NCBI RefSeq assembly: GCF_000007925.1
Contig: NC_005042.1
Location: 124,001-188,000 of the forward strand
Direction: 5' to 3'
Source of the DNA: Prochlorococcus marinus subsp. marinus str. CCMP1375
GTDB lineage: Bacteria; Cyanobacteriota; Cyanobacteriia; PCC-6307; Cyanobiaceae
DNA length: 64,000 nt
The stretch's first letter is position 1, and each line of letters starts with the position of its first letter. A model generated the notes under the pieces. The model saw only the letters and a program-made list of their open reading frames with translations, did not search any database and was not told the origin of the DNA. Shown here in pieces: positions 1 to 64,000 of the stretch. Made by a program: the position numbers and the translations under genes.

Positions 1-1080
1 GAGAGCTTGCTCAACTAGTTTACCTACCACCCAACTACATGTTTTTTTCTTTGAAATTTTTTTGGGTAGATGTTGGGTAACTATATCCATGGCTTCTAGA
101 AATGACCTGATGCTTCCTACTCCATTTTCTTCTTGCGGAAGATCTTCATAAGCCACCCTATGAGGAAGTTGTTTGTTTGCTATTAAATACCATTCATCAG
201 AGAGCCATGCAAACCGACTTCCAATTTTAGATTGGAAGTCGGTTTGCATTCTCTCCACTAAACTAATGACTTTCTTTGCGCATTCTTCATTTACGGGTTG
301 CAATCCATCTTGATCTGGCCTGAAGCGTGTAAGACCTACTGGAACCACTGCGGTTGAAATAATAGCCGGCCATGTTCCCTGCGCATATTGGAATAGATCA
401 TTAATTGTTTTGGCGAGATTTTTACCATCATTAATCCCAGGGCATACAACTATTTGGGCATGCAATTGAAGTTTTTTTTCTGCAAACCATTTAATTTGTT
501 CCATTATTAATCCTGCTTTATCGTTTTTTAATAATTGACTACGTAATTTTGAATCAGTGGCATGAACTGATACAAATAAAGGAGATAGTCGTTGTGCTTC
601 AATCCTTTCCCAATCCTTTGGCATTAAATTAGTTAGCGTCAAATATGAGCCATAAAGAAAACTCATACGGTAGTCATCATCTTTTACATAAAGAGTTTGC
701 CTGCGTCCTGCGGGCTGTTGATCTATAAAGCAAAACGAACAATTGTTATTGCATTGTTTGAGACCATCAAACAATGCTTCTGTAAAAATTAGTCCTAAAT
801 CATCATCCAAATTTTTTTCGAGTTGAATATTATGCCTTTCGCCATTCTTATCTAAGACTTCAAGTTCTAATTCCTCTTCTGCAATTAAATATTTGTAATC
901 AATCAGGTCTCGAGGCTTTACTCCATTAATTGTTAGCAATTGATCTCCAGCCTCAAACCCTAGATCCTCTCCGATTGACCCTGGATCTACAATTTTGATT
1001 AATGCTGGGTCTGGCTTGTAGCCCTTAGTTACCTCGGTTAAAGAAGGTATTGCAGAATTTGGAGAAGGTTCCTTCCACAC
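1..1080 (-). CDS. Radical SAM/PDZ DUF512 family protein (TIGR03279-like), C-terminus outside window
   Basis: The reading frame is open on the minus strand from a GTG at 1080 to the window edge, giving about 360 residues without the C-terminus. An in-frame TAA lies two codons upstream of the GTG and no ATG is near, so this start is the best choice. The first 60 or so residues look like a PDZ-type domain (IVDPGSIGEDLGFEAGDQL). A CX3CX2C radical SAM cluster (CNNNCSFCF) follows with cysteines near 110, 114 and 117. This order matches the family described as a putative FeS-containing cyanobacterial oxidoreductase, related to DUF512 proteins. The substrate is unknown. It is transcribed away from the DUF3120-nadB pair. 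Confidence 0.85.
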   Translation of the reverse strand, partial: MWKEPSPNSAIPSLTEVTKGYKPDPALIKIVDPGSIGEDLGFEAGDQLLTINGVKPRDLIDYKYLIAEEELELEVLDKNGERHNIQLEKNLDDDLGLIFTEALFDGLKQCNNNCSFCFIDQQPAGRRQTLYVKDDDYRMSFLYGSYLTLTNLMPKDWERIEAQRLSPLFVSVHATDSKLRSQLLKNDKAGLIMEQIKWFAEKKLQLHAQIVVCPGINDGKNLAKTINDLFQYAQGTWPAIISTAVVPVGLTRFRPDQDGLQPVNEECAKKVISLVERMQTDFQSKIGSRFAWLSDEWYLIANKQLPHRVAYEDLPQEENGVGSIRSFLEAMDIVTQHLPKKISKKKTCSWVVGKLVEQAL

Positions 1081-1391
1081 AGATTAGAGAATTGTTCTTT
1101 TAGTTTGCTATCAAATTGTATTATTTTTCCATTTCGAATAGAAAAATTTTTAAGGCCTCCACAAATGGAGAAGCTTGTAGTTTTTTAATCTTATAAGTAA
1201 TTTGATACATGCGAAAAAGTAAAATCTTTAGATATTTAATTTAATTGCTTTTTAATTTCTTGTGCTGACAGGCTTACTTTGTAAACCTCTGCTTACTATC
1301 AACAATTTGAATTGATTTAATCCTGAGCTACTTCTTTTCCACTAAAGACTCCTCTGATTTATCTGAGGGATATTTATCTAGGCCCAGAACC
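1081..1391. other. 311-bp intergenic region between divergent genes
   Basis: This AT-rich gap separates the divergent radical SAM gene and the DUF3120 gene, so it should hold both promoters. I see no open frame longer than about a dozen codons. A short CTCC/GGAG inverted repeat at 1157-1170, followed by a T run near 1180, is the only structure noticed and is too weak to call a terminator. Confidence 0.5.
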
Positions 1392-2051
1392 TTGAGATTC
1401 TGGGCTAGTGCCCTTGTGGTGTTGCCTGTGTTTCTTCAGGCACCTTGGGTCCACTTTTATCCTTTGTCAGCACTTTTATTTACCTTTGTATTATTAGGAT
1501 TAGGAATTTCATTAGTTGTATTTTCTGATGATCAATGGGGTCGACTGGGGTCTCTTCTTGTAGGAGTAAGTGGAAGTTGGCTTGGCGGCTGTTTGTTTTG
1601 GGGATGGTTGAGAATGCACCCTGTTTTACATCTTCCAGTAGAGGCAGTTGCTTTGCCAGTGGCATTTGTTGGACTTTCCACTAGATGGCGTATCGGTTCT
1701 GCTTTTTATTTGGCTTGTTTACTTGGAACAGCTTTTACTGATTTCATGATGGTTTTAACAGGTGTAATGAAAAAATGGCCAGATATAGTTGCTGCGCCTA
1801 TAGATCAAGCAGCTCAGGCTCTTAACAAAACTTCCTTGAATCTTTTTAACCTTCCAACTTTATTACTACTTTTCATTGCAGCTATTTTGATAGTTTTTTT
1901 ATCAGATCAAATGAATCAAAGAGGTATTGTTAATTCTCCTGCAGGGGCGGCTTGGTTAGTAGCAGGAACAGCTTTGACAACAACACTTTGGGTTGATGGG
2001 CTTTTTCTTATCACTACGATTATTCAACCAAAATTAAGTGGATTGATATAG
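1392..2051 (+). CDS. DUF3120 family integral membrane protein
   Basis: The protein has 219 residues and is mostly hydrophobic, with about six likely membrane segments between residue 5 and the C-terminus. It resembles the cyanobacterial DUF3120 family, whose function is unknown. The frame opens with TTG at 1392 (MRFWASALVVLPVFLQAPW); downstream GTG codons near 1413-1416 are possible but would remove part of the first hydrophobic segment. nadB begins 18 bp downstream on the same strand, so the two are probably cotranscribed. The neighbourhood radical SAM gene, DUF3120, nadB is one I recall from marine picocyanobacteria. Confidence 0.8.
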   Translation: MRFWASALVVLPVFLQAPWVHFYPLSALLFTFVLLGLGISLVVFSDDQWGRLGSLLVGVSGSWLGGCLFWGWLRMHPVLHLPVEAVALPVAFVGLSTRWRIGSAFYLACLLGTAFTDFMMVLTGVMKKWPDIVAAPIDQAAQALNKTSLNLFNLPTLLLLFIAAILIVFLSDQMNQRGIVNSPAGAAWLVAGTALTTTLWVDGLFLITTIIQPKLSGLI

Positions 2052-2069
2052 ATCGTAAAAAGATTAACT

Positions 2070-3728
2070 ATGAACTCTGCGCGTATTACTTCTAATTCTT
2101 GGGATGTGATTGTTGTAGGTGCTGGTGCTGCAGGGTTGATGACATGCATTGAATTGCCACCTCACTTGAAAATCTTGCTTCTTAATCGTAATACGAGCAA
2201 AAGATCTGCAAGTCGATGGGCTCAAGGAGGTATTGCTGCAGTTACTCGAGAAGAAGATAGTTTACAAAGTCATGCAGATGATACCTTCAGAGCAGGATGT
2301 GGTTTGTGTGATACTGATGCAGTGAAAATGCTTGTGGAACATGCTCCTCAATGCGTTGAGCGGCTTCAGAAGTTAGGAATGGAGTTTGATAGAGACTCTA
2401 AAGGATTAGCTACAACACTAGAAGCTGCTCATAGTCATAGGCGTGTATTACATGTTCAGGATCGCACAGGGAGAGCTTTAGTTGATGTACTGCGAGAACA
2501 AGTTGAGAAAAGATCTAATATTGTTCATTGTCGAGGCGTAAGAGTTACGCAGCTTTTGGTTGAGCATAATTGCTGCGATGGAGTACAAGTTTTAGATGGT
2601 CCTTTGCTTTATTGGATTCAATCCAAGGCTGTTGTTTTAGCTTCTGGAGGGGGCGGACATTTGTTTGCAAATACAACAAATCCTGCTCAAGCCTGCGGAG
2701 AAGGTTTGGCTTTGGCTTGGAAAGCAGGTGCAGCTATAGAGGATCTTGAGTTTTTTCAGTTTCATCCAACTGCACTTAAGCTTCAAGGGGCTACGTCTTT
2801 CTTAATTTCAGAAGCTGTTAGAGGTGAGGGAGCTGTATTAGTTGATCGTGATGGCAATAGTCCTGTCGCTCATTTGTTGAGAAAGGATCTTGCTCCTAGA
2901 GATCAGGTTAGTAGAGCTCTTGTAAAGACAATGCAATCGCAAGGTGTAAGTCATATAGGGCTTGATTTAATGAATATTCCTCCAGAAAAAATTTTTGCGC
3001 GCTTCCCTTCCATTATTCAAAGATGTCGAGAAATGGGTATTGACCCCCTGAATAATTTGATACCAGTTGCTCCAGCAGCACATTATTGGATGGGTGGCGT
3101 TGCTACTGATATGCAAGCAGCAACATCAGTTTCAGGACTTTATGCCGTCGGAGAAGTTGCATGTACTGGAGTACATGGTGCAAACCGACTGGCCAGCAAC
3201 TCCTTATTGGAATGTTTGGTATTTGCAAGTCAAATGTCTGTTATTAATGTAACGGAATCCTCTCGTAAAAATATCATTTCAAATCAAACTTTTCTGACTA
3301 AACTTTCAAATAATTTAGATTGTGAGCAAAGTGAGAATGACTTGCAATCTTCTATAGAAGACTTAAGAAAATTATTTTGGAAAGAAGTAGGTGTTAATCG
3401 TTCTAAGAAAGGAATGCAAGATGCTTTGAACAATATACGATTAGATTTAGATTCTCTAAATAAGAACGCTTTGTTAGAGTTAGTTAGTAATCAATCAATT
3501 GATATATGTAATTCGTTTGATGAAGGTACTCGAAGGAAATTGAATCTTCTTTTGGATTTAAATCATCGTAAATTGACGTGCTTATTAACTTTAAATGCCT
3601 GCTTATTTCGGACGGAAAGTAGAGGAGGACATTATCGATTAGATTCACCCGCAACATTACCTTATTGGAGATGTCACTCTAGGCAGAAAAAAGGTCAAAC
3701 AATCTCAACAAGACCAGTTAGAGAGTAA
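2070..3728 (+). CDS. nadB: L-aspartate oxidase
   Basis: NadB oxidises L-aspartate to iminoaspartate with FAD, the first step of de novo NAD synthesis, and works with quinolinate synthase NadA. The N-terminus carries the dinucleotide-binding motif GAGAAG at residues 17-22. The FAD/substrate region includes SRWAQGGIAA near 50 and FQFHPTAL in the middle of the protein. The conserved C-terminal helical domain motif ESRGGHYR is present near residue 515. At 552 residues it has the usual length. It follows the DUF3120 gene closely and ends 14 bp from the convergent VKOR gene. The last 20 or so residues are basic and probably a variable tail. Confidence 0.95.
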   Translation: MNSARITSNSWDVIVVGAGAAGLMTCIELPPHLKILLLNRNTSKRSASRWAQGGIAAVTREEDSLQSHADDTFRAGCGLCDTDAVKMLVEHAPQCVERLQKLGMEFDRDSKGLATTLEAAHSHRRVLHVQDRTGRALVDVLREQVEKRSNIVHCRGVRVTQLLVEHNCCDGVQVLDGPLLYWIQSKAVVLASGGGGHLFANTTNPAQACGEGLALAWKAGAAIEDLEFFQFHPTALKLQGATSFLISEAVRGEGAVLVDRDGNSPVAHLLRKDLAPRDQVSRALVKTMQSQGVSHIGLDLMNIPPEKIFARFPSIIQRCREMGIDPLNNLIPVAPAAHYWMGGVATDMQAATSVSGLYAVGEVACTGVHGANRLASNSLLECLVFASQMSVINVTESSRKNIISNQTFLTKLSNNLDCEQSENDLQSSIEDLRKLFWKEVGVNRSKKGMQDALNNIRLDLDSLNKNALLELVSNQSIDICNSFDEGTRRKLNLLLDLNHRKLTCLLTLNACLFRTESRGGHYRLDSPATLPYWRCHSRQKKGQTISTRPVRE

Positions 3729-3742
3729 TTTATCAAGAATTA

Positions 3743-4684
3743 TTAGAAATCTCTAGATCCTTTATATTCACTAAGCTCAGCTAATTGATCAAGACTTTTA
3801 ACTCCAGACTCTATTTTACCTTTTATTTCCCATGACGGGAACCCTGTTATACCTTTACTTTCGCAAAGCTCAGGCTTGCTATTATTTCCATCGATAGCAC
3901 ATTCAATTGATATTAGATTAGATGCTGCTTCTTTACCAAACATTTCCTTTTGATCATGACAGTGAGGACACCAATATGCACTATAAAGAATAATATTTTT
4001 CTCTTTTAAGTGATTTGCTAATTCAATTGCTGCTAAAGAACTCTTATTTTCTATAATTGGTCCTAAATTACTATCAATTATTAAAGTTTCTTTTTTATTT
4101 GGATCTACTGAAGATGACCAAATAAGTCCTCCTAATAAGACAACAATGGTTATTAATAGTCCTCTAAAAAGCAAGTCTCTCTTTTCCTCCCAGCCTCCAC
4201 CAATTATCGTTAATATTAAAATTAAGCTTGATATGACAGCAGACAAAATACAGAAAAAACAAAAAGCTTGAATTTTCATGACCATTATTCCCATTAACAC
4301 AAAACTAAAAATAGTCATGCAAGTAGAGATAATAAATAATCCCCACCAAGTATTCCTAGAAAGGTCTATCTTTTTTCCTGACTCCAAAGGCGAAAAAGGA
4401 ATTATTGCTAGAAAAAGTATTGCTAAATAACTAAGAAATCCTACAAAAGATAAAGGAATCTCGAAGCCATTGATCGCAAAAATTGTTCCCCAAGCGCTTT
4501 TTAAGACTTTGTCACACCCTTCGAGACCACCTGGGCATGAAAGTGAATTGATCCAACCCCATCTTTCCAAGGTGATTGAGCCTGTATCTATCACTCCTAT
4601 TGTTCCAAGGATTGCGATAAAAATTCTTGCCAACTTGGAACCTTGATCTTGTCTTCGACGACTTTTAAGGCGATTTGTCCCCAT
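3743..4684 (-). CDS. Vitamin K epoxide reductase homologue fused to a thioredoxin-like domain
   Basis: This 313-residue membrane protein probably drives disulfide bond formation in the periplasm or thylakoid lumen. The VKOR domain (about 20-190) has a first cysteine pair at C50 and C57 and the quinone-proximal pair C142-F-F-C145 inside a membrane helix. After a further helix near 172-192 comes a soluble thioredoxin-fold domain with the active site CPHC at C239/C242. This fusion is known from cyanobacteria and plant chloroplasts (LTO1), where the VKOR part reoxidises its own thioredoxin partner using quinone. The order of the cysteines supports a complete electron path. The gene is divergent from rimO. 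Confidence 0.92.
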   Translation of the reverse strand: MGTNRLKSRRRQDQGSKLARIFIAILGTIGVIDTGSITLERWGWINSLSCPGGLEGCDKVLKSAWGTIFAINGFEIPLSFVGFLSYLAILFLAIIPFSPLESGKKIDLSRNTWWGLFIISTCMTIFSFVLMGIMVMKIQAFCFFCILSAVISSLILILTIIGGGWEEKRDLLFRGLLITIVVLLGGLIWSSSVDPNKKETLIIDSNLGPIIENKSSLAAIELANHLKEKNIILYSAYWCPHCHDQKEMFGKEAASNLISIECAIDGNNSKPELCESKGITGFPSWEIKGKIESGVKSLDQLAELSEYKGSRDF

Positions 4685-4786
4685 TAGTGATTTGATGAAA
4701 TGCTGAGTTTTGACAATTTTACTGATAGTAGTCTTTTTTTTTAATTTAAAATGGCCATAAAATTATAAAGAACATTGATTTTATTT

Positions 4787-4812
4787 TCTCTTTCAATAAT
4801 GATTGAAAGAGA
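4787..4812. repeat. Perfect 11-bp inverted repeat upstream of rimO
   Basis: The arms TCTCTTTCAAT and ATTGAAAGAGA are exactly complementary and are separated by the four bases AATG. The element sits in the 191-bp gap between the divergent VKOR and rimO genes, ending 63 bp before the rimO GTG. No T run follows on either strand, so it is not an obvious terminator. It could be an operator or a hairpin in the rimO leader. The function is inferred only. Confidence 0.6.
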
Positions 4813-4875
4813 CTGCATTAGCCAATTATAGAGAAAACTACTCTTAATTTAGAAAATAATCCAACCGTTGCGTTT

Positions 4876-6180
4876 GTGCATTTGGGTTGTGAAAAGAATT
4901 TGGTGGATACTGAACATATGATGGGCTTACTAGATCAAGGGGGATATTCAATAAGCACTAACCCTTCTGAAGCATCTCTTGTAGTAGTTAATACTTGTAG
5001 CTTTATTCAAGATGCAAGAGAAGAATCTGTTCGTGTATTAGTAGGTCTGGCTGAGCAGGATAAAGAAATTATTATTGCAGGGTGTCTTGCTCAACATTTT
5101 CAAGAAGAGTTGCTTCAGTCCATACCAGAAGCAAAGGCAATTATCGGTACGGGCGATTATCAAAATATTTTGAATGTTCTTCAAAGAATTGAACAAGGGG
5201 AAATAGTTAACCAAGTTTCAAACAATCCAACTTTTGTTGGTGATGAAAAATTACCTCGATTTAGAACCACTGGTAAAGCAGTTGCCTATTTAAAGATCGC
5301 AGAAGGCTGTGACTATAGCTGTGCTTTCTGCATTATTCCTAAACTCAGAGGAATGCAACGAAGTCGATCTATTGAATCAATTGTTGCAGAGGCTAATCAA
5401 CTAGCTAAACAGGGTGTTAAAGAGCTGATTTTAATAAGTCAAATAACCACGAATTACGGATTAGATTTATATGGACGCCCTTGTCTTGCAGATCTTCTAA
5501 GGGAACTTGGCGACGTTGAAATTCCTTGGATTCGTGTTCATTATGCATATCCTACTGGGCTGACTTCTGAAGTGATAAAGGCTTTTAGGGAAGTTCCAAA
5601 TCTATTACCTTATTTAGATTTGCCGTTGCAACATAGTCACCCTGATGTTCTGCGATTAATGAATCGACCTTGGCAGTTAGATTTAAATGCTTCTTTGCTC
5701 GATAGAATTAGATCTGAATTGCCAGATGCTATTTTTCGGACATCTTTGATAGTTGGCTTTCCTGGCGAAACTGAAGAGCACTTTAATCATTTGGTTTCTT
5801 TTGTTCAAACCCAGCAATTTGATCACATTGGTGTATTTACGTTTTCTTCTGAAGCAGGTACTAAAGCAGCATCTCTTGCTAATCAAATTCCTTTTAGCGT
5901 TGCTGAAGCTCGTAAAGATAAGATAATTTCTATTCAACAACCTATTGCTGAACTTAAGAATCAAAATTGGATTGGACGAACTGTAGATGTATTAATTGAG
6001 AGAGAAGATAAAGATAGTGCAGAATTTGTAGGACGTTGTGCGCGCTTTTCTCCAGAAGTTGATGGTTTTGTAAGACTGCAAATTAATAATACTTTTACTA
6101 ATCAACTGAATATAGGGATGATGACTCCTGCTCTTATTACTGGCGCAGATTTATATGATTTAACGGGGCAGGTCGTTTGA
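4876..6180 (+). CDS. rimO: Ribosomal protein uS12 methylthiotransferase RimO
   Basis: RimO adds a methylthio group to an aspartate of ribosomal protein S12. The UPF0004 domain cysteines are C5, C41 and C70, and the radical SAM cluster is C145-X3-C149-X2-C152 (CDYSCAFC). A TRAM-type C-terminal domain follows (about 370-434). The start is unclear. The only canonical start codon is this GTG, yet it removes the first beta strand that RimO homologues have before HLGCEKN. The upstream frame reads NNPTVAFV in continuity with it and stays open back to a TAG at 4819, with no ATG, GTG or TTG in between. The true start may therefore be a rare codon such as ATT at 4825 or ATA at 4828. Confidence 0.93.
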
Positions 6181-6281
6181 GTGGGAATATGACTACAGTT
6201 TAAGTGGTTTAAGTATTTAAGTACTTAGAAGAAAATATCTATTTAATGAATTAGGGATTTATTTGATTTTAAGTAAATAAA

Positions 6282-6374
6282 CTATATTAATTTAACGGCT
6301 TTTAAGATTTTATTCATAGCAAAAGCTGCTCCGAGGCCTAGACCGACAAGAGCTAAATAGAATAAGATTCCCAT
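6282..6374 (-). CDS. petL: Cytochrome b6-f complex subunit PetL-like small membrane protein
   Basis: A 30-residue frame runs from ATG at 6374 to TAG at 6282. It encodes one membrane helix, starting MGILFYLALVGLGLG and ending in KILKAVKLI. PetL proteins of chloroplasts and cyanobacteria are about 30 residues, with a single helix and a conserved basic-hydrophobic end of the KIxLI type. The match rests on length, topology and this tail only. PetL is a peripheral subunit that helps stabilise the b6-f complex. The gene lies alone in the 262-bp gap between rimO and the DUF4346 gene. Another small photosynthetic membrane subunit remains possible. Confidence 0.62.
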   Translation of the reverse strand: MGILFYLALVGLGLGAAFAMNKILKAVKLI

Positions 6375-6442
6375 TTGAAAGATCAACTTTTCATTATTAG
6401 AACAGATTTAGGTGCCTTTTGTGTAAAGCACAGTTAGTTTTT

Positions 6443-6838
6443 TTAGTCTTGTACATAAGGCTTTCCATTTGTTAGGCAGAACTCAGCTTTTTGCAGTTCT
6501 CTCCCAAGATAAAGAGCATGGTCAAGTTTGGTTAAAGGTTTTGGAACGTGCCCTTCTGTGATTTGGATGCCAATCTCTTTAGCACTTTTTCCTTTAAAGA
6601 CCTTAATAGGGCTACGTTCTTTATTGTCATTGCATTTTAATGGCTCACCTGTTTCTGGATCTGTTGCTAACCCTGTTTCGTCAATATTGTTGCTGAAATG
6701 CTCGACTATTAATTCATTTGTTTCATGGCTCACTTTGATTAGAAAATATCCAGATGGGTCCAGTTCAATAAATCTTTGGGAATACTTCTCATCGAGATTA
6801 TTTATAAACTGTTCTTTTTGGGAAAGAATCTGCTTCAT
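6443..6838 (-). CDS. DUF4346 domain-containing protein
   Basis: The protein has 131 residues, is soluble, and matches the cyanobacterial DUF4346 family by the segments YFLIKV, LATDPETGEPL, GKSAKEIGIQI and LDHALYLGRELQKAE. The function is unknown. In some cyanobacteria a similar domain occurs at the end of dihydropteroate synthase-related proteins, so a link to pterin or one-carbon metabolism is possible but unproven. It begins with ATG at 6838. The neighbouring genes to the right on the same strand include the pterin-type enzymes at 8420-10006, separated by two other genes. Confidence 0.8.
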   Translation of the reverse strand: MKQILSQKEQFINNLDEKYSQRFIELDPSGYFLIKVSHETNELIVEHFSNNIDETGLATDPETGEPLKCNDNKERSPIKVFKGKSAKEIGIQITEGHVPKPLTKLDHALYLGRELQKAEFCLTNGKPYVQD

Positions 6839-6997
6839 AATTTTAATTTAGCAAAATATTTACAAATAGAAAATCAGAAGCTTGTTAAAAGAAATATTTT
6901 GCTCAGAATATTTAAATTCATTTGCAGCAGGTTTATTAAATAATGTGCATTATACTAAGAATTTAATATTGCTTAATAAGTAAGTAGAAGACAATAT

Positions 6998-7225
6998 TTA
7001 ATTTAGAATTATATTTTTTATAAGTATAAGCAAAAGAAGATTAATAAGAATAAAAGAAATGTAAATAATTCTTGGATTTTTTAATCCTTTTGGGGCTGTC
7101 AGTTCGATACCTAAAAACTTAAATAAAGTTTGCTTTTCATTATTGTCATAGGCTAATATTCCTTTTTTTATTGAATCATTACTATCTTCAATAGAAGTTT
7201 TATTTGGTTTATTATTTACTTCCAT
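6998..7225 (-). CDS. Small protein with C-terminal membrane helix, function unknown
   Basis: From the ATG at 7225 the frame encodes 75 residues. A polar first half (MEVNNKPNKTSIEDSNDSI) leads to FKFLGIELTAPKGLKNPRI and then one hydrophobic helix near the C-terminus (YISFILINLLLLILI). The frame is open further upstream to 7297, but that would overlap the neighbouring acyltransferase gene and adds no recognisable sequence. I recall similar one-helix proteins in Prochlorococcus but no function. The gene ends about 160 bp from the DUF4346 gene and may be the last of the minus-strand group that begins at 10006. Confidence 0.55.
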   Translation of the reverse strand: MEVNNKPNKTSIEDSNDSIKKGILAYDNNEKQTLFKFLGIELTAPKGLKNPRIIYISFILINLLLLILIKNIILN

Positions 7226-7247
7226 AGAGAAATTAATCTTTGATTGA

Positions 7248-8423
7248 TTATAAGTCAATTTTTGTATGTATGAATGGAACTTCATTGTTTGAAGCATTGA
7301 TTTCTTCTTTCATCATATTGTTTGCTTTAGGGAGCCAATCTTTAATAATTTGAGCCATTGTATTGTCATACCAACGATGAAGACTGAAACGAGGTGTTGC
7401 CGTAAAACCTCTTCTCATCTTTTGATTTCCGCCTGCTCCTGGGTCAAATTCCTTGATACCATTTTTTATCGCCCAAGAAATTGGTGAATAGTAACAGAGT
7501 TCAAAATGAAGATTCTTTATTTCTTCTTTACTTCCCCAATATCTGCCCCAAAGAGTTTGATAATCTGTAATACAAAAAGACATTGCAATTGGTTCTTTTG
7601 GATTGCCACGATTTGCATTAAATAAAACAATGTTGTTAGCTAAATCTTTATTGGCTAACCTTTCGAAAAATGCTTTGGTTAAATACTTACTTCCCCATGC
7701 ACCCCATCTAGAGCAATGAGCTTCGTAGAAATTGTGCATCATCTCCATCATTGCTAGGTTAATTTCCTCGCCATTTATTATAGAAATTCTTAAATCTGTT
7801 TTTGTAATTGATTGTCTTTCTTTTTTGATATTACGACGTTGATTGGAATTGAACCTTGCTAAATAATCTTCAAAAGATTGCTCACCATGAGAGCTCCAAA
7901 GAGTTTGTTTATTAATCCAACTTGAACAATTAGCGGACTCACCATGTTTCTTCCATGATGGATCTACGTACAAGAAATTGCAGCTCGAAATATTATTATT
8001 AATTGCAAATTCATCAATAATTTTCATCATGACTTCTGTTATCTCTCTAGAATCTTTTTCAGAAGAAATAAAGAATTTATATCCCTCTATAGGACTAAGT
8101 GGGCTCATTCCTATTAATTTTGGGTAATAAGGTACGCTCAAGCGATTCGAGAGATTTGCGAAGGCTTGGTCAAAAATAAATTCTCCATAGCTATGATTTT
8201 TTAAGTAAAGAGGAGCTAGCGAAATTAATCTATTATTCTCCCAAAGTGAAAGATGTAATGGTTGCCAACCGTATCTTGATGAGACACTCTCTGATTCTTC
8301 TAGTGCATTTAACCAATTCCAATCATAGAAAGGCAGCACCTTTTTGTTGACGAGGTGCGCCCATTTTTCTCGTGGGATTTCTTTGATTGATCGGTGCCAA
8401 CGAAATGTTGTTGATGATTTCAA
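7248..8423 (-). CDS. FemAB-like/GNAT-fold acyltransferase (COG3146, DUF482 type)
   Basis: This 391-residue soluble protein resembles the COG3146 family, called predicted peptidoglycan biosynthesis N-acyltransferases with a FemAB/GNAT-like fold. Family-like segments include FYDWNWLNALEESES near the start, LAPLYLKNHSYGEFIFD, FNSNQRRNIKKERQ in the middle, and LHFELCYYSPISWAIKNG followed by FDPGAGGNQKMRRGF. The substrate has not been established for this family. The gene overlaps the upstream reductase gene by 4 bp (start and stop interleaved), which indicates translational coupling. Confidence 0.82.
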   Translation of the reverse strand: MKSSTTFRWHRSIKEIPREKWAHLVNKKVLPFYDWNWLNALEESESVSSRYGWQPLHLSLWENNRLISLAPLYLKNHSYGEFIFDQAFANLSNRLSVPYYPKLIGMSPLSPIEGYKFFISSEKDSREITEVMMKIIDEFAINNNISSCNFLYVDPSWKKHGESANCSSWINKQTLWSSHGEQSFEDYLARFNSNQRRNIKKERQSITKTDLRISIINGEEINLAMMEMMHNFYEAHCSRWGAWGSKYLTKAFFERLANKDLANNIVLFNANRGNPKEPIAMSFCITDYQTLWGRYWGSKEEIKNLHFELCYYSPISWAIKNGIKEFDPGAGGNQKMRRGFTATPRFSLHRWYDNTMAQIIKDWLPKANNMMKEEINASNNEVPFIHTKIDL

Positions 8424-9091
8424 GATCTTTTCCGTAAGTATTTGATCATTACTTCATTTTTTCCTAGTTCTTCTATTCCTTTGAGATGCCAAGCATCTGA
8501 TTTAGTTAATTCTATTGGCAGACTATTTTTGCCTGATGCAGTCCATGTGTATTTTCCACCTAACAGCCTAGGGGTGAAAGTAAGTTGCAATTCATCTACT
8601 TTGTCTTCTAATAACAGAGATGTAATAAGTTGAATACCTCCAAGAAGAACTATTCTTGAGCATCCTTTTTGATTTAGATCATGAAGAGTTCCTGACCAAT
8701 TATCTTGCATTACAATTTGTTGTTCAAATCCCTCTGAAGTAAATATTTGTGTTTTAGCTTTTGGTATTAATAGCCATCTTGTAATGGGTTGTCTGAAGAA
8801 TTGCCATGTTTGAGGAAATGATGATTGCTTACTAATTATTAAAGAGATTGGTTGAGTAGAGCGCCCTTGAGTATGTCTTTCTCGAATCAATTTTGAGTCA
8901 TGAATTAGGCAAGTATTTTTATGAATTTTTAGTGTTCCGCTCCCCATTAAAGTTGCATCTGACCATGCTAAAGCTTCCTCTAATACTCTTCTGTCGCCTT
9001 CGCCTCCTAGATTGGCTTTCCCTCCATTGGAAGGAGCTAGCCTCCCATCAAGGCTTATTGCTAGAACTAGACGGATCCAAGGTAAGCTCAA
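8420..9091 (-). CDS. RibD C-terminal/DHFR-like pyrimidine reductase family protein
   Basis: The protein has 223 residues and covers only the reductase half of RibD; the zinc deaminase half is absent. The fold is that of dihydrofolate reductase: MSLPWIRLVLAISLDGRLA at the start, SDATLMGSGTLK near 50, and VLLGGIQLITSLLLEDKVDELQLTFTPRLLGG near the end. Such enzymes reduce ribosylaminopyrimidine or pterin-like substrates with NADPH. The neighbour upstream is a 6-pyruvoyl-tetrahydropterin synthase homologue, 6 bp away, so a pterin substrate is a reasonable inference. A real riboflavin-pathway RibG reductase is the main alternative. Confidence 0.82.
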   Translation of the reverse strand: MSLPWIRLVLAISLDGRLAPSNGGKANLGGEGDRRVLEEALAWSDATLMGSGTLKIHKNTCLIHDSKLIRERHTQGRSTQPISLIISKQSSFPQTWQFFRQPITRWLLIPKAKTQIFTSEGFEQQIVMQDNWSGTLHDLNQKGCSRIVLLGGIQLITSLLLEDKVDELQLTFTPRLLGGKYTWTASGKNSLPIELTKSDAWHLKGIEELGKNEVMIKYLRKRS

Positions 9092-9097
9092 CTATAA

Positions 9098-10006
9098 TTA
9101 TTTATATGTGTTGGCTTTTAAGTCATTTAAGCTTGTTATGTCTGTATATATTTCTGCAGCATTGTTAGGACTTTCTTGAAGGCGAATCTTATGAAGACTT
9201 GCACCAATACTATGAATAGGATTATTTAATATATCAGCGATATGAAGAGCAATATTTTCTGCCGTGGGGACACAATTGGAAAAGTGAGTGATGTCTTTAT
9301 TTAAAAAAGTGTGATCGAAAGGTTCTATCACTAAATCTTCTACTAATTGCTCAAGTGAAGCAAGGTCACAAAGCATTCCTGTTCTTTTGTCAATTGTTCC
9401 TTTAACTGTAATCTCGACGAAGTAGTTATGCCCATGTCCGTTTGTTCTGGCACATTTCCCATAGATCATTTCATTTTCTTTTTGCGAAAGCTCTTCTCTT
9501 GCAAGACGATGAGCGGCCGAAAAGTGTTTTTTAATGGTTAAGAATGCTTCCATATTTTTTCCAAGATAGTCAGCCCATAGTGAGGGTTGTTCATAGAGCC
9601 TTAACGAGACTAGCGGCAAATAACACTTTAGTCTGTTCCAGATTATTCGTGTCAATGCTTCTGTAGTTGGCAAGCAGCCTTCTGGCTTGGACATATCAAA
9701 CTCTGGCCATGTTTGATTTAAGCAGCGAAAATCAAGCTGGCTTGTTACTTGCTGTTTAATAGCATGTTTAACTTCTGAAAGGTTTAGAACCATGCCATCT
9801 ACATTTAATGATCCTGCCATAGAGACAATCAATTCATAGTTATGTCCATGGCCAGGAGGTATTGCACATTTTCCAAATTGCTTTGAATTATCATTAGCTG
9901 ATAATTCCGGGAGCGAATATTGGTGACTTGCACTAAATAATGCTCGACGAGTTATTACACAGTGGCGTCCTTTCCCATGTGTATTCATAGATGTGACACC
10001 ATTCAT
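9098..10006 (-). CDS. Tandem-domain 6-pyruvoyl-tetrahydropterin synthase/QueD family protein
   Basis: Two PTPS/QueD domains are joined in one 302-residue chain. The first has zinc-type histidines H28, H53 and H55 (GHGHNY) and C47; the second has H166, H191 and H193 (GHGHNY) and C185. The second domain also keeps the Asp-His pair in FDHTFLN. The matching place in the first domain reads LDFRCLN, so the histidine is replaced by phenylalanine (residue 93). The first domain may therefore be a structural or altered-activity copy. Family members convert dihydroneopterin triphosphate to 6-carboxy- or 6-pyruvoyl-tetrahydropterin, for queuosine or biopterin-type products. An internal ATG six codons in (9988) is an alternative start. 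It is followed at once by a RibD-type reductase. Confidence 0.9.
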   Translation of the reverse strand: MNGVTSMNTHGKGRHCVITRRALFSASHQYSLPELSANDNSKQFGKCAIPPGHGHNYELIVSMAGSLNVDGMVLNLSEVKHAIKQQVTSQLDFRCLNQTWPEFDMSKPEGCLPTTEALTRIIWNRLKCYLPLVSLRLYEQPSLWADYLGKNMEAFLTIKKHFSAAHRLAREELSQKENEMIYGKCARTNGHGHNYFVEITVKGTIDKRTGMLCDLASLEQLVEDLVIEPFDHTFLNKDITHFSNCVPTAENIALHIADILNNPIHSIGASLHKIRLQESPNNAAEIYTDITSLNDLKANTYK

Positions 10007-10060
10007 TGAATTTTCACATCAAGATCACCATCTTAATTACTTATTCGCTCATCTGTTTTT

Positions 10061-10633
10061 ATGACTTATAAATTGAGACCTAATCAAGTGATAAAAAAAT
10101 TAGGAGGCCGCATTATCTATCTAGTAGGAATGATGGGTTCAGGAAAGAGCACTACAGGGCCGCATCTTGCTAAATTACTGAAATATAGTTTTATTGATCA
10201 GGATGAATTAATTGAGAAAGTAGCTAAATCTTCCGTTTCACAGATTTTTAGAGAAGAAGGTGAAAATGGTTTTCGTGATATTGAGACTCAAGTTCTCAAG
10301 CAAATTGGTCAAAGACATTCCTTGGTTGTTGCAACTGGAGGAGGTCTTGTAACTCGTTCTGAGAACTGGGGTGTTTTACATCAAGGAATTGTTATTTGGC
10401 TGGATCCAAATCGGGAACTTTTGTTTGCAAGGTTGAAGTCTGATAAAACGGTTGTTCGCCCGTTGTTGGACAATAAAGATCCTAAAGACGTCTTGGACTC
10501 TTTAATAAAGCAACGCTATTTGTCATATGCTGAAGCAGATTTACATATCTCTATCGAGAGGGAAACACCTGAAGAAGTTGCCTTAGTAATTTTCAAAAAA
10601 TTGTCTGAAATAATTAGAGTTCAGGAGGATTAA
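10061..10633 (+). CDS. aroK: Shikimate kinase
   Basis: AroK phosphorylates shikimate at the 3-hydroxyl with ATP, the fifth step of chorismate synthesis. The P-loop GMMGSGKST lies at residues 23-31, followed by the shikimate-binding segments FIDQDELIE and FRDIET and the glycine-rich VVATGGGLV. The lid region contains RPLL. At 190 residues it is close to the usual 170-190, with a short N-terminal extension of about 15 residues before GGRIIYLVGMMG. It is divergent from the PTPS gene and overlaps the 3' end of the convergent CRR7-like gene by 20 bp. Confidence 0.95.
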   Translation: MTYKLRPNQVIKKLGGRIIYLVGMMGSGKSTTGPHLAKLLKYSFIDQDELIEKVAKSSVSQIFREEGENGFRDIETQVLKQIGQRHSLVVATGGGLVTRSENWGVLHQGIVIWLDPNRELLFARLKSDKTVVRPLLDNKDPKDVLDSLIKQRYLSYAEADLHISIERETPEEVALVIFKKLSEIIRVQED

Positions 10634-10877
10634 GACGCACAGCAAACCATTGGATATTAAAACCTGGAGTTATCTCTAGGTCGCATGCAGTATCTAATAA
10701 CCTTTGCGCGGCTTCTACATTAGAAGGATGTTCTTTCAAATCTTCAGGCAGCTCATCCATTTGATTCAACCAATTTTCTAACCATTGAAGAGTTTCTTTT
10801 GAAGTAAGTAGTTTTTCATTTTTGCAAGGTTCCATGACTACATAATTTTCATTATCTCGAATTAGTGGATTAGACAT
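10614..10877 (-). CDS. CRR7-like protein (chlororespiratory reduction 7)
   Basis: The protein is 87 residues long, acidic and soluble. The segments NYVVMEPCKNEKLLT, LPEDLKEHPSNVEAAQRLL and the end PGFNIQWFAVRL match what I remember of the CRR7 family. CRR7 in plants is needed to assemble the hydrophilic part of the chloroplast NDH complex, and cyanobacteria carry homologues. The presence of many ndh genes in this window fits, although they lie elsewhere. The gene is convergent with aroK and shares its last 20 bp with it. The family call was not checked by alignment. Confidence 0.7.
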   Translation of the reverse strand: MSNPLIRDNENYVVMEPCKNEKLLTSKETLQWLENWLNQMDELPEDLKEHPSNVEAAQRLLDTACDLEITPGFNIQWFAVRLNPPEL

Positions 10878-10888
10878 TTTTAAGTGAT

Positions 10889-11614
10889 TTATAAAATTGC
10901 TGGATCAGTCTCTATTAATTTCTTTTCAAGCTGATCACGCCAAGTAAATAAAGGATCTAATCGAGGATTGTCTGCAAAACCAAGACATCCTTTGCCAAAA
11001 AGAGATTCTCCTGATGAAAAAGGAAATCTTAGTAAGGACAATTGAGCTGCTACTGCTATATCTGCAATACTTAGAGAATCTCCAACCAGCCATGGTTGTG
11101 AAGAAACAGAATTTGATAGTTTTTCAAGACTGTTGAGTAATGCAGTACTTTGCCCTTGATTCAGAACTTCTGTTAAACCATTCATAAATTCACAAGGCAA
11201 GTTGTCAATTAAACCTTTAAATGAGTTTGGTAAATCATTAGGTAATAGCGCTTTTCTTAATGATGGGTCTATTGCTGCTGCTTTGATGAGTTCCAAACGA
11301 GCCGCTTTTGCCAAGGTTGTATCTGCCCAATCTTCGATAAGATGAGCCATTGCTGCTTCGTGAGGTTTTTTAGGTAAAAGCTCAGGTTCATTTGTGATAG
11401 TTTCTATATATTGAATAATTTCACTTGAGTCAGAGACAATAGTTTCACCATCTTTTAAAACAGGCACCTGCCTTTGACCAGAAAGTTTAAATACATTAAT
11501 TTGGCCGATTCCAGGAGTGATTTCAACGACTTTGTATTGCAGGTTTTTGGCTTGCAAGAACAACCGGACCTTCAGACAAAATGCTGAATGCTCAAATTGA
11601 TAGAGTTCCAACAT
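10889..11614 (-). CDS. Glutathione S-transferase family protein
   Basis: The protein has 241 residues, with an N-terminal thioredoxin-fold domain (about 1-80) and an all-helical C-terminal domain. The glutathione-binding pattern is visible in RQVPVLKDGETIVSDSSEIIQYIE, where the cis-proline follows V and the Asp-Ser pair contacts glutathione. The motif SLSIADIAVAAQL is the typical N-capping box of the GST core. The first segment LELYQFEHSAFCLKVRLFLQ lacks a classic CxxC but has one cysteine near residue 13. The physiological substrate is unknown. It lies 11 bp upstream of the CRR7-like gene on the same strand. Confidence 0.88.
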   Translation of the reverse strand: MLELYQFEHSAFCLKVRLFLQAKNLQYKVVEITPGIGQINVFKLSGQRQVPVLKDGETIVSDSSEIIQYIETITNEPELLPKKPHEAAMAHLIEDWADTTLAKAARLELIKAAAIDPSLRKALLPNDLPNSFKGLIDNLPCEFMNGLTEVLNQGQSTALLNSLEKLSNSVSSQPWLVGDSLSIADIAVAAQLSLLRFPFSSGESLFGKGCLGFADNPRLDPLFTWRDQLEKKLIETDPAIL

Positions 11615-11673
11615 AAAGTTTTCGAGTCAAACAAGGTCAGAGTAGCTATTAAGGATATGAAATAGAGAAAACA

Positions 11674-11880
11674 ATGGGTGAGTTCTTTTCCAATGTTTCT
11701 AGATATCCAAAGTATCTCATAACAATTATCCTTGGCGTTTTTTTTGCTGCTATAGAACCATTGGTTCGCAGGAGTAGTAATCCTATAACTGCAATATCCC
11801 TTATAGGGGCTTTGATTAGTGGTCTTCTCACACTATTTTTTATTGTTAAAGGTATGGTCTTTCCCTCATCTTTGATTTAG
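11674..11880 (+). CDS. DUF751 family small membrane protein
   Basis: This 68-residue protein has two hydrophobic helices (about 14-27 and 40-60) and matches the cyanobacterial/plastid DUF751 (Ycf33-like) family by [22 protein letters not shown]. The function is unknown. The gene stops two bases before rbfA, and such tight spacing suggests cotranscription. A 60-codon frame on the opposite strand within it is a shadow. Confidence 0.82.
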
Positions 11881-11882
11881 TC

Positions 11883-12275
11883 ATGGCTCAAAGTCGCCGC
11901 GTTGAGAAAGTAGCTGCACTGATCCGAAAGGAGATGAGTGAGTTGCTAAGCAATGGGATAAGAGATCAAAGAGTGAATACCACAATGATTACAATTACTG
12001 AAGTTGAAGTTTCTGGAGATCTTCAGCATTGCAAGATTTTTGTGAGCATTTATGGAAATGAGATTCAGAAAGATGAAGTTTTTTCTGGCTTAGAAGCCTC
12101 TCAATCTTTTCTTAAAGGCGAATTGGGAAGGAGATTACAGATGCGACGAGCACCTGAAGTTGTTTTTAAATTAGATCGAGGAATGGAAAAGGGGATATCT
12201 GTTTTGAATCTTTTGGAAAAGCTGGAGGCAGAGCGAAATATTAAAGATAAAAAATTGATTGAATTCCAAGAGTAG
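11883..12275 (+). CDS. rbfA: Ribosome-binding factor A
   Basis: RbfA binds the immature 30S subunit and helps the 5' end of 16S rRNA to mature. The 130-residue protein has a KH-type core, visible in [33 protein letters not shown] and [25 protein letters not shown] in the expected order. The C-terminal tail after LEKLE is short and charged. It sits in the tight series DUF751-rbfA-nagZ-hemD. Confidence 0.95.
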
Positions 12276-12277
12276 CT

Positions 12278-13927
12278 TTGTCTTCCCCACTTCGAAAAGA
12301 TCTTCGTCAAAAGGTTGCTCAGCTTGTAGTTGTAAGAGCTAGTGGTCATGCACTCGATTCTCAAAGGAAATATCCCTCATGGGAACTATCGAATTCAGAA
12401 CTAAAAACGCTTTTGGAAGAAGGAGTGGGCGGAGTAATCTTGCATGGGGGAACTGTTCATGAAATCAAAGATAGATGCAATAAACTCAGCACTTGGTCTA
12501 ATCAACCAATTCTTCTATGTGCAGATGTTGAAGAAGGAGTAGGCCAAAGATTTGAAGGCGGTTCGTGGATGCCACCTCCTATGGCTTTAGGTCTTAGATA
12601 CTTGAAAAACCCTAAAGAGGCTCTTTTATTAGCTCAAGAATACGGCAAATGTATTGGGGCTCAGGCTCGTCGATGTGGATTGAATTGGGTGTTGGCACCA
12701 GTGTGTGATGTAAATAGCGATCCTTTGAATCCTGTAATTAATATGCGGGCTTGGGGATGTAACCCTAATACTGTGTCTGCCCTTGTATGCGCTTTTCATA
12801 GAGGCCTTGTATCTGAAGGAGTCCTCAGTTGTGCAAAACACTTCCCTGGGCATGGTCATACCCAAGTGGATTCTCATTTGGAATTACCAATTGTTGAAAG
12901 TGATATTGCCCGATTAGAGGAAATAGAACTAATCCCTTTTAAGGCTCTTATCGAGCAAGGAGTAAATAGCGTTATGTCTGCTCATATACTTTTTCAAGCG
13001 ATTGATCCTACTTCTTTAGCGACGTTTTCAGAAAAGATATTAAGCGGTCTCCTTAGAGATGAAATTGGCTTTGAGGGCATGGTTGTTACTGATGCTTTGG
13101 TAATGCAAGCGATTAGTCATAGATATGGCAGTGGAGAAGCAGCGGTAATGGCTTTCGAAGCAGGTGCAGATTTGATTCTTATGCCTTTGGAGCCTGTTCA
13201 AGCTATTGATGCAATTGTTGAAGCCCTCCTTTCTGGGAGGATCCCTTTTGAAAAACTTGAATATTCTTTAGAGCGAAGGAATCGAGAAATGTCAAAGTTA
13301 AATATAATAAGTAAGAACTCTATTGAGGAGGATTATTCTTTTCAGATAGGAGAAGAATTTGAGCAATCAAAAGAACTCTCTTTAGTTGATAATATAATTG
13401 ATATTTCTATAGAAACTAGAAATGATTCAAATTTTCAATATTCTCCAGATTTAGTTAATTTAATTAGAATAGATGATCTTTTACCATGCCCATATCTATC
13501 TAGCTCGTCACCGGCTTTGCGGATTCCATCACAATTTGGATGTAAAAATGTTATTTATCATCCCTTGGGAGTTAGCCCTTGGCAAGATAAACCAATGGAG
13601 CCATTAGAAATAGACCGTTTTAATCAAGGACCTTTTTTACTTCAATTATTTGTTCGCGGGAACCCTTTTAGAGGTAATAAAGATGCTAATGAGCCTTGGG
13701 TAGAAGTTGTTGAACAGTTGCAGCAAAAAAATATTCTTAGTGGTTTAGTTGTATATGGCAGCTTTTATTTCTGGGAAAAGTTATTAGTTGTTTTAAAGTC
13801 TTCTATACCAGCTGCGTATAGCCCTGGACAGATGCAAGCAGCGCAGCAAAAAATTCTTGATTTTCTTTTTAAAGCTAATAAGAATCAATTTACTGAAAAA
13901 AATAATCGTGTAGAGTTTACAAATTAA
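12278..13927 (+). CDS. nagZ: Glycoside hydrolase family 3 protein (NagZ-like beta-N-acetylhexosaminidase)
   Basis: The protein has 549 residues. The GH3 catalytic barrel covers about 1-345 and contains the NagZ-type acid/base loop KHFPGHG (K187, H188, H192) and the nucleophile D272 in VVTDALVM. NagZ removes N-acetylglucosamine from recycled or remodelled peptidoglycan fragments. After the barrel there are about 200 less conserved residues (350-549), so the protein is longer than NagZ of enterobacteria, which is about 340. Start is TTG at 12278, two bases after the rbfA stop. hemD follows after 33 bp. Confidence 0.88.
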   Translation: MSSPLRKDLRQKVAQLVVVRASGHALDSQRKYPSWELSNSELKTLLEEGVGGVILHGGTVHEIKDRCNKLSTWSNQPILLCADVEEGVGQRFEGGSWMPPPMALGLRYLKNPKEALLLAQEYGKCIGAQARRCGLNWVLAPVCDVNSDPLNPVINMRAWGCNPNTVSALVCAFHRGLVSEGVLSCAKHFPGHGHTQVDSHLELPIVESDIARLEEIELIPFKALIEQGVNSVMSAHILFQAIDPTSLATFSEKILSGLLRDEIGFEGMVVTDALVMQAISHRYGSGEAAVMAFEAGADLILMPLEPVQAIDAIVEALLSGRIPFEKLEYSLERRNREMSKLNIISKNSIEEDYSFQIGEEFEQSKELSLVDNIIDISIETRNDSNFQYSPDLVNLIRIDDLLPCPYLSSSSPALRIPSQFGCKNVIYHPLGVSPWQDKPMEPLEIDRFNQGPFLLQLFVRGNPFRGNKDANEPWVEVVEQLQQKNILSGLVVYGSFYFWEKLLVVLKSSIPAAYSPGQMQAAQQKILDFLFKANKNQFTEKNNRVEFTN

Positions 13928-13960
13928 ATTAGATAATGATCAATATTGTATTGAGAATTT

Positions 13961-14764
13961 ATGAGTATTGATCCAAATTTGCCTTTAAGTGGGAAAACAG
14001 TAGTTCTTACAAGGTCCCAAGATCAGCAAGCAGAAGCTCGTATTCTCTTTGAGGAGCAAGGGGCTAAAGTCTTAGATATGCCAGCACTGGTAATTGGTCC
14101 TCCGGATGACTGGACTCTTTTGGATAAAGCTTTATTAGATTTGAATAATTTTGATTGGATTATTTTTTCAAGTGCTAATGGCGTTAAAGCAGTTGATGAA
14201 AGAATGAAATTCGCTGGTTCCTCTTTATCGAATAAGCCAAAGAATTTGAACATTGCTGCAATGGGAAGAAAAACGGCTGAAAAATTGAAATTACTAAATC
14301 TGATTCCTGATTTTGTACCACCAGAATTTATTGCTGATAGCTTTCTTAAGCACTTTCCTCTTTCCAGAACATCTTTGAGAGTTTTGATTCCCAGAGTTCA
14401 AACGGGGGGTAGAACACTTTTAGCTGAAACTCTTAGTGATGCAGGTGCTTCTGTGATGGAAGTACCTGCTTATGAATCAACTTGTCCAAAAAATATTCCA
14501 ATAGAAACTGTTAATGCAATAAACAATGGGAAAGTAGATTTAATTGTATTTAGTAGTGCTAAAACTGCATTCCATACTTCTAAATTGCTACAGAAATTCT
14601 TTGGCCATAAATGGAAGGAAATATTATTAGAAGTGAAGATTATTTCAATAGGACCACAGACTAGTATTAATTGTAAAAAATATTTTGATCGCTTAGATGG
14701 AGAGGCAATAAAACATGATTTAAATGGCTTAGTTCAGGCGTGTATTCAATCTATTAAAGTTTAG
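13961..14764 (+). CDS. hemD: Uroporphyrinogen-III synthase
   Basis: HemD closes hydroxymethylbilane with inversion of ring D to give uroporphyrinogen III, the branch point for chlorophyll, haem and sirohaem. The 267-residue protein has the usual two-lobed pattern: LSGKTVVLTRSQDQQAEA at the start, DWIIFSSANGVKAV near 65, and the second lobe with VPAYEST followed by DLIVFSSAKTA. Sequence conservation in this family is low, so the call rests on these repeated lobe motifs and length. It ends 8 bp from the convergent SRPBCC gene. Confidence 0.9.
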   Translation: MSIDPNLPLSGKTVVLTRSQDQQAEARILFEEQGAKVLDMPALVIGPPDDWTLLDKALLDLNNFDWIIFSSANGVKAVDERMKFAGSSLSNKPKNLNIAAMGRKTAEKLKLLNLIPDFVPPEFIADSFLKHFPLSRTSLRVLIPRVQTGGRTLLAETLSDAGASVMEVPAYESTCPKNIPIETVNAINNGKVDLIVFSSAKTAFHTSKLLQKFFGHKWKEILLEVKIISIGPQTSINCKKYFDRLDGEAIKHDLNGLVQACIQSIKV

Positions 14765-14771
14765 TCTTTAT

Positions 14772-15233
14772 TTATAATTTTCCATGTCCACTCTCTACAA
14801 GCTCTTTGAAGTTATCTAGATTATTTTGTAATTCATTCGTTACTAGCTTTCCTAAAATATCTTCTTTCATAAATCTAGCTAATGCCTTAGGTAACTCATA
14901 GGAAATAATTAGCTTTACAATGGTGAAGTTTTCTTTCTCTTCATAAAATCTTACAGATCCTTTTGTTGGTAAACCTCCAATAGATGACCATTCTAATTTT
15001 TGCTTGTCAATTCTTTCATTGATTTTAGCTTGCCATTTAAAGCGAAATCCATTAGCAGCTAATGTCCATTCAGTTAGATCTGGAAGTGTTGTAGTTTCAT
15101 TTTCAATAGTCTTAACTGATTCGATCCATGTCATCCAAAGGGGCATTGCTTCAAGATCACTCCATACTTGCCAAACCTGCTCAACAGGAGCAGTTATTTC
15201 ACTAAATACAGTATGTTCAAGCCATTGTCCCAT
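14772..15233 (-). CDS. SRPBCC (START-like) superfamily protein
   Basis: The protein has 153 residues and the pattern of the polyketide cyclase/dehydrase-like SRPBCC fold: FSEITAPVEQVWQVWSDLEAMPLWMTWIESV at the start and a long C-terminal helix. It should form a hydrophobic ligand cavity, but the ligand is unknown. The start codon is one base from the end of the zeta-carotene desaturase gene on the same strand. That arrangement suggests a shared transcript and perhaps a role with carotenoids or another lipid. Confidence 0.82.
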   Translation of the reverse strand: MGQWLEHTVFSEITAPVEQVWQVWSDLEAMPLWMTWIESVKTIENETTTLPDLTEWTLAANGFRFKWQAKINERIDKQKLEWSSIGGLPTKGSVRFYEEKENFTIVKLIISYELPKALARFMKEDILGKLVTNELQNNLDNFKELVESGHGKL

Positions 15234-15234
15234 G

Positions 15235-16695
15235 TTAATTAACAGATGAATTCTTTTCTAGTTTGATTGCTTTGTTAAGCATTGCAGAAGCGGCTAGATG
15301 TCCGCTCATTGTTGCCCCTTCCATTGAGTCTATATAATCTTGCTGTGTAAAACTTCCTGCTAAGAAGAAGTTGCTTACAGGGGTAGATTGATTAGGTCGA
15401 AATGGTTCCATTCCCGGAGCTTCACGATATAAAGATTGAGTTAGTTTGACAACATTACTCCAAATTAATTTGAGATTTTTTGCTGATGGGAAAAGATCTC
15501 TAACTTGCAAATCTGTGTGAGCAACAATTTCTTCTGTAGATTTGGGAATCCAAGGATCTCCTGGAGTGAGAACGCATTGAAGTAGAGATCCAAGTCCTTT
15601 TTTTTGATAATCTTCTGGACTTGTTAGAGCTAGATCTGCAAAACAGCTGAAATCTGCATCTGCTGTATATAAAAGGTTATCTAGGCCAGAAGGAGTTTCG
15701 AGATCTTTTTGAGCAGCTTGATTTTTTAGTTCAGTGACCCATCCGTCATATCTGAGTTGAACTGTTGCTACCGGGACTGCTTCCAATTTGTCGATAGCAG
15801 CAAATTCAGGGAAAATCCGCCATTCTTTGGGAAGTAAATTTTGAATACCAGGTACATCACATGCAGCAAGATATTTGTCAGCTTTAATTACTTTTTCTCC
15901 TTCAGGTGAATTCATAATCATTTCAGTGACCTCGGGATTATCAATACTTTTAAACCGAAGCTCTTTAACTTTGTGCCTCAAATGGAGGCGCCCTCCTCTT
16001 GCTTCGATATATTCAAGAATTGGCTTGGTTAGCCATTTGTGCGGAGAGCCTTTGAGAAGATTTAATTTGGAAGCTTCGGTTTTTGCTGCAAACATCATAA
16101 ATATTGTGAGCATGCATCTTGCAGAGATTGCTTCACAATCAATAAAGCCTAGTGCATAAGCTATGGGGTTCCACATCCTTTTGATGCTATTCAGGCTTCC
16201 ACCATGACTTAAAAACCATTTTTGAAAACTAATGCTATCTAGAGCACGAATTGTTTTCATTGCTCCATCATAATCAATTAAACCTTGAACAATAGGGCTT
16301 GTGCCTAGTGCTAAAGCATTTCTCAATTTATCTACCCAATTAAGTTGTGGAGTAGTGAAGAAAGCTTTTAATCCATTAAATGGAGCTCCAATAGCAAATC
16401 GAAAATCTAGAGATTTTACATCTCCTCCTTTGTTAACAAATAAATGGGTGTGCTCTTTTGCTAAAAGATTATCAATTGCCCCTACTTTGTCCATTAGAGC
16501 AAAAAGGTTTGCGTAATTAAAGAAAAAGACATGAAGACCCATTTCAATATGATTACCCTCATTGTCTTCCCAGCTGCCAACCTTCCCTCCTAAGAAGGGT
16601 CTAGCTTCATAGAGATCGACTTTATGGCCAGCATCTACAAGATCTACTGCTGCTGAAAGTCCTGCGAGTCCAGCGCCAACTATCGCAACTTGCAT
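15235..16695 (-). CDS. crtQ: 9,9'-di-cis-zeta-carotene desaturase
   Basis: The protein has 486 residues and is a FAD-dependent carotenoid desaturase. The FAD-binding motif [14 protein letters not shown] is at the N-terminus (GAGLAG 7-12), followed by [14 protein letters not shown]. The C-terminal flavin motif [19 protein letters not shown] is typical of the plant-type Pds/Zds enzymes. Features that favour zeta-carotene desaturase over phytoene desaturase are [12 protein letters not shown] and the [21 protein letters not shown] segment. It converts zeta-carotene through neurosporene to prolycopene with plastoquinone as acceptor. The second desaturase, at 42480-43889, is the phytoene type. Confidence 0.93.
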
Positions 16696-16805
16696 CGCTT
16701 TATTTAGAACAGTCTAGTAATGTCATTAACAATAGAGGAAATGTTGTAGAAGACAAAATTGAATGTTTATTAATAAAGTGAGGTTATGGTATAGCTAACT
16801 ATTTT

Positions 16806-17201
16806 ATGAGTGGTTCTTCCTTGCCAAATACCGAAACTCATACAGCAAATGATGGCAAAGGTATTTTAATTACCCAAGCTGCAATGGTTCAGTTGGCGCG
16901 ACTTTGCCAAGAAAAAGGGTCTGACCAGTTGCTTCGTGTTGGAGTCCGTTCAGGTGGATGTAGTGGGATGAGTTACACGATGGATTTTGTAAATTCAGAT
17001 GCTATAGAGCAAGAGGACGAAGTTTATGAATATCAACCATTTGATGGAACTGCATTTCGAGTGATTTGTGATCCCAAAAGTCTTTTATATATTTATGGAA
17101 TGCAATTAGATTTCAGTAATGAATTAATAGGTGGTGGGTTTAATTTCACTAACCCAAATGCCACACAAACTTGTGGGTGTGGTAGCTCTTTCGCAGTTTA
17201 G
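16806..17201 (+). CDS. IscA/HesB/SufA-type iron-sulfur assembly protein
   Basis: The protein has 131 residues. Three cysteines in the A-type carrier positions are visible: C52 in RSGGCSGMSY and C123/C125 in TCGCGSS near the end. Such proteins carry and pass on Fe-S clusters. The first 18 residues are a polar extension that most A-type proteins lack. The gene is divergent from crtQ and precedes the TPR-like gene by 42 bp. It could be the SufA/IscA of this genome; the distinction is not possible from sequence alone. Confidence 0.92.
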   Translation: MSGSSLPNTETHTANDGKGILITQAAMVQLARLCQEKGSDQLLRVGVRSGGCSGMSYTMDFVNSDAIEQEDEVYEYQPFDGTAFRVICDPKSLLYIYGMQLDFSNELIGGGFNFTNPNATQTCGCGSSFAV

Positions 17202-17243
17202 ATATCTATGTAAAGCTACAATTTACTCACTATTGGTAATCTA

Positions 17244-17663
17244 ATGGATTCAGTAAATGAAAGCCTTTTTGATAGTGCTATGTCTAGATATAAATCTGGG
17301 GCAGATGCCAGTGAGGTAATAAAAGATTTTGTAAGCATTACTAATGCAGCACCTAACCAATCTTCTGGATGGACTTGTTTGTCATGGCTACAATTGCTTT
17401 GTGATCAGCAATATGAAGCTCTTAAATCAGCTCGAATTGCGGTGAAATTAAATGCCCAGGACCCTCAATCTAGAATTAATTTAAGTGTTGCTCTGCTTGA
17501 AACAAATTCGAAGGGAGTAAGAGAACATATTGAATTTGTCAAAAGAGCCTTGTTACTTGTTCCAGAGTTGCAAGAAGAATTAAAAGAGTCAATTGAAGAT
17601 GGACTGAATCGTAAGCCTAATTGGGATGCTTTGAAAAAGATTCAGGTATGGTTGGATCTTTAA
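17244..17663 (+). CDS. TPR-like small protein, function unknown
   Basis: The protein has 139 residues, is soluble and probably all-helical. The central part, SSGWTCLSWLQLLCDQQYEALKSARIAVKLNAQDPQSRINLSVALLETN in the translation, has the helix-turn-helix spacing of tetratricopeptide repeats, with the typical A and P positions (only key words are quoted: ALKSARIAVKLNAQDP). No catalytic motif is seen. It lies one base before the LpxB-related gene, so the two are surely cotranscribed. Confidence 0.7.
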   Translation: MDSVNESLFDSAMSRYKSGADASEVIKDFVSITNAAPNQSSGWTCLSWLQLLCDQQYEALKSARIAVKLNAQDPQSRINLSVALLETNSKGVREHIEFVKRALLLVPELQEELKESIEDGLNRKPNWDALKKIQVWLDL

Positions 17664-17664
17664 T

Positions 17665-18867
17665 GTGGCTCGATTACTTCTTATAAGTAATGGCCATGGA
17701 GAAGATTTTTCCGGAGCATTATTAGCTGTTGAGCTTAAACAGTTAGGTCATAATGTTGACGCTTTCCCTCTGGTAGGTAAAGGTAATGCTTATAAGAAAG
17801 CCGGGATTAAAATAGACGTTAGGCGGAAAGAATTCAGCACAGGTGGATTGGGATATACAAGTTTTCTTGGTCGTATAACAGAACTTCTTCAGGGGCAACA
17901 CTTCTACTTGCTATGGAGTTTTATTCGTTTGCTGGTTTCTTCATCGAAATATGACCTTTTAATTGTTGTTGGAGATGTACTGCCAGTACTTGCTGCATGG
18001 ATGAGCTGTAAGGATTTTGTTGTCTACCTGGTTGCTTATTCAAGTCATTATGAGGGCGTATTAAAATTGCCATGGCCTGCTGCTAATTGCTTAAGAAGTC
18101 GGCGGTGTTTAGAGCTTTATACTCGTGACAACCTTACTGCTGAAGATCTTGGTGAGCAATTGAATCGATCCGTTGTGTTTTTTGGAAATCCATTTATGGA
18201 TCCAGTCTTAACGCCTAAGAAACAATTCCCAGAAAAAATTTTTCGCTTAGGCGTATTGCCAGGCAGTCGCCGACCTGAGCTTGATAATAATTTGTTGATG
18301 GTTTTGCGAGTTTTGAAGTGTTTGCCAAAACCCATCTTTGCTAATACAACTTTTAGTTTTGATATGGCTTTAGTTGATGCTTTGAGCACTTCAGATCTTA
18401 ATGAATTAATTGCTAGTAATGGTTGGCATATAATTGAGCATTCTTTGCAAAGTAATTCCTTTACTTTAAGCAGTGGCTTTTGTTGGTTAAAAGTTCATAG
18501 AGAGTCTTTTGTAGAGCTGTTGCAGAGTAGTGACGCTTTTCTTTGTATGGCTGGAACGGCAACTGAGCAGGCTATTGGTCTTGCAAAACCAGTTATTCAA
18601 TTACCAGGTAAAGGGCCTCAATTTACGTCTTCATTTGCTGAAGCTCAAAGAAGATTGCTTGGTCCCACAGTGTTCTGTGCAGAGACGAACATTACTGAGG
18701 GAAATAATATCTTTTTTGACACATCACATTTAATTTTAGAGGTATGCAATCGAATGACTAAAGCCAATAAGTTACAGAGCCTTTGTTATCAACAGGCTGG
18801 CTTAAGGCTTGGGACCAAAGGAGGAACCAAGCGTATTGCCCAATCTATAAACCATCTGATTCTCTAA
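17665..18867 (+). CDS. Lipid-A-disaccharide synthase-related protein (TIGR03492-like)
   Basis: The protein has 400 residues and resembles a cyanobacterial/plant family distantly related to LpxB glycosyltransferases. Segments include LLISNGHGEDFSGALLA at the start, LLIVVGDVLPVLAAW, FFGNPFMDPV, GVLPGSRRPE and AGTATEQAIGLAKPVIQLPGKGPQ, which has the nucleotide-sugar binding look of GT-B enzymes. It is not LpxB itself; the acceptor is unknown. The start is GTG at 17665, one base after the previous stop. Confidence 0.83.
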   Translation: MARLLLISNGHGEDFSGALLAVELKQLGHNVDAFPLVGKGNAYKKAGIKIDVRRKEFSTGGLGYTSFLGRITELLQGQHFYLLWSFIRLLVSSSKYDLLIVVGDVLPVLAAWMSCKDFVVYLVAYSSHYEGVLKLPWPAANCLRSRRCLELYTRDNLTAEDLGEQLNRSVVFFGNPFMDPVLTPKKQFPEKIFRLGVLPGSRRPELDNNLLMVLRVLKCLPKPIFANTTFSFDMALVDALSTSDLNELIASNGWHIIEHSLQSNSFTLSSGFCWLKVHRESFVELLQSSDAFLCMAGTATEQAIGLAKPVIQLPGKGPQFTSSFAEAQRRLLGPTVFCAETNITEGNNIFFDTSHLILEVCNRMTKANKLQSLCYQQAGLRLGTKGGTKRIAQSINHLIL

Positions 18868-18901
18868 TTTAAATAGACATCCAATTTAGGGAATAATCTA
18901 T

Positions 18902-19840
18902 TTAATAGGAGTGAGTAATCGCTTTTAAAGCATTAGTTAACTCAGGGTATCTGAATTTAAAGTTAACCTGAGCCAGTCTGTTAGAAACTACTTGTTGTCC
19001 CTCAAGAACAACCTTGGCACCATCGCCCAACAATATTTTTAATATTGGGCCTGGAACAGGTAAGAGATTTGGTCGATTAAGAGTTTTTCCCAAAAGATTA
19101 GTGAACTGCCCCATAGACACAGGGTTTGGACTCACTCCATTGAAGATCCCTGACCAACTGTTGTTTGTAAGCGCATTTTCTAGTATTTGACATAGATCAG
19201 TTCTGTGTATCCAACTCATCCATTGGAGGCCATTACCTATAGGACCTCCAAATCCTGCTCGAAAAATAGGAAGCATTTTGCCTAATGCCCCACCATCTTT
19301 TTCTAGTACAATTCCTGTTCTGATTATTACCAATCTTGTCCTTGTAGGTTTAGTTGATGCTATAGCTTCCCATTGGGAGCACAGTTTTGCTAAAAAATCT
19401 TGTCCTGCTGGACTGTTTTCATTGAAAACATCAGTCTGACTGGTTCCATAAAACCCTATTGCTGAGCTATTGAGCATTACTTTTAGTGGCTTTTTCAACT
19501 TGGAAATTGCTTTCACAAGATATTCTGTTGTCCTAAGGCGACTGCTTTCTATCTCTTTGCAATGCTTGGGGGTCCAACGTTTGTTTGCGATTGGTTCGCC
19601 AACTAAATTAATTACCCCTTCAGAATTTTCGAGTGCCTTCATTAGCGGACTGTCTTCCTGCCAACTTTTCGCACTTGCAGGATTTGCATTTAAATAATTA
19701 ACTTCATTGAGATTTCTTTTTTGTTGAATATTTCGCTTGCTTTTGCGACTCACAACTGTGAGCTGATGACCGGAATTAGCTAGTCTGGGAACTAATTCAG
19801 AACCAATAAACCCTGTACAACCAAGAAGAAGTAAACGCAT
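18902..19840 (-). CDS. TIGR01777 family NAD(P)-binding epimerase-like protein (YfcH/SulA-like)
   Basis: The protein has 312 residues with an extended SDR fold. The nucleotide-binding motif GCTGFIG is at residues 7-13. Family segments are GVINLVGEPIANKRW, SAIGFYG, RTGIVLEKDGGALGKMLPIFRAGFGG, QWMSWIHR and the C-terminal DUF1731-like part LPVPGPILKILLGDGAKVVLEGQQV. Proteins of this kind have been linked to cell division (cyanobacterial SulA), but the enzymatic activity is unknown. The gene converges on the LpxB-related gene and is divergent from ndhO. Confidence 0.88.
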   Translation of the reverse strand: MRLLLLGCTGFIGSELVPRLANSGHQLTVVSRKSKRNIQQKRNLNEVNYLNANPASAKSWQEDSPLMKALENSEGVINLVGEPIANKRWTPKHCKEIESSRLRTTEYLVKAISKLKKPLKVMLNSSAIGFYGTSQTDVFNENSPAGQDFLAKLCSQWEAIASTKPTRTRLVIIRTGIVLEKDGGALGKMLPIFRAGFGGPIGNGLQWMSWIHRTDLCQILENALTNNSWSGIFNGVSPNPVSMGQFTNLLGKTLNRPNLLPVPGPILKILLGDGAKVVLEGQQVVSNRLAQVNFKFRYPELTNALKAITHSY

Positions 19841-19920
19841 AAAACCTCATTTATTGATAGATCTAAAAAGAGTGCTAGAAATTGGATTGTATACAGAGTA
19901 TTTTAAATTGAAAGATTGTT

Positions 19921-20181
19921 ATGTCTGTAACCCCTTCTCCTATAGAAACTAATGCTCCCAAACCTTTAAAGAAAGGATCCTTGGTGCGTGTTAACCCTGA
20001 GGCATATAAGAATAGCCTTGAATCTTTAGCAAGCGATCAATCCTCTCCTGAATATATTTTCGAAGGTCCTGGAGAACTTGTAGCTATTAAACAAGACTAT
20101 GGACAAGTACGCTGGAGAAGACCAGTACCTGATGTTTGGTTAAGGCTTGACCAATTACAAGCATGGACAGAAGGAAGTTAA
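19921..20181 (+). CDS. ndhO: NAD(P)H-quinone oxidoreductase subunit O
   Basis: NdhO is a cyanobacteria- and plastid-specific subunit of the peripheral arm of photosynthetic complex I, working in cyclic electron flow and respiration. The 86-residue protein has the family core LKKGSLVRVNPEAY, FEGPGELVAIKQDYGQVRWRRPVPDVWLRLDQL in the translation, of which GELVAIKQDYGQVRWRR is the most diagnostic part. No membrane segment is present, as expected. The gene is divergent from the TIGR01777 gene and ends 16 bp from the convergent J-domain gene. Confidence 0.94.
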   Translation: MSVTPSPIETNAPKPLKKGSLVRVNPEAYKNSLESLASDQSSPEYIFEGPGELVAIKQDYGQVRWRRPVPDVWLRLDQLQAWTEGS

Positions 20182-20197
20182 TTTTAAAAAAACGGAT

Positions 20198-20854
20198 TTA
20201 GAAAGCTGCTAAGTGATGCTTGTCTTTTTTTAAAAGTAAACGTTGCGCAGTTGCTTTGCGAAGCATTTCACTGCCATCGTGAAGATAGTTTTCTACATAT
20301 CCCGCTGTATATCTATCTAATTCATTGATTCCATCTTGTATTTGTGAAAAGCAGTGATAAAGATTTAAACTAAAGTTTTTTGCGTAATTAGGAGTGGGAA
20401 TTGTTTGATATAGCTCTTGCGCTTTTTTTATCTTTTTCTGACTTTTATTTATATATTCACAGAAAGTTTCCATAAGTTCATCGTCATATGGATCAGCTGA
20501 AAGCTCTTTCAGCTGTTGAGGGAAAGGCTTTAGTATTTCTCCCATTAATCTATCTACAGGAGTATAAACAATTTTTATCCATTGAGATATTGCTTGATCC
20601 TGTTGAGAACTTTCGGCTTTAGAGGTTTTAAAACTGTTAGTAGATTTTCTAGAACTTGTTCTTTGTTTCTGATAAGCTTCTCGATTAGTTGAATCTCTTA
20701 AGCTTTCCCAAGCTGCATTTAATGCGAGAATTTTTTCTTCGTCACCACCAGCATCTGGATGATATTTTTTAGCTAAATTTCTATATGCAGCTTTTATTTC
20801 TGAAAAAGGAGCATTTTCAGAAACTCCTAATATTTTATATGGGTCTTCTTTCAT
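20198..20854 (-). CDS. J-domain (DnaJ-like) protein
   Basis: The protein has 218 residues, with a J domain at the N-terminus (3-62) carrying the HPD tripeptide at 32-34 (KKYHPDAGG). A serine/lysine-rich linker (about 65-90) and a helical C-terminal region follow; the G/F region and zinc fingers of DnaJ are missing. It is thus a type III co-chaperone that should stimulate an Hsp70. The C-terminal part gives no hint of the client. The gene lies 23 bp downstream of cysK on the same strand. Confidence 0.9.
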   Translation of the reverse strand: MKEDPYKILGVSENAPFSEIKAAYRNLAKKYHPDAGGDEEKILALNAAWESLRDSTNREAYQKQRTSSRKSTNSFKTSKAESSQQDQAISQWIKIVYTPVDRLMGEILKPFPQQLKELSADPYDDELMETFCEYINKSQKKIKKAQELYQTIPTPNYAKNFSLNLYHCFSQIQDGINELDRYTAGYVENYLHDGSEMLRKATAQRLLLKKDKHHLAAF

Positions 20855-20877
20855 GAATAAATACTTCTTAAGGAGTT

Positions 20878-21846
20878 CTAAATGTATCCATCTTTCTTTG
20901 GTTGGCTGGTTGAAAGATTGTTAAACATAGAAGTAGATAAATATCTCTCGCCAAAACTAGGAAAAACAACCACTAACCTTTTATTTTCCATTTCGGGCCT
21001 TTTCCCTATTTTTAGAGCAGCCGCTAGAGCTGCGCCACTACTAATTCCGCTAAGGAGACCTTCTTCTTTTGCAAGTTTCCTCCCAGCTTCCATTGCTTCT
21101 TGATCATTAATCTCTATTACTTCATCAATTAGTGATATATCAAGTACTTTTGGAATAAAACCAGCACCGATTCCTTGAATGCTATGAGGGCCAGGCTCTT
21201 TCCCTGAAAGTACTGCACTTGATGAGGGCTCAATTGCATAAATCTTTAGCGCAGGATTACGAGCTTTTAGAACTCTTGCGCAACCAGTAATTGTTCCGCC
21301 AGTGCCTATTCCAGCTATTAAGCCATCAAGTTTTCCTTCGCAATCTGACCAAATTTCTTCAGCGGTTGTCGCTTCATGAATCTGCGGATTAGCTGGATTA
21401 TCAAATTGTTGTAATAGGTAAGAATGCGAAATTGAAGCTACTAATTCTTTGGCCAAGTTGATAGCCCCTTGTATTCCATCTTTCCCTGGGGTTAGTTGAA
21501 GTTCTGCTCCATAAGCTCGAAGCATTGACCTCCTTTCGGTACTCATCGTGTCAGGCATTGTAAGAATTAATCGATAGCCTTTCGCTGCTGCAACCATTGC
21601 GAGAGCGATTCCTGTATTACCACTTGTTGGTTCTATTAAGACAGTTTCACCAGGTTTAATAGTTCCTTGTTTTTCAGCTTCAACCACCATGGCGCCTGCT
21701 ATACGGTCTTTTACAGATGCTGTGGGATTAAAACTTTCAAGTTTTGCTAATACCTCCGCTTTACATCCAAACGCTTTTGGGAGGCGATTTAGTCTTACTA
21801 GTGGTGTTTGCCCCACTAAGCTTGTTATGTCATTTGCTATTGGCAT
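20878..21846 (-). CDS. cysK: Cysteine synthase A (O-acetylserine sulfhydrylase)
   Basis: CysK makes cysteine from O-acetylserine and sulfide with pyridoxal phosphate. The PLP lysine is K46 in [10 protein letters not shown], the phosphate-binding and substrate loop is [10 protein letters not shown], and the second glycine loop [10 protein letters not shown] is present. The C-terminal [12 protein letters not shown] binds the pyridine ring. At 322 residues the length is normal. Start ATG at 21846; the J-domain gene follows. Confidence 0.95.
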
Positions 21847-21955
21847 TAATTTCCTTTTTGAGGTTGCCTTTTTGAGACTTTTAACTTGATTGATTTACAT
21901 ACTATTTTCATTTCAAAGCGAAAATCAATAAAATCAATCAGTTTGAGAAACTACT

Positions 21956-22219
21956 GTGTATTTAATTGAGCTTGCTCTGAAATTGAGTCCATTGCCGCTG
22001 TCTGTTCAGCGTAAGAAGTTAGAAGACGCTAAGGCGCTCTACAATCAATTGAAAGAGTCACTGAAGAAAGGAGATCCCAGATTGTTGGAGATTAGCTGCG
22101 AACAAGTTGAAGATAAAAAAATTGCTGTTTTGGTCAGTGAAGTTTTGGCAGTGCAAATGTATGAAAAGACAGCTGGAGCTGGAGGTAATAGGCGGCCTGG
22201 TTTTTCCTTTGATGAGTAA
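21956..22219 (+). CDS. Conserved cyanobacterial small protein, function unknown
   Basis: The frame starts with GTG at 21956 and encodes 87 residues, soluble and probably helical at the N-terminus ([20 protein letters not shown]). The end [16 protein letters not shown] is rich in glycine and looks like a conserved tail that I recall in marine cyanobacterial proteins of this size. No function is known to me. The ABC ATPase starts 5 bp downstream, so the two may form an operon. Confidence 0.65.
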
Positions 22220-22224
22220 GTGCT

Positions 22225-22923
22225 ATGGGTGGAAATCCAAAAGAAATTTTGAGTTCTCAAAGTAGCACCAATAGTCTCACTCTCAACAATATTTCTTATT
22301 CTTGGAAGGCTGGGACTAAGGCTTTAGATAATTGTAGTTTTTCAATTCCAACCCCTGGGCTATGGATGCTAGTGGGTGCTAATGGTAGCGGAAAAAGTAC
22401 ATTATTTCGTCTTATTAGTGGATTGATTGCTCCACAAAGTGGACAAATTATTTGTTCATTAAAACCTGCTTTGATGTTGCAAAACCCAGATCATCAATTG
22501 CTTCTGCCTAGTTGCGCTAGTGATTTATTGTTAAGTCTTCCACCAGAGTTGAATACTCAGCAACGAAATGAACGCATAGCTTTTCATCTCAGGCAAGTTG
22601 GATTGTCAGATATGGAAGATAGGCCTATTCACACCCTTAGCGGTGGGCAGAAGCAACGTCTTGCTCTTGCCGGGGCTTTAGCAAGTGAGGCAAATTTATT
22701 GTTACTAGATGAACCTACTGCTTTATTAGATAAATCTAGTCAAAAATCTATTTTAGATATCTTAAGAAGAATTTCTAGAAAATCTTTAAAAGATCCAATT
22801 ACAGCTCTTTGGATCACTCATCGTCTTGAAGAGCTTACATATTGTGATGGTGCTGCAATAATGGAACAAGGGCGGTTGGGACAATGGTTTTCAGGAGCTG
22901 AAGTAATCGAGAAATTAAAGTAA
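22225..22923 (+). CDS. ABC transporter ATP-binding protein (CbiO/EcfA-like)
   Basis: The protein has 232 residues and one complete nucleotide-binding domain: Walker A GANGSGKST at 51-59, Q-loop MLQNPDHQLLLPS, signature LSGGQKQRLALA, Walker B LLLLDEPTALLD and the switch histidine in WITHRLEEL. The QNPDHQL Q-loop is typical of energy-coupling factor ATPases. No membrane component (EcfT) or substrate-binding component lies beside it, so the transported compound cannot be named. In plants related ABCI proteins exist as separate subunits. Confidence 0.85.
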   Translation: MGGNPKEILSSQSSTNSLTLNNISYSWKAGTKALDNCSFSIPTPGLWMLVGANGSGKSTLFRLISGLIAPQSGQIICSLKPALMLQNPDHQLLLPSCASDLLLSLPPELNTQQRNERIAFHLRQVGLSDMEDRPIHTLSGGQKQRLALAGALASEANLLLLDEPTALLDKSSQKSILDILRRISRKSLKDPITALWITHRLEELTYCDGAAIMEQGRLGQWFSGAEVIEKLK

Positions 22924-22966
22924 CTTGCCGTGCGAGGGGTATCAAGGCTAGGTTCTCTTTGAGCAA

Positions 22967-23038
22967 TCCTCGGTAGCTCAGCGGTAGAGCGATCGGCTGT
23001 TAACCGATTGGTCGCAGGTTCGAATCCCGCCCGGGGAG
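22967..23038 (+). tRNA. tRNA-Asn (anticodon GTT)
   Basis: The 72-nt sequence folds as a tRNA. The acceptor arm TCCTCGG pairs with the 3' CCGGGGA (one G-T pair), the D loop has AGCTCAGCGGTAGAGC, the anticodon loop CTGTTAA has GTT at 22999-23001, and the T arm has GGTTCGAATCC. The discriminator base is G and CCA is not encoded. A possible promoter is TTGCCG at 22925 and TAGGTT at 22949. A T run follows directly at 23039-23044. Confidence 0.97.
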
Positions 23039-23050
23039 TTTTTTACCTTC

Positions 23051-23082
23051 ACAAGTTTTCCTGAGTACTCAGGAAAACTTGT
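23051..23082. repeat. Perfect 32-bp palindrome downstream of tRNA-Asn
   Basis: The left half ACAAGTTTTCCTGAGT is followed immediately by its exact reverse complement. It starts 12 bp after the tRNA. As RNA it gives about a 14-bp stem with the centre GTAC as loop. No T run follows on the plus strand (TGTCTTGT), so it is not a textbook intrinsic terminator, but it could end tRNA or convergent transcripts. A protein-binding or recombination site is the alternative. Confidence 0.7.
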
Positions 23083-23231
23083 TGTCTTGTAATGACTGGA
23101 ACTAAGCGAAAAGAATCGTTCACCAGATTTCACGGTAGGTAAGAAATGCCATAAATGTGTTGAGGATAAGTTGGGGATTTTTCGAAGTGTGTTTGGGAGG
23201 ATTTCTTTTGTTGCAATAAGGCATGAAGAAG

Positions 23232-23253
23232 GGCGGGGTATTTTGATCCCGCC
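23232..23253 (+). repeat. GC-rich hairpin
   Basis: GGCGGGGT and ATCCCGCC form an 8-bp stem with one G-T pair around the loop ATTTTG. Such a GC-rich stem is rare in this genome outside structural RNA. No T run follows. It may be part of an RNA, or a processing or termination structure. Confidence 0.45.
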
Positions 23254-23298
23254 GTTTGAGTCAAGCACTTATTTTTAAGATCAATCGTGCTTGAACTG

Positions 23299-23327
23299 CT
23301 GACCTAGGTCTAACCCTCTGAGGTCAG
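23299..23327 (+). repeat. Hairpin CTGACCT/AGGTCAG
   Basis: A 7-bp perfect stem with a 15-base loop lies 45 bp after the previous hairpin. Together they suggest a folded transcript, but no known RNA family was recognised. Confidence 0.4.
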
Positions 23328-23569
23328 GATTCAACTGGAAGAAGTACCTGTTTTATGCATATTCAGGACACTATCAAATTTCCAGTATCCTCTTCTTTTG
23401 CCAGCTCTTACAATGCTTCGTTAGATGCTCTCTTGCTGGATGAGTGTGCGATAGGGCAAGTAAACAGGCTCAAACAGGATTTTGTACATTTATTTGTATG
23501 TGAAGTGTTCGCAAGTTATTCAGACAGCAGTGCCTCTTGAGTGTTGAAGTTCTCCATAAAGGAGAAATC

Positions 23570-23638
23570 ATGGTTCACCCAACTTATTGTGAGACTATAT
23601 TCCTTTCAAATACATCGCGGACACGTCCAAATAATTGA
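23570..23638 (+). CDS. Possible 22-residue leader-like peptide
   Basis: An ATG at 23570 stands six bases after GGAG, in AAAGGAGAAATC, a strong ribosome-binding site for this genome. The frame (MVHPTYCETIFLSNTSRTRP and two more residues) closes at TGA 23638, inside the 3' end of the antisense zinc-ribbon gene. The GGAG pairs with TTCTCC six bases upstream, so it could be masked in RNA. No homologue is known to me; it may be chance. Confidence 0.2.
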   Translation: MVHPTYCETIFLSNTSRTRPNN

Positions 23639-23970
23639 ACAGATTTAGGAATGACATAATCAAAAAAAAGCTCATTGATTAATTCACTAAAACGAAACAA
23701 AAGTAGATCATTATTAGTTTCTTGCACATCTTCTTCCAAGTCAATCAAGTCCTCTAGTCCTGAAAAATTAAACCTTCCCTTTCTTAATTCCCTAGACATA
23801 TCTATTATTTTTTTGAACAATTCTTTCTCAGTATCAGCAAGTTCTTCAGGAGAAGAAATGTTTTTAGTAGAATACTTTGCTTCGTAACTTGCACCTAGTT
23901 TAACGTCACACTTTTGACAAAAAAATATTCCTGGATTGTTAGTGAAGCCGCAACATCTACATTGACTCAT
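23584..23970 (-). CDS. Zinc-ribbon protein, function unknown
   Basis: The 128-residue protein opens with a treble-clef-type zinc ribbon, CRCCGFTNNPGIFFCQKC, whose CxxC pairs are near residues 4-7 and 18-21. The rest is helical and charged (LADTEKELFKKIIDMSREL, then LIDLEEDVQETNNDLLLFRF). Nothing enzymatic is seen. It is the last of four minus-strand genes; the gene upstream ends 42 bp away. Stand-alone zinc ribbons often accompany SPFH proteins of the type found at 25466, which fits one functional unit. Confidence 0.65.
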   Translation of the reverse strand: MSQCRCCGFTNNPGIFFCQKCDVKLGASYEAKYSTKNISSPEELADTEKELFKKIIDMSRELRKGRFNFSGLEDLIDLEEDVQETNNDLLLFRFSELINELFFDYVIPKSVQLFGRVRDVFERNIVSQ

Positions 23971-24012
23971 GATAAGATTAGTTTTTCACCGTTTAATTAG
24001 ATTGCCAATCTA

Positions 24013-24735
24013 TTATTTAATAGATTTTCTCTCTCTGAGCATTGCCCTAGTTACATTTATAACTGTTTTGGCTCGTGAATGATCGCCAGACTCTTTAACT
24101 AAAGTATTCATTAAAGCACTAAAAGCATTAGTGTTTGTATCTGTATCAGTATCCCCCCCATAGCCACCTCCTTTGAGATAATAATGAACATCTCCGGCTG
24201 TAGTCTTAAGAGTCATTACTTTATTTTGTGTTACTTCAAATCCAGCTACATCATTATAAAAATATTCAGACATATCATTAACTCCTTCTAATCCTGTGCG
24301 TATATTTTTTGCGGTATGGTAAGAGAAAATTTGATCTTTACCATAATTTAAAATACAAATACCCCTAGTATCAGCTCTAAAAATTTTATCCTTACCTTTA
24401 CGATATTTTTTGTTATTACCTTCTATATCCCATACAAACCAAAACCAATCTGGAGATTGCACTAACATATTTTCATCTATTCCACAGGCTTCTCTTGCTA
24501 CTTTGTATTGGGACTCAGCAAAGATCCTATATTCATCCTCAATTTGCGCATCTGTCATCGCTCCTCCTGTATATGAAAGCTTTTTTTTATATACCCAATA
24601 AGCAAGGCCCCAAAAGATTATGGGGCCAATTACCGTGACAATGCTTACAAGTCCAAGGAGAGCAATAAATATCACTAAATACAACCAGTAATCACGGAAA
24701 AAGTAATTATTGATTTTGTCTCTCTTGCTTGCCAT
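24013..24735 (-). CDS. Membrane-anchored protein with two N-terminal helices, function unknown
   Basis: The protein has 240 residues. Two hydrophobic segments (about 16-32 and 33-48: YLVIFIALLGLVSIVTVIG, then IIFWGLAYWVY) form a hairpin, after which the chain is soluble. The middle part (KIFRADTRGICILNYGKDQI, YFYNDVAGFEV, VMTLKTTAGDVHYYLKG) looks like a beta-rich bacterial PH-like domain, a weak call. A stretch rich in Gly, Asp and Thr (GGDTDTDTNTN) lies before the C-terminal helix. Codon use and AT content do not stand out strongly. It is the third gene of the SPFH block. Confidence 0.6.
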   Translation of the reverse strand: MASKRDKINNYFFRDYWLYLVIFIALLGLVSIVTVIGPIIFWGLAYWVYKKKLSYTGGAMTDAQIEDEYRIFAESQYKVAREACGIDENMLVQSPDWFWFVWDIEGNNKKYRKGKDKIFRADTRGICILNYGKDQIFSYHTAKNIRTGLEGVNDMSEYFYNDVAGFEVTQNKVMTLKTTAGDVHYYLKGGGYGGDTDTDTNTNAFSALMNTLVKESGDHSRAKTVINVTRAMLRERKSIK

Positions 24736-24812
24736 TGAATTACACCCTAAAGACTTTAGTAAGTGTACTCTAGAATAATATAGAATGACTAGATCTCTTA
24801 AGAAAAAGCCTT

Positions 24813-25457
24813 TTAAAGCCTATCGGCAATATTCGCGAGCGAATCTTTTAGTCTGGAAGGAGAAACAGTCTCGTTCTTCAGATCACTTTGAAGTTGCTTA
24901 CACAGACCTATTAAGGCGGGATCAATATTTACTGACGAGAATTCGATTGTATTAATAATATTGTGGATTAACTTCTTTTCTTCATGTTTATCTATTGAAT
25001 ACTTGCATTCATTTAAAATTTCCAACAATGAAATCTTTTGTTTGGATAGTTCATTTTGAGATGTTTTAATATTATCTATACTCCTTGTCTTGACAAGTAT
25101 TTTTTTATTTAAATATTCTAGAATCTCTAACGATGCCAGCCTAAATATACTAAATAAAAGTAATACTAATGTGGTAAATAATATATCACTATTGGAGTAT
25201 ATCTGCCGAAAATATATATAAAAAAAGTAGGTTATTATTAATGCTATTGGATAATATATTCTAGAAGCATAAGCTGCATACTTAAACCTAAAATCTTTAA
25301 TAGACTTTTTTTGATTGGGATAATTAATTCCAATTAGCGTAAGACAGTTTTCTATTAGAGCTACAGATAAGAGAATAAATCCTAATGATATATTATTTTC
25401 AAAAAGCACAAAAAATAATGCTAATATACAAATTGTAAAAGGAATTGCTGATTTCAT
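24813..25457 (-). CDS. Multi-pass membrane protein, function unknown
   Basis: The protein has 214 residues with about four hydrophobic helices (roughly 3-20, 24-43, 68-88 and 93-112), then a charged C-terminal half that is helical and may form a coiled coil (LNKKILVKTRSIDNIKTSQ). No known family was recognised. Base composition is more AT-rich than in the flanking housekeeping genes. It begins 8 bp downstream of the SPFH gene, so the two are probably translated from one message. Confidence 0.6.
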   Translation of the reverse strand: MKSAIPFTICILALFFVLFENNISLGFILLSVALIENCLTLIGINYPNQKKSIKDFRFKYAAYASRIYYPIALIITYFFYIYFRQIYSNSDILFTTLVLLLFSIFRLASLEILEYLNKKILVKTRSIDNIKTSQNELSKQKISLLEILNECKYSIDKHEEKKLIHNIINTIEFSSVNIDPALIGLCKQLQSDLKNETVSPSRLKDSLANIADRL

Positions 25458-25465
25458 ATTGTTTA

Positions 25466-26461
25466 TTAGATGTCGTTTAATATCTGAGATTTTTTATTTT
25501 CATAATCTTCAGTTGTAATCAATCCTTGATCTAATAGAGACTTAAGTTTATTCAATCTTTCTTCCGGGCTTGTTGACTGAGGGTTGGATGTTTTCTGACT
25601 TAAGTTGTTCTGATTCATAACATTGGATAAATTCGCTCCAGCACCAAGACCAAGACCTGCACCGATGAAAGCTGCTGCTGCTCCTCCATCACTGTCTGCT
25701 GCATTCTCGAGCACATCAAAACTTCTTTCTAAACTATAAGTTTCACGATTATTGCCTATTGCCTCACCTTTAATCTTTATAGAAGCTGCTTTTGCTAAAG
25801 CATTTTTAACTTCAACAAATGATGGGTCGTCTCCAATTATAGATATGCCTTCAACAAAAAAATCTTCTGCATAAATACCAAAGGACTTCCATTGATAAGC
25901 TAACCTTTCACCACAAGCATGTGAAAGTAATTTTGTAGAAGAAGCAATCCTAAAAACATCATTTTTTTGTGAGATATCAGATATAGATTGTGTTATTTCA
26001 CTTTGAATATATGGAAGAATAAATGATCTCAATTCTTTTGGAGAAAAAGATTGAGCAGTGCCAACTATTTGCCTAAAAAAACTTTGATGATCATTTATCC
26101 TCAACCTTATACTTCCATAGGCACCAATAGGCAAACTTAGATTATATTTTGAATCAAATATCTGGACTGGGTTACTTGTACCCCAATTATAATCTGTTGA
26201 AGTGGTACTAGTAATAAACCAAACATCATATGGTATTGATTGTTCACCACCAGGAAATAATTTTCGAATAAATGGTATGTTATTTGATTCAATTGGGTAT
26301 GTACCTGGTGGTAATGTCCCTATCAATTCACCAGAATTAAGCAAAATAGCTTTCTGTGTTTCTTGTACAATTATTTGCGAGCCATATCCAGGGGTATTCT
26401 CCGGATGCTTCCAGACCAAAAAATCCTTGGGATCCTTATCGCATCGTATCGATAGTTGCAT
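25466..26461 (-). CDS. SPFH-domain protein with C-terminal SHOCT domain (COG4260/YdjI-like)
   Basis: The protein resembles the stomatin/prohibitin-like family often called virion core protein-like. Family marks are IRCDKDPKDFLVWKHP, GSQIIVQETQKAILLNSGE, GPGTYPIE-like PPGTYPIESNNIPFIRKLF and WGTSNPVQIFDSKY, followed by the usual QIVGTAQSF and EGISIIGDDPSF. A glycine/alanine-rich stretch (AAAAFIGAGLGLGAGAN) separates this from a SHOCT domain, RLNKLKSLLDQGLITTEDYE. The SHOCT domain is a short oligomerisation or anchoring unit. The ATG at 26461 precedes the conserved core directly; another ATG at 26482 adds seven residues. It is divergent from rpaA and first of the four-gene block. Confidence 0.82.
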   Translation of the reverse strand: MQLSIRCDKDPKDFLVWKHPENTPGYGSQIIVQETQKAILLNSGELIGTLPPGTYPIESNNIPFIRKLFPGGEQSIPYDVWFITSTTSTDYNWGTSNPVQIFDSKYNLSLPIGAYGSIRLRINDHQSFFRQIVGTAQSFSPKELRSFILPYIQSEITQSISDISQKNDVFRIASSTKLLSHACGERLAYQWKSFGIYAEDFFVEGISIIGDDPSFVEVKNALAKAASIKIKGEAIGNNRETYSLERSFDVLENAADSDGGAAAAFIGAGLGLGAGANLSNVMNQNNLSQKTSNPQSTSPEERLNKLKSLLDQGLITTEDYENKKSQILNDI

Positions 26462-26618
26462 ATTAATAATATGACTATGCAATATTAGATTAGCTCAAAA
26501 TCTTTTTTATATTTCTAATTAATCTCAAAATAATAAGTAGCGATTTCTACAATACCCATCAATAAAGGAAACCGTGTAGTAAATTGTTGTTTAGTGATTA
26601 CTATTTGAGCCCAATCCA

Positions 26619-27386
26619 ATGAAGCCTTGCATTTTGTTAATAGAAGATGACAAGGATATGCGAGAGTTGGTGGGAGGTCACCTAGAACATACAGGCTTTG
26701 ATGTTCAAGTCGCTGAAGATGGCATAAAAGGTCAAGCTTTGGCCCTGCAATATAAGCCTGATTTAATTCTTCTCGACCTTATGCTTCCAAACGTAGATGG
26801 TCTAACTCTGTGTCAAAGGCTTAGAAGAGATGAAAGAACTTCTTCTATCCCTATTCTTATGATTACGGCTTTAGGGGCAACAAAAGATAAGGTTACAGGT
26901 TTTAATTCAGGCGCTGATGATTATCTAACAAAACCTTTTGATCTTGAAGAATTGCATGTACGTATTAAAGCTTTACTTAGGAGAACTAATCGTGCTCCTT
27001 TGGGCAGTACTGGTCACCCTGAAATTCTTAGTTATGGACCTATGACACTAGTACCTGAAAGATTTGAAGCCATTTGGTTCGAATGCCCTGTTCGATTAAC
27101 TCATTTAGAGTTTGAATTGCTTCATTGCCTTCTTCAGCGTCATGGTCAAACCGTTGCACCCTCATTAATACTTAAAGAGGTTTGGGGATATGAACCTGAT
27201 GATGATATTGAGACTATTAGAGTTCATGTTCGTCATCTGAGAACAAAGCTTGAACCAGAACCTCGAAAGCCTAGATTTATAAAAACAGTTTATGGAGCTG
27301 GATATTGCTTGGAATTACCTAAGGGTGAACAGATAAAACAATTTCGAGAATTAGTGTTGAATAAGGTTTCTCAGAAAGAGACATAA
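26619..27386 (+). CDS. rpaA: OmpR-family response regulator RpaA
   Basis: The protein has 255 residues. The receiver domain has the acidic pair D10/D11, the phosphoacceptor D53 in LILLDLMLP and the lysine in DYLTKPF. The winged-helix domain carries [20 protein letters not shown] and the end [15 protein letters not shown]. The segment [19 protein letters not shown] is, as I recall, specific to RpaA and absent from RpaB. RpaA is the clock output regulator that receives signals from SasA and controls day/night transcription. Upstream gap to the SPFH block is about 140 bp. RpaB lies 6 kb downstream. Confidence 0.9.
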
Positions 27387-27417
27387 TATGTTTGGAAAAG
27401 TGTTAGGAATGGATTAT

Positions 27418-28368
27418 TTAAATTAGATCTATCAATGCAATTTCCCAGGCGATTTTTTGATTGACATAACTTTTTAAATGAAGCTTAAGCTGTTCTAGCC
27501 TTTTTATTATTATTGAGTTAGTTTTTTTAATCCAATAATATTGTTGCATCCAATTTATGAGCCAGATTTGTTGCTCAGCAGTTAGTTTTTCTGTAATTTC
27601 TTTTGCTAATAATAAAGCATCCAATGCCTTGATCGGAAGCCTTTCAACTTTAAACCATATGCTTTCTGGTATCGCATCAATAATCTCTAAATTTTGTTTT
27701 AATAAGTAAGGAGAGCCATTTGATAAATAAAACAGTTCTTTGTGCATATTGGTCAATGTTTTTTTTATATTAGTCTTGATAAGTATTTCATTAAGAAGAT
27801 CATTCTCAAATGGCTTAAATGGGATGATTTGACATCTAGACTTAATTGTATCTAATAGTCTTTCTGGCCTAGATGAAATTAATATTAAGACACTACTTGT
27901 TGGCTCTTCTATTGTTTTCAGAAGTGCATTTGATGCTGATTCGTTTAATGTATCTACATCCTCTAATAAAGCCATACTTAATGTTGATTCGACTGGCTTC
28001 TTATTTAAAAATACCTTTAAATCCTTTATTTGCTCTACTCTAATTTGAGGCTCTATATGATTTTTAAAACTTTCATTTTTTGCATCTGATTGCTTTATTA
28101 AATTCCCTTGCATTAAGTATGTTGGCTCAATTAAATAAAGGTCAGGATGATTGCCTGAAATTAAACGATTACGTATATTTTTGCTGTTTATAGATTGATC
28201 AGCGATTCCTTCTAAAAATCGAAATGCAATTTCTTTTTGCAATACTCCTTTAGGCCCTTTAAAAAGATATGTTGGAGCAACGCGACCTTGTTCAAGCGAA
28301 GACGATAGTAATTCTATTGCTAACTTTTGATATTTAAACTCTTTAAAAAGCTCTTTAAGATCTTTCAT
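27418..28368 (-). CDS. holB: DNA polymerase III delta-prime-type subunit (HolB-like)
   Basis: The protein has 316 residues and a AAA+ clamp-loader fold. The P-loop region reads [13 protein letters not shown] and is degenerate for ATP binding, as in delta-prime subunits. The sensor-type motif is [23 protein letters not shown], followed by [20 protein letters not shown], where SRC is the arginine-finger motif. It is part of the loader that puts the sliding clamp on DNA. The start overlaps the tmk end by 14 bp. The C-terminal domain is poorly conserved. Confidence 0.88.
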
Positions 28369-29017
28369 TTTTCAATGAGGAAATATTTTGAAAATAATTA
28401 ATTAATTTATTTTCAATTTGTTTACTTACTATGTCTTTTTTTTGATTAGCAGGAATAACAAGCCAGTTATCATTTTTTGCTATATAGGAAAAGCCATCAG
28501 AAACGCGCTTAAGAAATATCTCACCTTCTGATTCGATTCTATCTTTGCGTGTATTTTCCCTTCTTTTAATGCTTTCAGAAACTGGAATTTCAAGAAGAAA
28601 GGTTAGATCTGGTGTTATTCCTTGAGTTGCAATATTTTCCAATTCTTTTATCAATGATTTATCTAATCTTCTACCAAAGCCCTGGTATGCCAAGGTTGAA
28701 CTGCTAAATCTATCGCTAATTACCCAGTCACCATTGTTGATTTTAGGTTGTATCACTTGACTTACGTGTTGTGCTCTATCAGCTGCATATAATAAAAGCT
28801 CTGTAAGGGGTTTAGGTGATTCATCTGTCGGGCTTGTCCCTAAGAGTAATTGTCTTAATGATTTCCCTAATCGCGTTCCTCCAGGTTCACGTGTGATGAA
28901 TAACTTTGCAGCTGATGGCATCAATCCACTTAAAGGCAACCATTGAGCAAGGTGTTCTATTTGTGTGCTTTTACCACAGCCATCTATTCCTTCAAGTACT
29001 AAGAAAATTCCTTTCAT
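28355..29017 (-). CDS. tmk: Thymidylate kinase
   Basis: Tmk phosphorylates dTMP to dTDP. The P-loop is [12 protein letters not shown] at about 8-19, the DRX motif is [16 protein letters not shown] and the substrate-binding [12 protein letters not shown] is present. The basic residues near [14 protein letters not shown] form the lid. The 220-residue length is normal. The ATG at 29017 overlaps the end of the metal ATPase gene by 4 bp and its own end overlaps holB, giving a coupled three-gene unit. Confidence 0.95.
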
Positions 29018-31338
29018 GATGTTTTCAGATAAAGTGCATTTATTACGACAGTTATTGAACTCAAAGCCATTAAAAAAGCAGCAATTGGAGGTGACAGAAG
29101 TATTCCAAAACGTGGTAATAATATTCCTGCAGCGATTGGCAATGCAATGATGTTATAACCAAAAGCTAGGAAAAGATTTTGTTTTATTTTATTCATAGCT
29201 CTTTTAGCTAATGAGAATGCTTGTGGTACTCCCTCCAGGCTGTCTCCAAGTAATACTAAGTCTGCAGAATCTTGTGCTATTTCTGTTCCAGTGCCAATTG
29301 CGATTCCAAGATCAGAACTTGCTAATGCTGGTGCATCATTAATTCCATCTCCAACCATCGCTATATTCCCATAATTTTTTAAATTTTCTAGATATTTTAA
29401 TTTATCTTCTGGTAATTGTTGCCAGTTTAAAAGTTGAGATTCGAACCCAAGTTCATTCCCGATTCTTAAAACTGCCTCTCTCCTATCACCACTCATTATT
29501 CTTAGGATTTGACCTTGTTTTCTTAATAGGTTAATCGCAAATTTTGCATCATTACGAATTTGATCATCAATAATTAAAATGCCAGTTAATTCTTTATCAA
29601 TGGAAATTGAAACTACTGATTTACCTATTTTTGTAATACTTTCTAAATAAAGATCTGTTTTTTTATTCCATGAAACTCCTTCATTTCTAGCCCATTCAAT
29701 TGTTCCTACACGTACAATTCCTTTTATACCTTCTAATTCCCCAAAAATTCCTTTTCCAGGAATACTTTTGGTATTAAAAGCCTTTAATAAAGGTAAATTA
29801 AATTCTTCTGCTTTTTGTAGAATTGCATAAGCGATTGGATGTCTACTATTATTTTCAATGCTTGCTGCTATTTGAATTAGTTTATCTTTATCAGTTGTTA
29901 ATAGAGTTTCTGTTACCACTGGTCTGCCTACTGTGAGAGTACCTGTTTTGTCGAATATAATTTGATCAATTGAGGCAGCTTTTTCTAGAACATCTCCTCC
30001 TTTAAAAAGCCAACCTTTTTGTGCTGCTTTACCTGAAGCAACGCTTATTACTGTTGGTGTTGCAAGGCCTAGTGCGCATGGACAAGCAATCACTAAGACA
30101 GCAATTGATAATTGAATTGCCAGACCTAAAGGAGTTTGAGCTTCTGAGCCAAAAGATGAATGCAACATATGTTCATGGCTATTAATTAATCCTTGACCAG
30201 AGCTGTTAAGTACCTCAGGCCATAAGTTTGAACCTATTTGCCACCAGAAAATAAATGTAAATATCGACAATGCCACTACTCCATAACAAAATTTCCCAGC
30301 AACTTGATCCGCAAGACTTTGAATAGGTGCTTTTCTTGCTTGTGCTTGCTCAACTAACCTAATAATTCTTGCTAAAGCTGTTTCTGCTCCTATGCGATTA
30401 ACTTGAACTATTAATGTTCCATCTAAGTTTAGTGTTCCTGCAGAAATTTCTTGCCCAGAAGTTGCTGTTAAAGGTAAAGGTTCTCCAGTGAGGCTTGAAA
30501 TATCAATTGACGATCTTCCTTCAAGCACAATTCCATCAATTGGGATTCTGTCTCCGGCTAATACTTCAATTTTTTCACCGACTTGTAATGCGCCTACTCT
30601 GATTTCTTTGATTTGATTTTCGTTATTTAAAAGCCTTGCCTTATTAGGTTGTAATTGAGCTAATTCTTTAAGTGCTTGGCCTGTTCGAAATCTTGCACGT
30701 TCCTCTAGGAATCGCCCTATTAAAACAAATCCCAAAAGCATGACTGGTTCATTAAAGAAACATGGCCATCCAACACTTGGCCAAATTAGAGAACTAAGAC
30801 TGGTTAAATAAGCACTGACAACCCCTATCCCAACCAGAGTGTCCATTGTTGGGGTGAAGTTAATAGCAGATTTGAATCCGTTTTTTAATATTGTTAGCCC
30901 TGGACCAAATAATGCAAAAGTTGCAAGACTTGCATGGAATGGCAAAGTCCCTAAAACAGGAATATTTATTTCCCCTCCTTCAGCTAAATGTCCAATTATT
31001 GATAGAACGAGTAGGCTCAATGGTATTAGCAATTTATTCCATTGCTTCCAAGGATTTTTTGCTTGATCTATTTCATTTTCATATTCTGATCCTGATTGCT
31101 TTTTTTCTTGCGCAGGGAAACCTTTATTTGTAAGTGCCTTTATAATTTCCTCAATATCTTCAGTGTGATTTTTTAGTTCAATGAAGGCAGTTCTTTCGAT
31201 TAAATTAACGCTTGCATACTCAACATTATCTTGAGCAAGAAGAGTTTTTTCTACTGAAAGAACGCATCCTCCGCATTTCATTCCTTCTACGGTTAAGAAA
31301 ACGGATTTATTGGAAGACCTAATTTTTCTCCTACTCAA
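29014..31338 (-). CDS. P1B-type metal (probably copper) transporting ATPase
   Basis: The protein has 774 residues. An N-terminal HMA domain holds the metal-binding GMKCGGC (C22, C25). The membrane part has the CPC metal site at 419-421 ([12 protein letters not shown]), the phosphorylated aspartate D463 in DKTGTLTVG, the histidine in the SRHPIA motif and the hinge [16 protein letters not shown] with one CxxC domain indicates Cu(I) export or delivery to thylakoids (CtaA/PacS type). Which of the two cannot be read from sequence. The internal region between the transmembrane segments contains a histidine-bearing loop ([12 protein letters not shown]) that could bind metal. Confidence 0.92.
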
Positions 31339-31479
31339 GGATCAAATTAAATTTTAATACGTTAAAGCTAACAAGTCTTTGGAAATAAATATTTTTGCTT
31401 TTAAAAAAAATTAAGTCTTTTAAGCAAGAAATCAATAATAAGGGCAGGATGGTATAAGAACTGTTTCAAGTAAGTCATC

Positions 31480-32001
31480 GTGCCTAGCAGCAATAACAAA
31501 GACAATTTTCTTGATAAGGCATTCACTGTAATTGCAGAAGGGATAGTCAAGATGATGCCGATTGCAGCAAAAGAAAAGCAAGCCTACATTTATTATCGTG
31601 AGGGTTTTGCTGCTCAAAATAATGGTGATTATTCTGAGGCGCTTGAAAATTATGAGGAGAGCCTCAAATTAGAAGAAAATGCTATTGATAGAGGCGAAAC
31701 ACTCAAGAATATGGCAATCATATATATGAGTAATGGTGATGAGGACAAAGCTTTGGATACTTATCAAAAAGCCTTAGAACAAAATCCAAAGCAACCATCT
31801 TGCCTTAAGAATATGGGCTTAATATATGAAAAACGAGGCAGAGCACTACAGCAAAATGGTAAACAAGATGAGAGTGACATTTGGTTTGATAAAGCTGCTG
31901 AGGTTTGGACTAAAGCAGTGAGGCTATACCCTGGGGGATATCTTGATATTGAAAATTGGTTAAAAACAACAGGAAGAAGCAAAGTTGATATTTACTTGTA
32001 A
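31480..32001 (+). CDS. ycf3: Photosystem I assembly protein Ycf3
   Basis: Ycf3 is a thylakoid-associated TPR protein needed to assemble photosystem I. The 173-residue protein matches Ycf3 in [39 protein letters not shown]-like repeats and the end [14 protein letters not shown]. Three TPR units cover roughly residues 35-135 ([54 protein letters not shown]). Start is GTG at 31480; TATAAG at 31453 could be its -10 box. It converges on radA, 19 bp away. Confidence 0.95.
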
Positions 32002-32020
32002 GATTCAAAGCAATTTCAAT

Positions 32021-33406
32021 TCAGGTTTTAATATTTAAGACAATTTCAAATACTTCATTTATATTCGAAACTTCTTGTATATCAATCTTGCCTTCTTGCT
32101 TTGATAATGAATCTTTGTTGGTTGCTTTAGGGATAATTGCTGTTTTAAAACCCAGTCTTTCGGCCTCACGAAGCCTTAATTGCATTTGACCAACTGAACG
32201 TAGTTGCCCTCCAAGACCAATCTCTCCAATCAAAACTGTTCCTTTTGGAAGCGCTGTTTTTTTATAACTAGAAATGACCGCTGCTGCTATTCCTAAATCA
32301 GCAGCAGGCTCTTCAACTGCTAAACCACCTGCAACAGCCAAATAACAATCATAACGAGATAGTGCAATATTCATATGTTTTTCAACTACTGCAAGTATTT
32401 GATGAAGCCTATTAGTTTCTATCCCTGTGGCTGTTCTGCGAGGAGATGGATAGCTTGTTTGATTAATTAGAGCTTGCAAGTCTATTGCTAGAGGTCTTGT
32501 GCCTTCACAGGAAACAATGGTTGCTATCCCTGGAGCATTTTCAGAGTCTAGGAAAAGTTCGCTTGGATTATTAACTTCAATAAGCCCTTTGCCTTGCATT
32601 TCAAAAACACCAAGTTCATTGGTCGCGCCAAATCTATTTTTTATTGTTCTAAGGATCCTATGGCTTGCAAAACGATCTCCTTCAAAAGTCAAGACAGCAT
32701 CAACTAGATGCTCGAGAACCTTTGGTCCTGCAAGCATTCCTTCTTTTGTGATATGACCGACAATTAATAAAGTTATATTTTTTGCTTTTGCTATTCGTTG
32801 TAATGCTGCAGAGCATTCTCTTACTTGTGTAACAGAACCTGGAGTGCTCCCGATTGTTTCATCGTGTATTGCTTGGATGCTGTCGATTATTGCTACAGCA
32901 GGATTAAATCGTTCAATTTCATTGAGGATTGCTTCAAGATCTGTCTCGGCAAGTAAATGAAGATCAGAGTCTGCTTTTCCAAGGCGATTCCAGCGAAGTT
33001 GTACTTGATTACTGGATTCTTCAGCTGTGATATAAAGAATTGATTTGTAACGAGCCATTTCAGTTGCACTTTGCAATAGCAAGGTACTTTTGCCGATTCC
33101 TGGATCTCCTCCAATCAGTACTAAAGAGCCTGGAACTAAGCCTCCACCTAGTACTCGATCCAATTCCTTGTATCCGCTTGAGATACGTTTAACAGACTTT
33201 TCCTGTAAAGAAGATATTCGTTGAGATCTATTGTCTAACAGTTCATTTGAGTGATTGCTCCCTTTCCTTTTAGGTCTTAGATTTGATGTGGAAATTACTT
33301 CTTCAACTACTGAATTCCATTCCCCACAAGTGCTGCATCGTCCAAAAAATTGTCGTGTTTCTGCCCCACATGTTTGGCAGATATAGATAGTGCTAGTTCG
33401 TGTCAC
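32021..33406 (-). CDS. radA: DNA repair protein RadA
   Basis: RadA is a RecA-like ATPase that promotes branch migration in recombination. The C4 zinc finger uses C10, C13, C24 and C27. Walker A is GGDPGIGKST at 99-108, and the RadA-specific KNRFG motif follows in the middle (RTIKNRFGATNELG). The C-terminal Lon-like domain carries GGLAVEEPAADLGIAAA and GEIGLGGQLRSV. At 461 residues it is of usual length. It is divergent from rpaB. Confidence 0.95.
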   Translation of the reverse strand: MTRTSTIYICQTCGAETRQFFGRCSTCGEWNSVVEEVISTSNLRPKRKGSNHSNELLDNRSQRISSLQEKSVKRISSGYKELDRVLGGGLVPGSLVLIGGDPGIGKSTLLLQSATEMARYKSILYITAEESSNQVQLRWNRLGKADSDLHLLAETDLEAILNEIERFNPAVAIIDSIQAIHDETIGSTPGSVTQVRECSAALQRIAKAKNITLLIVGHITKEGMLAGPKVLEHLVDAVLTFEGDRFASHRILRTIKNRFGATNELGVFEMQGKGLIEVNNPSELFLDSENAPGIATIVSCEGTRPLAIDLQALINQTSYPSPRRTATGIETNRLHQILAVVEKHMNIALSRYDCYLAVAGGLAVEEPAADLGIAAAVISSYKKTALPKGTVLIGEIGLGGQLRSVGQMQLRLREAERLGFKTAIIPKATNKDSLSKQEGKIDIQEVSNINEVFEIVLNIKT

Positions 33407-33513
33407 TCGGGTTTCTAAAGAAAGTTTTTTGTAGTTGAATGAAGTAGTTTTTTAGATGATTTTAAACGTTTGGTTAAGATTGACTTTGTTACGCGGACTA
33501 AGCCAAAGACAAA

Positions 33514-34257
33514 ATGACGGCCGCCAGTCCATCTAAAGAAATCATCCTTGTTGCTGATGATGAAGCGAGTATTAGGAGAATCCTAGAAACTCGCTTATCT
33601 ATGATCGGTTATCAAGTTGTGACTGCATGCAATGGGAATGAAGCATTGCAGCAGTTCCATAATTGTGAGCCTGATTTGGTTGTGCTTGATGTAATGATGC
33701 CCAAATTAGATGGCTATGGAGTAATTCAAGAATTGAGAAAGGAATCAGATGTGCCGATAGTAATGCTTACAGCTTTAGGAGATGTTGCAGATCGAATTAC
33801 TGGACTTGAATTAGGAGCTGATGATTATGTGGTTAAGCCTTTTAGTCCAAAAGAGCTTGAGGCGCGGATACGGTGTGTATTACGCCGTGTCGAGAAGGAA
33901 CAAATTGCGGGGCTCCCTAATTCAGGTGTAATACAGGTCGCTGCATTTCGCATAGACACTAATAGGCGCAAAGTTTATCGCGGTGATGAACGAATTAGGC
34001 TAACTGGCATGGAGTTTAGTTTGCTTGAGCTTCTTGTCAGTCGTTCTGGCGAACCGTTTAGCAGAGGGGAGATTTTGAAAGAAGTTTGGGGCTATACACC
34101 TGAAAGACATGTTGATACAAGAGTGGTTGATGTTCATATTTCTAGACTTCGTTCAAAGTTAGAAGATGATCCAGCTAATCCTGAGTTGATCCTTACTGCC
34201 AGAGGGACAGGTTATTTGTTTCAGCGTATTGTTGATCCTCTTTCGTTAGATCATTAG
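33514..34257 (+). CDS. rpaB: OmpR-family response regulator RpaB (Ycf27)
   Basis: The protein has 247 residues. The receiver domain has D15/D16, the phosphoacceptor D59 (LVVLDVMMPKLDG) and K in DYVVKPF. The winged-helix domain has RLTGMEFSLLELLVSRSGE and ends in RGTGYLFQRI. These segments match RpaB, the essential regulator paired with kinase NblS that represses high-light genes and balances photosystem gene expression. It binds HLR1 sites; none was identified with confidence in the 107-bp upstream gap. plsX begins 10 bp later, so rpaB heads a lipid synthesis block. Confidence 0.92.
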   Translation: MTAASPSKEIILVADDEASIRRILETRLSMIGYQVVTACNGNEALQQFHNCEPDLVVLDVMMPKLDGYGVIQELRKESDVPIVMLTALGDVADRITGLELGADDYVVKPFSPKELEARIRCVLRRVEKEQIAGLPNSGVIQVAAFRIDTNRRKVYRGDERIRLTGMEFSLLELLVSRSGEPFSRGEILKEVWGYTPERHVDTRVVDVHISRLRSKLEDDPANPELILTARGTGYLFQRIVDPLSLDH

Positions 34258-34267
34258 TAATCATTCT

Positions 34268-35578
34268 GTGGACAACGAATCTCGTTCCAAAGCAATTCGC
34301 CCTAAAGCTATTAGACGATTAGTTATTTGGTATCGTCGAAACTCTGCTGTTACTACTCTTGTTGATACGGCTACCAATTCTGCTTCTGCTGCAGGTAATG
34401 TTGCAGGATCGGTTGTATCTAGTGCAGGATCTGTTGTATCTAGTGCAGGATCAATAGCGAGGAGTACTCTTCAGCCTCTAGTTTTCGATCCTTTAAGAAG
34501 GCTTCAAGCTGGCCCAAATGAATTAGATAGAAATGATATTGCTAATTCCAAAAGATTGTGGGTAGCAGTTGATGGGATGGGAGGTGATAATGCTCCAGGA
34601 AGTATTTTGGAAGGCTGTCTACAAGCAATAGATCGTCTCCCTCTCTGCATCAAATTTGTTGGAGAAATTGAGAAGATTCATAGTGCTGCGGATGAATTAG
34701 GAATTTCAGATTTGTTAAATCAGTTAATTTCGGCGGGAAATATAGAACTTGTAGCAAGTGGTCCATCAATTGGTATGGATGAAGAGGCAACTGCCGTAAG
34801 GAAGAAACGAGATGCAAGTATAAATATTGCAATGGATTTAGTTAAAAAAGGGGAAGCATTGTCTGTTTATTCCGCTGGTAACTCAGGTGCATTAATGGCT
34901 GCAGCCATTTTTCGTTTGGGCCGTTTGGCAGGAATTGATAGGCCTGCTATAGGTGCATTATTTCCTACAAAAGATCCTGGACAGCCTGTTTTAGTTTTAG
35001 ATGTAGGAGCGAATATGGATTGCAAGCCAGCATATTTGCATCAATTTGCATTATTAGGGAATATCTACTCTCGAGATGTTTTGCAAGTGCAAAATCCTAG
35101 GATAGGTCTTCTTAATATAGGTGAAGAAGAATGCAAAGGGAATGATCTTTCTTTACGTACTTTTGAGTTACTAAAAGAAGAAGAACGTTTGGATTTTGTG
35201 GGTAATTGCGAGGGGAGGGATGTGTTATCTGGAGATTTCGATGTTGTTGTATGTGATGGTTTTACTGGAAATGTTTTACTCAAATTTCTTGAGTCTGTTG
35301 GAAGTGTCTTATTAGATGTTTTGCGAGCAGAGTTGCCCAGAGGTAGACGTGGGAAAGTGGGATCTGCCTTTTTGAGAAATAATCTAAAACGTATCAAAAA
35401 ACGTTTAGATCATGCGGAACATGGCGGAGCATTGCTACTTGGAGTAAATGGTATTTGTGTGATTGGTCATGGAAGTAGCAAAGCATTGTCAGTTGTGAGT
35501 GCTCTTAGAATCGCTCACTCTGCAGCAAGTCATGGAGTTATGGATGATTTAGCTGCGCTTCAACCGCCACAGCCTTAA
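34268..35578 (+). CDS. plsX: Phosphate acyltransferase PlsX with N-terminal extension
   Basis: PlsX turns acyl-ACP into acyl-phosphate for phospholipid and glycolipid synthesis. The catalytic domain starts near residue 97 (LWVAVDGMGGDNAPG) and contains SAGNSGALMAAA and VVCDGFTGNVLLK, both typical. The chain is 436 residues, about 95 more than usual. The extra part begins RRLVIWYRRNSAVTTLV and continues with an Ala/Gly/Ser/Val repeat from a 21-bp tandem duplication. This extension may be a membrane-touching helix. Start is GTG at 34268. Confidence 0.92.
   Translation: MDNESRSKAIRPKAIRRLVIWYRRNSAVTTLVDTATNSASAAGNVAGSVVSSAGSVVSSAGSIARSTLQPLVFDPLRRLQAGPNELDRNDIANSKRLWVAVDGMGGDNAPGSILEGCLQAIDRLPLCIKFVGEIEKIHSAADELGISDLLNQLISAGNIELVASGPSIGMDEEATAVRKKRDASINIAMDLVKKGEALSVYSAGNSGALMAAAIFRLGRLAGIDRPAIGALFPTKDPGQPVLVLDVGANMDCKPAYLHQFALLGNIYSRDVLQVQNPRIGLLNIGEEECKGNDLSLRTFELLKEEERLDFVGNCEGRDVLSGDFDVVVCDGFTGNVLLKFLESVGSVLLDVLRAELPRGRRGKVGSAFLRNNLKRIKKRLDHAEHGGALLLGVNGICVIGHGSSKALSVVSALRIAHSAASHGVMDDLAALQPPQP
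34403..34452 (+). repeat. 21-bp tandem repeat inside plsX
   Basis: Two 21-bp copies (34403-34423 and 34424-34444) differ at one base, and the first 8 bp of a third copy follow. They encode AGSVVSS-AGSVVSS-AGS at about residues 46-62 of PlsX. In-frame length suggests expansion by slippage without loss of frame. Confidence 0.85.
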
Positions 35579-35640
35579 CTGAGATGAATCGAATTGTTTT
35601 AGTGTGGTTGTATTGATAAATACGAGGTAATTTTTTTTCT

Positions 35641-36657
35641 TTGACTGGGAATTCCTCAAATGGTTACGGAGTGTCTTTGGTAGGCAGTGGCAGTGCTACT
35701 CCATCACAGATAGTTTCTAATGATCAGCTTGCTTTACGAGTTGATACTAATGATGAATGGGTGAAAACCAGAACAGGTATTCGCGAAAGAAGAATAATAG
35801 GAGCAGATGAATCTTTAACGGACCTTTGCGTTGCTGCAGCTAAAGCAGCTGTAGATATGGCTGGATGGGGTGTCGAAAGTATTGAAATGGTTTTGATTGC
35901 CACTTCTACACCAGATGATTTGTTTGGGATGGCACCAAAAGTTCAATCTAAATTAGGTGCTACTCGAGCAGTGGCTTTTGATCTTACAGCTGCTTGCAGT
36001 GGCTTTTTGTTTGGTTTGGTTAGTGCAGCACAATTTTTGCAGAATGGGTCTTTTAAGAGAGCCGTGGTGATAGGGGCTGATCAATTAAGTGGTTGGGTTG
36101 ATTGGGACGATAGAAGCAGTTGTGTCCTTTTTGGCGATGGAGCAGGCGCAATTGCTATAGAAGCTACGGCAGAAGAAGATGATTTAATTGGCTTCAAGAT
36201 GAAGTCAGATGGAAGTCGTGGAGATTGTTTGAATTTGGCTCAAAAGAGGAATTTTGTACCTTTGGTTGAGTCTTATCAAACTCAAAAAGGAGATTTTTCT
36301 CCAATTAAGATGAATGGCCAAGAGGTATACAAGTTTGCCGTAAGAGAAGTACCTTCTCTTCTGAAAGATGTTTTGCAAACTTATGGAATTGTTCCAGAAT
36401 CATTGGATTGGCTGCTTCTTCATCAAGCTAATCAAAGAATTTTGAATGCTGTGGCAGATCGTTTTTCAATTCCTCATCATAAAGTTTTGACTAATCTTGC
36501 AAATTATGGAAATACTTCAGCAGCAACTATTCCAATCATGCTTGATGAAGCTGTTCGTGATGGAAAGGTGCAATCTGGACATTTAATTGCTAGTAGTGGA
36601 TTTGGAGCTGGTTTGAGTTGGGGGGTTGCGTTGTTTAGATGGCACGGGCCGTTTTAG
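35641..36657 (+). CDS. fabH: Beta-ketoacyl-ACP synthase III
   Basis: FabH condenses acetyl-CoA with malonyl-ACP to start fatty acid synthesis. The catalytic triad is C119 (TAACSGF), H261 (LLHQANQRI) and N291 (NYGNTSAAT). The start is TTG at 35641, preceded by GAGGT about 14 bases upstream; no ATG is near the conserved VSLVGSGSATP. Length 338 is usual. It follows plsX and precedes fabD. Confidence 0.95.
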   Translation: MTGNSSNGYGVSLVGSGSATPSQIVSNDQLALRVDTNDEWVKTRTGIRERRIIGADESLTDLCVAAAKAAVDMAGWGVESIEMVLIATSTPDDLFGMAPKVQSKLGATRAVAFDLTAACSGFLFGLVSAAQFLQNGSFKRAVVIGADQLSGWVDWDDRSSCVLFGDGAGAIAIEATAEEDDLIGFKMKSDGSRGDCLNLAQKRNFVPLVESYQTQKGDFSPIKMNGQEVYKFAVREVPSLLKDVLQTYGIVPESLDWLLLHQANQRILNAVADRFSIPHHKVLTNLANYGNTSAATIPIMLDEAVRDGKVQSGHLIASSGFGAGLSWGVALFRWHGPF

Positions 36658-36669
36658 GCTTGTTCTTAT

Positions 36670-37581
36670 TTGGTTAAAAATGTCATGACAATTGCGTGGG
36701 CTTTTCCTGGACAAGGATCACAAAAATTGGGAATGGCTGATGAAGTGATTTCTCTTAAAGGGGCAATAGAGAGGTTTAAATCAGCATCCGAAATTTTAGG
36801 GAGGGATTTGTTAGCTATTTGTAGGGGCCAAAGTAATTGTAAGGATGAATTGGGAGACTTGAATGACACTCGGAATACTCAGCCAGCAATGTTTGTAATT
36901 GAGTCATTGTTGATAGATGATCTGAAAAGGCAGGGAAGGAAGGCTGATTTACTCGCTGGCCATAGCTTGGGGGAATTCGTTGCTCTTTATGCAGCAGAAG
37001 TGTTTGATGTACAAACTGGATTGGTTTTACTTAAAACTCGCTCTGAATTAATGTCAGCAGCGGGAGGGGGGGCTATGACTGCGGTTTTAGGTTTTGATAG
37101 GAAACAACTTGAAGATTTGGTTGGAAATACATCAGGAGTAGTAATCGCTAATGACAACAGTTCTGAGCAAGTTGTTCTATCTGGTACTCCAGATGCTGTG
37201 AATTCAGTTGCTGGACAATTAACTTGCAAAAGAATTGTTCCACTTAAAGTGTCGGGCGCTTTTCATTCTCCTTTTATGAAAGCAGCAGCAAATGATTTTG
37301 CATTGCAGTTGGATGATGTTTTATTTAGTGATGGAGTTGTACCCGTTCTTAGTAATGTTGACCCTTCTCCTGTTCAAGATGGAGACTTATTGAAAGAAAG
37401 ACTGAAGCGTCAAATGATAACAGGAGTTCGTTGGCGTGAGACCATGAAAACAATGGAGACTAAAGGAGTAAAAACATTTGTAGAAATAGGCCCTGGGAAA
37501 GTGCTTAGCGGTCTTGCCAAGCGATCAATGCAAGGGATTACTCTTAGTCAAGTATCTTCTGCAAATGATTTAGGACATTGA
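36670..37581 (+). CDS. fabD: Malonyl CoA-acyl carrier protein transacylase
   Basis: FabD moves malonyl from CoA to acyl carrier protein. The nucleophile serine is S99 in GHSLGE and the partner histidine is H199 in GAFHSPFM; FPGQGSQ near the start is typical. Start could be TTG at 36670 or ATG at 36685, five codons later, which directly precedes the conserved IAWAFPGQGSQ. Length 303 is usual. The next gene, plsC, starts within the last four bases. Confidence 0.95.
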   Translation: MVKNVMTIAWAFPGQGSQKLGMADEVISLKGAIERFKSASEILGRDLLAICRGQSNCKDELGDLNDTRNTQPAMFVIESLLIDDLKRQGRKADLLAGHSLGEFVALYAAEVFDVQTGLVLLKTRSELMSAAGGGAMTAVLGFDRKQLEDLVGNTSGVVIANDNSSEQVVLSGTPDAVNSVAGQLTCKRIVPLKVSGAFHSPFMKAAANDFALQLDDVLFSDGVVPVLSNVDPSPVQDGDLLKERLKRQMITGVRWRETMKTMETKGVKTFVEIGPGKVLSGLAKRSMQGITLSQVSSANDLGH

Positions 37582-38240
37582 ATTTAAAAGACGTAAGCAA
37601 GTCTATTTCTCCAAGACCTAGTTTTGTGTATAGGCTAGTGAGTTATTTTTTGGTATTTCCTATTTTTAGAATTTTATTTCGAGGGCGCACTTTAGGTAAT
37701 GAGAATGTTCCTAAACATGGACCGTTGGTTGTGGTTGCAAACCATGGCTCACATCTTGACCCACCTTTTTTAGGCCATGCATTAGGCAGACCTGTTGCAT
37801 TTATGGCAAAAGCCGAACTCTTTTATATACCTTTCCTTTCGTTTGTTATTCGAGCATGTGGAGCATATCCAGTTAGTAGAGGAGCAAGTGATCGAGAGGC
37901 TATTAGGACAGCAACGGCTAAATTGAGGGCAGGATGGGCAACGGGAGTATTTTTAGATGGTACCCGTCAAGAAGATGGGAGAGTAAATAAACCTATGGCT
38001 GGGGCTGCTTTATTGTCCGCTCGAACAGGCGCGGCAATTATTCCAGTTGCGGTAATTAATAGTCATAGAGCTCTTAGGAAGGGTTTGTTTTTACCTAGAT
38101 TGGTTGCCATACATTTACGTATAGGCAAGCCAATAATGCCTCCACAAAGTCGTAAGAGAATTGATTTAGATAAGACAACTTTTAAGCTTCAAGAAGCAAT
38201 CAATTCAATGCTTGATGAAGGACTGATGTCAGACAAATGA
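37578..38240 (+). CDS. plsC: 1-acyl-sn-glycerol-3-phosphate acyltransferase
   Basis: PlsC acylates lysophosphatidic acid to phosphatidic acid. The HX4D catalytic motif is H56-GSHL-D61 (NHGSHLDPPF) and the phosphate-binding FLDGTRQEDG corresponds to the FPEGTR motif, with D and R kept. One hydrophobic segment lies near residues 18-35. The start TTG overlaps the fabD stop, so translation is likely coupled. It completes the plsX-fabH-fabD-plsC series. Confidence 0.92.
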   Translation: MNLKDVSKSISPRPSFVYRLVSYFLVFPIFRILFRGRTLGNENVPKHGPLVVVANHGSHLDPPFLGHALGRPVAFMAKAELFYIPFLSFVIRACGAYPVSRGASDREAIRTATAKLRAGWATGVFLDGTRQEDGRVNKPMAGAALLSARTGAAIIPVAVINSHRALRKGLFLPRLVAIHLRIGKPIMPPQSRKRIDLDKTTFKLQEAINSMLDEGLMSDK

Positions 38241-38247
38241 AATAACT

Positions 38248-38832
38248 TTATTCACCTAATTGATTTTTGATAATTTTTGGCATTAGTTCCTTGAAATCTT
38301 TCCCTGTTGCCACCCATGCAATAGCACGAATGATATCAATATTCTTTTTTCTTTGACTTTCGTGCTGACAGAACGCTGTGCAAGGAATAGATAAACTGGT
38401 AAGCCTTATTCCTCTACTTCCTGTGATAATTTCTCCAACTATCTTTGCTCTATTAATATGATATTCGCTAGTTATTAATAAAATATGATTTATATTTTCA
38501 TCTGCAAGATCATCTACTATCGATGTGAAGTTTGTAAGAGTATCTTTTGCTCTGTAATCTCTCTTTACCAATGCAGTTGATATACCTTCTTTTTGGATTA
38601 GCCAATCCGAATACTCTGGATTACTTCCTCCACTAATTAATAATGGCATTTTTAATTCTTTGGCAAACTTTATTCCTATTATTTCCCGATCAACTTCTCC
38701 TCCTAAAACAAGTATTAATTGAGGTGAATTATTGCTCAGCCTTGATTTTAAGAAAGGAACTAATGGTTTCATTATAATGATTAATGTCAAAAAACCTAAT
38801 ATTATTAGTGGGATTTTTCTTATTAACTTCAT
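38248..38832 (-). CDS. YdcF/DUF218 family protein
   Basis: The protein has 194 residues, with one N-terminal membrane segment (about 8-28) and then a DUF218 domain. Typical segments are LILVLGGEVDREIIG, LLISGGSNPEYSDWL and ILLITSEYHINRAKIV, where GG and the SxxHxxR pattern mark the active cleft. The family is linked to nucleotide-cofactor binding and vancomycin-sensitivity phenotypes, but the substrate is unknown. It lies 5 bp downstream of tsaB and may be cotranscribed. Confidence 0.82.
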   Translation of the reverse strand: MKLIRKIPLIILGFLTLIIIMKPLVPFLKSRLSNNSPQLILVLGGEVDREIIGIKFAKELKMPLLISGGSNPEYSDWLIQKEGISTALVKRDYRAKDTLTNFTSIVDDLADENINHILLITSEYHINRAKIVGEIITGSRGIRLTSLSIPCTAFCQHESQRKKNIDIIRAIAWVATGKDFKELMPKIIKNQLGE

Positions 38833-38837
38833 TTAAT

Positions 38838-39509
38838 TCATTCCACGGGAGAAGTAGGGTAAATAGGAAGAATTTCTTCCCAGTTACTTTTAATATTATT
38901 TTTGTATGAATCTAGACTTATTCGTAAGAGAGTTTTAATATCTATTTGAACATTTTCACTAGCATTAATTGCTGGAGTCACTTCCATTTCTTTAGATAAA
39001 AGATAGGGTGACTTCAACTCTTTAATCTTAATATTATTTATATTTTCATCAGATTTAATTACCTCATATTTGCCTGCTACTGTTCCTCTCCTTTTTAGAG
39101 GTTGTGTAATCCAAAATGATTTTTTAGTATCTTCCTTTATGTGGGTTTCTAGGGCAAGTCTATAGGCCATTAATTCAAAGCTGCTAATACCATCAATGGA
39201 ACAATTTAATTGCTGAGCAATAGTCCTGGCTAAAACTATTGTGACTCTTGTGCTAGTAAAACTTCCAGGGCCTGTGGCTACAGCTAGTCGTTCTATTTGA
39301 TACCAATAATTAATGGGTAGTATTGTTTCTATGCAATTAAATAACTCCTTCGAAAGACCTCTGCCAACATCAAATATCGAACTGTTAAAAATTGGTTTTT
39401 CATTATTTAGCTCTATTAGACCAATTCCAAGCTTTTCTGTGGTGCTATGGAATGCTAAAAGAAACTTTTCATCTTTGCTAAATGTTTTTGATTGGCCAAT
39501 TATCTTCAT
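38838..39509 (-). CDS. tsaB: tRNA threonylcarbamoyladenosine biosynthesis protein TsaB
   Basis: TsaB pairs with TsaD in making t6A37 of ANN-decoding tRNAs. The 223-residue protein has the ASKHA-type segments FLLAFHSTTEKLGIGLIEL near the N-terminus and LAVATGPGSFTSTRVTIVLARTIAQQL in the translation, of which VATGPGSFTSTRVT is diagnostic. The DTS of typical TsaB near the start is replaced by HSTT. The C-terminal part is divergent. It overlaps the ycf34 end by 4 bp. Confidence 0.88.
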   Translation of the reverse strand: MKIIGQSKTFSKDEKFLLAFHSTTEKLGIGLIELNNEKPIFNSSIFDVGRGLSKELFNCIETILPINYWYQIERLAVATGPGSFTSTRVTIVLARTIAQQLNCSIDGISSFELMAYRLALETHIKEDTKKSFWITQPLKRRGTVAGKYEVIKSDENINNIKIKELKSPYLLSKEMEVTPAINASENVQIDIKTLLRISLDSYKNNIKSNWEEILPIYPTSPVE

Positions 39510-39757
39510 TTAGGTAAAGCTTCATTTGGACATATCCTTAGCCATCGTCCATCATCCCTAGAAAAACTCTTACAAGCTTGAACATCCCATTCAATTTCTG
39601 TGCTTCTTTGCTCTAGATCTATCAGACTGATATGGATTACTGGGTCTTGTGGTTCAAAATCAGGTTTTAAGTTCAAATGTTTGACTCCATGTTGCTTCTC
39701 TACCGCGTGATAGGCCTTGCAGCGATCGACCCATTGACAGTTAACACATATGCACAT
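39506..39757 (-). CDS. ycf34: Ycf34 family protein
   Basis: The 83-residue protein begins MCICVNCQWVDRCKAYH, with four cysteines at 2, 4, 7 and 13, and the end RWLRICPNEALP is typical. Ycf34 of Synechocystis has been reported as an iron-sulfur protein that affects photosynthetic electron transport. Start ATG is at 39757, and its first 8 bp overlap the divergent nucleotidyltransferase start region. tsaB follows with a 4-bp overlap. Confidence 0.9.
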   Translation of the reverse strand: MCICVNCQWVDRCKAYHAVEKQHGVKHLNLKPDFEPQDPVIHISLIDLEQRSTEIEWDVQACKSFSRDDGRWLRICPNEALPK

Positions 39758-40997
39758 TTCTTTCTCCTCTGAAGATCAAAATAGTATCAAGGGTAATGGA
39801 TCATTTTTGGCCAAGGAGCTTTTGGGAAGCCTCCAGCCTGAGATATGGCCTTTTCTATTGGAAGATCTTCCAATAGGAACGGTTTTAGTGGGTGGGGCAA
39901 TAAGAGATAGATTGCTCAATAATTATAATTCTATTCCAGATCTTGATTTTGTTGTACCAAAACATGCTTTTCAGATTAGTAAAGATTTAGCAAAAAGATA
40001 TGGAGGTACCGCAGTTCATCTTGATCAGCACAGAGATATTGCTAGATATGTCATTAATGATTGGAAGATTGATATCGCAAGTCAGATTGGTAAGGATTTA
40101 AATGACGATTTACTGAGAAGGGATTTTACAATTAATGCGATTGCCTTAAATATTTTTCCTACTCCTGCATTCATTGACCCTGCAGGTGGTCTTGATGATT
40201 TGCATAACAAAAAACTTGTCGCAATTTCAGAACAGAATTTCATTGACGACCCCTTAAGAATCCTTCGTGGATTAAGACTAGTGTCTGAGTTGAACCTGAA
40301 ATTAGAATCTCAGACAGAATCGTTACTTAAAAAAAATGCAGGTTTATTAAATAGAGTTGCATCAGAAAGAATAAAAGTCGAGTTAGAAAGATTAGTTCAA
40401 GGCCCTTGGGCTAATGATGTAATTCCTTTGGTTATAAAAATGGGATTACTGCGGCCTTGGTCTCTATCGAATAATGAAGAATATTTTCATTCTTTATCTT
40501 TAAAAAATGTTTCTTCTTTCACAGCCAAGGAATTAAAGATTGCCTTGCCCTTAGTTCGATTGTCAAATTTATTAAGTGTAGAAGGATTAGTAAAATTGGG
40601 TTTTAGCAAAAAAACAATAAAGTCGTGCAATCTTCTGAAAAATTGGCAGAAAAGAAATGATGGTTTGAGTTTTAGAGGTCTTAACGAAGTTGACCGCTTA
40701 CAGTTACATATTGACCTGGAAAACCATTTGCCTGCCTTAATTCTTATGCTTCAAACGATTGATCAGAAGATTTGGTTAGAGCGATGGAGGGATCTTTCTG
40801 ACCCTTTATTTCACCCTTCTTCACCAATTGATGGAAACACTTTGAAAGATACTTTTGATGCTCCTGAAGGCCCATGGATTGGTGCCTTAATTCATTTTTT
40901 AAGCAAGGAAAGAGCCTTTGGACGCTTGCGTAATCGTGAAGAAGCTTTTGAATTAGCTCGTTACTGGTGGGAACATAACAAACCTTTTTGTGATTAA
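39750..40997 (+). CDS. cca: CCA tRNA nucleotidyltransferase/poly(A) polymerase family protein
   Basis: The protein has 415 residues. The nucleotidyltransferase head has GTVLVGGAIRDRLLN and the metal-binding PDLDFVV, followed by the RRDFTINAIALNI motif and the RNA-binding neck EQNFIDDPLRILRGLRLVSEL, all typical for class II CCA-adding enzymes. The ATG at 39750 overlaps the divergent ycf34 gene by 8 bp. The first 25 residues are not conserved, so translation could start at a TTG downstream instead. Whether it adds CCA or only A is not shown by the sequence. Confidence 0.9.
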   Translation: MHISFSSEDQNSIKGNGSFLAKELLGSLQPEIWPFLLEDLPIGTVLVGGAIRDRLLNNYNSIPDLDFVVPKHAFQISKDLAKRYGGTAVHLDQHRDIARYVINDWKIDIASQIGKDLNDDLLRRDFTINAIALNIFPTPAFIDPAGGLDDLHNKKLVAISEQNFIDDPLRILRGLRLVSELNLKLESQTESLLKKNAGLLNRVASERIKVELERLVQGPWANDVIPLVIKMGLLRPWSLSNNEEYFHSLSLKNVSSFTAKELKIALPLVRLSNLLSVEGLVKLGFSKKTIKSCNLLKNWQKRNDGLSFRGLNEVDRLQLHIDLENHLPALILMLQTIDQKIWLERWRDLSDPLFHPSSPIDGNTLKDTFDAPEGPWIGALIHFLSKERAFGRLRNREEAFELARYWWEHNKPFCD

Positions 40998-41059
40998 CTA
41001 CACATAAGGAAGTTAGTTTTCTCCTTGATGCGGTTTATTCCACCTAGCCCTTTTGTTTC

Positions 41060-41494
41060 ATGAGTGTTCGTCTTTACATCGGTAATTTGCCGCAAAATTT
41101 AAAAATTAAGGAGTTAGAAGCGCTCTTTGCAAGCATTGGTAAAGGAATTCGCTTTAAGGCGGTTTTCGATAGAGATACTAAGGCATGTCGGGGATTTGGA
41201 TTTGCCAATATTAACGATGAGAAGATGGCCGAAGAAGTTATTGAAAAGCTCAATGGATATGATTTTAACGGCACTAATTTGAGGGTTGAGCGCTCAGAAC
41301 GCAAAGAATCTAATTCAACTTCTGGACGACGCAACAATGGCCCTGGAAGCAACAAAGGGAAGCCTGTAAGTCGTAAAGATGTTAAGAAAGTTGTTCATAG
41401 TGATGCTCCTAGTAAAGAAGCACCAGATCCTCGTTGGGCCGGAGAATTTTCAAAATTAAAGGAACTTCTTGCTAATCAGAAAACAGCTGTCTGA
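41060..41494 (+). CDS. RNA-binding protein with RRM domain
   Basis: The protein has 144 residues. One RRM covers about 1-80, with RNP2 LYIGNL and RNP1 RGFGFANI. A basic Ser/Asn/Gly-rich linker follows (SGRRNNGPGSNKGKPVSRKD) and a short conserved tail (PDPRWAGEFSKLKELL). Cyanobacterial RRM proteins of this kind bind mRNA and are often cold-regulated or help target mRNAs to thylakoids. It lies between cca and the convergent crtB. The hairpin AATGAG/CTCATT at 41521-41534 overlaps the crtB stop and may weakly end this transcript. Confidence 0.93.
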   Translation: MSVRLYIGNLPQNLKIKELEALFASIGKGIRFKAVFDRDTKACRGFGFANINDEKMAEEVIEKLNGYDFNGTNLRVERSERKESNSTSGRRNNGPGSNKGKPVSRKDVKKVVHSDAPSKEAPDPRWAGEFSKLKELLANQKTAV

Positions 41495-41529
41495 GAATAT
41501 AGCTTTAGTTTAATTTAAATAATGAGCAC

Positions 41530-42441
41530 TCATTTTGTTTGAGCTATTAGATAACTAATTGGCAGTTCCAACATTTTCACGAATTTGTTTACATAAGCTC
41601 TGTTATTGAAAACGTCATAGTCAAGTCTTTCTATTGAATTAAGAATTCCTCTGTATAGCCTTAAAGATGTCCATACTGGCCATCTCGCGTCTGCAGAAAG
41701 CCATTTCACTCCTTCTTCAGAGATGTCAAACCAATCTCTAGCTCGTTTCAATTGAAATGCCATCAGTTCTTTCCATTGAGGATTGATTTCTCCTTGCATT
41801 AGATCTTCTTCAGAGTATCCAAATTTCTTTAAGTCTTCTTGAGGCAAATAAATACGACCTCTTGTTCGATCTTCGCCGACGTCTCTAAGAATATTCGTGA
41901 GTTGATTAGCAATTCCAAGAGCAACTGCTGCTTGAGAAGGATCTGGTTGCTCACTCCAAGGAGCATTAGTGTACGCAGGATCTATGCCCATAACATTTTG
42001 AGTCATTAGGCCTACTGTTCCAGCAACCCTATAGCAATAGAGCTTTAGTTCTTCAAATGTTGAATACCTAGTTTTCTCCAAATCCATTCTTTGACCTTCA
42101 ATCATGTCTAAATATGGTTGAATTGATTGTGGGAAATTTTCAATAGTGTCAGCCATTACTCCATCTAATTCATCTTGTACATTTCCTTTGAAAATTCCCC
42201 TGGTACGTAATTCCCATTGATCCAATCGATCAGCTAATTCTGTTTTCGAACATTGTTGTGCTTCTTTGCTATCCATAAGCTCATCAGTTCTCCTACACCA
42301 AACGTATATTGCCCAAATGGCTTTTCGTTTATGAGGAGGAAGTAGAAGGGTTCCTAAATAAAATGTTTTTGCCCATTGTGCGGTTTCCTTTCTACATATT
42401 TCATAGGCACCATCAAGATTTACTGAATTTTCAATATTCAT
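41530..42441 (-). CDS. crtB: 15-cis-phytoene synthase
   Basis: CrtB joins two geranylgeranyl diphosphates to phytoene, the entry to carotenoids. The two aspartate-rich magnesium sites are DELMD at 53-57 and DVGED at 187-191, the latter within DVGEDRTRGRIYLPQED. The motif GTVGLMTQNVMG is also typical. Length 303 is normal. It starts 38 bp downstream of the phytoene desaturase gene on the same strand, so the two consecutive enzymes are probably one operon. Confidence 0.96.
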   Translation of the reverse strand: MNIENSVNLDGAYEICRKETAQWAKTFYLGTLLLPPHKRKAIWAIYVWCRRTDELMDSKEAQQCSKTELADRLDQWELRTRGIFKGNVQDELDGVMADTIENFPQSIQPYLDMIEGQRMDLEKTRYSTFEELKLYCYRVAGTVGLMTQNVMGIDPAYTNAPWSEQPDPSQAAVALGIANQLTNILRDVGEDRTRGRIYLPQEDLKKFGYSEEDLMQGEINPQWKELMAFQLKRARDWFDISEEGVKWLSADARWPVWTSLRLYRGILNSIERLDYDVFNNRAYVNKFVKMLELPISYLIAQTK

Positions 42442-42479
42442 TACGGTGATTCTTAGGACTCAAGGTTGATTGCTCAGAT

Positions 42480-43895
<1,416 letters not shown>

Positions 43896-43990
43896 TTAAT
43901 AGATTGAATGCAACTTTAATGAGAAAAGGGGCCTAAAATTTCTAAATATTCAATTATTTATTTTGAATTTCTTCTTTTCAGCATTTTTTC

Positions 43991-44338
43991 ATGACAGATC
44001 CCCTCTTAAAATGCACTACAAGGCACATACGCATTTTTACTGCCATTACTCAAAACAATAATTTGATTGAGGATAGCGATCATTTAACAATGGATTTAGA
44101 CCCTGACAACGAGTTTCTTTGGGAAAACCAAGCTATAGAGAAAGTACAGAATCGATTTTCTGAATTAGTTGAATCGCAAGTTGGTCAAGAATTGAGTGAT
44201 TACGTATTAAGAAAAATTGGTTCAGACCTTGAATCTTATATTCGGCAGATGCTGCAAGCAGGTGAAGTGAGTTATAACCCTGATTCCCGAGTTCTTAATT
44301 ATTCAATGGGACTTCCTAGAACACCCGAATTATTGTGA
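43991..44338 (+). CDS. ndhM: NAD(P)H-quinone oxidoreductase subunit M
   Basis: NdhM is an oxygenic-phototroph subunit of the peripheral arm of complex I. The 115-residue protein has the family segments [27 protein letters not shown] and [20 protein letters not shown]. No membrane segment is expected or seen. The next gene starts within its last four bases. Confidence 0.94.
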
Positions 44339-44976
44339 CAAGACCACCATTTAGATCTTCAAGAAGGTCTTCATCATCTAATCCTAGAAGAGATGATGAT
44401 GTTAGATACGGCCGCAATACAGGCCGCTCAAATAGAAGTTCATTTGGCAATTTAACTGCATCCCAGAGTGGTTCGTTAGGTCAGGAAAACATCACTATGA
44501 ATACAGGAACTATTGCAATTCTCGCTGGAGTTCTAGTGCTGGGCGTAGGAATAGGTAGTGCAATCACTAGCACTACTCAAGGTGGGGAGGGGAATATTGC
44601 TAGTCAACAACAATTAGATATGGCAGTTCCAGATCCTGAATTTTGTAGGCAATGGGGAGCTAGTGCTTTTGTTATTGATATTGAAATGTATACAACCCTC
44701 AATCCTTCTACTAGCTTTGTGACTCAACCAGCATTGCAGCCTGGATGTGTAATACGTAGAGAGAATTGGTCTCTTTTGCAAAAGCAAGGTGCAATTACAA
44801 ATGAAGATGTTAGAGAATGTAAGCAGCGTATGAATACTTTTGCTTATATAGGATCAATTCGTGATAATCCAATTGTTCGATGTGTTTATCAGGCGGATGT
44901 TAAGGATAATAAATTTATTATTAAGGGTGTAGAAGATGAAGGTATTCGAGTGAATCAGGAGGCTATTCAGTTCTAA
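44335..44976 (+). CDS. DUF3172 family protein with one membrane helix
   Basis: The protein has 213 residues. The first 50 are rich in Arg, Ser and Asn ([18 protein letters not shown]), then comes one membrane helix at about 58-78 ([20 protein letters not shown]) and a soluble domain with four cysteines (C in [24 protein letters not shown] and IVRCVYQ). This matches DUF3172, a cyanobacterial family of unknown role. GTG start at 44335 overlaps ndhM by 4 bp, so coupling to the NDH subunit is worth noting. Confidence 0.82.
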
Positions 44977-44989
44977 GATTAAGTTAACT

Positions 44990-45943
44990 TTACTCTTTTA
45001 GTTTTCTACGGATAGGACTATCATCACTAGCAAAAATAGGTAGAATTTCTTTTGTAAAAGCCTCTGCGGCTCTAGATGTATAACGATTAGGATTGCTTAT
45101 TAACTTAAGCTCTCTTTTTACTTCTAAATCTGCTACAAGTGGTTTGTGAACGGTTCCAGCCAGAAGCTCTCTTTCAATAGATACTACAGGCAGGAAAGCT
45201 GCGCCTAGGCCTGATTGCACAGCATTTTTAATTGCCTCTAAAGAATTTAATTCCATTTCTATACGTAGACGTTGTACATCTAATCCAGAATCTTTAAGTA
45301 ATTGATCTACTACTTTTCTTGTTGTTGATTGTGAATCAAGTGTGACAAATCCCAGGCGATATAAATCTTCCTTCGTTAACTCTTTCATTCTTGCTAAAGG
45401 ATGCTTTTGTGAAAGAATCAAAGCCAATTGATCAGTTGCATAAGGAATGATGTGCAGTAATTCATTGAGTTCGTTAGGTAATTGACCTCCGATAATTGCG
45501 AGATCAATTTGCCCATTGGCAACGCTCCAGCCAGTTCGCCTAGTGCTATGTACTTGCAGTTGCACCGAGACTTCAGGAAATTTTTGGCGGAATAATCCGA
45601 TCATCCTAGGCATTAAATATGTGCCGGTTGTTTGACTGGCACCAATAATTAAAGAGCCACCCTTCAGATTGTGTAAATCTTCAATAGCTCCACAAGCTTC
45701 ATCGCATTGAGTCAGAATCCTTTCGCAGTATTTAAGTAATAATTTTCCAGCTTCGGTTAGTTGAGCTTTTCTTCCTCCTCTGTCAAAGATTGCTATTTCT
45801 AATTGCTTTTCCAAGTTTTGAATTTGAAGGCTTACAGCTGGTTGAGTCACATAAAGACTTTCCGCAGCCTTCTTGAAGCTACCCTCATGGACAATTGCCT
45901 TGAGGATGCGAAGTTGATCTAGAGTGAAAGGCAGTTCGGCCAT
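44990..45943 (-). CDS. rbcR: LysR-family regulator, RbcR/Ycf30-like
   Basis: The winged helix-turn-helix is at the N-terminus ([20 protein letters not shown], then [19 protein letters not shown]). The effector domain begins near 95 with [20 protein letters not shown]. This pattern fits the RbcR/CcmR-type regulators that control Calvin cycle or carbon-concentration genes in response to metabolites. The ATG at 45943 ([10 protein letters not shown]) fits the family; the frame is open to 45976 and would add 11 residues with three alternative ATG codons. It is divergent from the Z-ISO gene, which it could regulate. Confidence 0.85.
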
Positions 45944-46041
45944 AGCGGCTGCCAAATGGGCAGCAAACATGCACACTTAAATTACTTGTAACTCTAAGTC
46001 CCTCTGAATCGAAAAATTGTTAGAGAAAAGTTCTGCCACAA

Positions 46042-46779
46042 ATGTTTCCAGAATCTAATCATCACAGCAGCCTAGTAATGCTTGCTCTTTTGCTTGTATT
46101 TGCAATCATTCATAGTGGAGGAGCTGCTCTAAGGGTTAAGGCAGAGTCTTTTATTGGACCAAGGCTATGGAGACTGATTTTTGCTTCTTTAAGTATTCCA
46201 CTAGCAGTTTTATTGATTTCTTACTTCTTAGCTCATCGTTATGATGGGATTCGTCTTTGGAATCTTCAAGGTGTACCTGGAATGGTCCCATTTATTTGGT
46301 GCATTTCAGCAATAAGCTTTTTGTTTTTGTATCCAGCTACCTATAACCTTTTAGAAATTCCTGCTTTAGCAAAACCTCAAGTAAAACTTTATGAAACTGG
46401 GATAATAAGGGTTAGCAGACATCCTCAAGCAATTGGTCAAATACTTTGGTGCTTAGCACATGGACTTTGGATTGGGAGCAGTTTCATGCTTGTTACCTCT
46501 GCTGGTCTCATAGGCCATCATTTATTTGCTGTTTGGCATGGTGATAGAAGGTTAAGGGCAAAATTTGGAGAAGATTTTGAAAAAATTAAAAAGAATACAT
46601 CAGTAATTCCTTTTATTGCCGTCTTAGATGGCAGACAAAAATTGCAATTGAAAGAATTTATACGTCCTTCACAGTTGGGGATATTGCTTGCAGTGGCTAC
46701 GTTCTGGTGGTCTCATCGTTTTATTACATTGGGAACGGAATTGTTTTTATCTTCCAAGTTCTCAGAACTGTTTCCTTGA
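46042..46779 (+). CDS. NnrU-family protein, probable 15-cis-zeta-carotene isomerase (Z-ISO)
   Basis: The protein has 245 residues and about six membrane helices. The conserved part HRYDGIRLWNLQGVPG, YNLLEIPALAKPQVKLYETG, RVSRHPQAIGQILWCLAHGLW, HHLFAVWHGDRRL and FEKIKKNTSVIPFIAVLDG agrees strikingly with the plant Z-ISO enzyme as I remember it. Z-ISO is a haem-iron membrane protein that isomerises the 15-cis bond of zeta-carotene between Pds and Zds. The histidines in SRHPQ and GHHLF are likely haem ligands. All neighbours in that pathway are present in the window. It sits 34 bp before ndhF. Confidence 0.82.
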   Translation: MFPESNHHSSLVMLALLLVFAIIHSGGAALRVKAESFIGPRLWRLIFASLSIPLAVLLISYFLAHRYDGIRLWNLQGVPGMVPFIWCISAISFLFLYPATYNLLEIPALAKPQVKLYETGIIRVSRHPQAIGQILWCLAHGLWIGSSFMLVTSAGLIGHHLFAVWHGDRRLRAKFGEDFEKIKKNTSVIPFIAVLDGRQKLQLKEFIRPSQLGILLAVATFWWSHRFITLGTELFLSSKFSELFP

Positions 46780-46813
46780 AATGTCTACACTCACAAGAAC
46801 ATGAAAAAACAGC

Positions 46814-48817
46814 ATGCAATCAGCAGCTGAAATTGCTTGGTTAATTCCATTGCTTCCTTTGCTCGGTGCTCTTGCATCGGGGTTGGGCTTAATTGGTTTC
46901 AATAAGGCTATGAATGGTTTTAAAAAACCGGTAGCAATAATACTGTTGACTTGTGTAGGAGTTTCAGCGGTATTGAGTTACGCAGTACTGTTTGAGCAAA
47001 TATCTTCCCCTCATTCAGTTGAGCATCTTTTTATCTGGGCAAGTGCTGGAGACTTTACACTTCCGATGGGGTACGTAGTTGACCCTTTAGGCGCTGTAAT
47101 GCTTGCGTTGGTAACAACCATTGCGCTTTTAGTGATGGTTTACTCCCATGGTTATATGTCTCATGATAAAGGTTATGTCAGGTTTTTTACTTATCTAGCT
47201 TTATTTAGTAGCTCTATGCTCGGGCTCATAATTAGCCCCAATTTATTAGAAATATACGTTTTCTGGGAATTAGTGGGCATGTGCTCTTACTTGCTAGTTG
47301 GTTTTTGGTATGACAGGGATGGTGCCGCACATGCAGCGCAAAAGGCTTTTGTTGTTAATAGAGTTGGTGATTTTGGACTTTTACTTGGAATTCTTGGATT
47401 GTTTTGGGCCACGGGAACCTTTGATTTCAATGGAATTGCAGTAGGACTTTCTAATGCAATTGAAGTAGGAAGTGTACCTTTGTGGGCAGCTTTATTGCTT
47501 TGTTTTTTGGTCTTTTTGGGACCTATGGCAAAGTCAGCTCAGTTTCCTTTACATGTCTGGTTGCCAGATGCGATGGAGGGGCCTACTCCTATTTCTGCAT
47601 TGATTCATGCGGCAACTATGGTCGCCGCTGGTGTGTTTCTTGTGGCAAGGCTTGAACCTCTTTACAGTCAGTTTCCTTTTATAAACCTTTTGATAGCAAT
47701 TTTTGGAACAATTACATGCTTTTTAGGGGCATCTATAGCTTTGACTCAAATGGATTTGAAAAAAGGCTTGGCTTATAGCACTGTTTCGCAGCTTGGTTAC
47801 ATGATGCTCGCCATGGGCTGTGGCGCTCCTATTGCAGGAATGTTCCACTTAGTTACACATGCATTTTTTAAAGCAATGTTGTTTCTTGGTTCAGGTTCTG
47901 TAATTCATGCTATGGAGGAGGTTGTTGGACATGAACCGATTCTTGCTCAAGACATGAGGTTAATGGGAGGTTTGAGAAAAAAGATGCCGATTACATCGAT
48001 CACTTTTTTGATTGGATGCATAGCAATTAGTGGTATTCCACCATTAGCAGGTTTTTGGAGCAAAGATGAAATTCTGGGGCAAGCATTCAATACTTTCCCA
48101 ATACTTTGGATTGTTGGTTTTTTAACCGCAGGCATGACTGCTTTTTATATGTTTAGACTCTATTTCTTGACATTTGAAGGCAGCTTTAGAGGTCATAATG
48201 AAGAACTTCAAAACATTTTATTAGCTTCAGCAGGTAAGGAGAAAGACGAAGAAGAAATTCATGGTTTAGGAGATATTCATGAATCCTCATGGTCTATGAC
48301 TACACCATTAATAGTCTTAGCAGTACCTTCTGTTTTAATTGGGTTCTTAGGAACTCCTTGGAATAGCACCTTTGCAAATTTACTTAATTCTGAAGAAGCT
48401 AAAGAAATGGCCAGTCATTTTAGCTGGAGTGAATTTCTGCCATTGGCTTTAGCTTCAGTTGCTATCTCAGCATGTGGAATTTCTTTGGCATTTTTCTCTT
48501 ATTACTCTAAAAAAATCGATATTAATGCTTTATTTGCAGGCAGATTTCCAGCTTTAAATGCTTTCTTTGCCAATAAATGGTATTTAGATGATATAAATGA
48601 AAAGCTATTTGTACGAGGTAGTAGGAAACTGGCTCGTGAAGTGCTCGAGGTTGATGCAAAGGTTGTGGATGGGGTTGTTAACTTGACAGGTCTTTTAACT
48701 TTAGGAAGTGGTGAAGGTTTGAAGTATTTTGAAACCGGTAGAGCTCAGTTTTATGCGCTTATTGTTTTTGGAGGAGTAATTGCATTGGTTGCTCTTTTTG
48801 GAGTTCTTGGAAATTAA
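46814..48817 (+). CDS. ndhF: NAD(P)H-quinone oxidoreductase subunit 5 (NdhF1 type)
   Basis: The protein has 667 residues and about 15 membrane helices, a proton-pumping antiporter-like subunit. Typical segments are FWELVGMCSYLLVGFWYDR, HVWLPDAMEGPTPISALIHAATMVAAG in translation (WLPDAMEGPTPISALIHAA is diagnostic) and HAFFKAMLFLGSGSVIHAM. The C-terminal helix HL region is shortened in the middle by a charged insertion (KEKDEEEIHGLGDIHESSW). It belongs with the respiratory/cyclic NDH-1L form (NdhD1/F1). Confidence 0.95.
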   Translation: MQSAAEIAWLIPLLPLLGALASGLGLIGFNKAMNGFKKPVAIILLTCVGVSAVLSYAVLFEQISSPHSVEHLFIWASAGDFTLPMGYVVDPLGAVMLALVTTIALLVMVYSHGYMSHDKGYVRFFTYLALFSSSMLGLIISPNLLEIYVFWELVGMCSYLLVGFWYDRDGAAHAAQKAFVVNRVGDFGLLLGILGLFWATGTFDFNGIAVGLSNAIEVGSVPLWAALLLCFLVFLGPMAKSAQFPLHVWLPDAMEGPTPISALIHAATMVAAGVFLVARLEPLYSQFPFINLLIAIFGTITCFLGASIALTQMDLKKGLAYSTVSQLGYMMLAMGCGAPIAGMFHLVTHAFFKAMLFLGSGSVIHAMEEVVGHEPILAQDMRLMGGLRKKMPITSITFLIGCIAISGIPPLAGFWSKDEILGQAFNTFPILWIVGFLTAGMTAFYMFRLYFLTFEGSFRGHNEELQNILLASAGKEKDEEEIHGLGDIHESSWSMTTPLIVLAVPSVLIGFLGTPWNSTFANLLNSEEAKEMASHFSWSEFLPLALASVAISACGISLAFFSYYSKKIDINALFAGRFPALNAFFANKWYLDDINEKLFVRGSRKLAREVLEVDAKVVDGVVNLTGLLTLGSGEGLKYFETGRAQFYALIVFGGVIALVALFGVLGN

Positions 48818-48917
48818 GTTGAAAAAATCATTTCTGTTGTGTGTGTCATCCCCTATCGATTGAGTGCGAGAGCTCTAAGTATTTCTACACTCCAAAAAGA
48901 TTAGGGAAAATCATTCA

Positions 48918-50591
48918 GTGTTTGATTGCGAGCCAGTGTCATTGTTGATAACTATTCCTGGTCAAGTCCCAGAACCAATTGCTGCCGATTTTCCTTGGCT
49001 TAGCCTTTCAATTCTTTTCCCAATTGCAGGATCTCTTTTAGTACCTTTTATCCCTGATGAAGGCGAAGGTAAGCAAGTTCGTTGGTATGCGTTGTTTATT
49101 GCGCTAACAACTTTTTTAATAACTGTAGGGGCCTATTTAAAAGGTTTTGAGCCTGCTGAAGAAGGACTGCAGTTATCAGAAAGAGTGCCTTGGCTGCCTG
49201 ATTTAGGACTTACATGGGCTGTTGGAGCAGATGGACTGTCAATGCCATTAATACTTCTAACGAGTTTTATTACTGCTTTAGCAGTTCTTGCAGCATGGCC
49301 TGTAAGTTTTAAACCTAAATTATTTTTCTTCTTGATTTTGGCCATGGATGGTGGCCAGATAGCTGTTTTTGCAGTGCAAGATATGCTTCTTTTCTTTTTA
49401 GCATGGGAGCTGGAATTGCTCCCGGTCTATCTATTGCTGGCCATATGGGGAGGAAAGAAAAGGCAATATGCTGCAACAAAATTCATCATTTATACGGCTG
49501 GAAGTTCTTTATTTATTCTTCTTGCAGGATTAGCAATGGGATTCTTTGGAGGAGGTGCTCCTAATTTTGAATTTACTCATTTAGCAAATCAACAATTTGG
49601 TACAGGATTCCAATTACTTTGTTATGGAGGGCTACTGATTGCGTTTGGTGTAAAACTTCCAATAGTTCCATTACATACCTGGCTACCAGATGCCCATGGC
49701 GAGGCCACTGCACCTGTTCATATGCTCTTAGCAGGGATTTTGTTGAAGATGGGAGGTTATGCACTTTTAAGATTCAATGCGCAACTTCTTCCTGCAGCTC
49801 ATGCACAATTTGCACCATTATTAATTGTTCTAGGAGTCGTTAACATTATTTATGCAGCTCTTACGTCTTTTGCTCAAAGGAATTTAAAAAGGAAAATTGC
49901 ATATAGTTCAATTAGTCATATGGGATTTGTTCTGATTGGAATAGGAAGTTTTAGTACGTTGGGTACAAGTGGGGCAATGCTGCAAATGATTAGTCATGGC
50001 TTAATTGGAGCAAGTTTATTTTTCTTAGTAGGTGCTACTTATGATCGGACTCATACTCTCCAACTTAATGAAATGGGTGGGGTTGGCCAAAAGATGCGCA
50101 TTATGTTTGCACTTTGGACAGTTTGCTCTTTAGCTTCCTTGGCTTTGCCAGGAATGAGTGGTTTTGTTTCAGAATTAATGGTCTTTGCTGGCTTAGTTAC
50201 TGATGAGGTTTATACATTGCCTTTTAGGATTGTAATAGCTGGTTTGGCTGCAATAGGAGTTATCTTAACTCCTATTTATTTGCTTTCCATGCTTAGAGAG
50301 ATATTTTTTGGTCAAGAAAATGTTGATCTTTTAGCTAAAAGAGAGCTTGTTGATGCTGAACCAAGAGAAATTTATATAATAGGAAGTCTTCTTGTTCCCA
50401 TTATTGGCATTGGTTTATATCCACGTATCATGACTGAAACTTATACAGCTTCTATAGATGGTCTTGTTGCTAGAGATAAACTTTCAATAGAAAGAGTTAT
50501 TAATACTTCTAGTTCAGAATTTTCTAATCAAAATATATCGATATCTAATGGTCAAGCACCAAATTTGAATATATATAGCTCTTCTAAATAA
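48918..50591 (+). CDS. ndhD: NAD(P)H-quinone oxidoreductase chain 4 (NdhD1 type)
   Basis: The protein has 557 residues and about 14 helices. Motifs include [57 protein letters not shown] and [14 protein letters not shown], as expected of the M-type antiporter subunit. Start is GTG at 48918, 100 bp after ndhF; no closer ATG precedes the first helix. The last 45 residues ([19 protein letters not shown] onward) are an Asn/Ser-rich tail. Confidence 0.95.
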
Positions 50592-50834
50592 TTGATAAAT
50601 TAGATATTATGTTATTTATATCTAAAGATGATTATGTAGAAATTGATTAGTCCTATCTAGATTATTTATTTAACAAAGGCTATTTCACAAAATTATTAAA
50701 GCCCTTTTTGCTAGAACTGGTTTTTATTTGGATGTATTTAACTCACCTAGTTTTTATTTTATTTAATTCTTTGTGATGTTTTTATGGCATTAACTCATTA
50801 GTCCCGGTAACTTTCTTGAAGAAGCTTTTATTCA

Positions 50835-51719
50835 TTGCCTGCAGAAGGGCTTAAAACTACATCTAATAGTGCAGGAGCAAGGCTTGCAATACGTTTATTG
50901 CAAGATGCTGCTGAAAATGGAGATATTGATCCTTGGGATATTGATGTAATTCCTGTAATAGATGGATTTTTGGATCAGTTGCGTCAGAGGATTGACTTGC
51001 CCAAGAGGTGTTTATCTAATTCAGGTGGTACTTTTGAGAATGATTTGGCTGATAGCAGTGAAGCTTTTTTAGCAGCTTCGGTATTGGTTAGTTTAAAAGC
51101 AGAAGTTTTAGAGACTGACACTTTCCCTCCTGAAGCTGAAGATGAAGACACGTTTGATTTAGATTTCTCAGAGCAAGGATGGTTAGATCCGAGGCTAAAT
51201 ATCCCTAGAAATCCAGAGAGACATCTTTATCGTCGGCCAGTTGCACCCCCTCCTCTGAGAAGAGCAGTTTCTTTAGGAGAGCTAATTGAGCAGCTTGAGT
51301 CGATTGCAGAAACAATAGAGGCAGATGAATTGCTCAGCCGTAGAAGACGAAGGGATAAAAGGTTTAGTGAAAAACAAATTATTGAACAAGTAACATCTCT
51401 TGCTCATAGGGAAAAGTTACCTGAGACCACAGCAGCTTTAGGGGTGTTTTTAAATAATTGGGAGCAAGCATTAAATTGGGTTGACTTTGATGCTTTGGTT
51501 ATTAATTGGGAAGATGTTGCATCTTCTGATTTAGATAGAGATCGTGTTGGTGTCTTTTGGGCGTTACTTTTTTTATCTTCACAAGGAAAGATAGAGCTGA
51601 AACAGGAAGGTTTTCTTTATGCCCCACTGCGATTAAGAAGAATTCTTGAGCCTGGAATGATTGCGCAATTGCCGTTAAATACCTCTGACGTGACAGCTTC
51701 TTCTCCGGCCGCAGCGTAG
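50835..51719 (+). CDS. scpA: Segregation and condensation protein A
   Basis: ScpA is the kleisin subunit that links SMC heads in bacterial condensin. The 294-residue protein has the N-terminal motif AIRLLQDAAENGDIDPWDIDVIPV, the middle DSSEAFLAASVLVSLKAEVL and the C-terminal WVDFDALV with SSDLDRDRVGVFWALLFLSSQGKIELKQE in the translation (VFWALLFLSSQGKIEL is typical). The start is TTG at 50835. The gap of about 240 bp to ndhD shows no gene. Confidence 0.85.
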   Translation: MPAEGLKTTSNSAGARLAIRLLQDAAENGDIDPWDIDVIPVIDGFLDQLRQRIDLPKRCLSNSGGTFENDLADSSEAFLAASVLVSLKAEVLETDTFPPEAEDEDTFDLDFSEQGWLDPRLNIPRNPERHLYRRPVAPPPLRRAVSLGELIEQLESIAETIEADELLSRRRRRDKRFSEKQIIEQVTSLAHREKLPETTAALGVFLNNWEQALNWVDFDALVINWEDVASSDLDRDRVGVFWALLFLSSQGKIELKQEGFLYAPLRLRRILEPGMIAQLPLNTSDVTASSPAAA

Positions 51720-51759
51720 AAAGTGTTATAAATACTCTTGATTTGGCCTACTAACGCCT

Positions 51760-52938
51760 ATGAAGGCGATGATACTGGCTGCAGGCAAGGGGACTCGAGT
51801 CCAGCCAATCACGCATGTGATTCCAAAGCCCATGATTCCAATCCTTCAGAAACCAGTAATGGAATTTCTGTTGGAACTTTTAAAGGAGCATGGATTTAAG
51901 GAAATCATGGTGAATGTTTCTCATTTAGCTGAAGAGATTGAAAATTATTTTCGTGATGGCCAAAGATTTGGTGTAGAGATTGCTTATAGTTTTGAAGGAC
52001 GTATTGAAGATGGAGAATTAGTAGGCGATGCTTTGGGATCTGCAGGAGGCTTGAAAAAGATTCAGGATTTTCAGGAATTTTTTGACGATACTTTTGTTGT
52101 TCTTTGTGGGGATGCGTTGATTGATCTAGATCTTTCTGAGGCTGTTAAACGACATAAAGAAAAAGGTGCTTTGGCTACTCTAATTACAAAGAGTGTACCT
52201 AAAGATCAAGTTAGCAGTTACGGTGTTGTAGTTACTGATGAAGGCGATAGAGTTAAAGCCTTTCAAGAGAAACCATCTATAGATGAAGCTCTTAGTAATA
52301 ATATTAATACAGGTATCTACCTATTTGAACCAGAGATATTTAAATATATACCTTCTAATAAACCATTTGATATAGGAGCAGATTTGTTCCCTAAATTGGT
52401 GCAAGTGGGAGCACCTTTTTTTGCGTTATCTATGGATTTTGAATGGGTAGATATTGGTAAAGTGCCTGATTATTGGAAAGCTATTAGAAGTGTACTATTA
52501 GGGGATGTTAGACAAGTGGAAATTCCTGGTAAAGAAGTTATGCCAGGTGTATTTGCAGGTTTAAATGTTGCTGCTAATTGGGATAAAATTAATATTGAAG
52601 GCCCGATTTATGTAGGAGGAATGACAAGGATTGAGGACGGATCTACAATAATAGGGCCTTCAATGATTGGACCTAGTTGTTATATATGTGAGGGAGCAAC
52701 AATTGATAATTCAATTATTTTTGATTATTCTCGTATTGGCCCTGGTGTTCAACTATTAGAAAAGCTTGTTTTCGGTCGTTATTGCGTTGATAAGAATGGG
52801 GATCACCTGGATTTACAAGAAGCAGCTTTGGATTGGTTGATCACTGATGCGCGTAGACAGGACTTAGGTGAGCCCTCCCCTCAACAAAAGGCAATGGCAG
52901 AATTTTTGGGAACCGATCTTATTGGCTCGGGAGGCTGA
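51760..52938 (+). CDS. Sugar nucleotidyltransferase (mannose-1-phosphate guanylyltransferase-like)
   Basis: The protein has 392 residues. The nucleotidyltransferase domain begins MKAMILAAGKGTRVQPIT, with the signature GKGTR and FVVLCGDALIDLDLSEA (metal-binding D). The C-terminal part (about 270-350) has left-handed beta-helix character. It is similar to GDP-mannose or glucose-1-phosphate transferases; the nucleotide cannot be decided. It should supply activated sugar for glycans or compatible solutes. The last 20 bp overlap the convergent metF. Confidence 0.85.
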   Translation: MKAMILAAGKGTRVQPITHVIPKPMIPILQKPVMEFLLELLKEHGFKEIMVNVSHLAEEIENYFRDGQRFGVEIAYSFEGRIEDGELVGDALGSAGGLKKIQDFQEFFDDTFVVLCGDALIDLDLSEAVKRHKEKGALATLITKSVPKDQVSSYGVVVTDEGDRVKAFQEKPSIDEALSNNINTGIYLFEPEIFKYIPSNKPFDIGADLFPKLVQVGAPFFALSMDFEWVDIGKVPDYWKAIRSVLLGDVRQVEIPGKEVMPGVFAGLNVAANWDKINIEGPIYVGGMTRIEDGSTIIGPSMIGPSCYICEGATIDNSIIFDYSRIGPGVQLLEKLVFGRYCVDKNGDHLDLQEAALDWLITDARRQDLGEPSPQQKAMAEFLGTDLIGSGG

Positions 52939-53845
52939 TTTTGGCCTGATTAAGGATTGCTGGAATATTATGCTCTGCTTTTATTGCCATTATATGAATT
53001 CCTTTTGCGATTCCAACAAAGCTTCTAGCTTGTTCTGCAGCAATTGTTATTCCTTCCAAATCTTGTTCTTTAGCTTGTTCTAATCTATTTAAAATTGACA
53101 TAGGTATAGATGCACCTGGAACGACTTTGTTTATAAAATGAGCATTTTTGGCTGATTTCAATAAGAAAACTCCTGCCAAGACAGGCAGCTCAAGTGGTTC
53201 AGCAATCTCTTTGCAGAATTTTTCTAGGGTCTTAGGGTCCATTACCATTTGAGTTTGTATGAAACGAGCTCCTGCATTCTTTTTTCTTTCTAGTCTTTTT
53301 CTAAGGCTTTTAAAATTAGTTGAATTAGGGTCTGCAGCTGTTCCAAGAAATAGTTTTGTTGGCCCATTTGGTAGCAATCCAGACACTGGGTCTTCCCCGA
53401 GATTCAAAGAAGTGATTTGTTTTAAAAGTTGAACAGATTCGTAGTCATGGACAGGACGAGCATTGGGTTGATCTCCAACACGAACTGGATCCCCTGTTAG
53501 GCATAGAACATTTTTAATCCCTAATGCATGCGCACCAAGAATCTCAGCTTGGAGCGCAATACGGTTTTTGTCTCTACATGCTATTTGTAATATTGGCTCA
53601 ATATTAGATTCTAAAAGTAATTTACAAACAGCTAGACTGTGCATTTTCATTATTGCTCTGCTGCCATCAGTGACATTGATTGCGTGCACAAATCCACTTA
53701 AACTCTTTGCAGCAGCAATGGTTTTAGAGGGGTCACCTCCTCTTGGAGGCATTACTTCAGCAGTGATGGTTATTTCACTTGCTTCTAGAGATTGTTGCAG
53801 AATGGAATTCAATTTTCTTATTAGAAAATTACTATTACTTATCAA
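52919..53845 (-). CDS. metF: Methylenetetrahydrofolate reductase
   Basis: MetF reduces 5,10-methylene- to 5-methyltetrahydrofolate for methionine synthesis. The 308-residue TIM-barrel protein has EVMPPRGGDPSKTIAAA, HAINVTDGSRAIMKM, QIACRDKNRIALQAEILGA and GVKNVLCLTGDPV-like IKNVLCLTGDPVRVGD. The catalytic glutamate lies in the first motif (TAEVMPPRG). No SAM-binding regulatory domain is attached. The end overlaps the sugar nucleotidyltransferase by 20 bp. Confidence 0.9.
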   Translation of the reverse strand: MISNSNFLIRKLNSILQQSLEASEITITAEVMPPRGGDPSKTIAAAKSLSGFVHAINVTDGSRAIMKMHSLAVCKLLLESNIEPILQIACRDKNRIALQAEILGAHALGIKNVLCLTGDPVRVGDQPNARPVHDYESVQLLKQITSLNLGEDPVSGLLPNGPTKLFLGTAADPNSTNFKSLRKRLERKKNAGARFIQTQMVMDPKTLEKFCKEIAEPLELPVLAGVFLLKSAKNAHFINKVVPGASIPMSILNRLEQAKEQDLEGITIAAEQARSFVGIAKGIHIMAIKAEHNIPAILNQAKISLPSQ

Positions 53846-53880
53846 TGACCCTAGCTTGCGTAATATGAATTAAATAGGTT

Positions 53881-54174
53881 GTGATGGAGGGCATGTTTTC
53901 AGGAGATTTCTCCAATTCGGTTCAAATGTCTCTCTCAGCAAGAGAGATGGAGATTATTGAGCTAGTGGCTAGTGGATTAACTAATCAGGAGATTGCTCAA
54001 AAGTTAACTATTAGTAAGCGCACCGTTGATAACCACGTTAGTAATATGTTTACAAAAACAGGATCCAAAAATCGCGTAGCTCTTTTGAACTGGGCAATGG
54101 ATCATGGAAAGATTTGTCGAGATGGTTTTAATTGTTGTTCTTTGCCTGATGAAGATGACCCTGAGCCGGTTTAG
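53881..54174 (+). CDS. pedR: LuxR-type helix-turn-helix regulator, PedR-like
   Basis: The 97-residue protein is a single LuxR-type DNA-binding domain without receiver: LSAREMEIIELVASGLTNQE, ISKRTVDNHVSNMFTKTG. The tail ICRDGFNCCSLP holds C79, C85 and C86. PedR of Synechocystis is a small regulator controlled by thioredoxin through its cysteines and shaped alike, so redox control is plausible. GTG at 53881 or ATG at 53884 may be the start. Its last 47 bp overlap an antisense gene. Confidence 0.85.
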   Translation: MMEGMFSGDFSNSVQMSLSAREMEIIELVASGLTNQEIAQKLTISKRTVDNHVSNMFTKTGSKNRVALLNWAMDHGKICRDGFNCCSLPDEDDPEPV

Positions 54175-54334
54175 CTCGACGCTTTATCTCTAATTGCTTT
54201 GAATCTGGTAAATCCATTAAACAATAGTCTCCTAATCCAATATCAAGGAGTTCCGCATATGCCATGCAGGACTCTCTGTCTGAGCCTGTAAAACGGAGTA
54301 TTCCGTCTATGTCATACAAACCATACAAAGCCAA
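54128..54334 (-). CDS. Conserved small protein, function unknown, antisense overlap with pedR
   Basis: The frame runs from ATG at 54334 and encodes 68 residues. The N-terminal 45 residues (MALYGLYDIDGILRFTGSD, SCMAYAELLDIGLGDYCLMD) look like a folded domain with a cysteine; the rest is basic and polar. Similar small proteins occur in marine Synechococcus to my memory. It overlaps pedR by 47 bp at the 3' ends. Nothing about its role can be seen. Confidence 0.6.
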   Translation of the reverse strand: MALYGLYDIDGILRFTGSDRESCMAYAELLDIGLGDYCLMDLPDSKQLEIKRRAKPAQGHLHQAKNNN

Positions 54335-54420
54335 TTCTCCTGAATTATTAAGTGTTTTAGAAGGCCATCCAACGACGGACTTAAATATAAAGAGAATCTA
54401 AAGCAAATTCGGTTTTTTAT

Positions 54421-54921
54421 CTAGTGGATTTGGAAGGTCAGCCGTTCTTTTTGAGACCAATCTGTTATTGGATACTGAGCAAGTGAGGCATTACTTAATT
54501 TTTTAATTCCTGTTACTTCTTGGCTGCACCAACTAGGTTGTTCGAATAATACCTTCTCTGAATTCAATTCCACCTCTGCAAGTACTAGTGGAAAATTGCT
54601 TCCTTCAAAGCAATCAACTACCCATGATCCAGGTCCAAAATTCAGAAAATAACGTTTTTTCTTTAATTTTTTTGAGATTAGATTCCACATGAAAACAGCA
54701 TCTTCTAATGGAATGGAGTATTCGAATTCATGGGTTGACATTTTTCCTGCTAGGGCTTTTAGAGTTATTTGAGATTTCTTGCGATCAATCATTCTCATTC
54801 GCACAATCCATTCTTCAAAATTTGTCGAGAAATAACCTTGCTCTAATTCTTGACTTTGTTTTATAAAAGCTTTCCATTCATTTCCTTTAATAATGAAACG
54901 TCGCTCGATTTCAAGAGCCAT
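54421..54921 (-). CDS. CYTH domain protein (triphosphate tunnel metalloenzyme)
   Basis: The 166-residue protein has the tunnel motif EIERRF at 3-8, then VRMRMIDRKKSQITLKALAG and VDCFEGSNFPLVLAEVEL, all charged strands facing the tunnel. Such enzymes bind triphosphate-bearing substrates with divalent metals: inorganic triphosphatase or thiamine triphosphatase are the commonest activities. The start shares one base with the nadK stop (TAATG), so translation is coupled. Confidence 0.9.
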   Translation of the reverse strand: MALEIERRFIIKGNEWKAFIKQSQELEQGYFSTNFEEWIVRMRMIDRKKSQITLKALAGKMSTHEFEYSIPLEDAVFMWNLISKKLKKKRYFLNFGPGSWVVDCFEGSNFPLVLAEVELNSEKVLFEQPSWCSQEVTGIKKLSNASLAQYPITDWSQKERLTFQIH

Positions 54922-55844
54922 TATTTTGGGGCCATTTTATTTTGATTATCAACTAAGCTTCCAGCCCAATGAAGTTTTTGCGTAAGTGTTCTGAAGTAAG
55001 AAGGGCTTTGTTCAAGGATTAACATTTGAGCATGATTTCTTGCCTTTTCGATGACGCATTGTTCTCCTTTTTGCATCAAAGCACTACTTACTCCATCTTG
55101 CCAAATATTGACTCTTTGATTCTTATTCCCCACTGGCTTAATGATTAGCCTAGAGCCTGCAGGGACCACAATAGGGCGGCTGGATAGGCTCATTGGACAA
55201 ATTGCGCTAACAATGATGGCTTCTATACCAGGGTGAAGAATAGGCCCACCTGTAGCCATAGAATATGCGGTGGATCCAGTAGGTGTAGATAAAATAACTC
55301 CATCACCTCTATATATATCTACATCTTCGTCATCAATTTTAAGTTCAAGAGTGCATGTTGGGGAAATATCTTCACTGCATGAACGAAAATAAATATCATT
55401 TAATGCCCAAAAAAAGTTTTCTTTCTTACCTACATCATTAGTATCTAAATATGATTCTACACGTCCTTTCAGCATCATACGACTTTCAATTGCAAATTGA
55501 TCTTCCTGAATCCTTGACCAAAGACTTTCATCTTTTAATAATTGACGATCATGCGTTAAAAAACCCAGGTTGCCTCCAACATTAAAACTTAATATTGGAA
55601 CTTCATACATTGCTAGGTGTCGAGCTGCACCAAGCACTGTCCCATCTCCTCCAAGAACAATAACTAGTGTAGGAATTTGCTTGTTTGGGTTTAGAATATT
55701 GTTGCAAGTATTTAATAAAGGACCACTTTCAGCAGTAATAACTTTTATTCCTAAAGATTCAATATTTCTTGAACATAATAAAGCTTCTTCTTTTGCAGAT
55801 TTGCTACCTGACTTATATATTACCCATATTAATTCAAGCTTCAT
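54921..55844 (-). CDS. nadK: NAD kinase
   Basis: NadK phosphorylates NAD to NADP. The GGDGT motif is at 65-69 (VLGGDGTVLGAARHL), and the second motif GDGVILSTPTGSTAYSMATGGPILHP is present in the translation, with STPTGSTAYSMATGG as its core. The 307-residue length is usual. It lies downstream of ndhE by 16 bp and upstream of the CYTH gene with 1-bp overlap. Its product supplies NADP for photosynthesis, and other NAD metabolism genes (nadB) occur in the window. Confidence 0.95.
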   Translation of the reverse strand: MKLELIWVIYKSGSKSAKEEALLCSRNIESLGIKVITAESGPLLNTCNNILNPNKQIPTLVIVLGGDGTVLGAARHLAMYEVPILSFNVGGNLGFLTHDRQLLKDESLWSRIQEDQFAIESRMMLKGRVESYLDTNDVGKKENFFWALNDIYFRSCSEDISPTCTLELKIDDEDVDIYRGDGVILSTPTGSTAYSMATGGPILHPGIEAIIVSAICPMSLSSRPIVVPAGSRLIIKPVGNKNQRVNIWQDGVSSALMQKGEQCVIEKARNHAQMLILEQSPSYFRTLTQKLHWAGSLVDNQNKMAPK

Positions 55845-55860
55845 TATTTTCTTGGGTTGC

Positions 55861-56187
55861 TTACCACTTCAATAAATTAAAACTTTCCATATCGACTGTT
55901 GTTCTATTTCTATATAGTGAAAGTAAAATAGCAAGGCCTACAGCTGCTTCTGCAGCTGCTACAGTAATTACAAAAACTGTAAACACTTGACCACGGATTA
56001 GATTCCCATCTATATACGATGAAAATGCCATTAGATTTATATTTACAGCATTCAACATCAGTTCTATGCTCATCAAAACTCTAACAGCATTCCTGCTATT
56101 AATTAGACCCCAAACACCAATGCAAAAAAGCATAGATGCAATTAATAAGTAAGCTTCTAAAGGAATAGGAACTGTATTTGGATTCAT
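55861..56187 (-). CDS. ndhE: NAD(P)H-quinone oxidoreductase subunit 4L
   Basis: The 108-residue protein has three membrane helices and the NuoK family motif [19 protein letters not shown], with a conserved glutamate in the second helix and another in [12 protein letters not shown]. It follows ndhG by 32 bp on the minus strand, completing ndhA-I-G-E, an order common in cyanobacteria and chloroplasts. nadK follows directly. Confidence 0.95.
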
Positions 56188-56219
56188 AAATAATAATCAA
56201 TTTTGAAAAAATTCATTGA

Positions 56220-56822
56220 TCACTCAGTTGATTGATCAATAAGAATAGCCTTGCTTTTGTTGTCTATAATATTGCCTGCTCTTTCACCAAGCTTCTCCTC
56301 TTCTGTAAGAAATACATCTCTTCTAGCTAATACTATTGCACCTATCATTGCCATTAACAAAAGTACAGAGGCTAATTCGAAAGGTAGTAGATAATCAGTA
56401 AATAAATGCTCGCCAATACGTTCTGTCGCTTCCTCTCCTATAGCTTGGGGACCTGGTGTTGCCCACTTTGTAGTTAAATTTACTCTAAACAAAAGAGCAA
56501 GAAGGCCAGCACAAACACATCCAGAGAAAAATCTTCTTATTTGCAATCCTGCTATAGGCTTTAGCTCTTCTCGCTTATTGACTAACATTATTGCGAAAAG
56601 AATGAGCACATTTACAGCACCTACATAAACCAATACTTGTGCTGCTGCAACAAAGCTTGCATTTAATAGAAGGTATAAACCTGCAACTGACATAAATACG
56701 CCACCAAGTAAAAAAGCTGAATACACAATATTCTCTATTAATACAACTCCTAGGCTTCCACTAATAATTACACTTGCAAGAATAAGAAAGCATATTTGCT
56801 CTGTACTATTCGCTATATTCAT
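56220..56822 (-). CDS. ndhG: NAD(P)H-quinone oxidoreductase subunit 6
   Basis: The 200-residue protein has five membrane helices and matches NuoJ/Ndh[26 protein letters not shown], then [23 protein letters not shown] in the translation (core [19 protein letters not shown]). The last helix includes [14 protein letters not shown]. Its ATG overlaps the ndhI stop by 4 bp. Confidence 0.95.
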
Positions 56823-57478
56823 TTTGAATCTTTCTCTACTTTTAAAGAGTTAATATTAATATCTAAGTTATTATCTTCGCTTTTATTTGATTCTTTATTT
56901 TTCATCCAATCCATTATTTCGATTGGTAACTTACCTGCTCGTGAGCTATCTTTTGGCAATTCGTGTGGGTCCATAACTCCTTCTGGGAGATATCCAAGCT
57001 CTCTTAACGGCATTACTGATGGATCTGAAGTAACACTTGTTGGAAGTCTCCCTAAAGCTACATTGTCAAAATTAAGACTATGCCTATCAAATGCAGCGAG
57101 TTCATATTCTTCTGTCATAGATAGACAATTAGTTGGGCAATACTCCACACAATTTCCACAAAAAATACATACCCCAAAATCAATAGAGTAATTGCGAAGC
57201 TCTTTCTTTTTTGTTTCTTTATTCATTACCCAATCAACTACAGGAAGATTAATTGGGCACACTCTTACGCATACTTCGCAGGCTATGCATTTGTCGAATT
57301 CATAATGAATCCTTCCTCTATATCTTTCTGAAGGAATTAATTTTTCATATGGATATTGGACAGTTATAGGTCTTCTACGCATATGGTCAAAAGTTACTGC
57401 TAAGCCTTGTAATAGGTATTTGCCTGCACTTACTGCATCTTTACTGTAGTCAGCTATTTTTTGAAAAAAGGTACCCAT
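56819..57478 (-). CDS. ndhI: NAD(P)H-quinone oxidoreductase subunit I
   Basis: The 219-residue protein carries two 4Fe-4S sites: C64, C67, C70 with C114, and C104, C107, C110 with C74 ([12 protein letters not shown] and [12 protein letters not shown]). It conducts electrons to the quinone site of complex I in the peripheral arm. The C-terminal 50 residues are a charged tail that may be specific to this group. ndhG starts within its last four bases. A 122-bp gap separates it from ndhA. Confidence 0.95.
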
Positions 57479-57601
57479 TGGTGTGTTATCTAATTACTTG
57501 GTAAACCTAATGGTCAAATCTTACAGGGGTTTTGAGAGAAATAAGCGCCTTTATTTTTAAAAATGTAAATTGTCTTCAATTGCTAATTCCTTAAATTGAT
57601 C

Positions 57602-58756
57602 TTATCCACCAAAGGCAAAAGGGAAGACTAGTTTTAATGCAGCTGTAAATAGCAAATTGACTAGTGAAATTGGCAATAAGAATTTCCAGCCTAGATCTAG
57701 TAATTGATCAATTCGCACTCTAGGAGTTGTCCATCTAAGTAATATTGCTAAGAAAACTAAAAGATATGTCTTAAATACTGTCATTACTATTCCTAATGAA
57801 GCAGTAATGATTTGAATGACAGGCGAATTGATTGATTGATGCAGAGTATTAGCTATTAATTCAACTGGTATGGGAAAACCCCAACCTCCTAAATAAAGAA
57901 CTGAGACTAATAATGATGATAAAACTAGGTTAATGTAGCTTCCTAAATAAAATAACGCGAATTTCATACCTGCATATTCAGTTTGATATCCAGCTACTAA
58001 TTCTTCTTCTGCTTCAGGAAGATCAAAAGGCAATCTTTCGCATTCTGCTAGAGCACATATCCAAAAAATTAAAAAGCCTACTGGTTGTCTCCATATATTC
58101 CAGCTCAAGAAACCAAGAGTATTTTGTTGATTAACAATGTCAATAGTGCTTAGCGAGTTACTCATCATCACGATTGCTAGAACTGCTAAAGCAAGTGGGA
58201 TTTCATAACTTATTGATTGTGCTGCAGCTCTTAATCCGCCTAGAAGTGAATACTTGTTATTTGATGCATATCCACTCATCAATAGTCCAATAGGCTGAAT
58301 ACTACTTAATGCAATCCATAAAAAAATTCCTATGCCGACATTACTAATAAGTAAGTTTTGGCCAAAAGGAATAATTAACCAAGAAAGTATTACTGGAATT
58401 AAGACTAAAACTGGCCCAAGAGTGAAGAGCAGGTTATCAGCCTTGTCAGGAATAATGTCTTCCTTGACCAATAATTTCAAGCCATCCGCCATTGGTTGAA
58501 GAATGCCTAAAGCTCCTGCATACTCTGGCCCAATTCTTTGTTGAGCTGCCGCTGAGATTTTTCTTTCGAGCCATACGGTTACAAGTACCCCTATTAACGC
58601 CGCAGTTAACACTAAAAGCATTGGTAATGGCAACCAAAGCAAATGAGAAATGGTTGAAGATAAGCCCATATCTTGCAGAAGATGGTTGAAACTCACTTCA
58701 AGATCCAAGCCTGTATTCACTTCAGCAACTAAAACTGTTTTAAGAGTAGTGAACAT
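57602..58756 (-). CDS. ndhA: NAD(P)H-quinone oxidoreductase subunit 1
   Basis: The 384-residue protein has eight or so membrane helices and forms the quinone chamber with the peripheral arm. Conserved motifs: [57 protein letters not shown]-like [19 protein letters not shown], and [20 protein letters not shown] in the loop. It is the first ndh gene of this operon, following gltA by 33 bp. Confidence 0.95.
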
Positions 58757-58789
58757 TGAGGTTAATTAGGTAATTTTAATTTACTCGTA

Positions 58790-59968
58790 TTAGTTTTTAT
58801 TCCGTTCTTCTAATGCGCACCAAGCTCTGGTTTTCTTGCCAGTGTAAATTTGTGTTGGTCTGAAAATACGATTAGCACTTAGTTGTTCACGCCAATGGGC
58901 TAGCCAGCCAGCCACGCGCGAAATGGCAAAAATTGGAGTAAATAAATCTCTTGGGATTCCTAACTTTCGATATACCAGACCTGAGTAAAAGTCAACATTT
59001 GGATATATACCTCTTGGCCCTAGTAATGGAGAGGCTTCTTCTTCCACTGATCTAGCTACGTCATACATTTCATCTTTCCCAAATCTTGCAAATAGGTCTT
59101 CTGCAAATCCTTGCAAAAGTGTCGCTCTAGGATCTTTGACTTTATATTCCCTATGCCCAAAACCCATTATTTTGCTTTTCTGATCAATTGCTTGTTTTAA
59201 ATAATTCCTAGCATTTTCAGGTGCGCCAATCTCTTCAAGCATTGCAATTACATCCTCATTTGCACCACCATGCAAAGGCCCAGCAAGGGTGCCAACAGCT
59301 GAAGCAACAACTGCATAGGGGTCAGTCAAAGTGCTTGCTGTAACTCGGGCACTAAATGTACTTGCATTTAAACTGTGTTCTGCATGAAGTATTAAGCATC
59401 TATCGAATACTCTGGCTGCGAGGGGGTCAGGTTCCCTTTCAGTCAACATATAAAGAAAGTTCGCTGAATAAGGTAAATCGTCTCGAGGTTGTATGGGATC
59501 TTGTCCTTTTCTGATCAGCTGAAAAGCTGCAACCATTGTTGGGATTTTTGCAATTAGCCTTACTACTGCATCGTAAATATATTGAGGGTTGTCAATGGCT
59601 CTTCTTGAATAAAATAGGCCTAGCGATGCAGCGCTTGATTGCAGGGCATCCATAGGATGGCCAGTCGCAGGGAAGCACTTCATCATGTCTCGAACTCTGA
59701 AGCTCAGTCTGCGATGCATTTGTATTGCATCTTCGAATTCCCTTAGTTGCTTTGAGCTTGGGAGATCTCCCCAGATGAGAAGATAAGTGGTTTCTAAAAA
59801 GCTGCTTTTAGCCGCTAACTCCGCAATTGAATAACCCCTATATTTCAGCTCTCCTTTAAGGCCATTAATGTCACAGATAGCTGATTGTGTAACGGGTACA
59901 CCTTCGAGACCAGGCTTTAAAACCATGTTGCAGGGATCATTTTGATTGTCTATAGCCTTTTGCTCCAA
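58790..59968 (-). CDS. gltA: Citrate synthase
   Basis: GltA condenses oxaloacetate with acetyl-CoA. The catalytic residues are H233 (GPLHGGANEDV), H272 (GFGHREYKVKDPRA) and D326 (YPNVDFYSGLVYRKLG). The length of 392 agrees with the Gram-positive/archaeal-type dimer. The frame opens with TTG at 59968; an ATG 14 codons later (59926, MVLKPGLEGVP) corresponds to the start of many homologues. The order gltA-ndhA-ndhI-ndhG-ndhE, all on one strand with small gaps, links a TCA enzyme with NDH-1. Confidence 0.95.
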   Translation of the reverse strand: MEQKAIDNQNDPCNMVLKPGLEGVPVTQSAICDINGLKGELKYRGYSIAELAAKSSFLETTYLLIWGDLPSSKQLREFEDAIQMHRRLSFRVRDMMKCFPATGHPMDALQSSAASLGLFYSRRAIDNPQYIYDAVVRLIAKIPTMVAAFQLIRKGQDPIQPRDDLPYSANFLYMLTEREPDPLAARVFDRCLILHAEHSLNASTFSARVTASTLTDPYAVVASAVGTLAGPLHGGANEDVIAMLEEIGAPENARNYLKQAIDQKSKIMGFGHREYKVKDPRATLLQGFAEDLFARFGKDEMYDVARSVEEEASPLLGPRGIYPNVDFYSGLVYRKLGIPRDLFTPIFAISRVAGWLAHWREQLSANRIFRPTQIYTGKKTRAWCALEERNKN

Positions 59969-60042
59969 CTCGTGCTATTCATAAACATAACCGCAAAAGC
60001 AGTTCATTAATTCTGCGCATAATTTAAGTCAAGAACAATCTC

Positions 60043-61653
60043 CTAATCAATAGACAGCATTCCACGAACCTTTAATATTGAGTCTTCTGCTTCTTCTTCC
60101 CCAAGGGCTAAATTTAATCTGTTTATATTTGGGAGTGATGATTTGCTTGCAACTGTTTTTAGCAGTTGCCAAGGTTTCCAATGGTTCAATATTTTTTGAG
60201 AGGACCTTTGTCCAAGAGATAATTGTTGTTTGACAGTTATAAAATTATTGAATTCTGAGTTTTTTAATATATTACTTCTTTCTACTATTGATTTGGAATT
60301 ATTTTCTTTGTCAAGCGAAGACAATGTATTAGTCCATAATAGTTTATTGGAATCTTTAGATAAAATTATCCCTATTTTAGGAGATAAAATATAACCATCT
60401 CCCCTTTTAATTGTCTCTAGCTTATTCCAGACTGTAATGTCTTTATCTTTGATATTAAGTGTTGATTTAACAAAATTTTGACTGATAAGAATTTGATCAA
60501 CTATTGGAATTAGAGAAAAGTCTAGTGATTTTATTAACCATCCACTTTCTTTGTTAATTAAGACTAATTGCCCTTTACTTAATTCGATTAAGTTTGTAGC
60601 TATAGGAGATTCTAGATTAATAAGATATTGTCGTAATGCTTTTCCAATCAATAGAGAGTAAATATCAGAACTATTGTCATTTAAGATCTGTTGAGTATTA
60701 TTTATTATTGCAATATCATTAGAATTATAGATCTCTTCTCCGAATAAATTTATTTCATTTTTATTCACAATCTCTTTTGATTCTAATTGTTCTTTGAATT
60801 TAAACTTGCTATCTATGTAAATATTTTTTCCTTTAGGAATAATTGAAGCTACAAACCCATTTAAATCTACTTTTTGAGCAATATTTTGAGGAACTTCTAA
60901 GAATGATTCCAATGCATCAGGTGATGCTATTATTAAAGCAATACCATTTTTAAGATTTTTTATTAGATCTTTTTTCTGATAATCACCTAGTTGGTTTTTA
61001 GTTGAATCTATAGACACATCTATTGCTTCTTGTAATATTTTCTTGTTAGAAGATATTAAAATTAAATTATTATTAAGCATAGCCATTGAGAGTTTTCTTC
61101 CTTCTATTTCTGATCCTGCAGCTTTCTCGTATAGAATTTCTTGACCTTGGTAAGACTCGTGCTCTATTTCAGCACCATTTATATTTTGATTTTCCCAATA
61201 TTCATTTAAGAAGTTACTTGATTCATTAATATTTATTCCTTCAAATATTAAAATCCAACCTTTATTGATTCTATTTTCTTTAGAGTTGAAAATAGAAAAG
61301 CTAAAATCATTACTGACCCACTCTGATAAATCTTTATTGAAGTCTAAGCCTATTAAAGCAAATAAACCATCTCTAATCTCAATGCCTTCTTTACGAGCTT
61401 GGCTTTTTGACTTTTTAGAGGCTTCTGCTTCTATGTAATCAGGTATTTTATTAGGATTAATATTGAAATGAATCGTTAGATATGCATTGCTTGGAATATA
61501 TTGTGCAGATTCTGGTAAATCTAATTCTTTTGTATCAAGAATTAATGACTCCTTTTGCTGAGTTTGATTTACTAATGTAACTGCAACTAAGCTTAGTATG
61601 GTTAGAGTTATAATTAGGCTGATAACGAAGGAACGTACCTTCATGTTTGTCAA
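60043..61653 (-). CDS. DUF3352 family membrane-anchored protein
   Basis: The protein has 536 residues. One N-terminal hydrophobic segment (about 8-28, SFVISLIITLTILSLVAVTL) serves as a signal anchor, and the rest should be exported to periplasm or lumen. It has the pattern of DUF3352: SAQYIPSNAYLTIHFNINP, DGLFALIGLDFNKDLSEWV, FSFSIFNSKE, and ends with SLPNINRLNLALGEEE. The function is unknown. It may begin at TTG 61653 or ATG 61644. The composition is rich in Asn, Lys and Ile. Confidence 0.85.
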   Translation of the reverse strand: MTNMKVRSFVISLIITLTILSLVAVTLVNQTQQKESLILDTKELDLPESAQYIPSNAYLTIHFNINPNKIPDYIEAEASKKSKSQARKEGIEIRDGLFALIGLDFNKDLSEWVSNDFSFSIFNSKENRINKGWILIFEGININESSNFLNEYWENQNINGAEIEHESYQGQEILYEKAAGSEIEGRKLSMAMLNNNLILISSNKKILQEAIDVSIDSTKNQLGDYQKKDLIKNLKNGIALIIASPDALESFLEVPQNIAQKVDLNGFVASIIPKGKNIYIDSKFKFKEQLESKEIVNKNEINLFGEEIYNSNDIAIINNTQQILNDNSSDIYSLLIGKALRQYLINLESPIATNLIELSKGQLVLINKESGWLIKSLDFSLIPIVDQILISQNFVKSTLNIKDKDITVWNKLETIKRGDGYILSPKIGIILSKDSNKLLWTNTLSSLDKENNSKSIVERSNILKNSEFNNFITVKQQLSLGQRSSQKILNHWKPWQLLKTVASKSSLPNINRLNLALGEEEAEDSILKVRGMLSID

Positions 61654-61718
61654 AGAATTTCTTGGATTACCTTCTTTATAAGCGTTTAAATCTGGTCTGG
61701 CTTATCTAAAATAACGAA

Positions 61719-62072
61719 ATGAATCACAAACTCCCTCAGACTATTTCACCTAAAGAGCTAAATCAATGGCTAAATGAGGACTCATTGAAGCCAATATTGA
61801 TTGATGTTAGGGAATTAGAGGAATTATCAATTGCTGCTTTTTCTGAGGAAGTCTTGCATTTGCCATTAAGTGAGTTTGTTTCATGGTCGCAGTCCTTTAC
61901 CAAGACTTTGTCATTGGATAAACCTATAGTGGCCATTTGTCATTCAGGGGTTCGAAGTTTGAACTTTGGTATTTGGTTGCTTGAACAGGATGGTCGATAT
62001 CAAGTTTGGAATTTGCAAGGAGGTATAGATTCTTGGAGCCTTGAAGTGGATAATTCAGTACCTAGGTATTGA
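61719..62072 (+). CDS. Rhodanese-like domain protein
   Basis: The 117-residue protein is a single rhodanese domain with the active cysteine C74 in CHSGVRS and the start ILIDVRELEEL. The active loop length fits sulfurtransferases; partner and substrate are unknown. Following segments FGIWLLEQDG and VWNLQGGIDSW are typical for GlpE-like small rhodaneses. It converges on trpB, 21 bp away. Confidence 0.93.
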   Translation: MNHKLPQTISPKELNQWLNEDSLKPILIDVRELEELSIAAFSEEVLHLPLSEFVSWSQSFTKTLSLDKPIVAICHSGVRSLNFGIWLLEQDGRYQVWNLQGGIDSWSLEVDNSVPRY

Positions 62073-62093
62073 TTTTCAAAAAGCAAACAAATG

Positions 62094-63344
62094 TCAATTT
62101 TTTGTCTTTAGTTTCTCTGCCACTGTATTTACATCTTTATCACCACGACCAGAGCAATTAATTACGATCTCTTTCCCCGATGAAAGTGTTGGGCAAAGCT
62201 TTTCTAAAAATGCAAGAGCATGCGCTGTCTCCAGGGCTGGAATAATTCCTTCTTTTTCGCTGAGCAATTGAAGAGCTGATAATGCTTCTTGGTCAGTTAC
62301 AGCGGCATATTCAGCTCGACCTATTTCTTTGAGATAACTATGCTCTGGTCCTACTCCTGGATAGTCAAGTCCTGCACTAATGGAATGTGCTTCTTGAACT
62401 TGTCCATTGGAGTCTTGGAGAAGCAAGCTCATTGCCCCATGTAAAACTCCTATTCGGCCTTCTGTAATAGTTGCTGCATGGCGCCCTGTATGAACACCAT
62501 CTCCTGCAGCTTCGACACCAATCATTCTTACTGATCGATCTTCTATAAAAGGGTGGAATAAGCCCATGGCATTTGATCCCCCTCCAACGCATGCTAGAAG
62601 GACATCAGGCGAACGCCCAAATGCTTCTAGACATTGCTTTTTAGCTTCTTCACCAATAACTGCATGGAAATCCCTTACAAGCATTGGGTAAGGATGCGGC
62701 CCAGCAACAGATCCGAGAATATAGTGAGTAGTCTCTACATTGGTAACCCAATCTCGAATAGCTTCACTTGTTGCATCTTTCAACGTTGCTGTCCCAGCCG
62801 TTACAGGTCGAACTTTTGCTCCAAGTAATTTCATTCGAAAAACATTTAATGATTGTCTTCTCATGTCTTCTTGTCCCATATAAATGATGCATTCCAGTCC
62901 AAACCGTGCGCATACAGTCGCTGTTGCTACTCCGTGCTGACCTGCTCCAGTTTCGGCAATTATTCGTTTTTTACCCATTCTTATCGCTAAAAGTGCTTGT
63001 CCTAGTGCGTTATTTATTTTGTGAGCTCCAGTGTGATTCAAATCCTCTCTTTTTAACCAAATCCTTGGACCTACTGTTCCCCTTTCATAATGCTTAGTCA
63101 GTCTTGTGGCTTCATATAAAGGCGTTTCTCTTCCAACATATGTTTTTAATAATTGCGTTAGCTCTTTTGTAAATGATTCGTCTTTCCATGCTGTTGCAGC
63201 TGCTTGTTCGAGTTCTGTTAAAGCTGGGATAAGAGTTTCGGGTACATATTGGCCCCCAAAACGACCAAATCGCCCATGAGCTGAGGGTCTTGCACTTAGC
63301 ACAAGATCAGGATCCTGAGAGTTGGATGGAATTGTGCCAGTCAC
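62094..63344 (-). CDS. trpB: Tryptophan synthase beta chain
   Basis: TrpB joins indole and serine to tryptophan with PLP. The PLP lysine is K109 in [14 protein letters not shown]; the substrate loop ETGAGQHG and the phosphate-binding [10 protein letters not shown] are present. The start FGGQYVPE is typical for TrpB1. Length 416 is usual. trpA is not adjacent, as is normal in cyanobacteria. It is divergent from the SUI1 gene. Confidence 0.96.
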
Positions 63345-63390
63345 CTTATAAAGAGGGAAGATATTTAATAGATTAGAGACTTAGACGAAA

Positions 63391-63714
63391 ATGCCTAAAG
63401 GAAATTGGAGAGAATTTGCAGAATTTGCACAAAATAATAATTTTCTTGAGAATCCCAGTATTCAAAACAAAACTGATAGAACTGTTCGTGTGCAAAGAAC
63501 AAGAGGGGGGAAGGCGGGCAAGACAGTAACAGTTATCAAAGGACTCGACTTGACTGTTTCTGAGGCAAAAATGCTCTTGAAGCAACTTAAAACTATATGC
63601 GGAACTGGCGGTACTTTAAAAGAAGGAATTATGGAATTACAAGGGGATCAAGTCAAAACATCAATGGAGTTTTTAGCAAAAGAAGGTTTCTCTCCAAGGC
63701 AATCTGGGGGATGA
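63391..63714 (+). CDS. SUI1/YciH-type translation factor
   Basis: The 107-residue protein has the eIF1-like fold: VRVQRTRGGKAGKTVTVIKG, then AKMLLKQLKTICGTGGTLK in the middle and the end GDQVKTSMEFLAKEGFSPRQ. Bacterial YciH inhibits initiation under stress or checks initiation fidelity. The start ATG at 63391 overlaps no gene. It precedes cysC by 68 bp. Confidence 0.93.
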   Translation: MPKGNWREFAEFAQNNNFLENPSIQNKTDRTVRVQRTRGGKAGKTVTVIKGLDLTVSEAKMLLKQLKTICGTGGTLKEGIMELQGDQVKTSMEFLAKEGFSPRQSGG

Positions 63715-63782
63715 ATGGTTTAAATTGAAATCCACCTGCATGCAAAAATTGTGGTGAAATATTTAAAACCACTTAGAACGAA

Positions 63783-64000
63783 ATGACTGCACAAGCATCT
63801 AATATTGTCTGGCATAAAGCATCAGTTGATCGTGAATCGATTGAGAAAGAAAGAGGCCATAAGAGTGTAATTATTTGGTTTACAGGACTGTCAGGTTCAG
63901 GCAAAAGCACATTAGCCAATGCTCTAAATGTTGCTTTGTTCAAAAAAGGCTTAGCTACTTATGTACTTGATGGAGATAATATTCGTCATGGTTTGTGTAA
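63783..64000 (+). CDS. cysC: Adenylylsulfate kinase, cut by window end
   Basis: The first 72 codons are present. The protein starts [19 protein letters not shown], then [20 protein letters not shown] with P-loop GLSGSGKS at about 42-49, and the APS-kinase motif [13 protein letters not shown] at the end of the window. CysC makes PAPS from APS for sulfate assimilation. The rest lies to the right of the window. cysK at 20878 is the other sulfur assimilation gene here. Confidence 0.93.

Follow-up and report, generated by a model that had tools for sequence, protein, structure and literature searches.

The window, a stretch of 64,000 nucleotides corresponding to positions 124001–188000 of the single 1,751,080-bp chromosome of Prochlorococcus marinus SS120 (genome G000), contains a compact block of four minus-strand ORFs at 23584–26482, with intergenic spacings of 8, 77 and 42 bp in the ORF list. 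The original prediction of four closely spaced genes between a tRNA gene and rpaA is confirmed, rpaA being divergent, and in window coordinates the locus comprises:

22967–23038, plus strand: tRNA-Asn(GTT), the left edge of the variable gap
23039–23202, no strand: tRNA-proximal border common to G002 and partly to G014, missing at empty sites (blastn)
23197–23355, no strand: dispersed repeat flanking the 94-aa gene on its 3' side, with multiple copies in several Prochlorococcus genomes
23356–23567, minus strand: relic of a 94-aa CxxC gene, frameshifted and stop-interrupted (tblastn, three frames)
23584–23970, minus strand: gene 4, 128 aa, N-terminal zinc ribbon (CRCCGFTNNPGIFFCQKC) and helical tail, TM-less
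24013–24735, minus strand: gene 3, 240 aa, membrane-anchored protein with an N-terminal hydrophobic segment and a probable beta-rich cytosolic domain
24813–25457, minus strand: gene 2, 214 aa, 4-TM membrane protein with a cytosolic four-helix domain, as modelled
25466–26461, minus strand: gene 1, 331 aa, SPFH/Band_7_1 (COG4260/YdjI-like) protein with a C-terminal SHOCT domain
26619–27386, plus strand: rpaA, the conserved right edge of the variable gap, 85–95% identical in relatives

Gene 1 had been predicted to start at TTG 26482 (338 aa); the SPFH gene is present, but alignment with its homologues makes ATG 26461 (331 aa) the more likely start. Judging from the spacing and the conserved order of the genes, all four are probably carried on one transcript, forming an operon.

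The product of gene 1 matches the Pfam family PF13421 (Band_7_1; 5.4e-30, 105 bits against a curated cut-off of 24) and ends in a SHOCT domain (PF09851; 4.3e-8, 33.1 bits against a cut-off of 27, residues 308–335 of the 338-aa form), a domain reported to be found most often alongside PF13421 (PMC3581485). It lacks a strong TM segment, residues 267–285 registering as weakly hydrophobic only when the threshold is relaxed, and no solved structures related to the SPFH profile were found. For genes 2–4, Pfam, NCBIfam, PHROGs and PADLOC gave nothing better than chance-level hits. The expectation that only the SPFH gene could be named therefore holds for these libraries, but the pairing of SPFH and zinc-ribbon proteins is a recurrent, known theme (PMC8581546, PMC11237479). 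The gene 2 model places four N-terminal helices in a membrane half, with a cytosolic four-helix domain (pTM 0.39 for the model as a whole, pLDDT about 85 in its C-terminal part), and has no significant Foldseek match in the PDB. Gene 3 has one clear hydrophobic stretch, residues 18–36, which is perhaps a hairpin, and a domain that is probably beta-rich; its model is poor (pLDDT 40), and the PH-like element order it displays, seven strands then a helix, is not trustworthy. Gene 4 encodes a single zinc ribbon, C-x2-C-x10-C-x2-C, and no TM segment. A literature search on the four SS120 genes through guessed locus tags found nothing.

The tRNA-Asn/rpaA gap is an accessory-gene hotspot in Prochlorococcus, as had been proposed for this locus. 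No comparable cargo is present in seven close relatives (G003, G004, G005, G008, G009, G011 and G012), and at these empty sites similarity to SS120 ends within ~10 bp of the tRNA, at 23042–23048 (blastn). Other cargo occupies the gap in G002, G014, G016 and G029: G002 carries a methyltransferase together with a 602-aa protein, G014 a protein with a resolvase domain, and G016 an epimerase and a phosphoribosyltransferase-like protein, the latter named from sequence alone. The G002 insert (L066:1793-5152) is possible defence cargo, its methyltransferase being a partial PADLOC mad2 match and the 602-aa protein a sub-threshold match to Shedu (SduA_C). The left border of SS120 aligns with that of G002 at 87% identity over 22967–23202 and with that of G014 at 83% over 22967–23146 (blastn); on the right, rpaA and the same neighbours lie beside the gap in relatives. 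The 94-aa CxxC gene, broken in SS120 3' of gene 4, has an intact copy next to the tRNA in G014 and a homologue at that position in G002, with more copies or relics in other Prochlorococcus genomes. A small plus-strand ORF at 23355–23540 was dismissed as an artefact because it is antisense to this decayed gene. The locus is AT-rich, with GC down to 24%, and the only RNA family in the gap is the tRNA. The repeat at 23197–23355, ~160 bp with a GGGCGGGGTATTTTGATCCCGCC stem, is dispersed across many Prochlorococcus genomes, and three of the copies retrieved have a tRNA-Ser gene within ~1.5 kb. Immediately 3' of tRNA-Asn, at 23051–23082, lies a perfect 16-bp palindrome that is terminator-like.

Prochlorococcus genomes are known to carry tRNA-associated variable islands of the tycheposon type, which are inserted directly 3' of a tRNA gene, hold mixed cargo, and are empty in relatives. 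The SS120 site shares all of these characteristics, its location 3' of a tRNA, its emptiness in relatives and the mixture of cargo, but differs in having neither a tyrosine recombinase nor a tRNA 3'-end repeat. No direct repeat of the tRNA 3' end occurs in 22900–26650, and the SS120 gap contains no extra ORF of integrase size; integrase-type insertion with duplication of the tRNA end was rejected, as no such repeat was found at the site. The suggestion that the block is a phage-related module is likewise unsupported, given that there is neither integrase nor repeat, that IMG/VR, searched with the SPFH protein and gene 3, yielded no relatives, and that none of the four proteins has a PADLOC match at E ≤ 1. 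Four unannotated faecal “Bacteriophage sp.” records of 4–7 kb gave weak matches covering 35–72% of the SPFH protein; with the IMG/VR scans empty and these matches weak and partial, a phage origin is not supported.

The same four genes, in identical order and strand and with gaps of 2, 47 and 24 bp, were found in Prochlorococcus sp. AG-402-K21 (G207), a member of another genus. Identities between the two strains are 62, 36, 47 and 45% for genes 1–4, every ORF is intact in G207, and the cysteines of gene 4 are kept. The G207 block is situated on contig C11, ~2.5 kb from a tRNA-Pro gene, while rpaA of this genome is on C10, placing the block at a different locus. The set does indeed travel together, as had been suggested, across two genera and two chromosomal contexts: what has been observed is a conserved four-gene block in a variable gap, recurring elsewhere in one distant Prochlorococcus. 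Its distribution is narrow, with genes 3 and 4 present in two of 251 family genomes (SS120 and G207), gene 2 convincing in the same two only, and SPFH relatives in 22 of the 251 at E ≤ 1e-10. A scan of ~85,000 species genomes, which may omit the window's own genome, returned a sole gene 3 homologue, that of AG-402-K21 (47% identical). Neighbouring orthologues of SS120 and G029, a relative in the genus of G207, are 38–85% identical; as the 36–62% identity of the block is similar to this, and its ORFs are intact in G207, the block appears to be old and maintained. The comparison argues for an old module that has undergone loss or relocation rather than for recent exchange. In the SPFH tree, rooted at the midpoint only, the proteins of the eight other Prochlorococcus cluster with full support, and those of SS120 and K21 stand apart from them.

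The combination of an SPFH gene with an adjacent membrane protein and zinc ribbon is repeated in other Prochlorococcus. Eight further SPFH loci (G006, G008, G016, G061, G087, G093, G095 and G248) encode an SPFH-SHOCT protein, 37–39% identical to that of SS120, immediately followed by a multi-TM protein whose C-terminal domain is cytosolic, and in most cases a zinc-ribbon protein as well. Unlike in SS120, a TPR protein precedes the SPFH gene in seven of the eight, gene 3 is absent, and some of the zinc ribbons form part of fusions with a TPR or another domain. The 4-TM protein of these loci has the same position as gene 2 and a similar topology; homology between the two was undetectable by hhalign (E 0.076) and hmmsearch, which gave nothing significant. 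Across cyanobacteria, 21 of 26 SPFH loci (8/10 among those of Prochlorococcus) have a zinc-ribbon ORF on the strand of the SPFH gene and no more than 2.6 kb from it, as opposed to 7 of 542 random control regions, a contrast that is somewhat inflated because the controls were one-sided 2.6-kb stretches of AT-rich Prochlorococcus DNA and some of the test loci are GC-rich. The theme extends to a COG4260 SPFH-GYF_2 pair of more distant cyanobacteria (for example L006, L008 and L009), in which a zinc-ribbon gene directly follows the SPFH gene; here, however, a GYF_2 tail replaces SHOCT, the zinc-ribbon protein ends in a TM helix, and the stretch examined contains no 4-TM or gene 3 partners. At other Prochlorococcus SPFH loci (L033–L039), several proteins have similar N-terminal zinc ribbons and varied C-terminal parts (TPR, trypsin-like), a pattern that would suit a ribbon acting as a docking tag.

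In Bacillus subtilis, the SPFH protein YdjI is reported to require YdjG and YdjH for recruitment to the membrane, and the membrane localisation of PspA to depend on YdjI (PMC8581546); a comparative study describes their operon as encoding PspA alongside proteins that bear band-7, zinc-ribbon and TPM domains (PMC11237479). This PspA-YdjG-YdjH-YdjI system is the closest characterised counterpart of the SS120 block, which resembles it in that an SPFH protein of the YdjI kind (Band_7) is encoded with membrane proteins and a zinc ribbon. It differs in that no PspA was found in the operon or the genome, and in having no TPM-domain YdjH: genes 2 and 3 have no TPM domain (Pfam, E ≤ 1), and no detectable relation to YdjG or YdjH. 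Further, YdjG is a membrane protein with two zinc ribbons, whereas gene 4 encodes a single ribbon and no TM, and SS120 differs again in the SHOCT tail of its SPFH protein and in its two lineage-specific membrane proteins. The SPFH membrane anchors of B. subtilis have been demonstrated experimentally (PMC8581546).

The PspA/VIPP1 family (PF04012), present in 202 of the 251 family genomes, was not found in 14 genomes of the window's genus, SS120 among them, several of these assemblies being incomplete, nor in G207 or G029, and the VIPP1 of G016 as query returned nothing at E ≤ 10 in SS120 or G207. No mention of this was found in the excerpts of the literature searched. The SPFH module co-occurs with VIPP1 in G016, G061, G087, G093, G095 and G248, and is present where VIPP1 was not found in G000, G006, G008 and G207, so that no correlation between the two was seen. 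Because PspA/VIPP1 was not found, the SS120 operon is not filed under the PspA-Ydj system. By analogy, it may nevertheless work like the SPFH-anchor half of that system, and the block is probably a PspA-free and diverged relative of a membrane-stress system that is already known.

The explanation best suited to these observations, and one held with moderate confidence, is that the block encodes an SPFH membrane-scaffold system in the form of an accessory operon, probably read as a single transcript, that is old, patchily retained, and independent of PspA. Several other readings draw on the same data. A defence role is possible, if on balance rather unlikely: in a module for anti-phage or intergenomic conflict, infection would be sensed by the SPFH scaffold together with the zinc-ribbon protein, and the membrane proteins would act as effectors. 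This would suit the accessory hotspot, the patchy distribution, the diverging membrane partners, the methyltransferase and Shedu-like protein carried in the same gap of G002, and the varied TPR and trypsin proteins of SPFH-zinc-ribbon loci elsewhere; against it, PADLOC is negative for all four proteins, no recognisable nuclease, toxin or NTPase is encoded, and divergence between the genera is no faster than that of ordinary neighbouring genes. The least credible reading is that of a divergent PspA-YdjGHI phage-shock system proper, recruiting an ESCRT-III protein. The shared SPFH family (PF13421) and the zinc-ribbon and membrane partners reported for B. subtilis (PMC8581546) would fit, but the negative PF04012 and VIPP1 searches in the genus and in G207, and the lack of a TPM domain in genes 2 and 3, strongly disfavour it.

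It is quite unlikely that the block serves as a thylakoid or photosystem-assembly organiser of some low-light Prochlorococcus, rather than as a stress system. In cyanobacteria, SPFH proteins are believed to demarcate regions of the membrane (PMC9950537), and VIPP1 was not found in the host lineage, both of which would accord with such a role; however, most close relatives lack the block, and no VIPP1 was found in them either, so that the block is not needed for thylakoids in general. Nor do the four genes look like unrelated ORFs or decaying island debris with no common function, an idea that can be regarded as very doubtful: the accessory, AT-rich locus and the decayed gene adjoining the block lend themselves to it, but all four ORFs are intact and their order is kept in another genus despite high divergence.

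Under the preferred reading of an accessory SPFH scaffold operon, the SPFH protein would oligomerise into a scaffold, kept on the membrane by the cytosolic domains of the gene 2 and gene 3 proteins, and client proteins would be docked through adaptors, namely the zinc-ribbon protein and possibly the SHOCT tail too. A membrane-stress role is plausible by analogy with YdjI and its anchors, in which the system would organise or protect membrane regions under stress without a PspA/VIPP1 ESCRT-III partner. A bolder and unlikely version is a PspA/VIPP1-independent SPFH machine for membrane maintenance, in which an accessory scaffold, aided by a zinc-ribbon adaptor and two membrane anchors of its own, would perform membrane surveillance by itself in a cyanobacterial lineage where the ESCRT-III protein VIPP1 was not found; such a machine would be no general replacement for VIPP1, as it is confined to some strains. 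The findings mark the tRNA-Asn/rpaA gap as a hotspot and draw attention to a lineage with thylakoids but with no VIPP1 found. They also suggest that SPFH modules of the YdjI type can exist where PspA/VIPP1 was not found, with entirely different membrane partners; if this is true, the constant core would be the SPFH protein and the zinc ribbon, and the anchors would be interchangeable.
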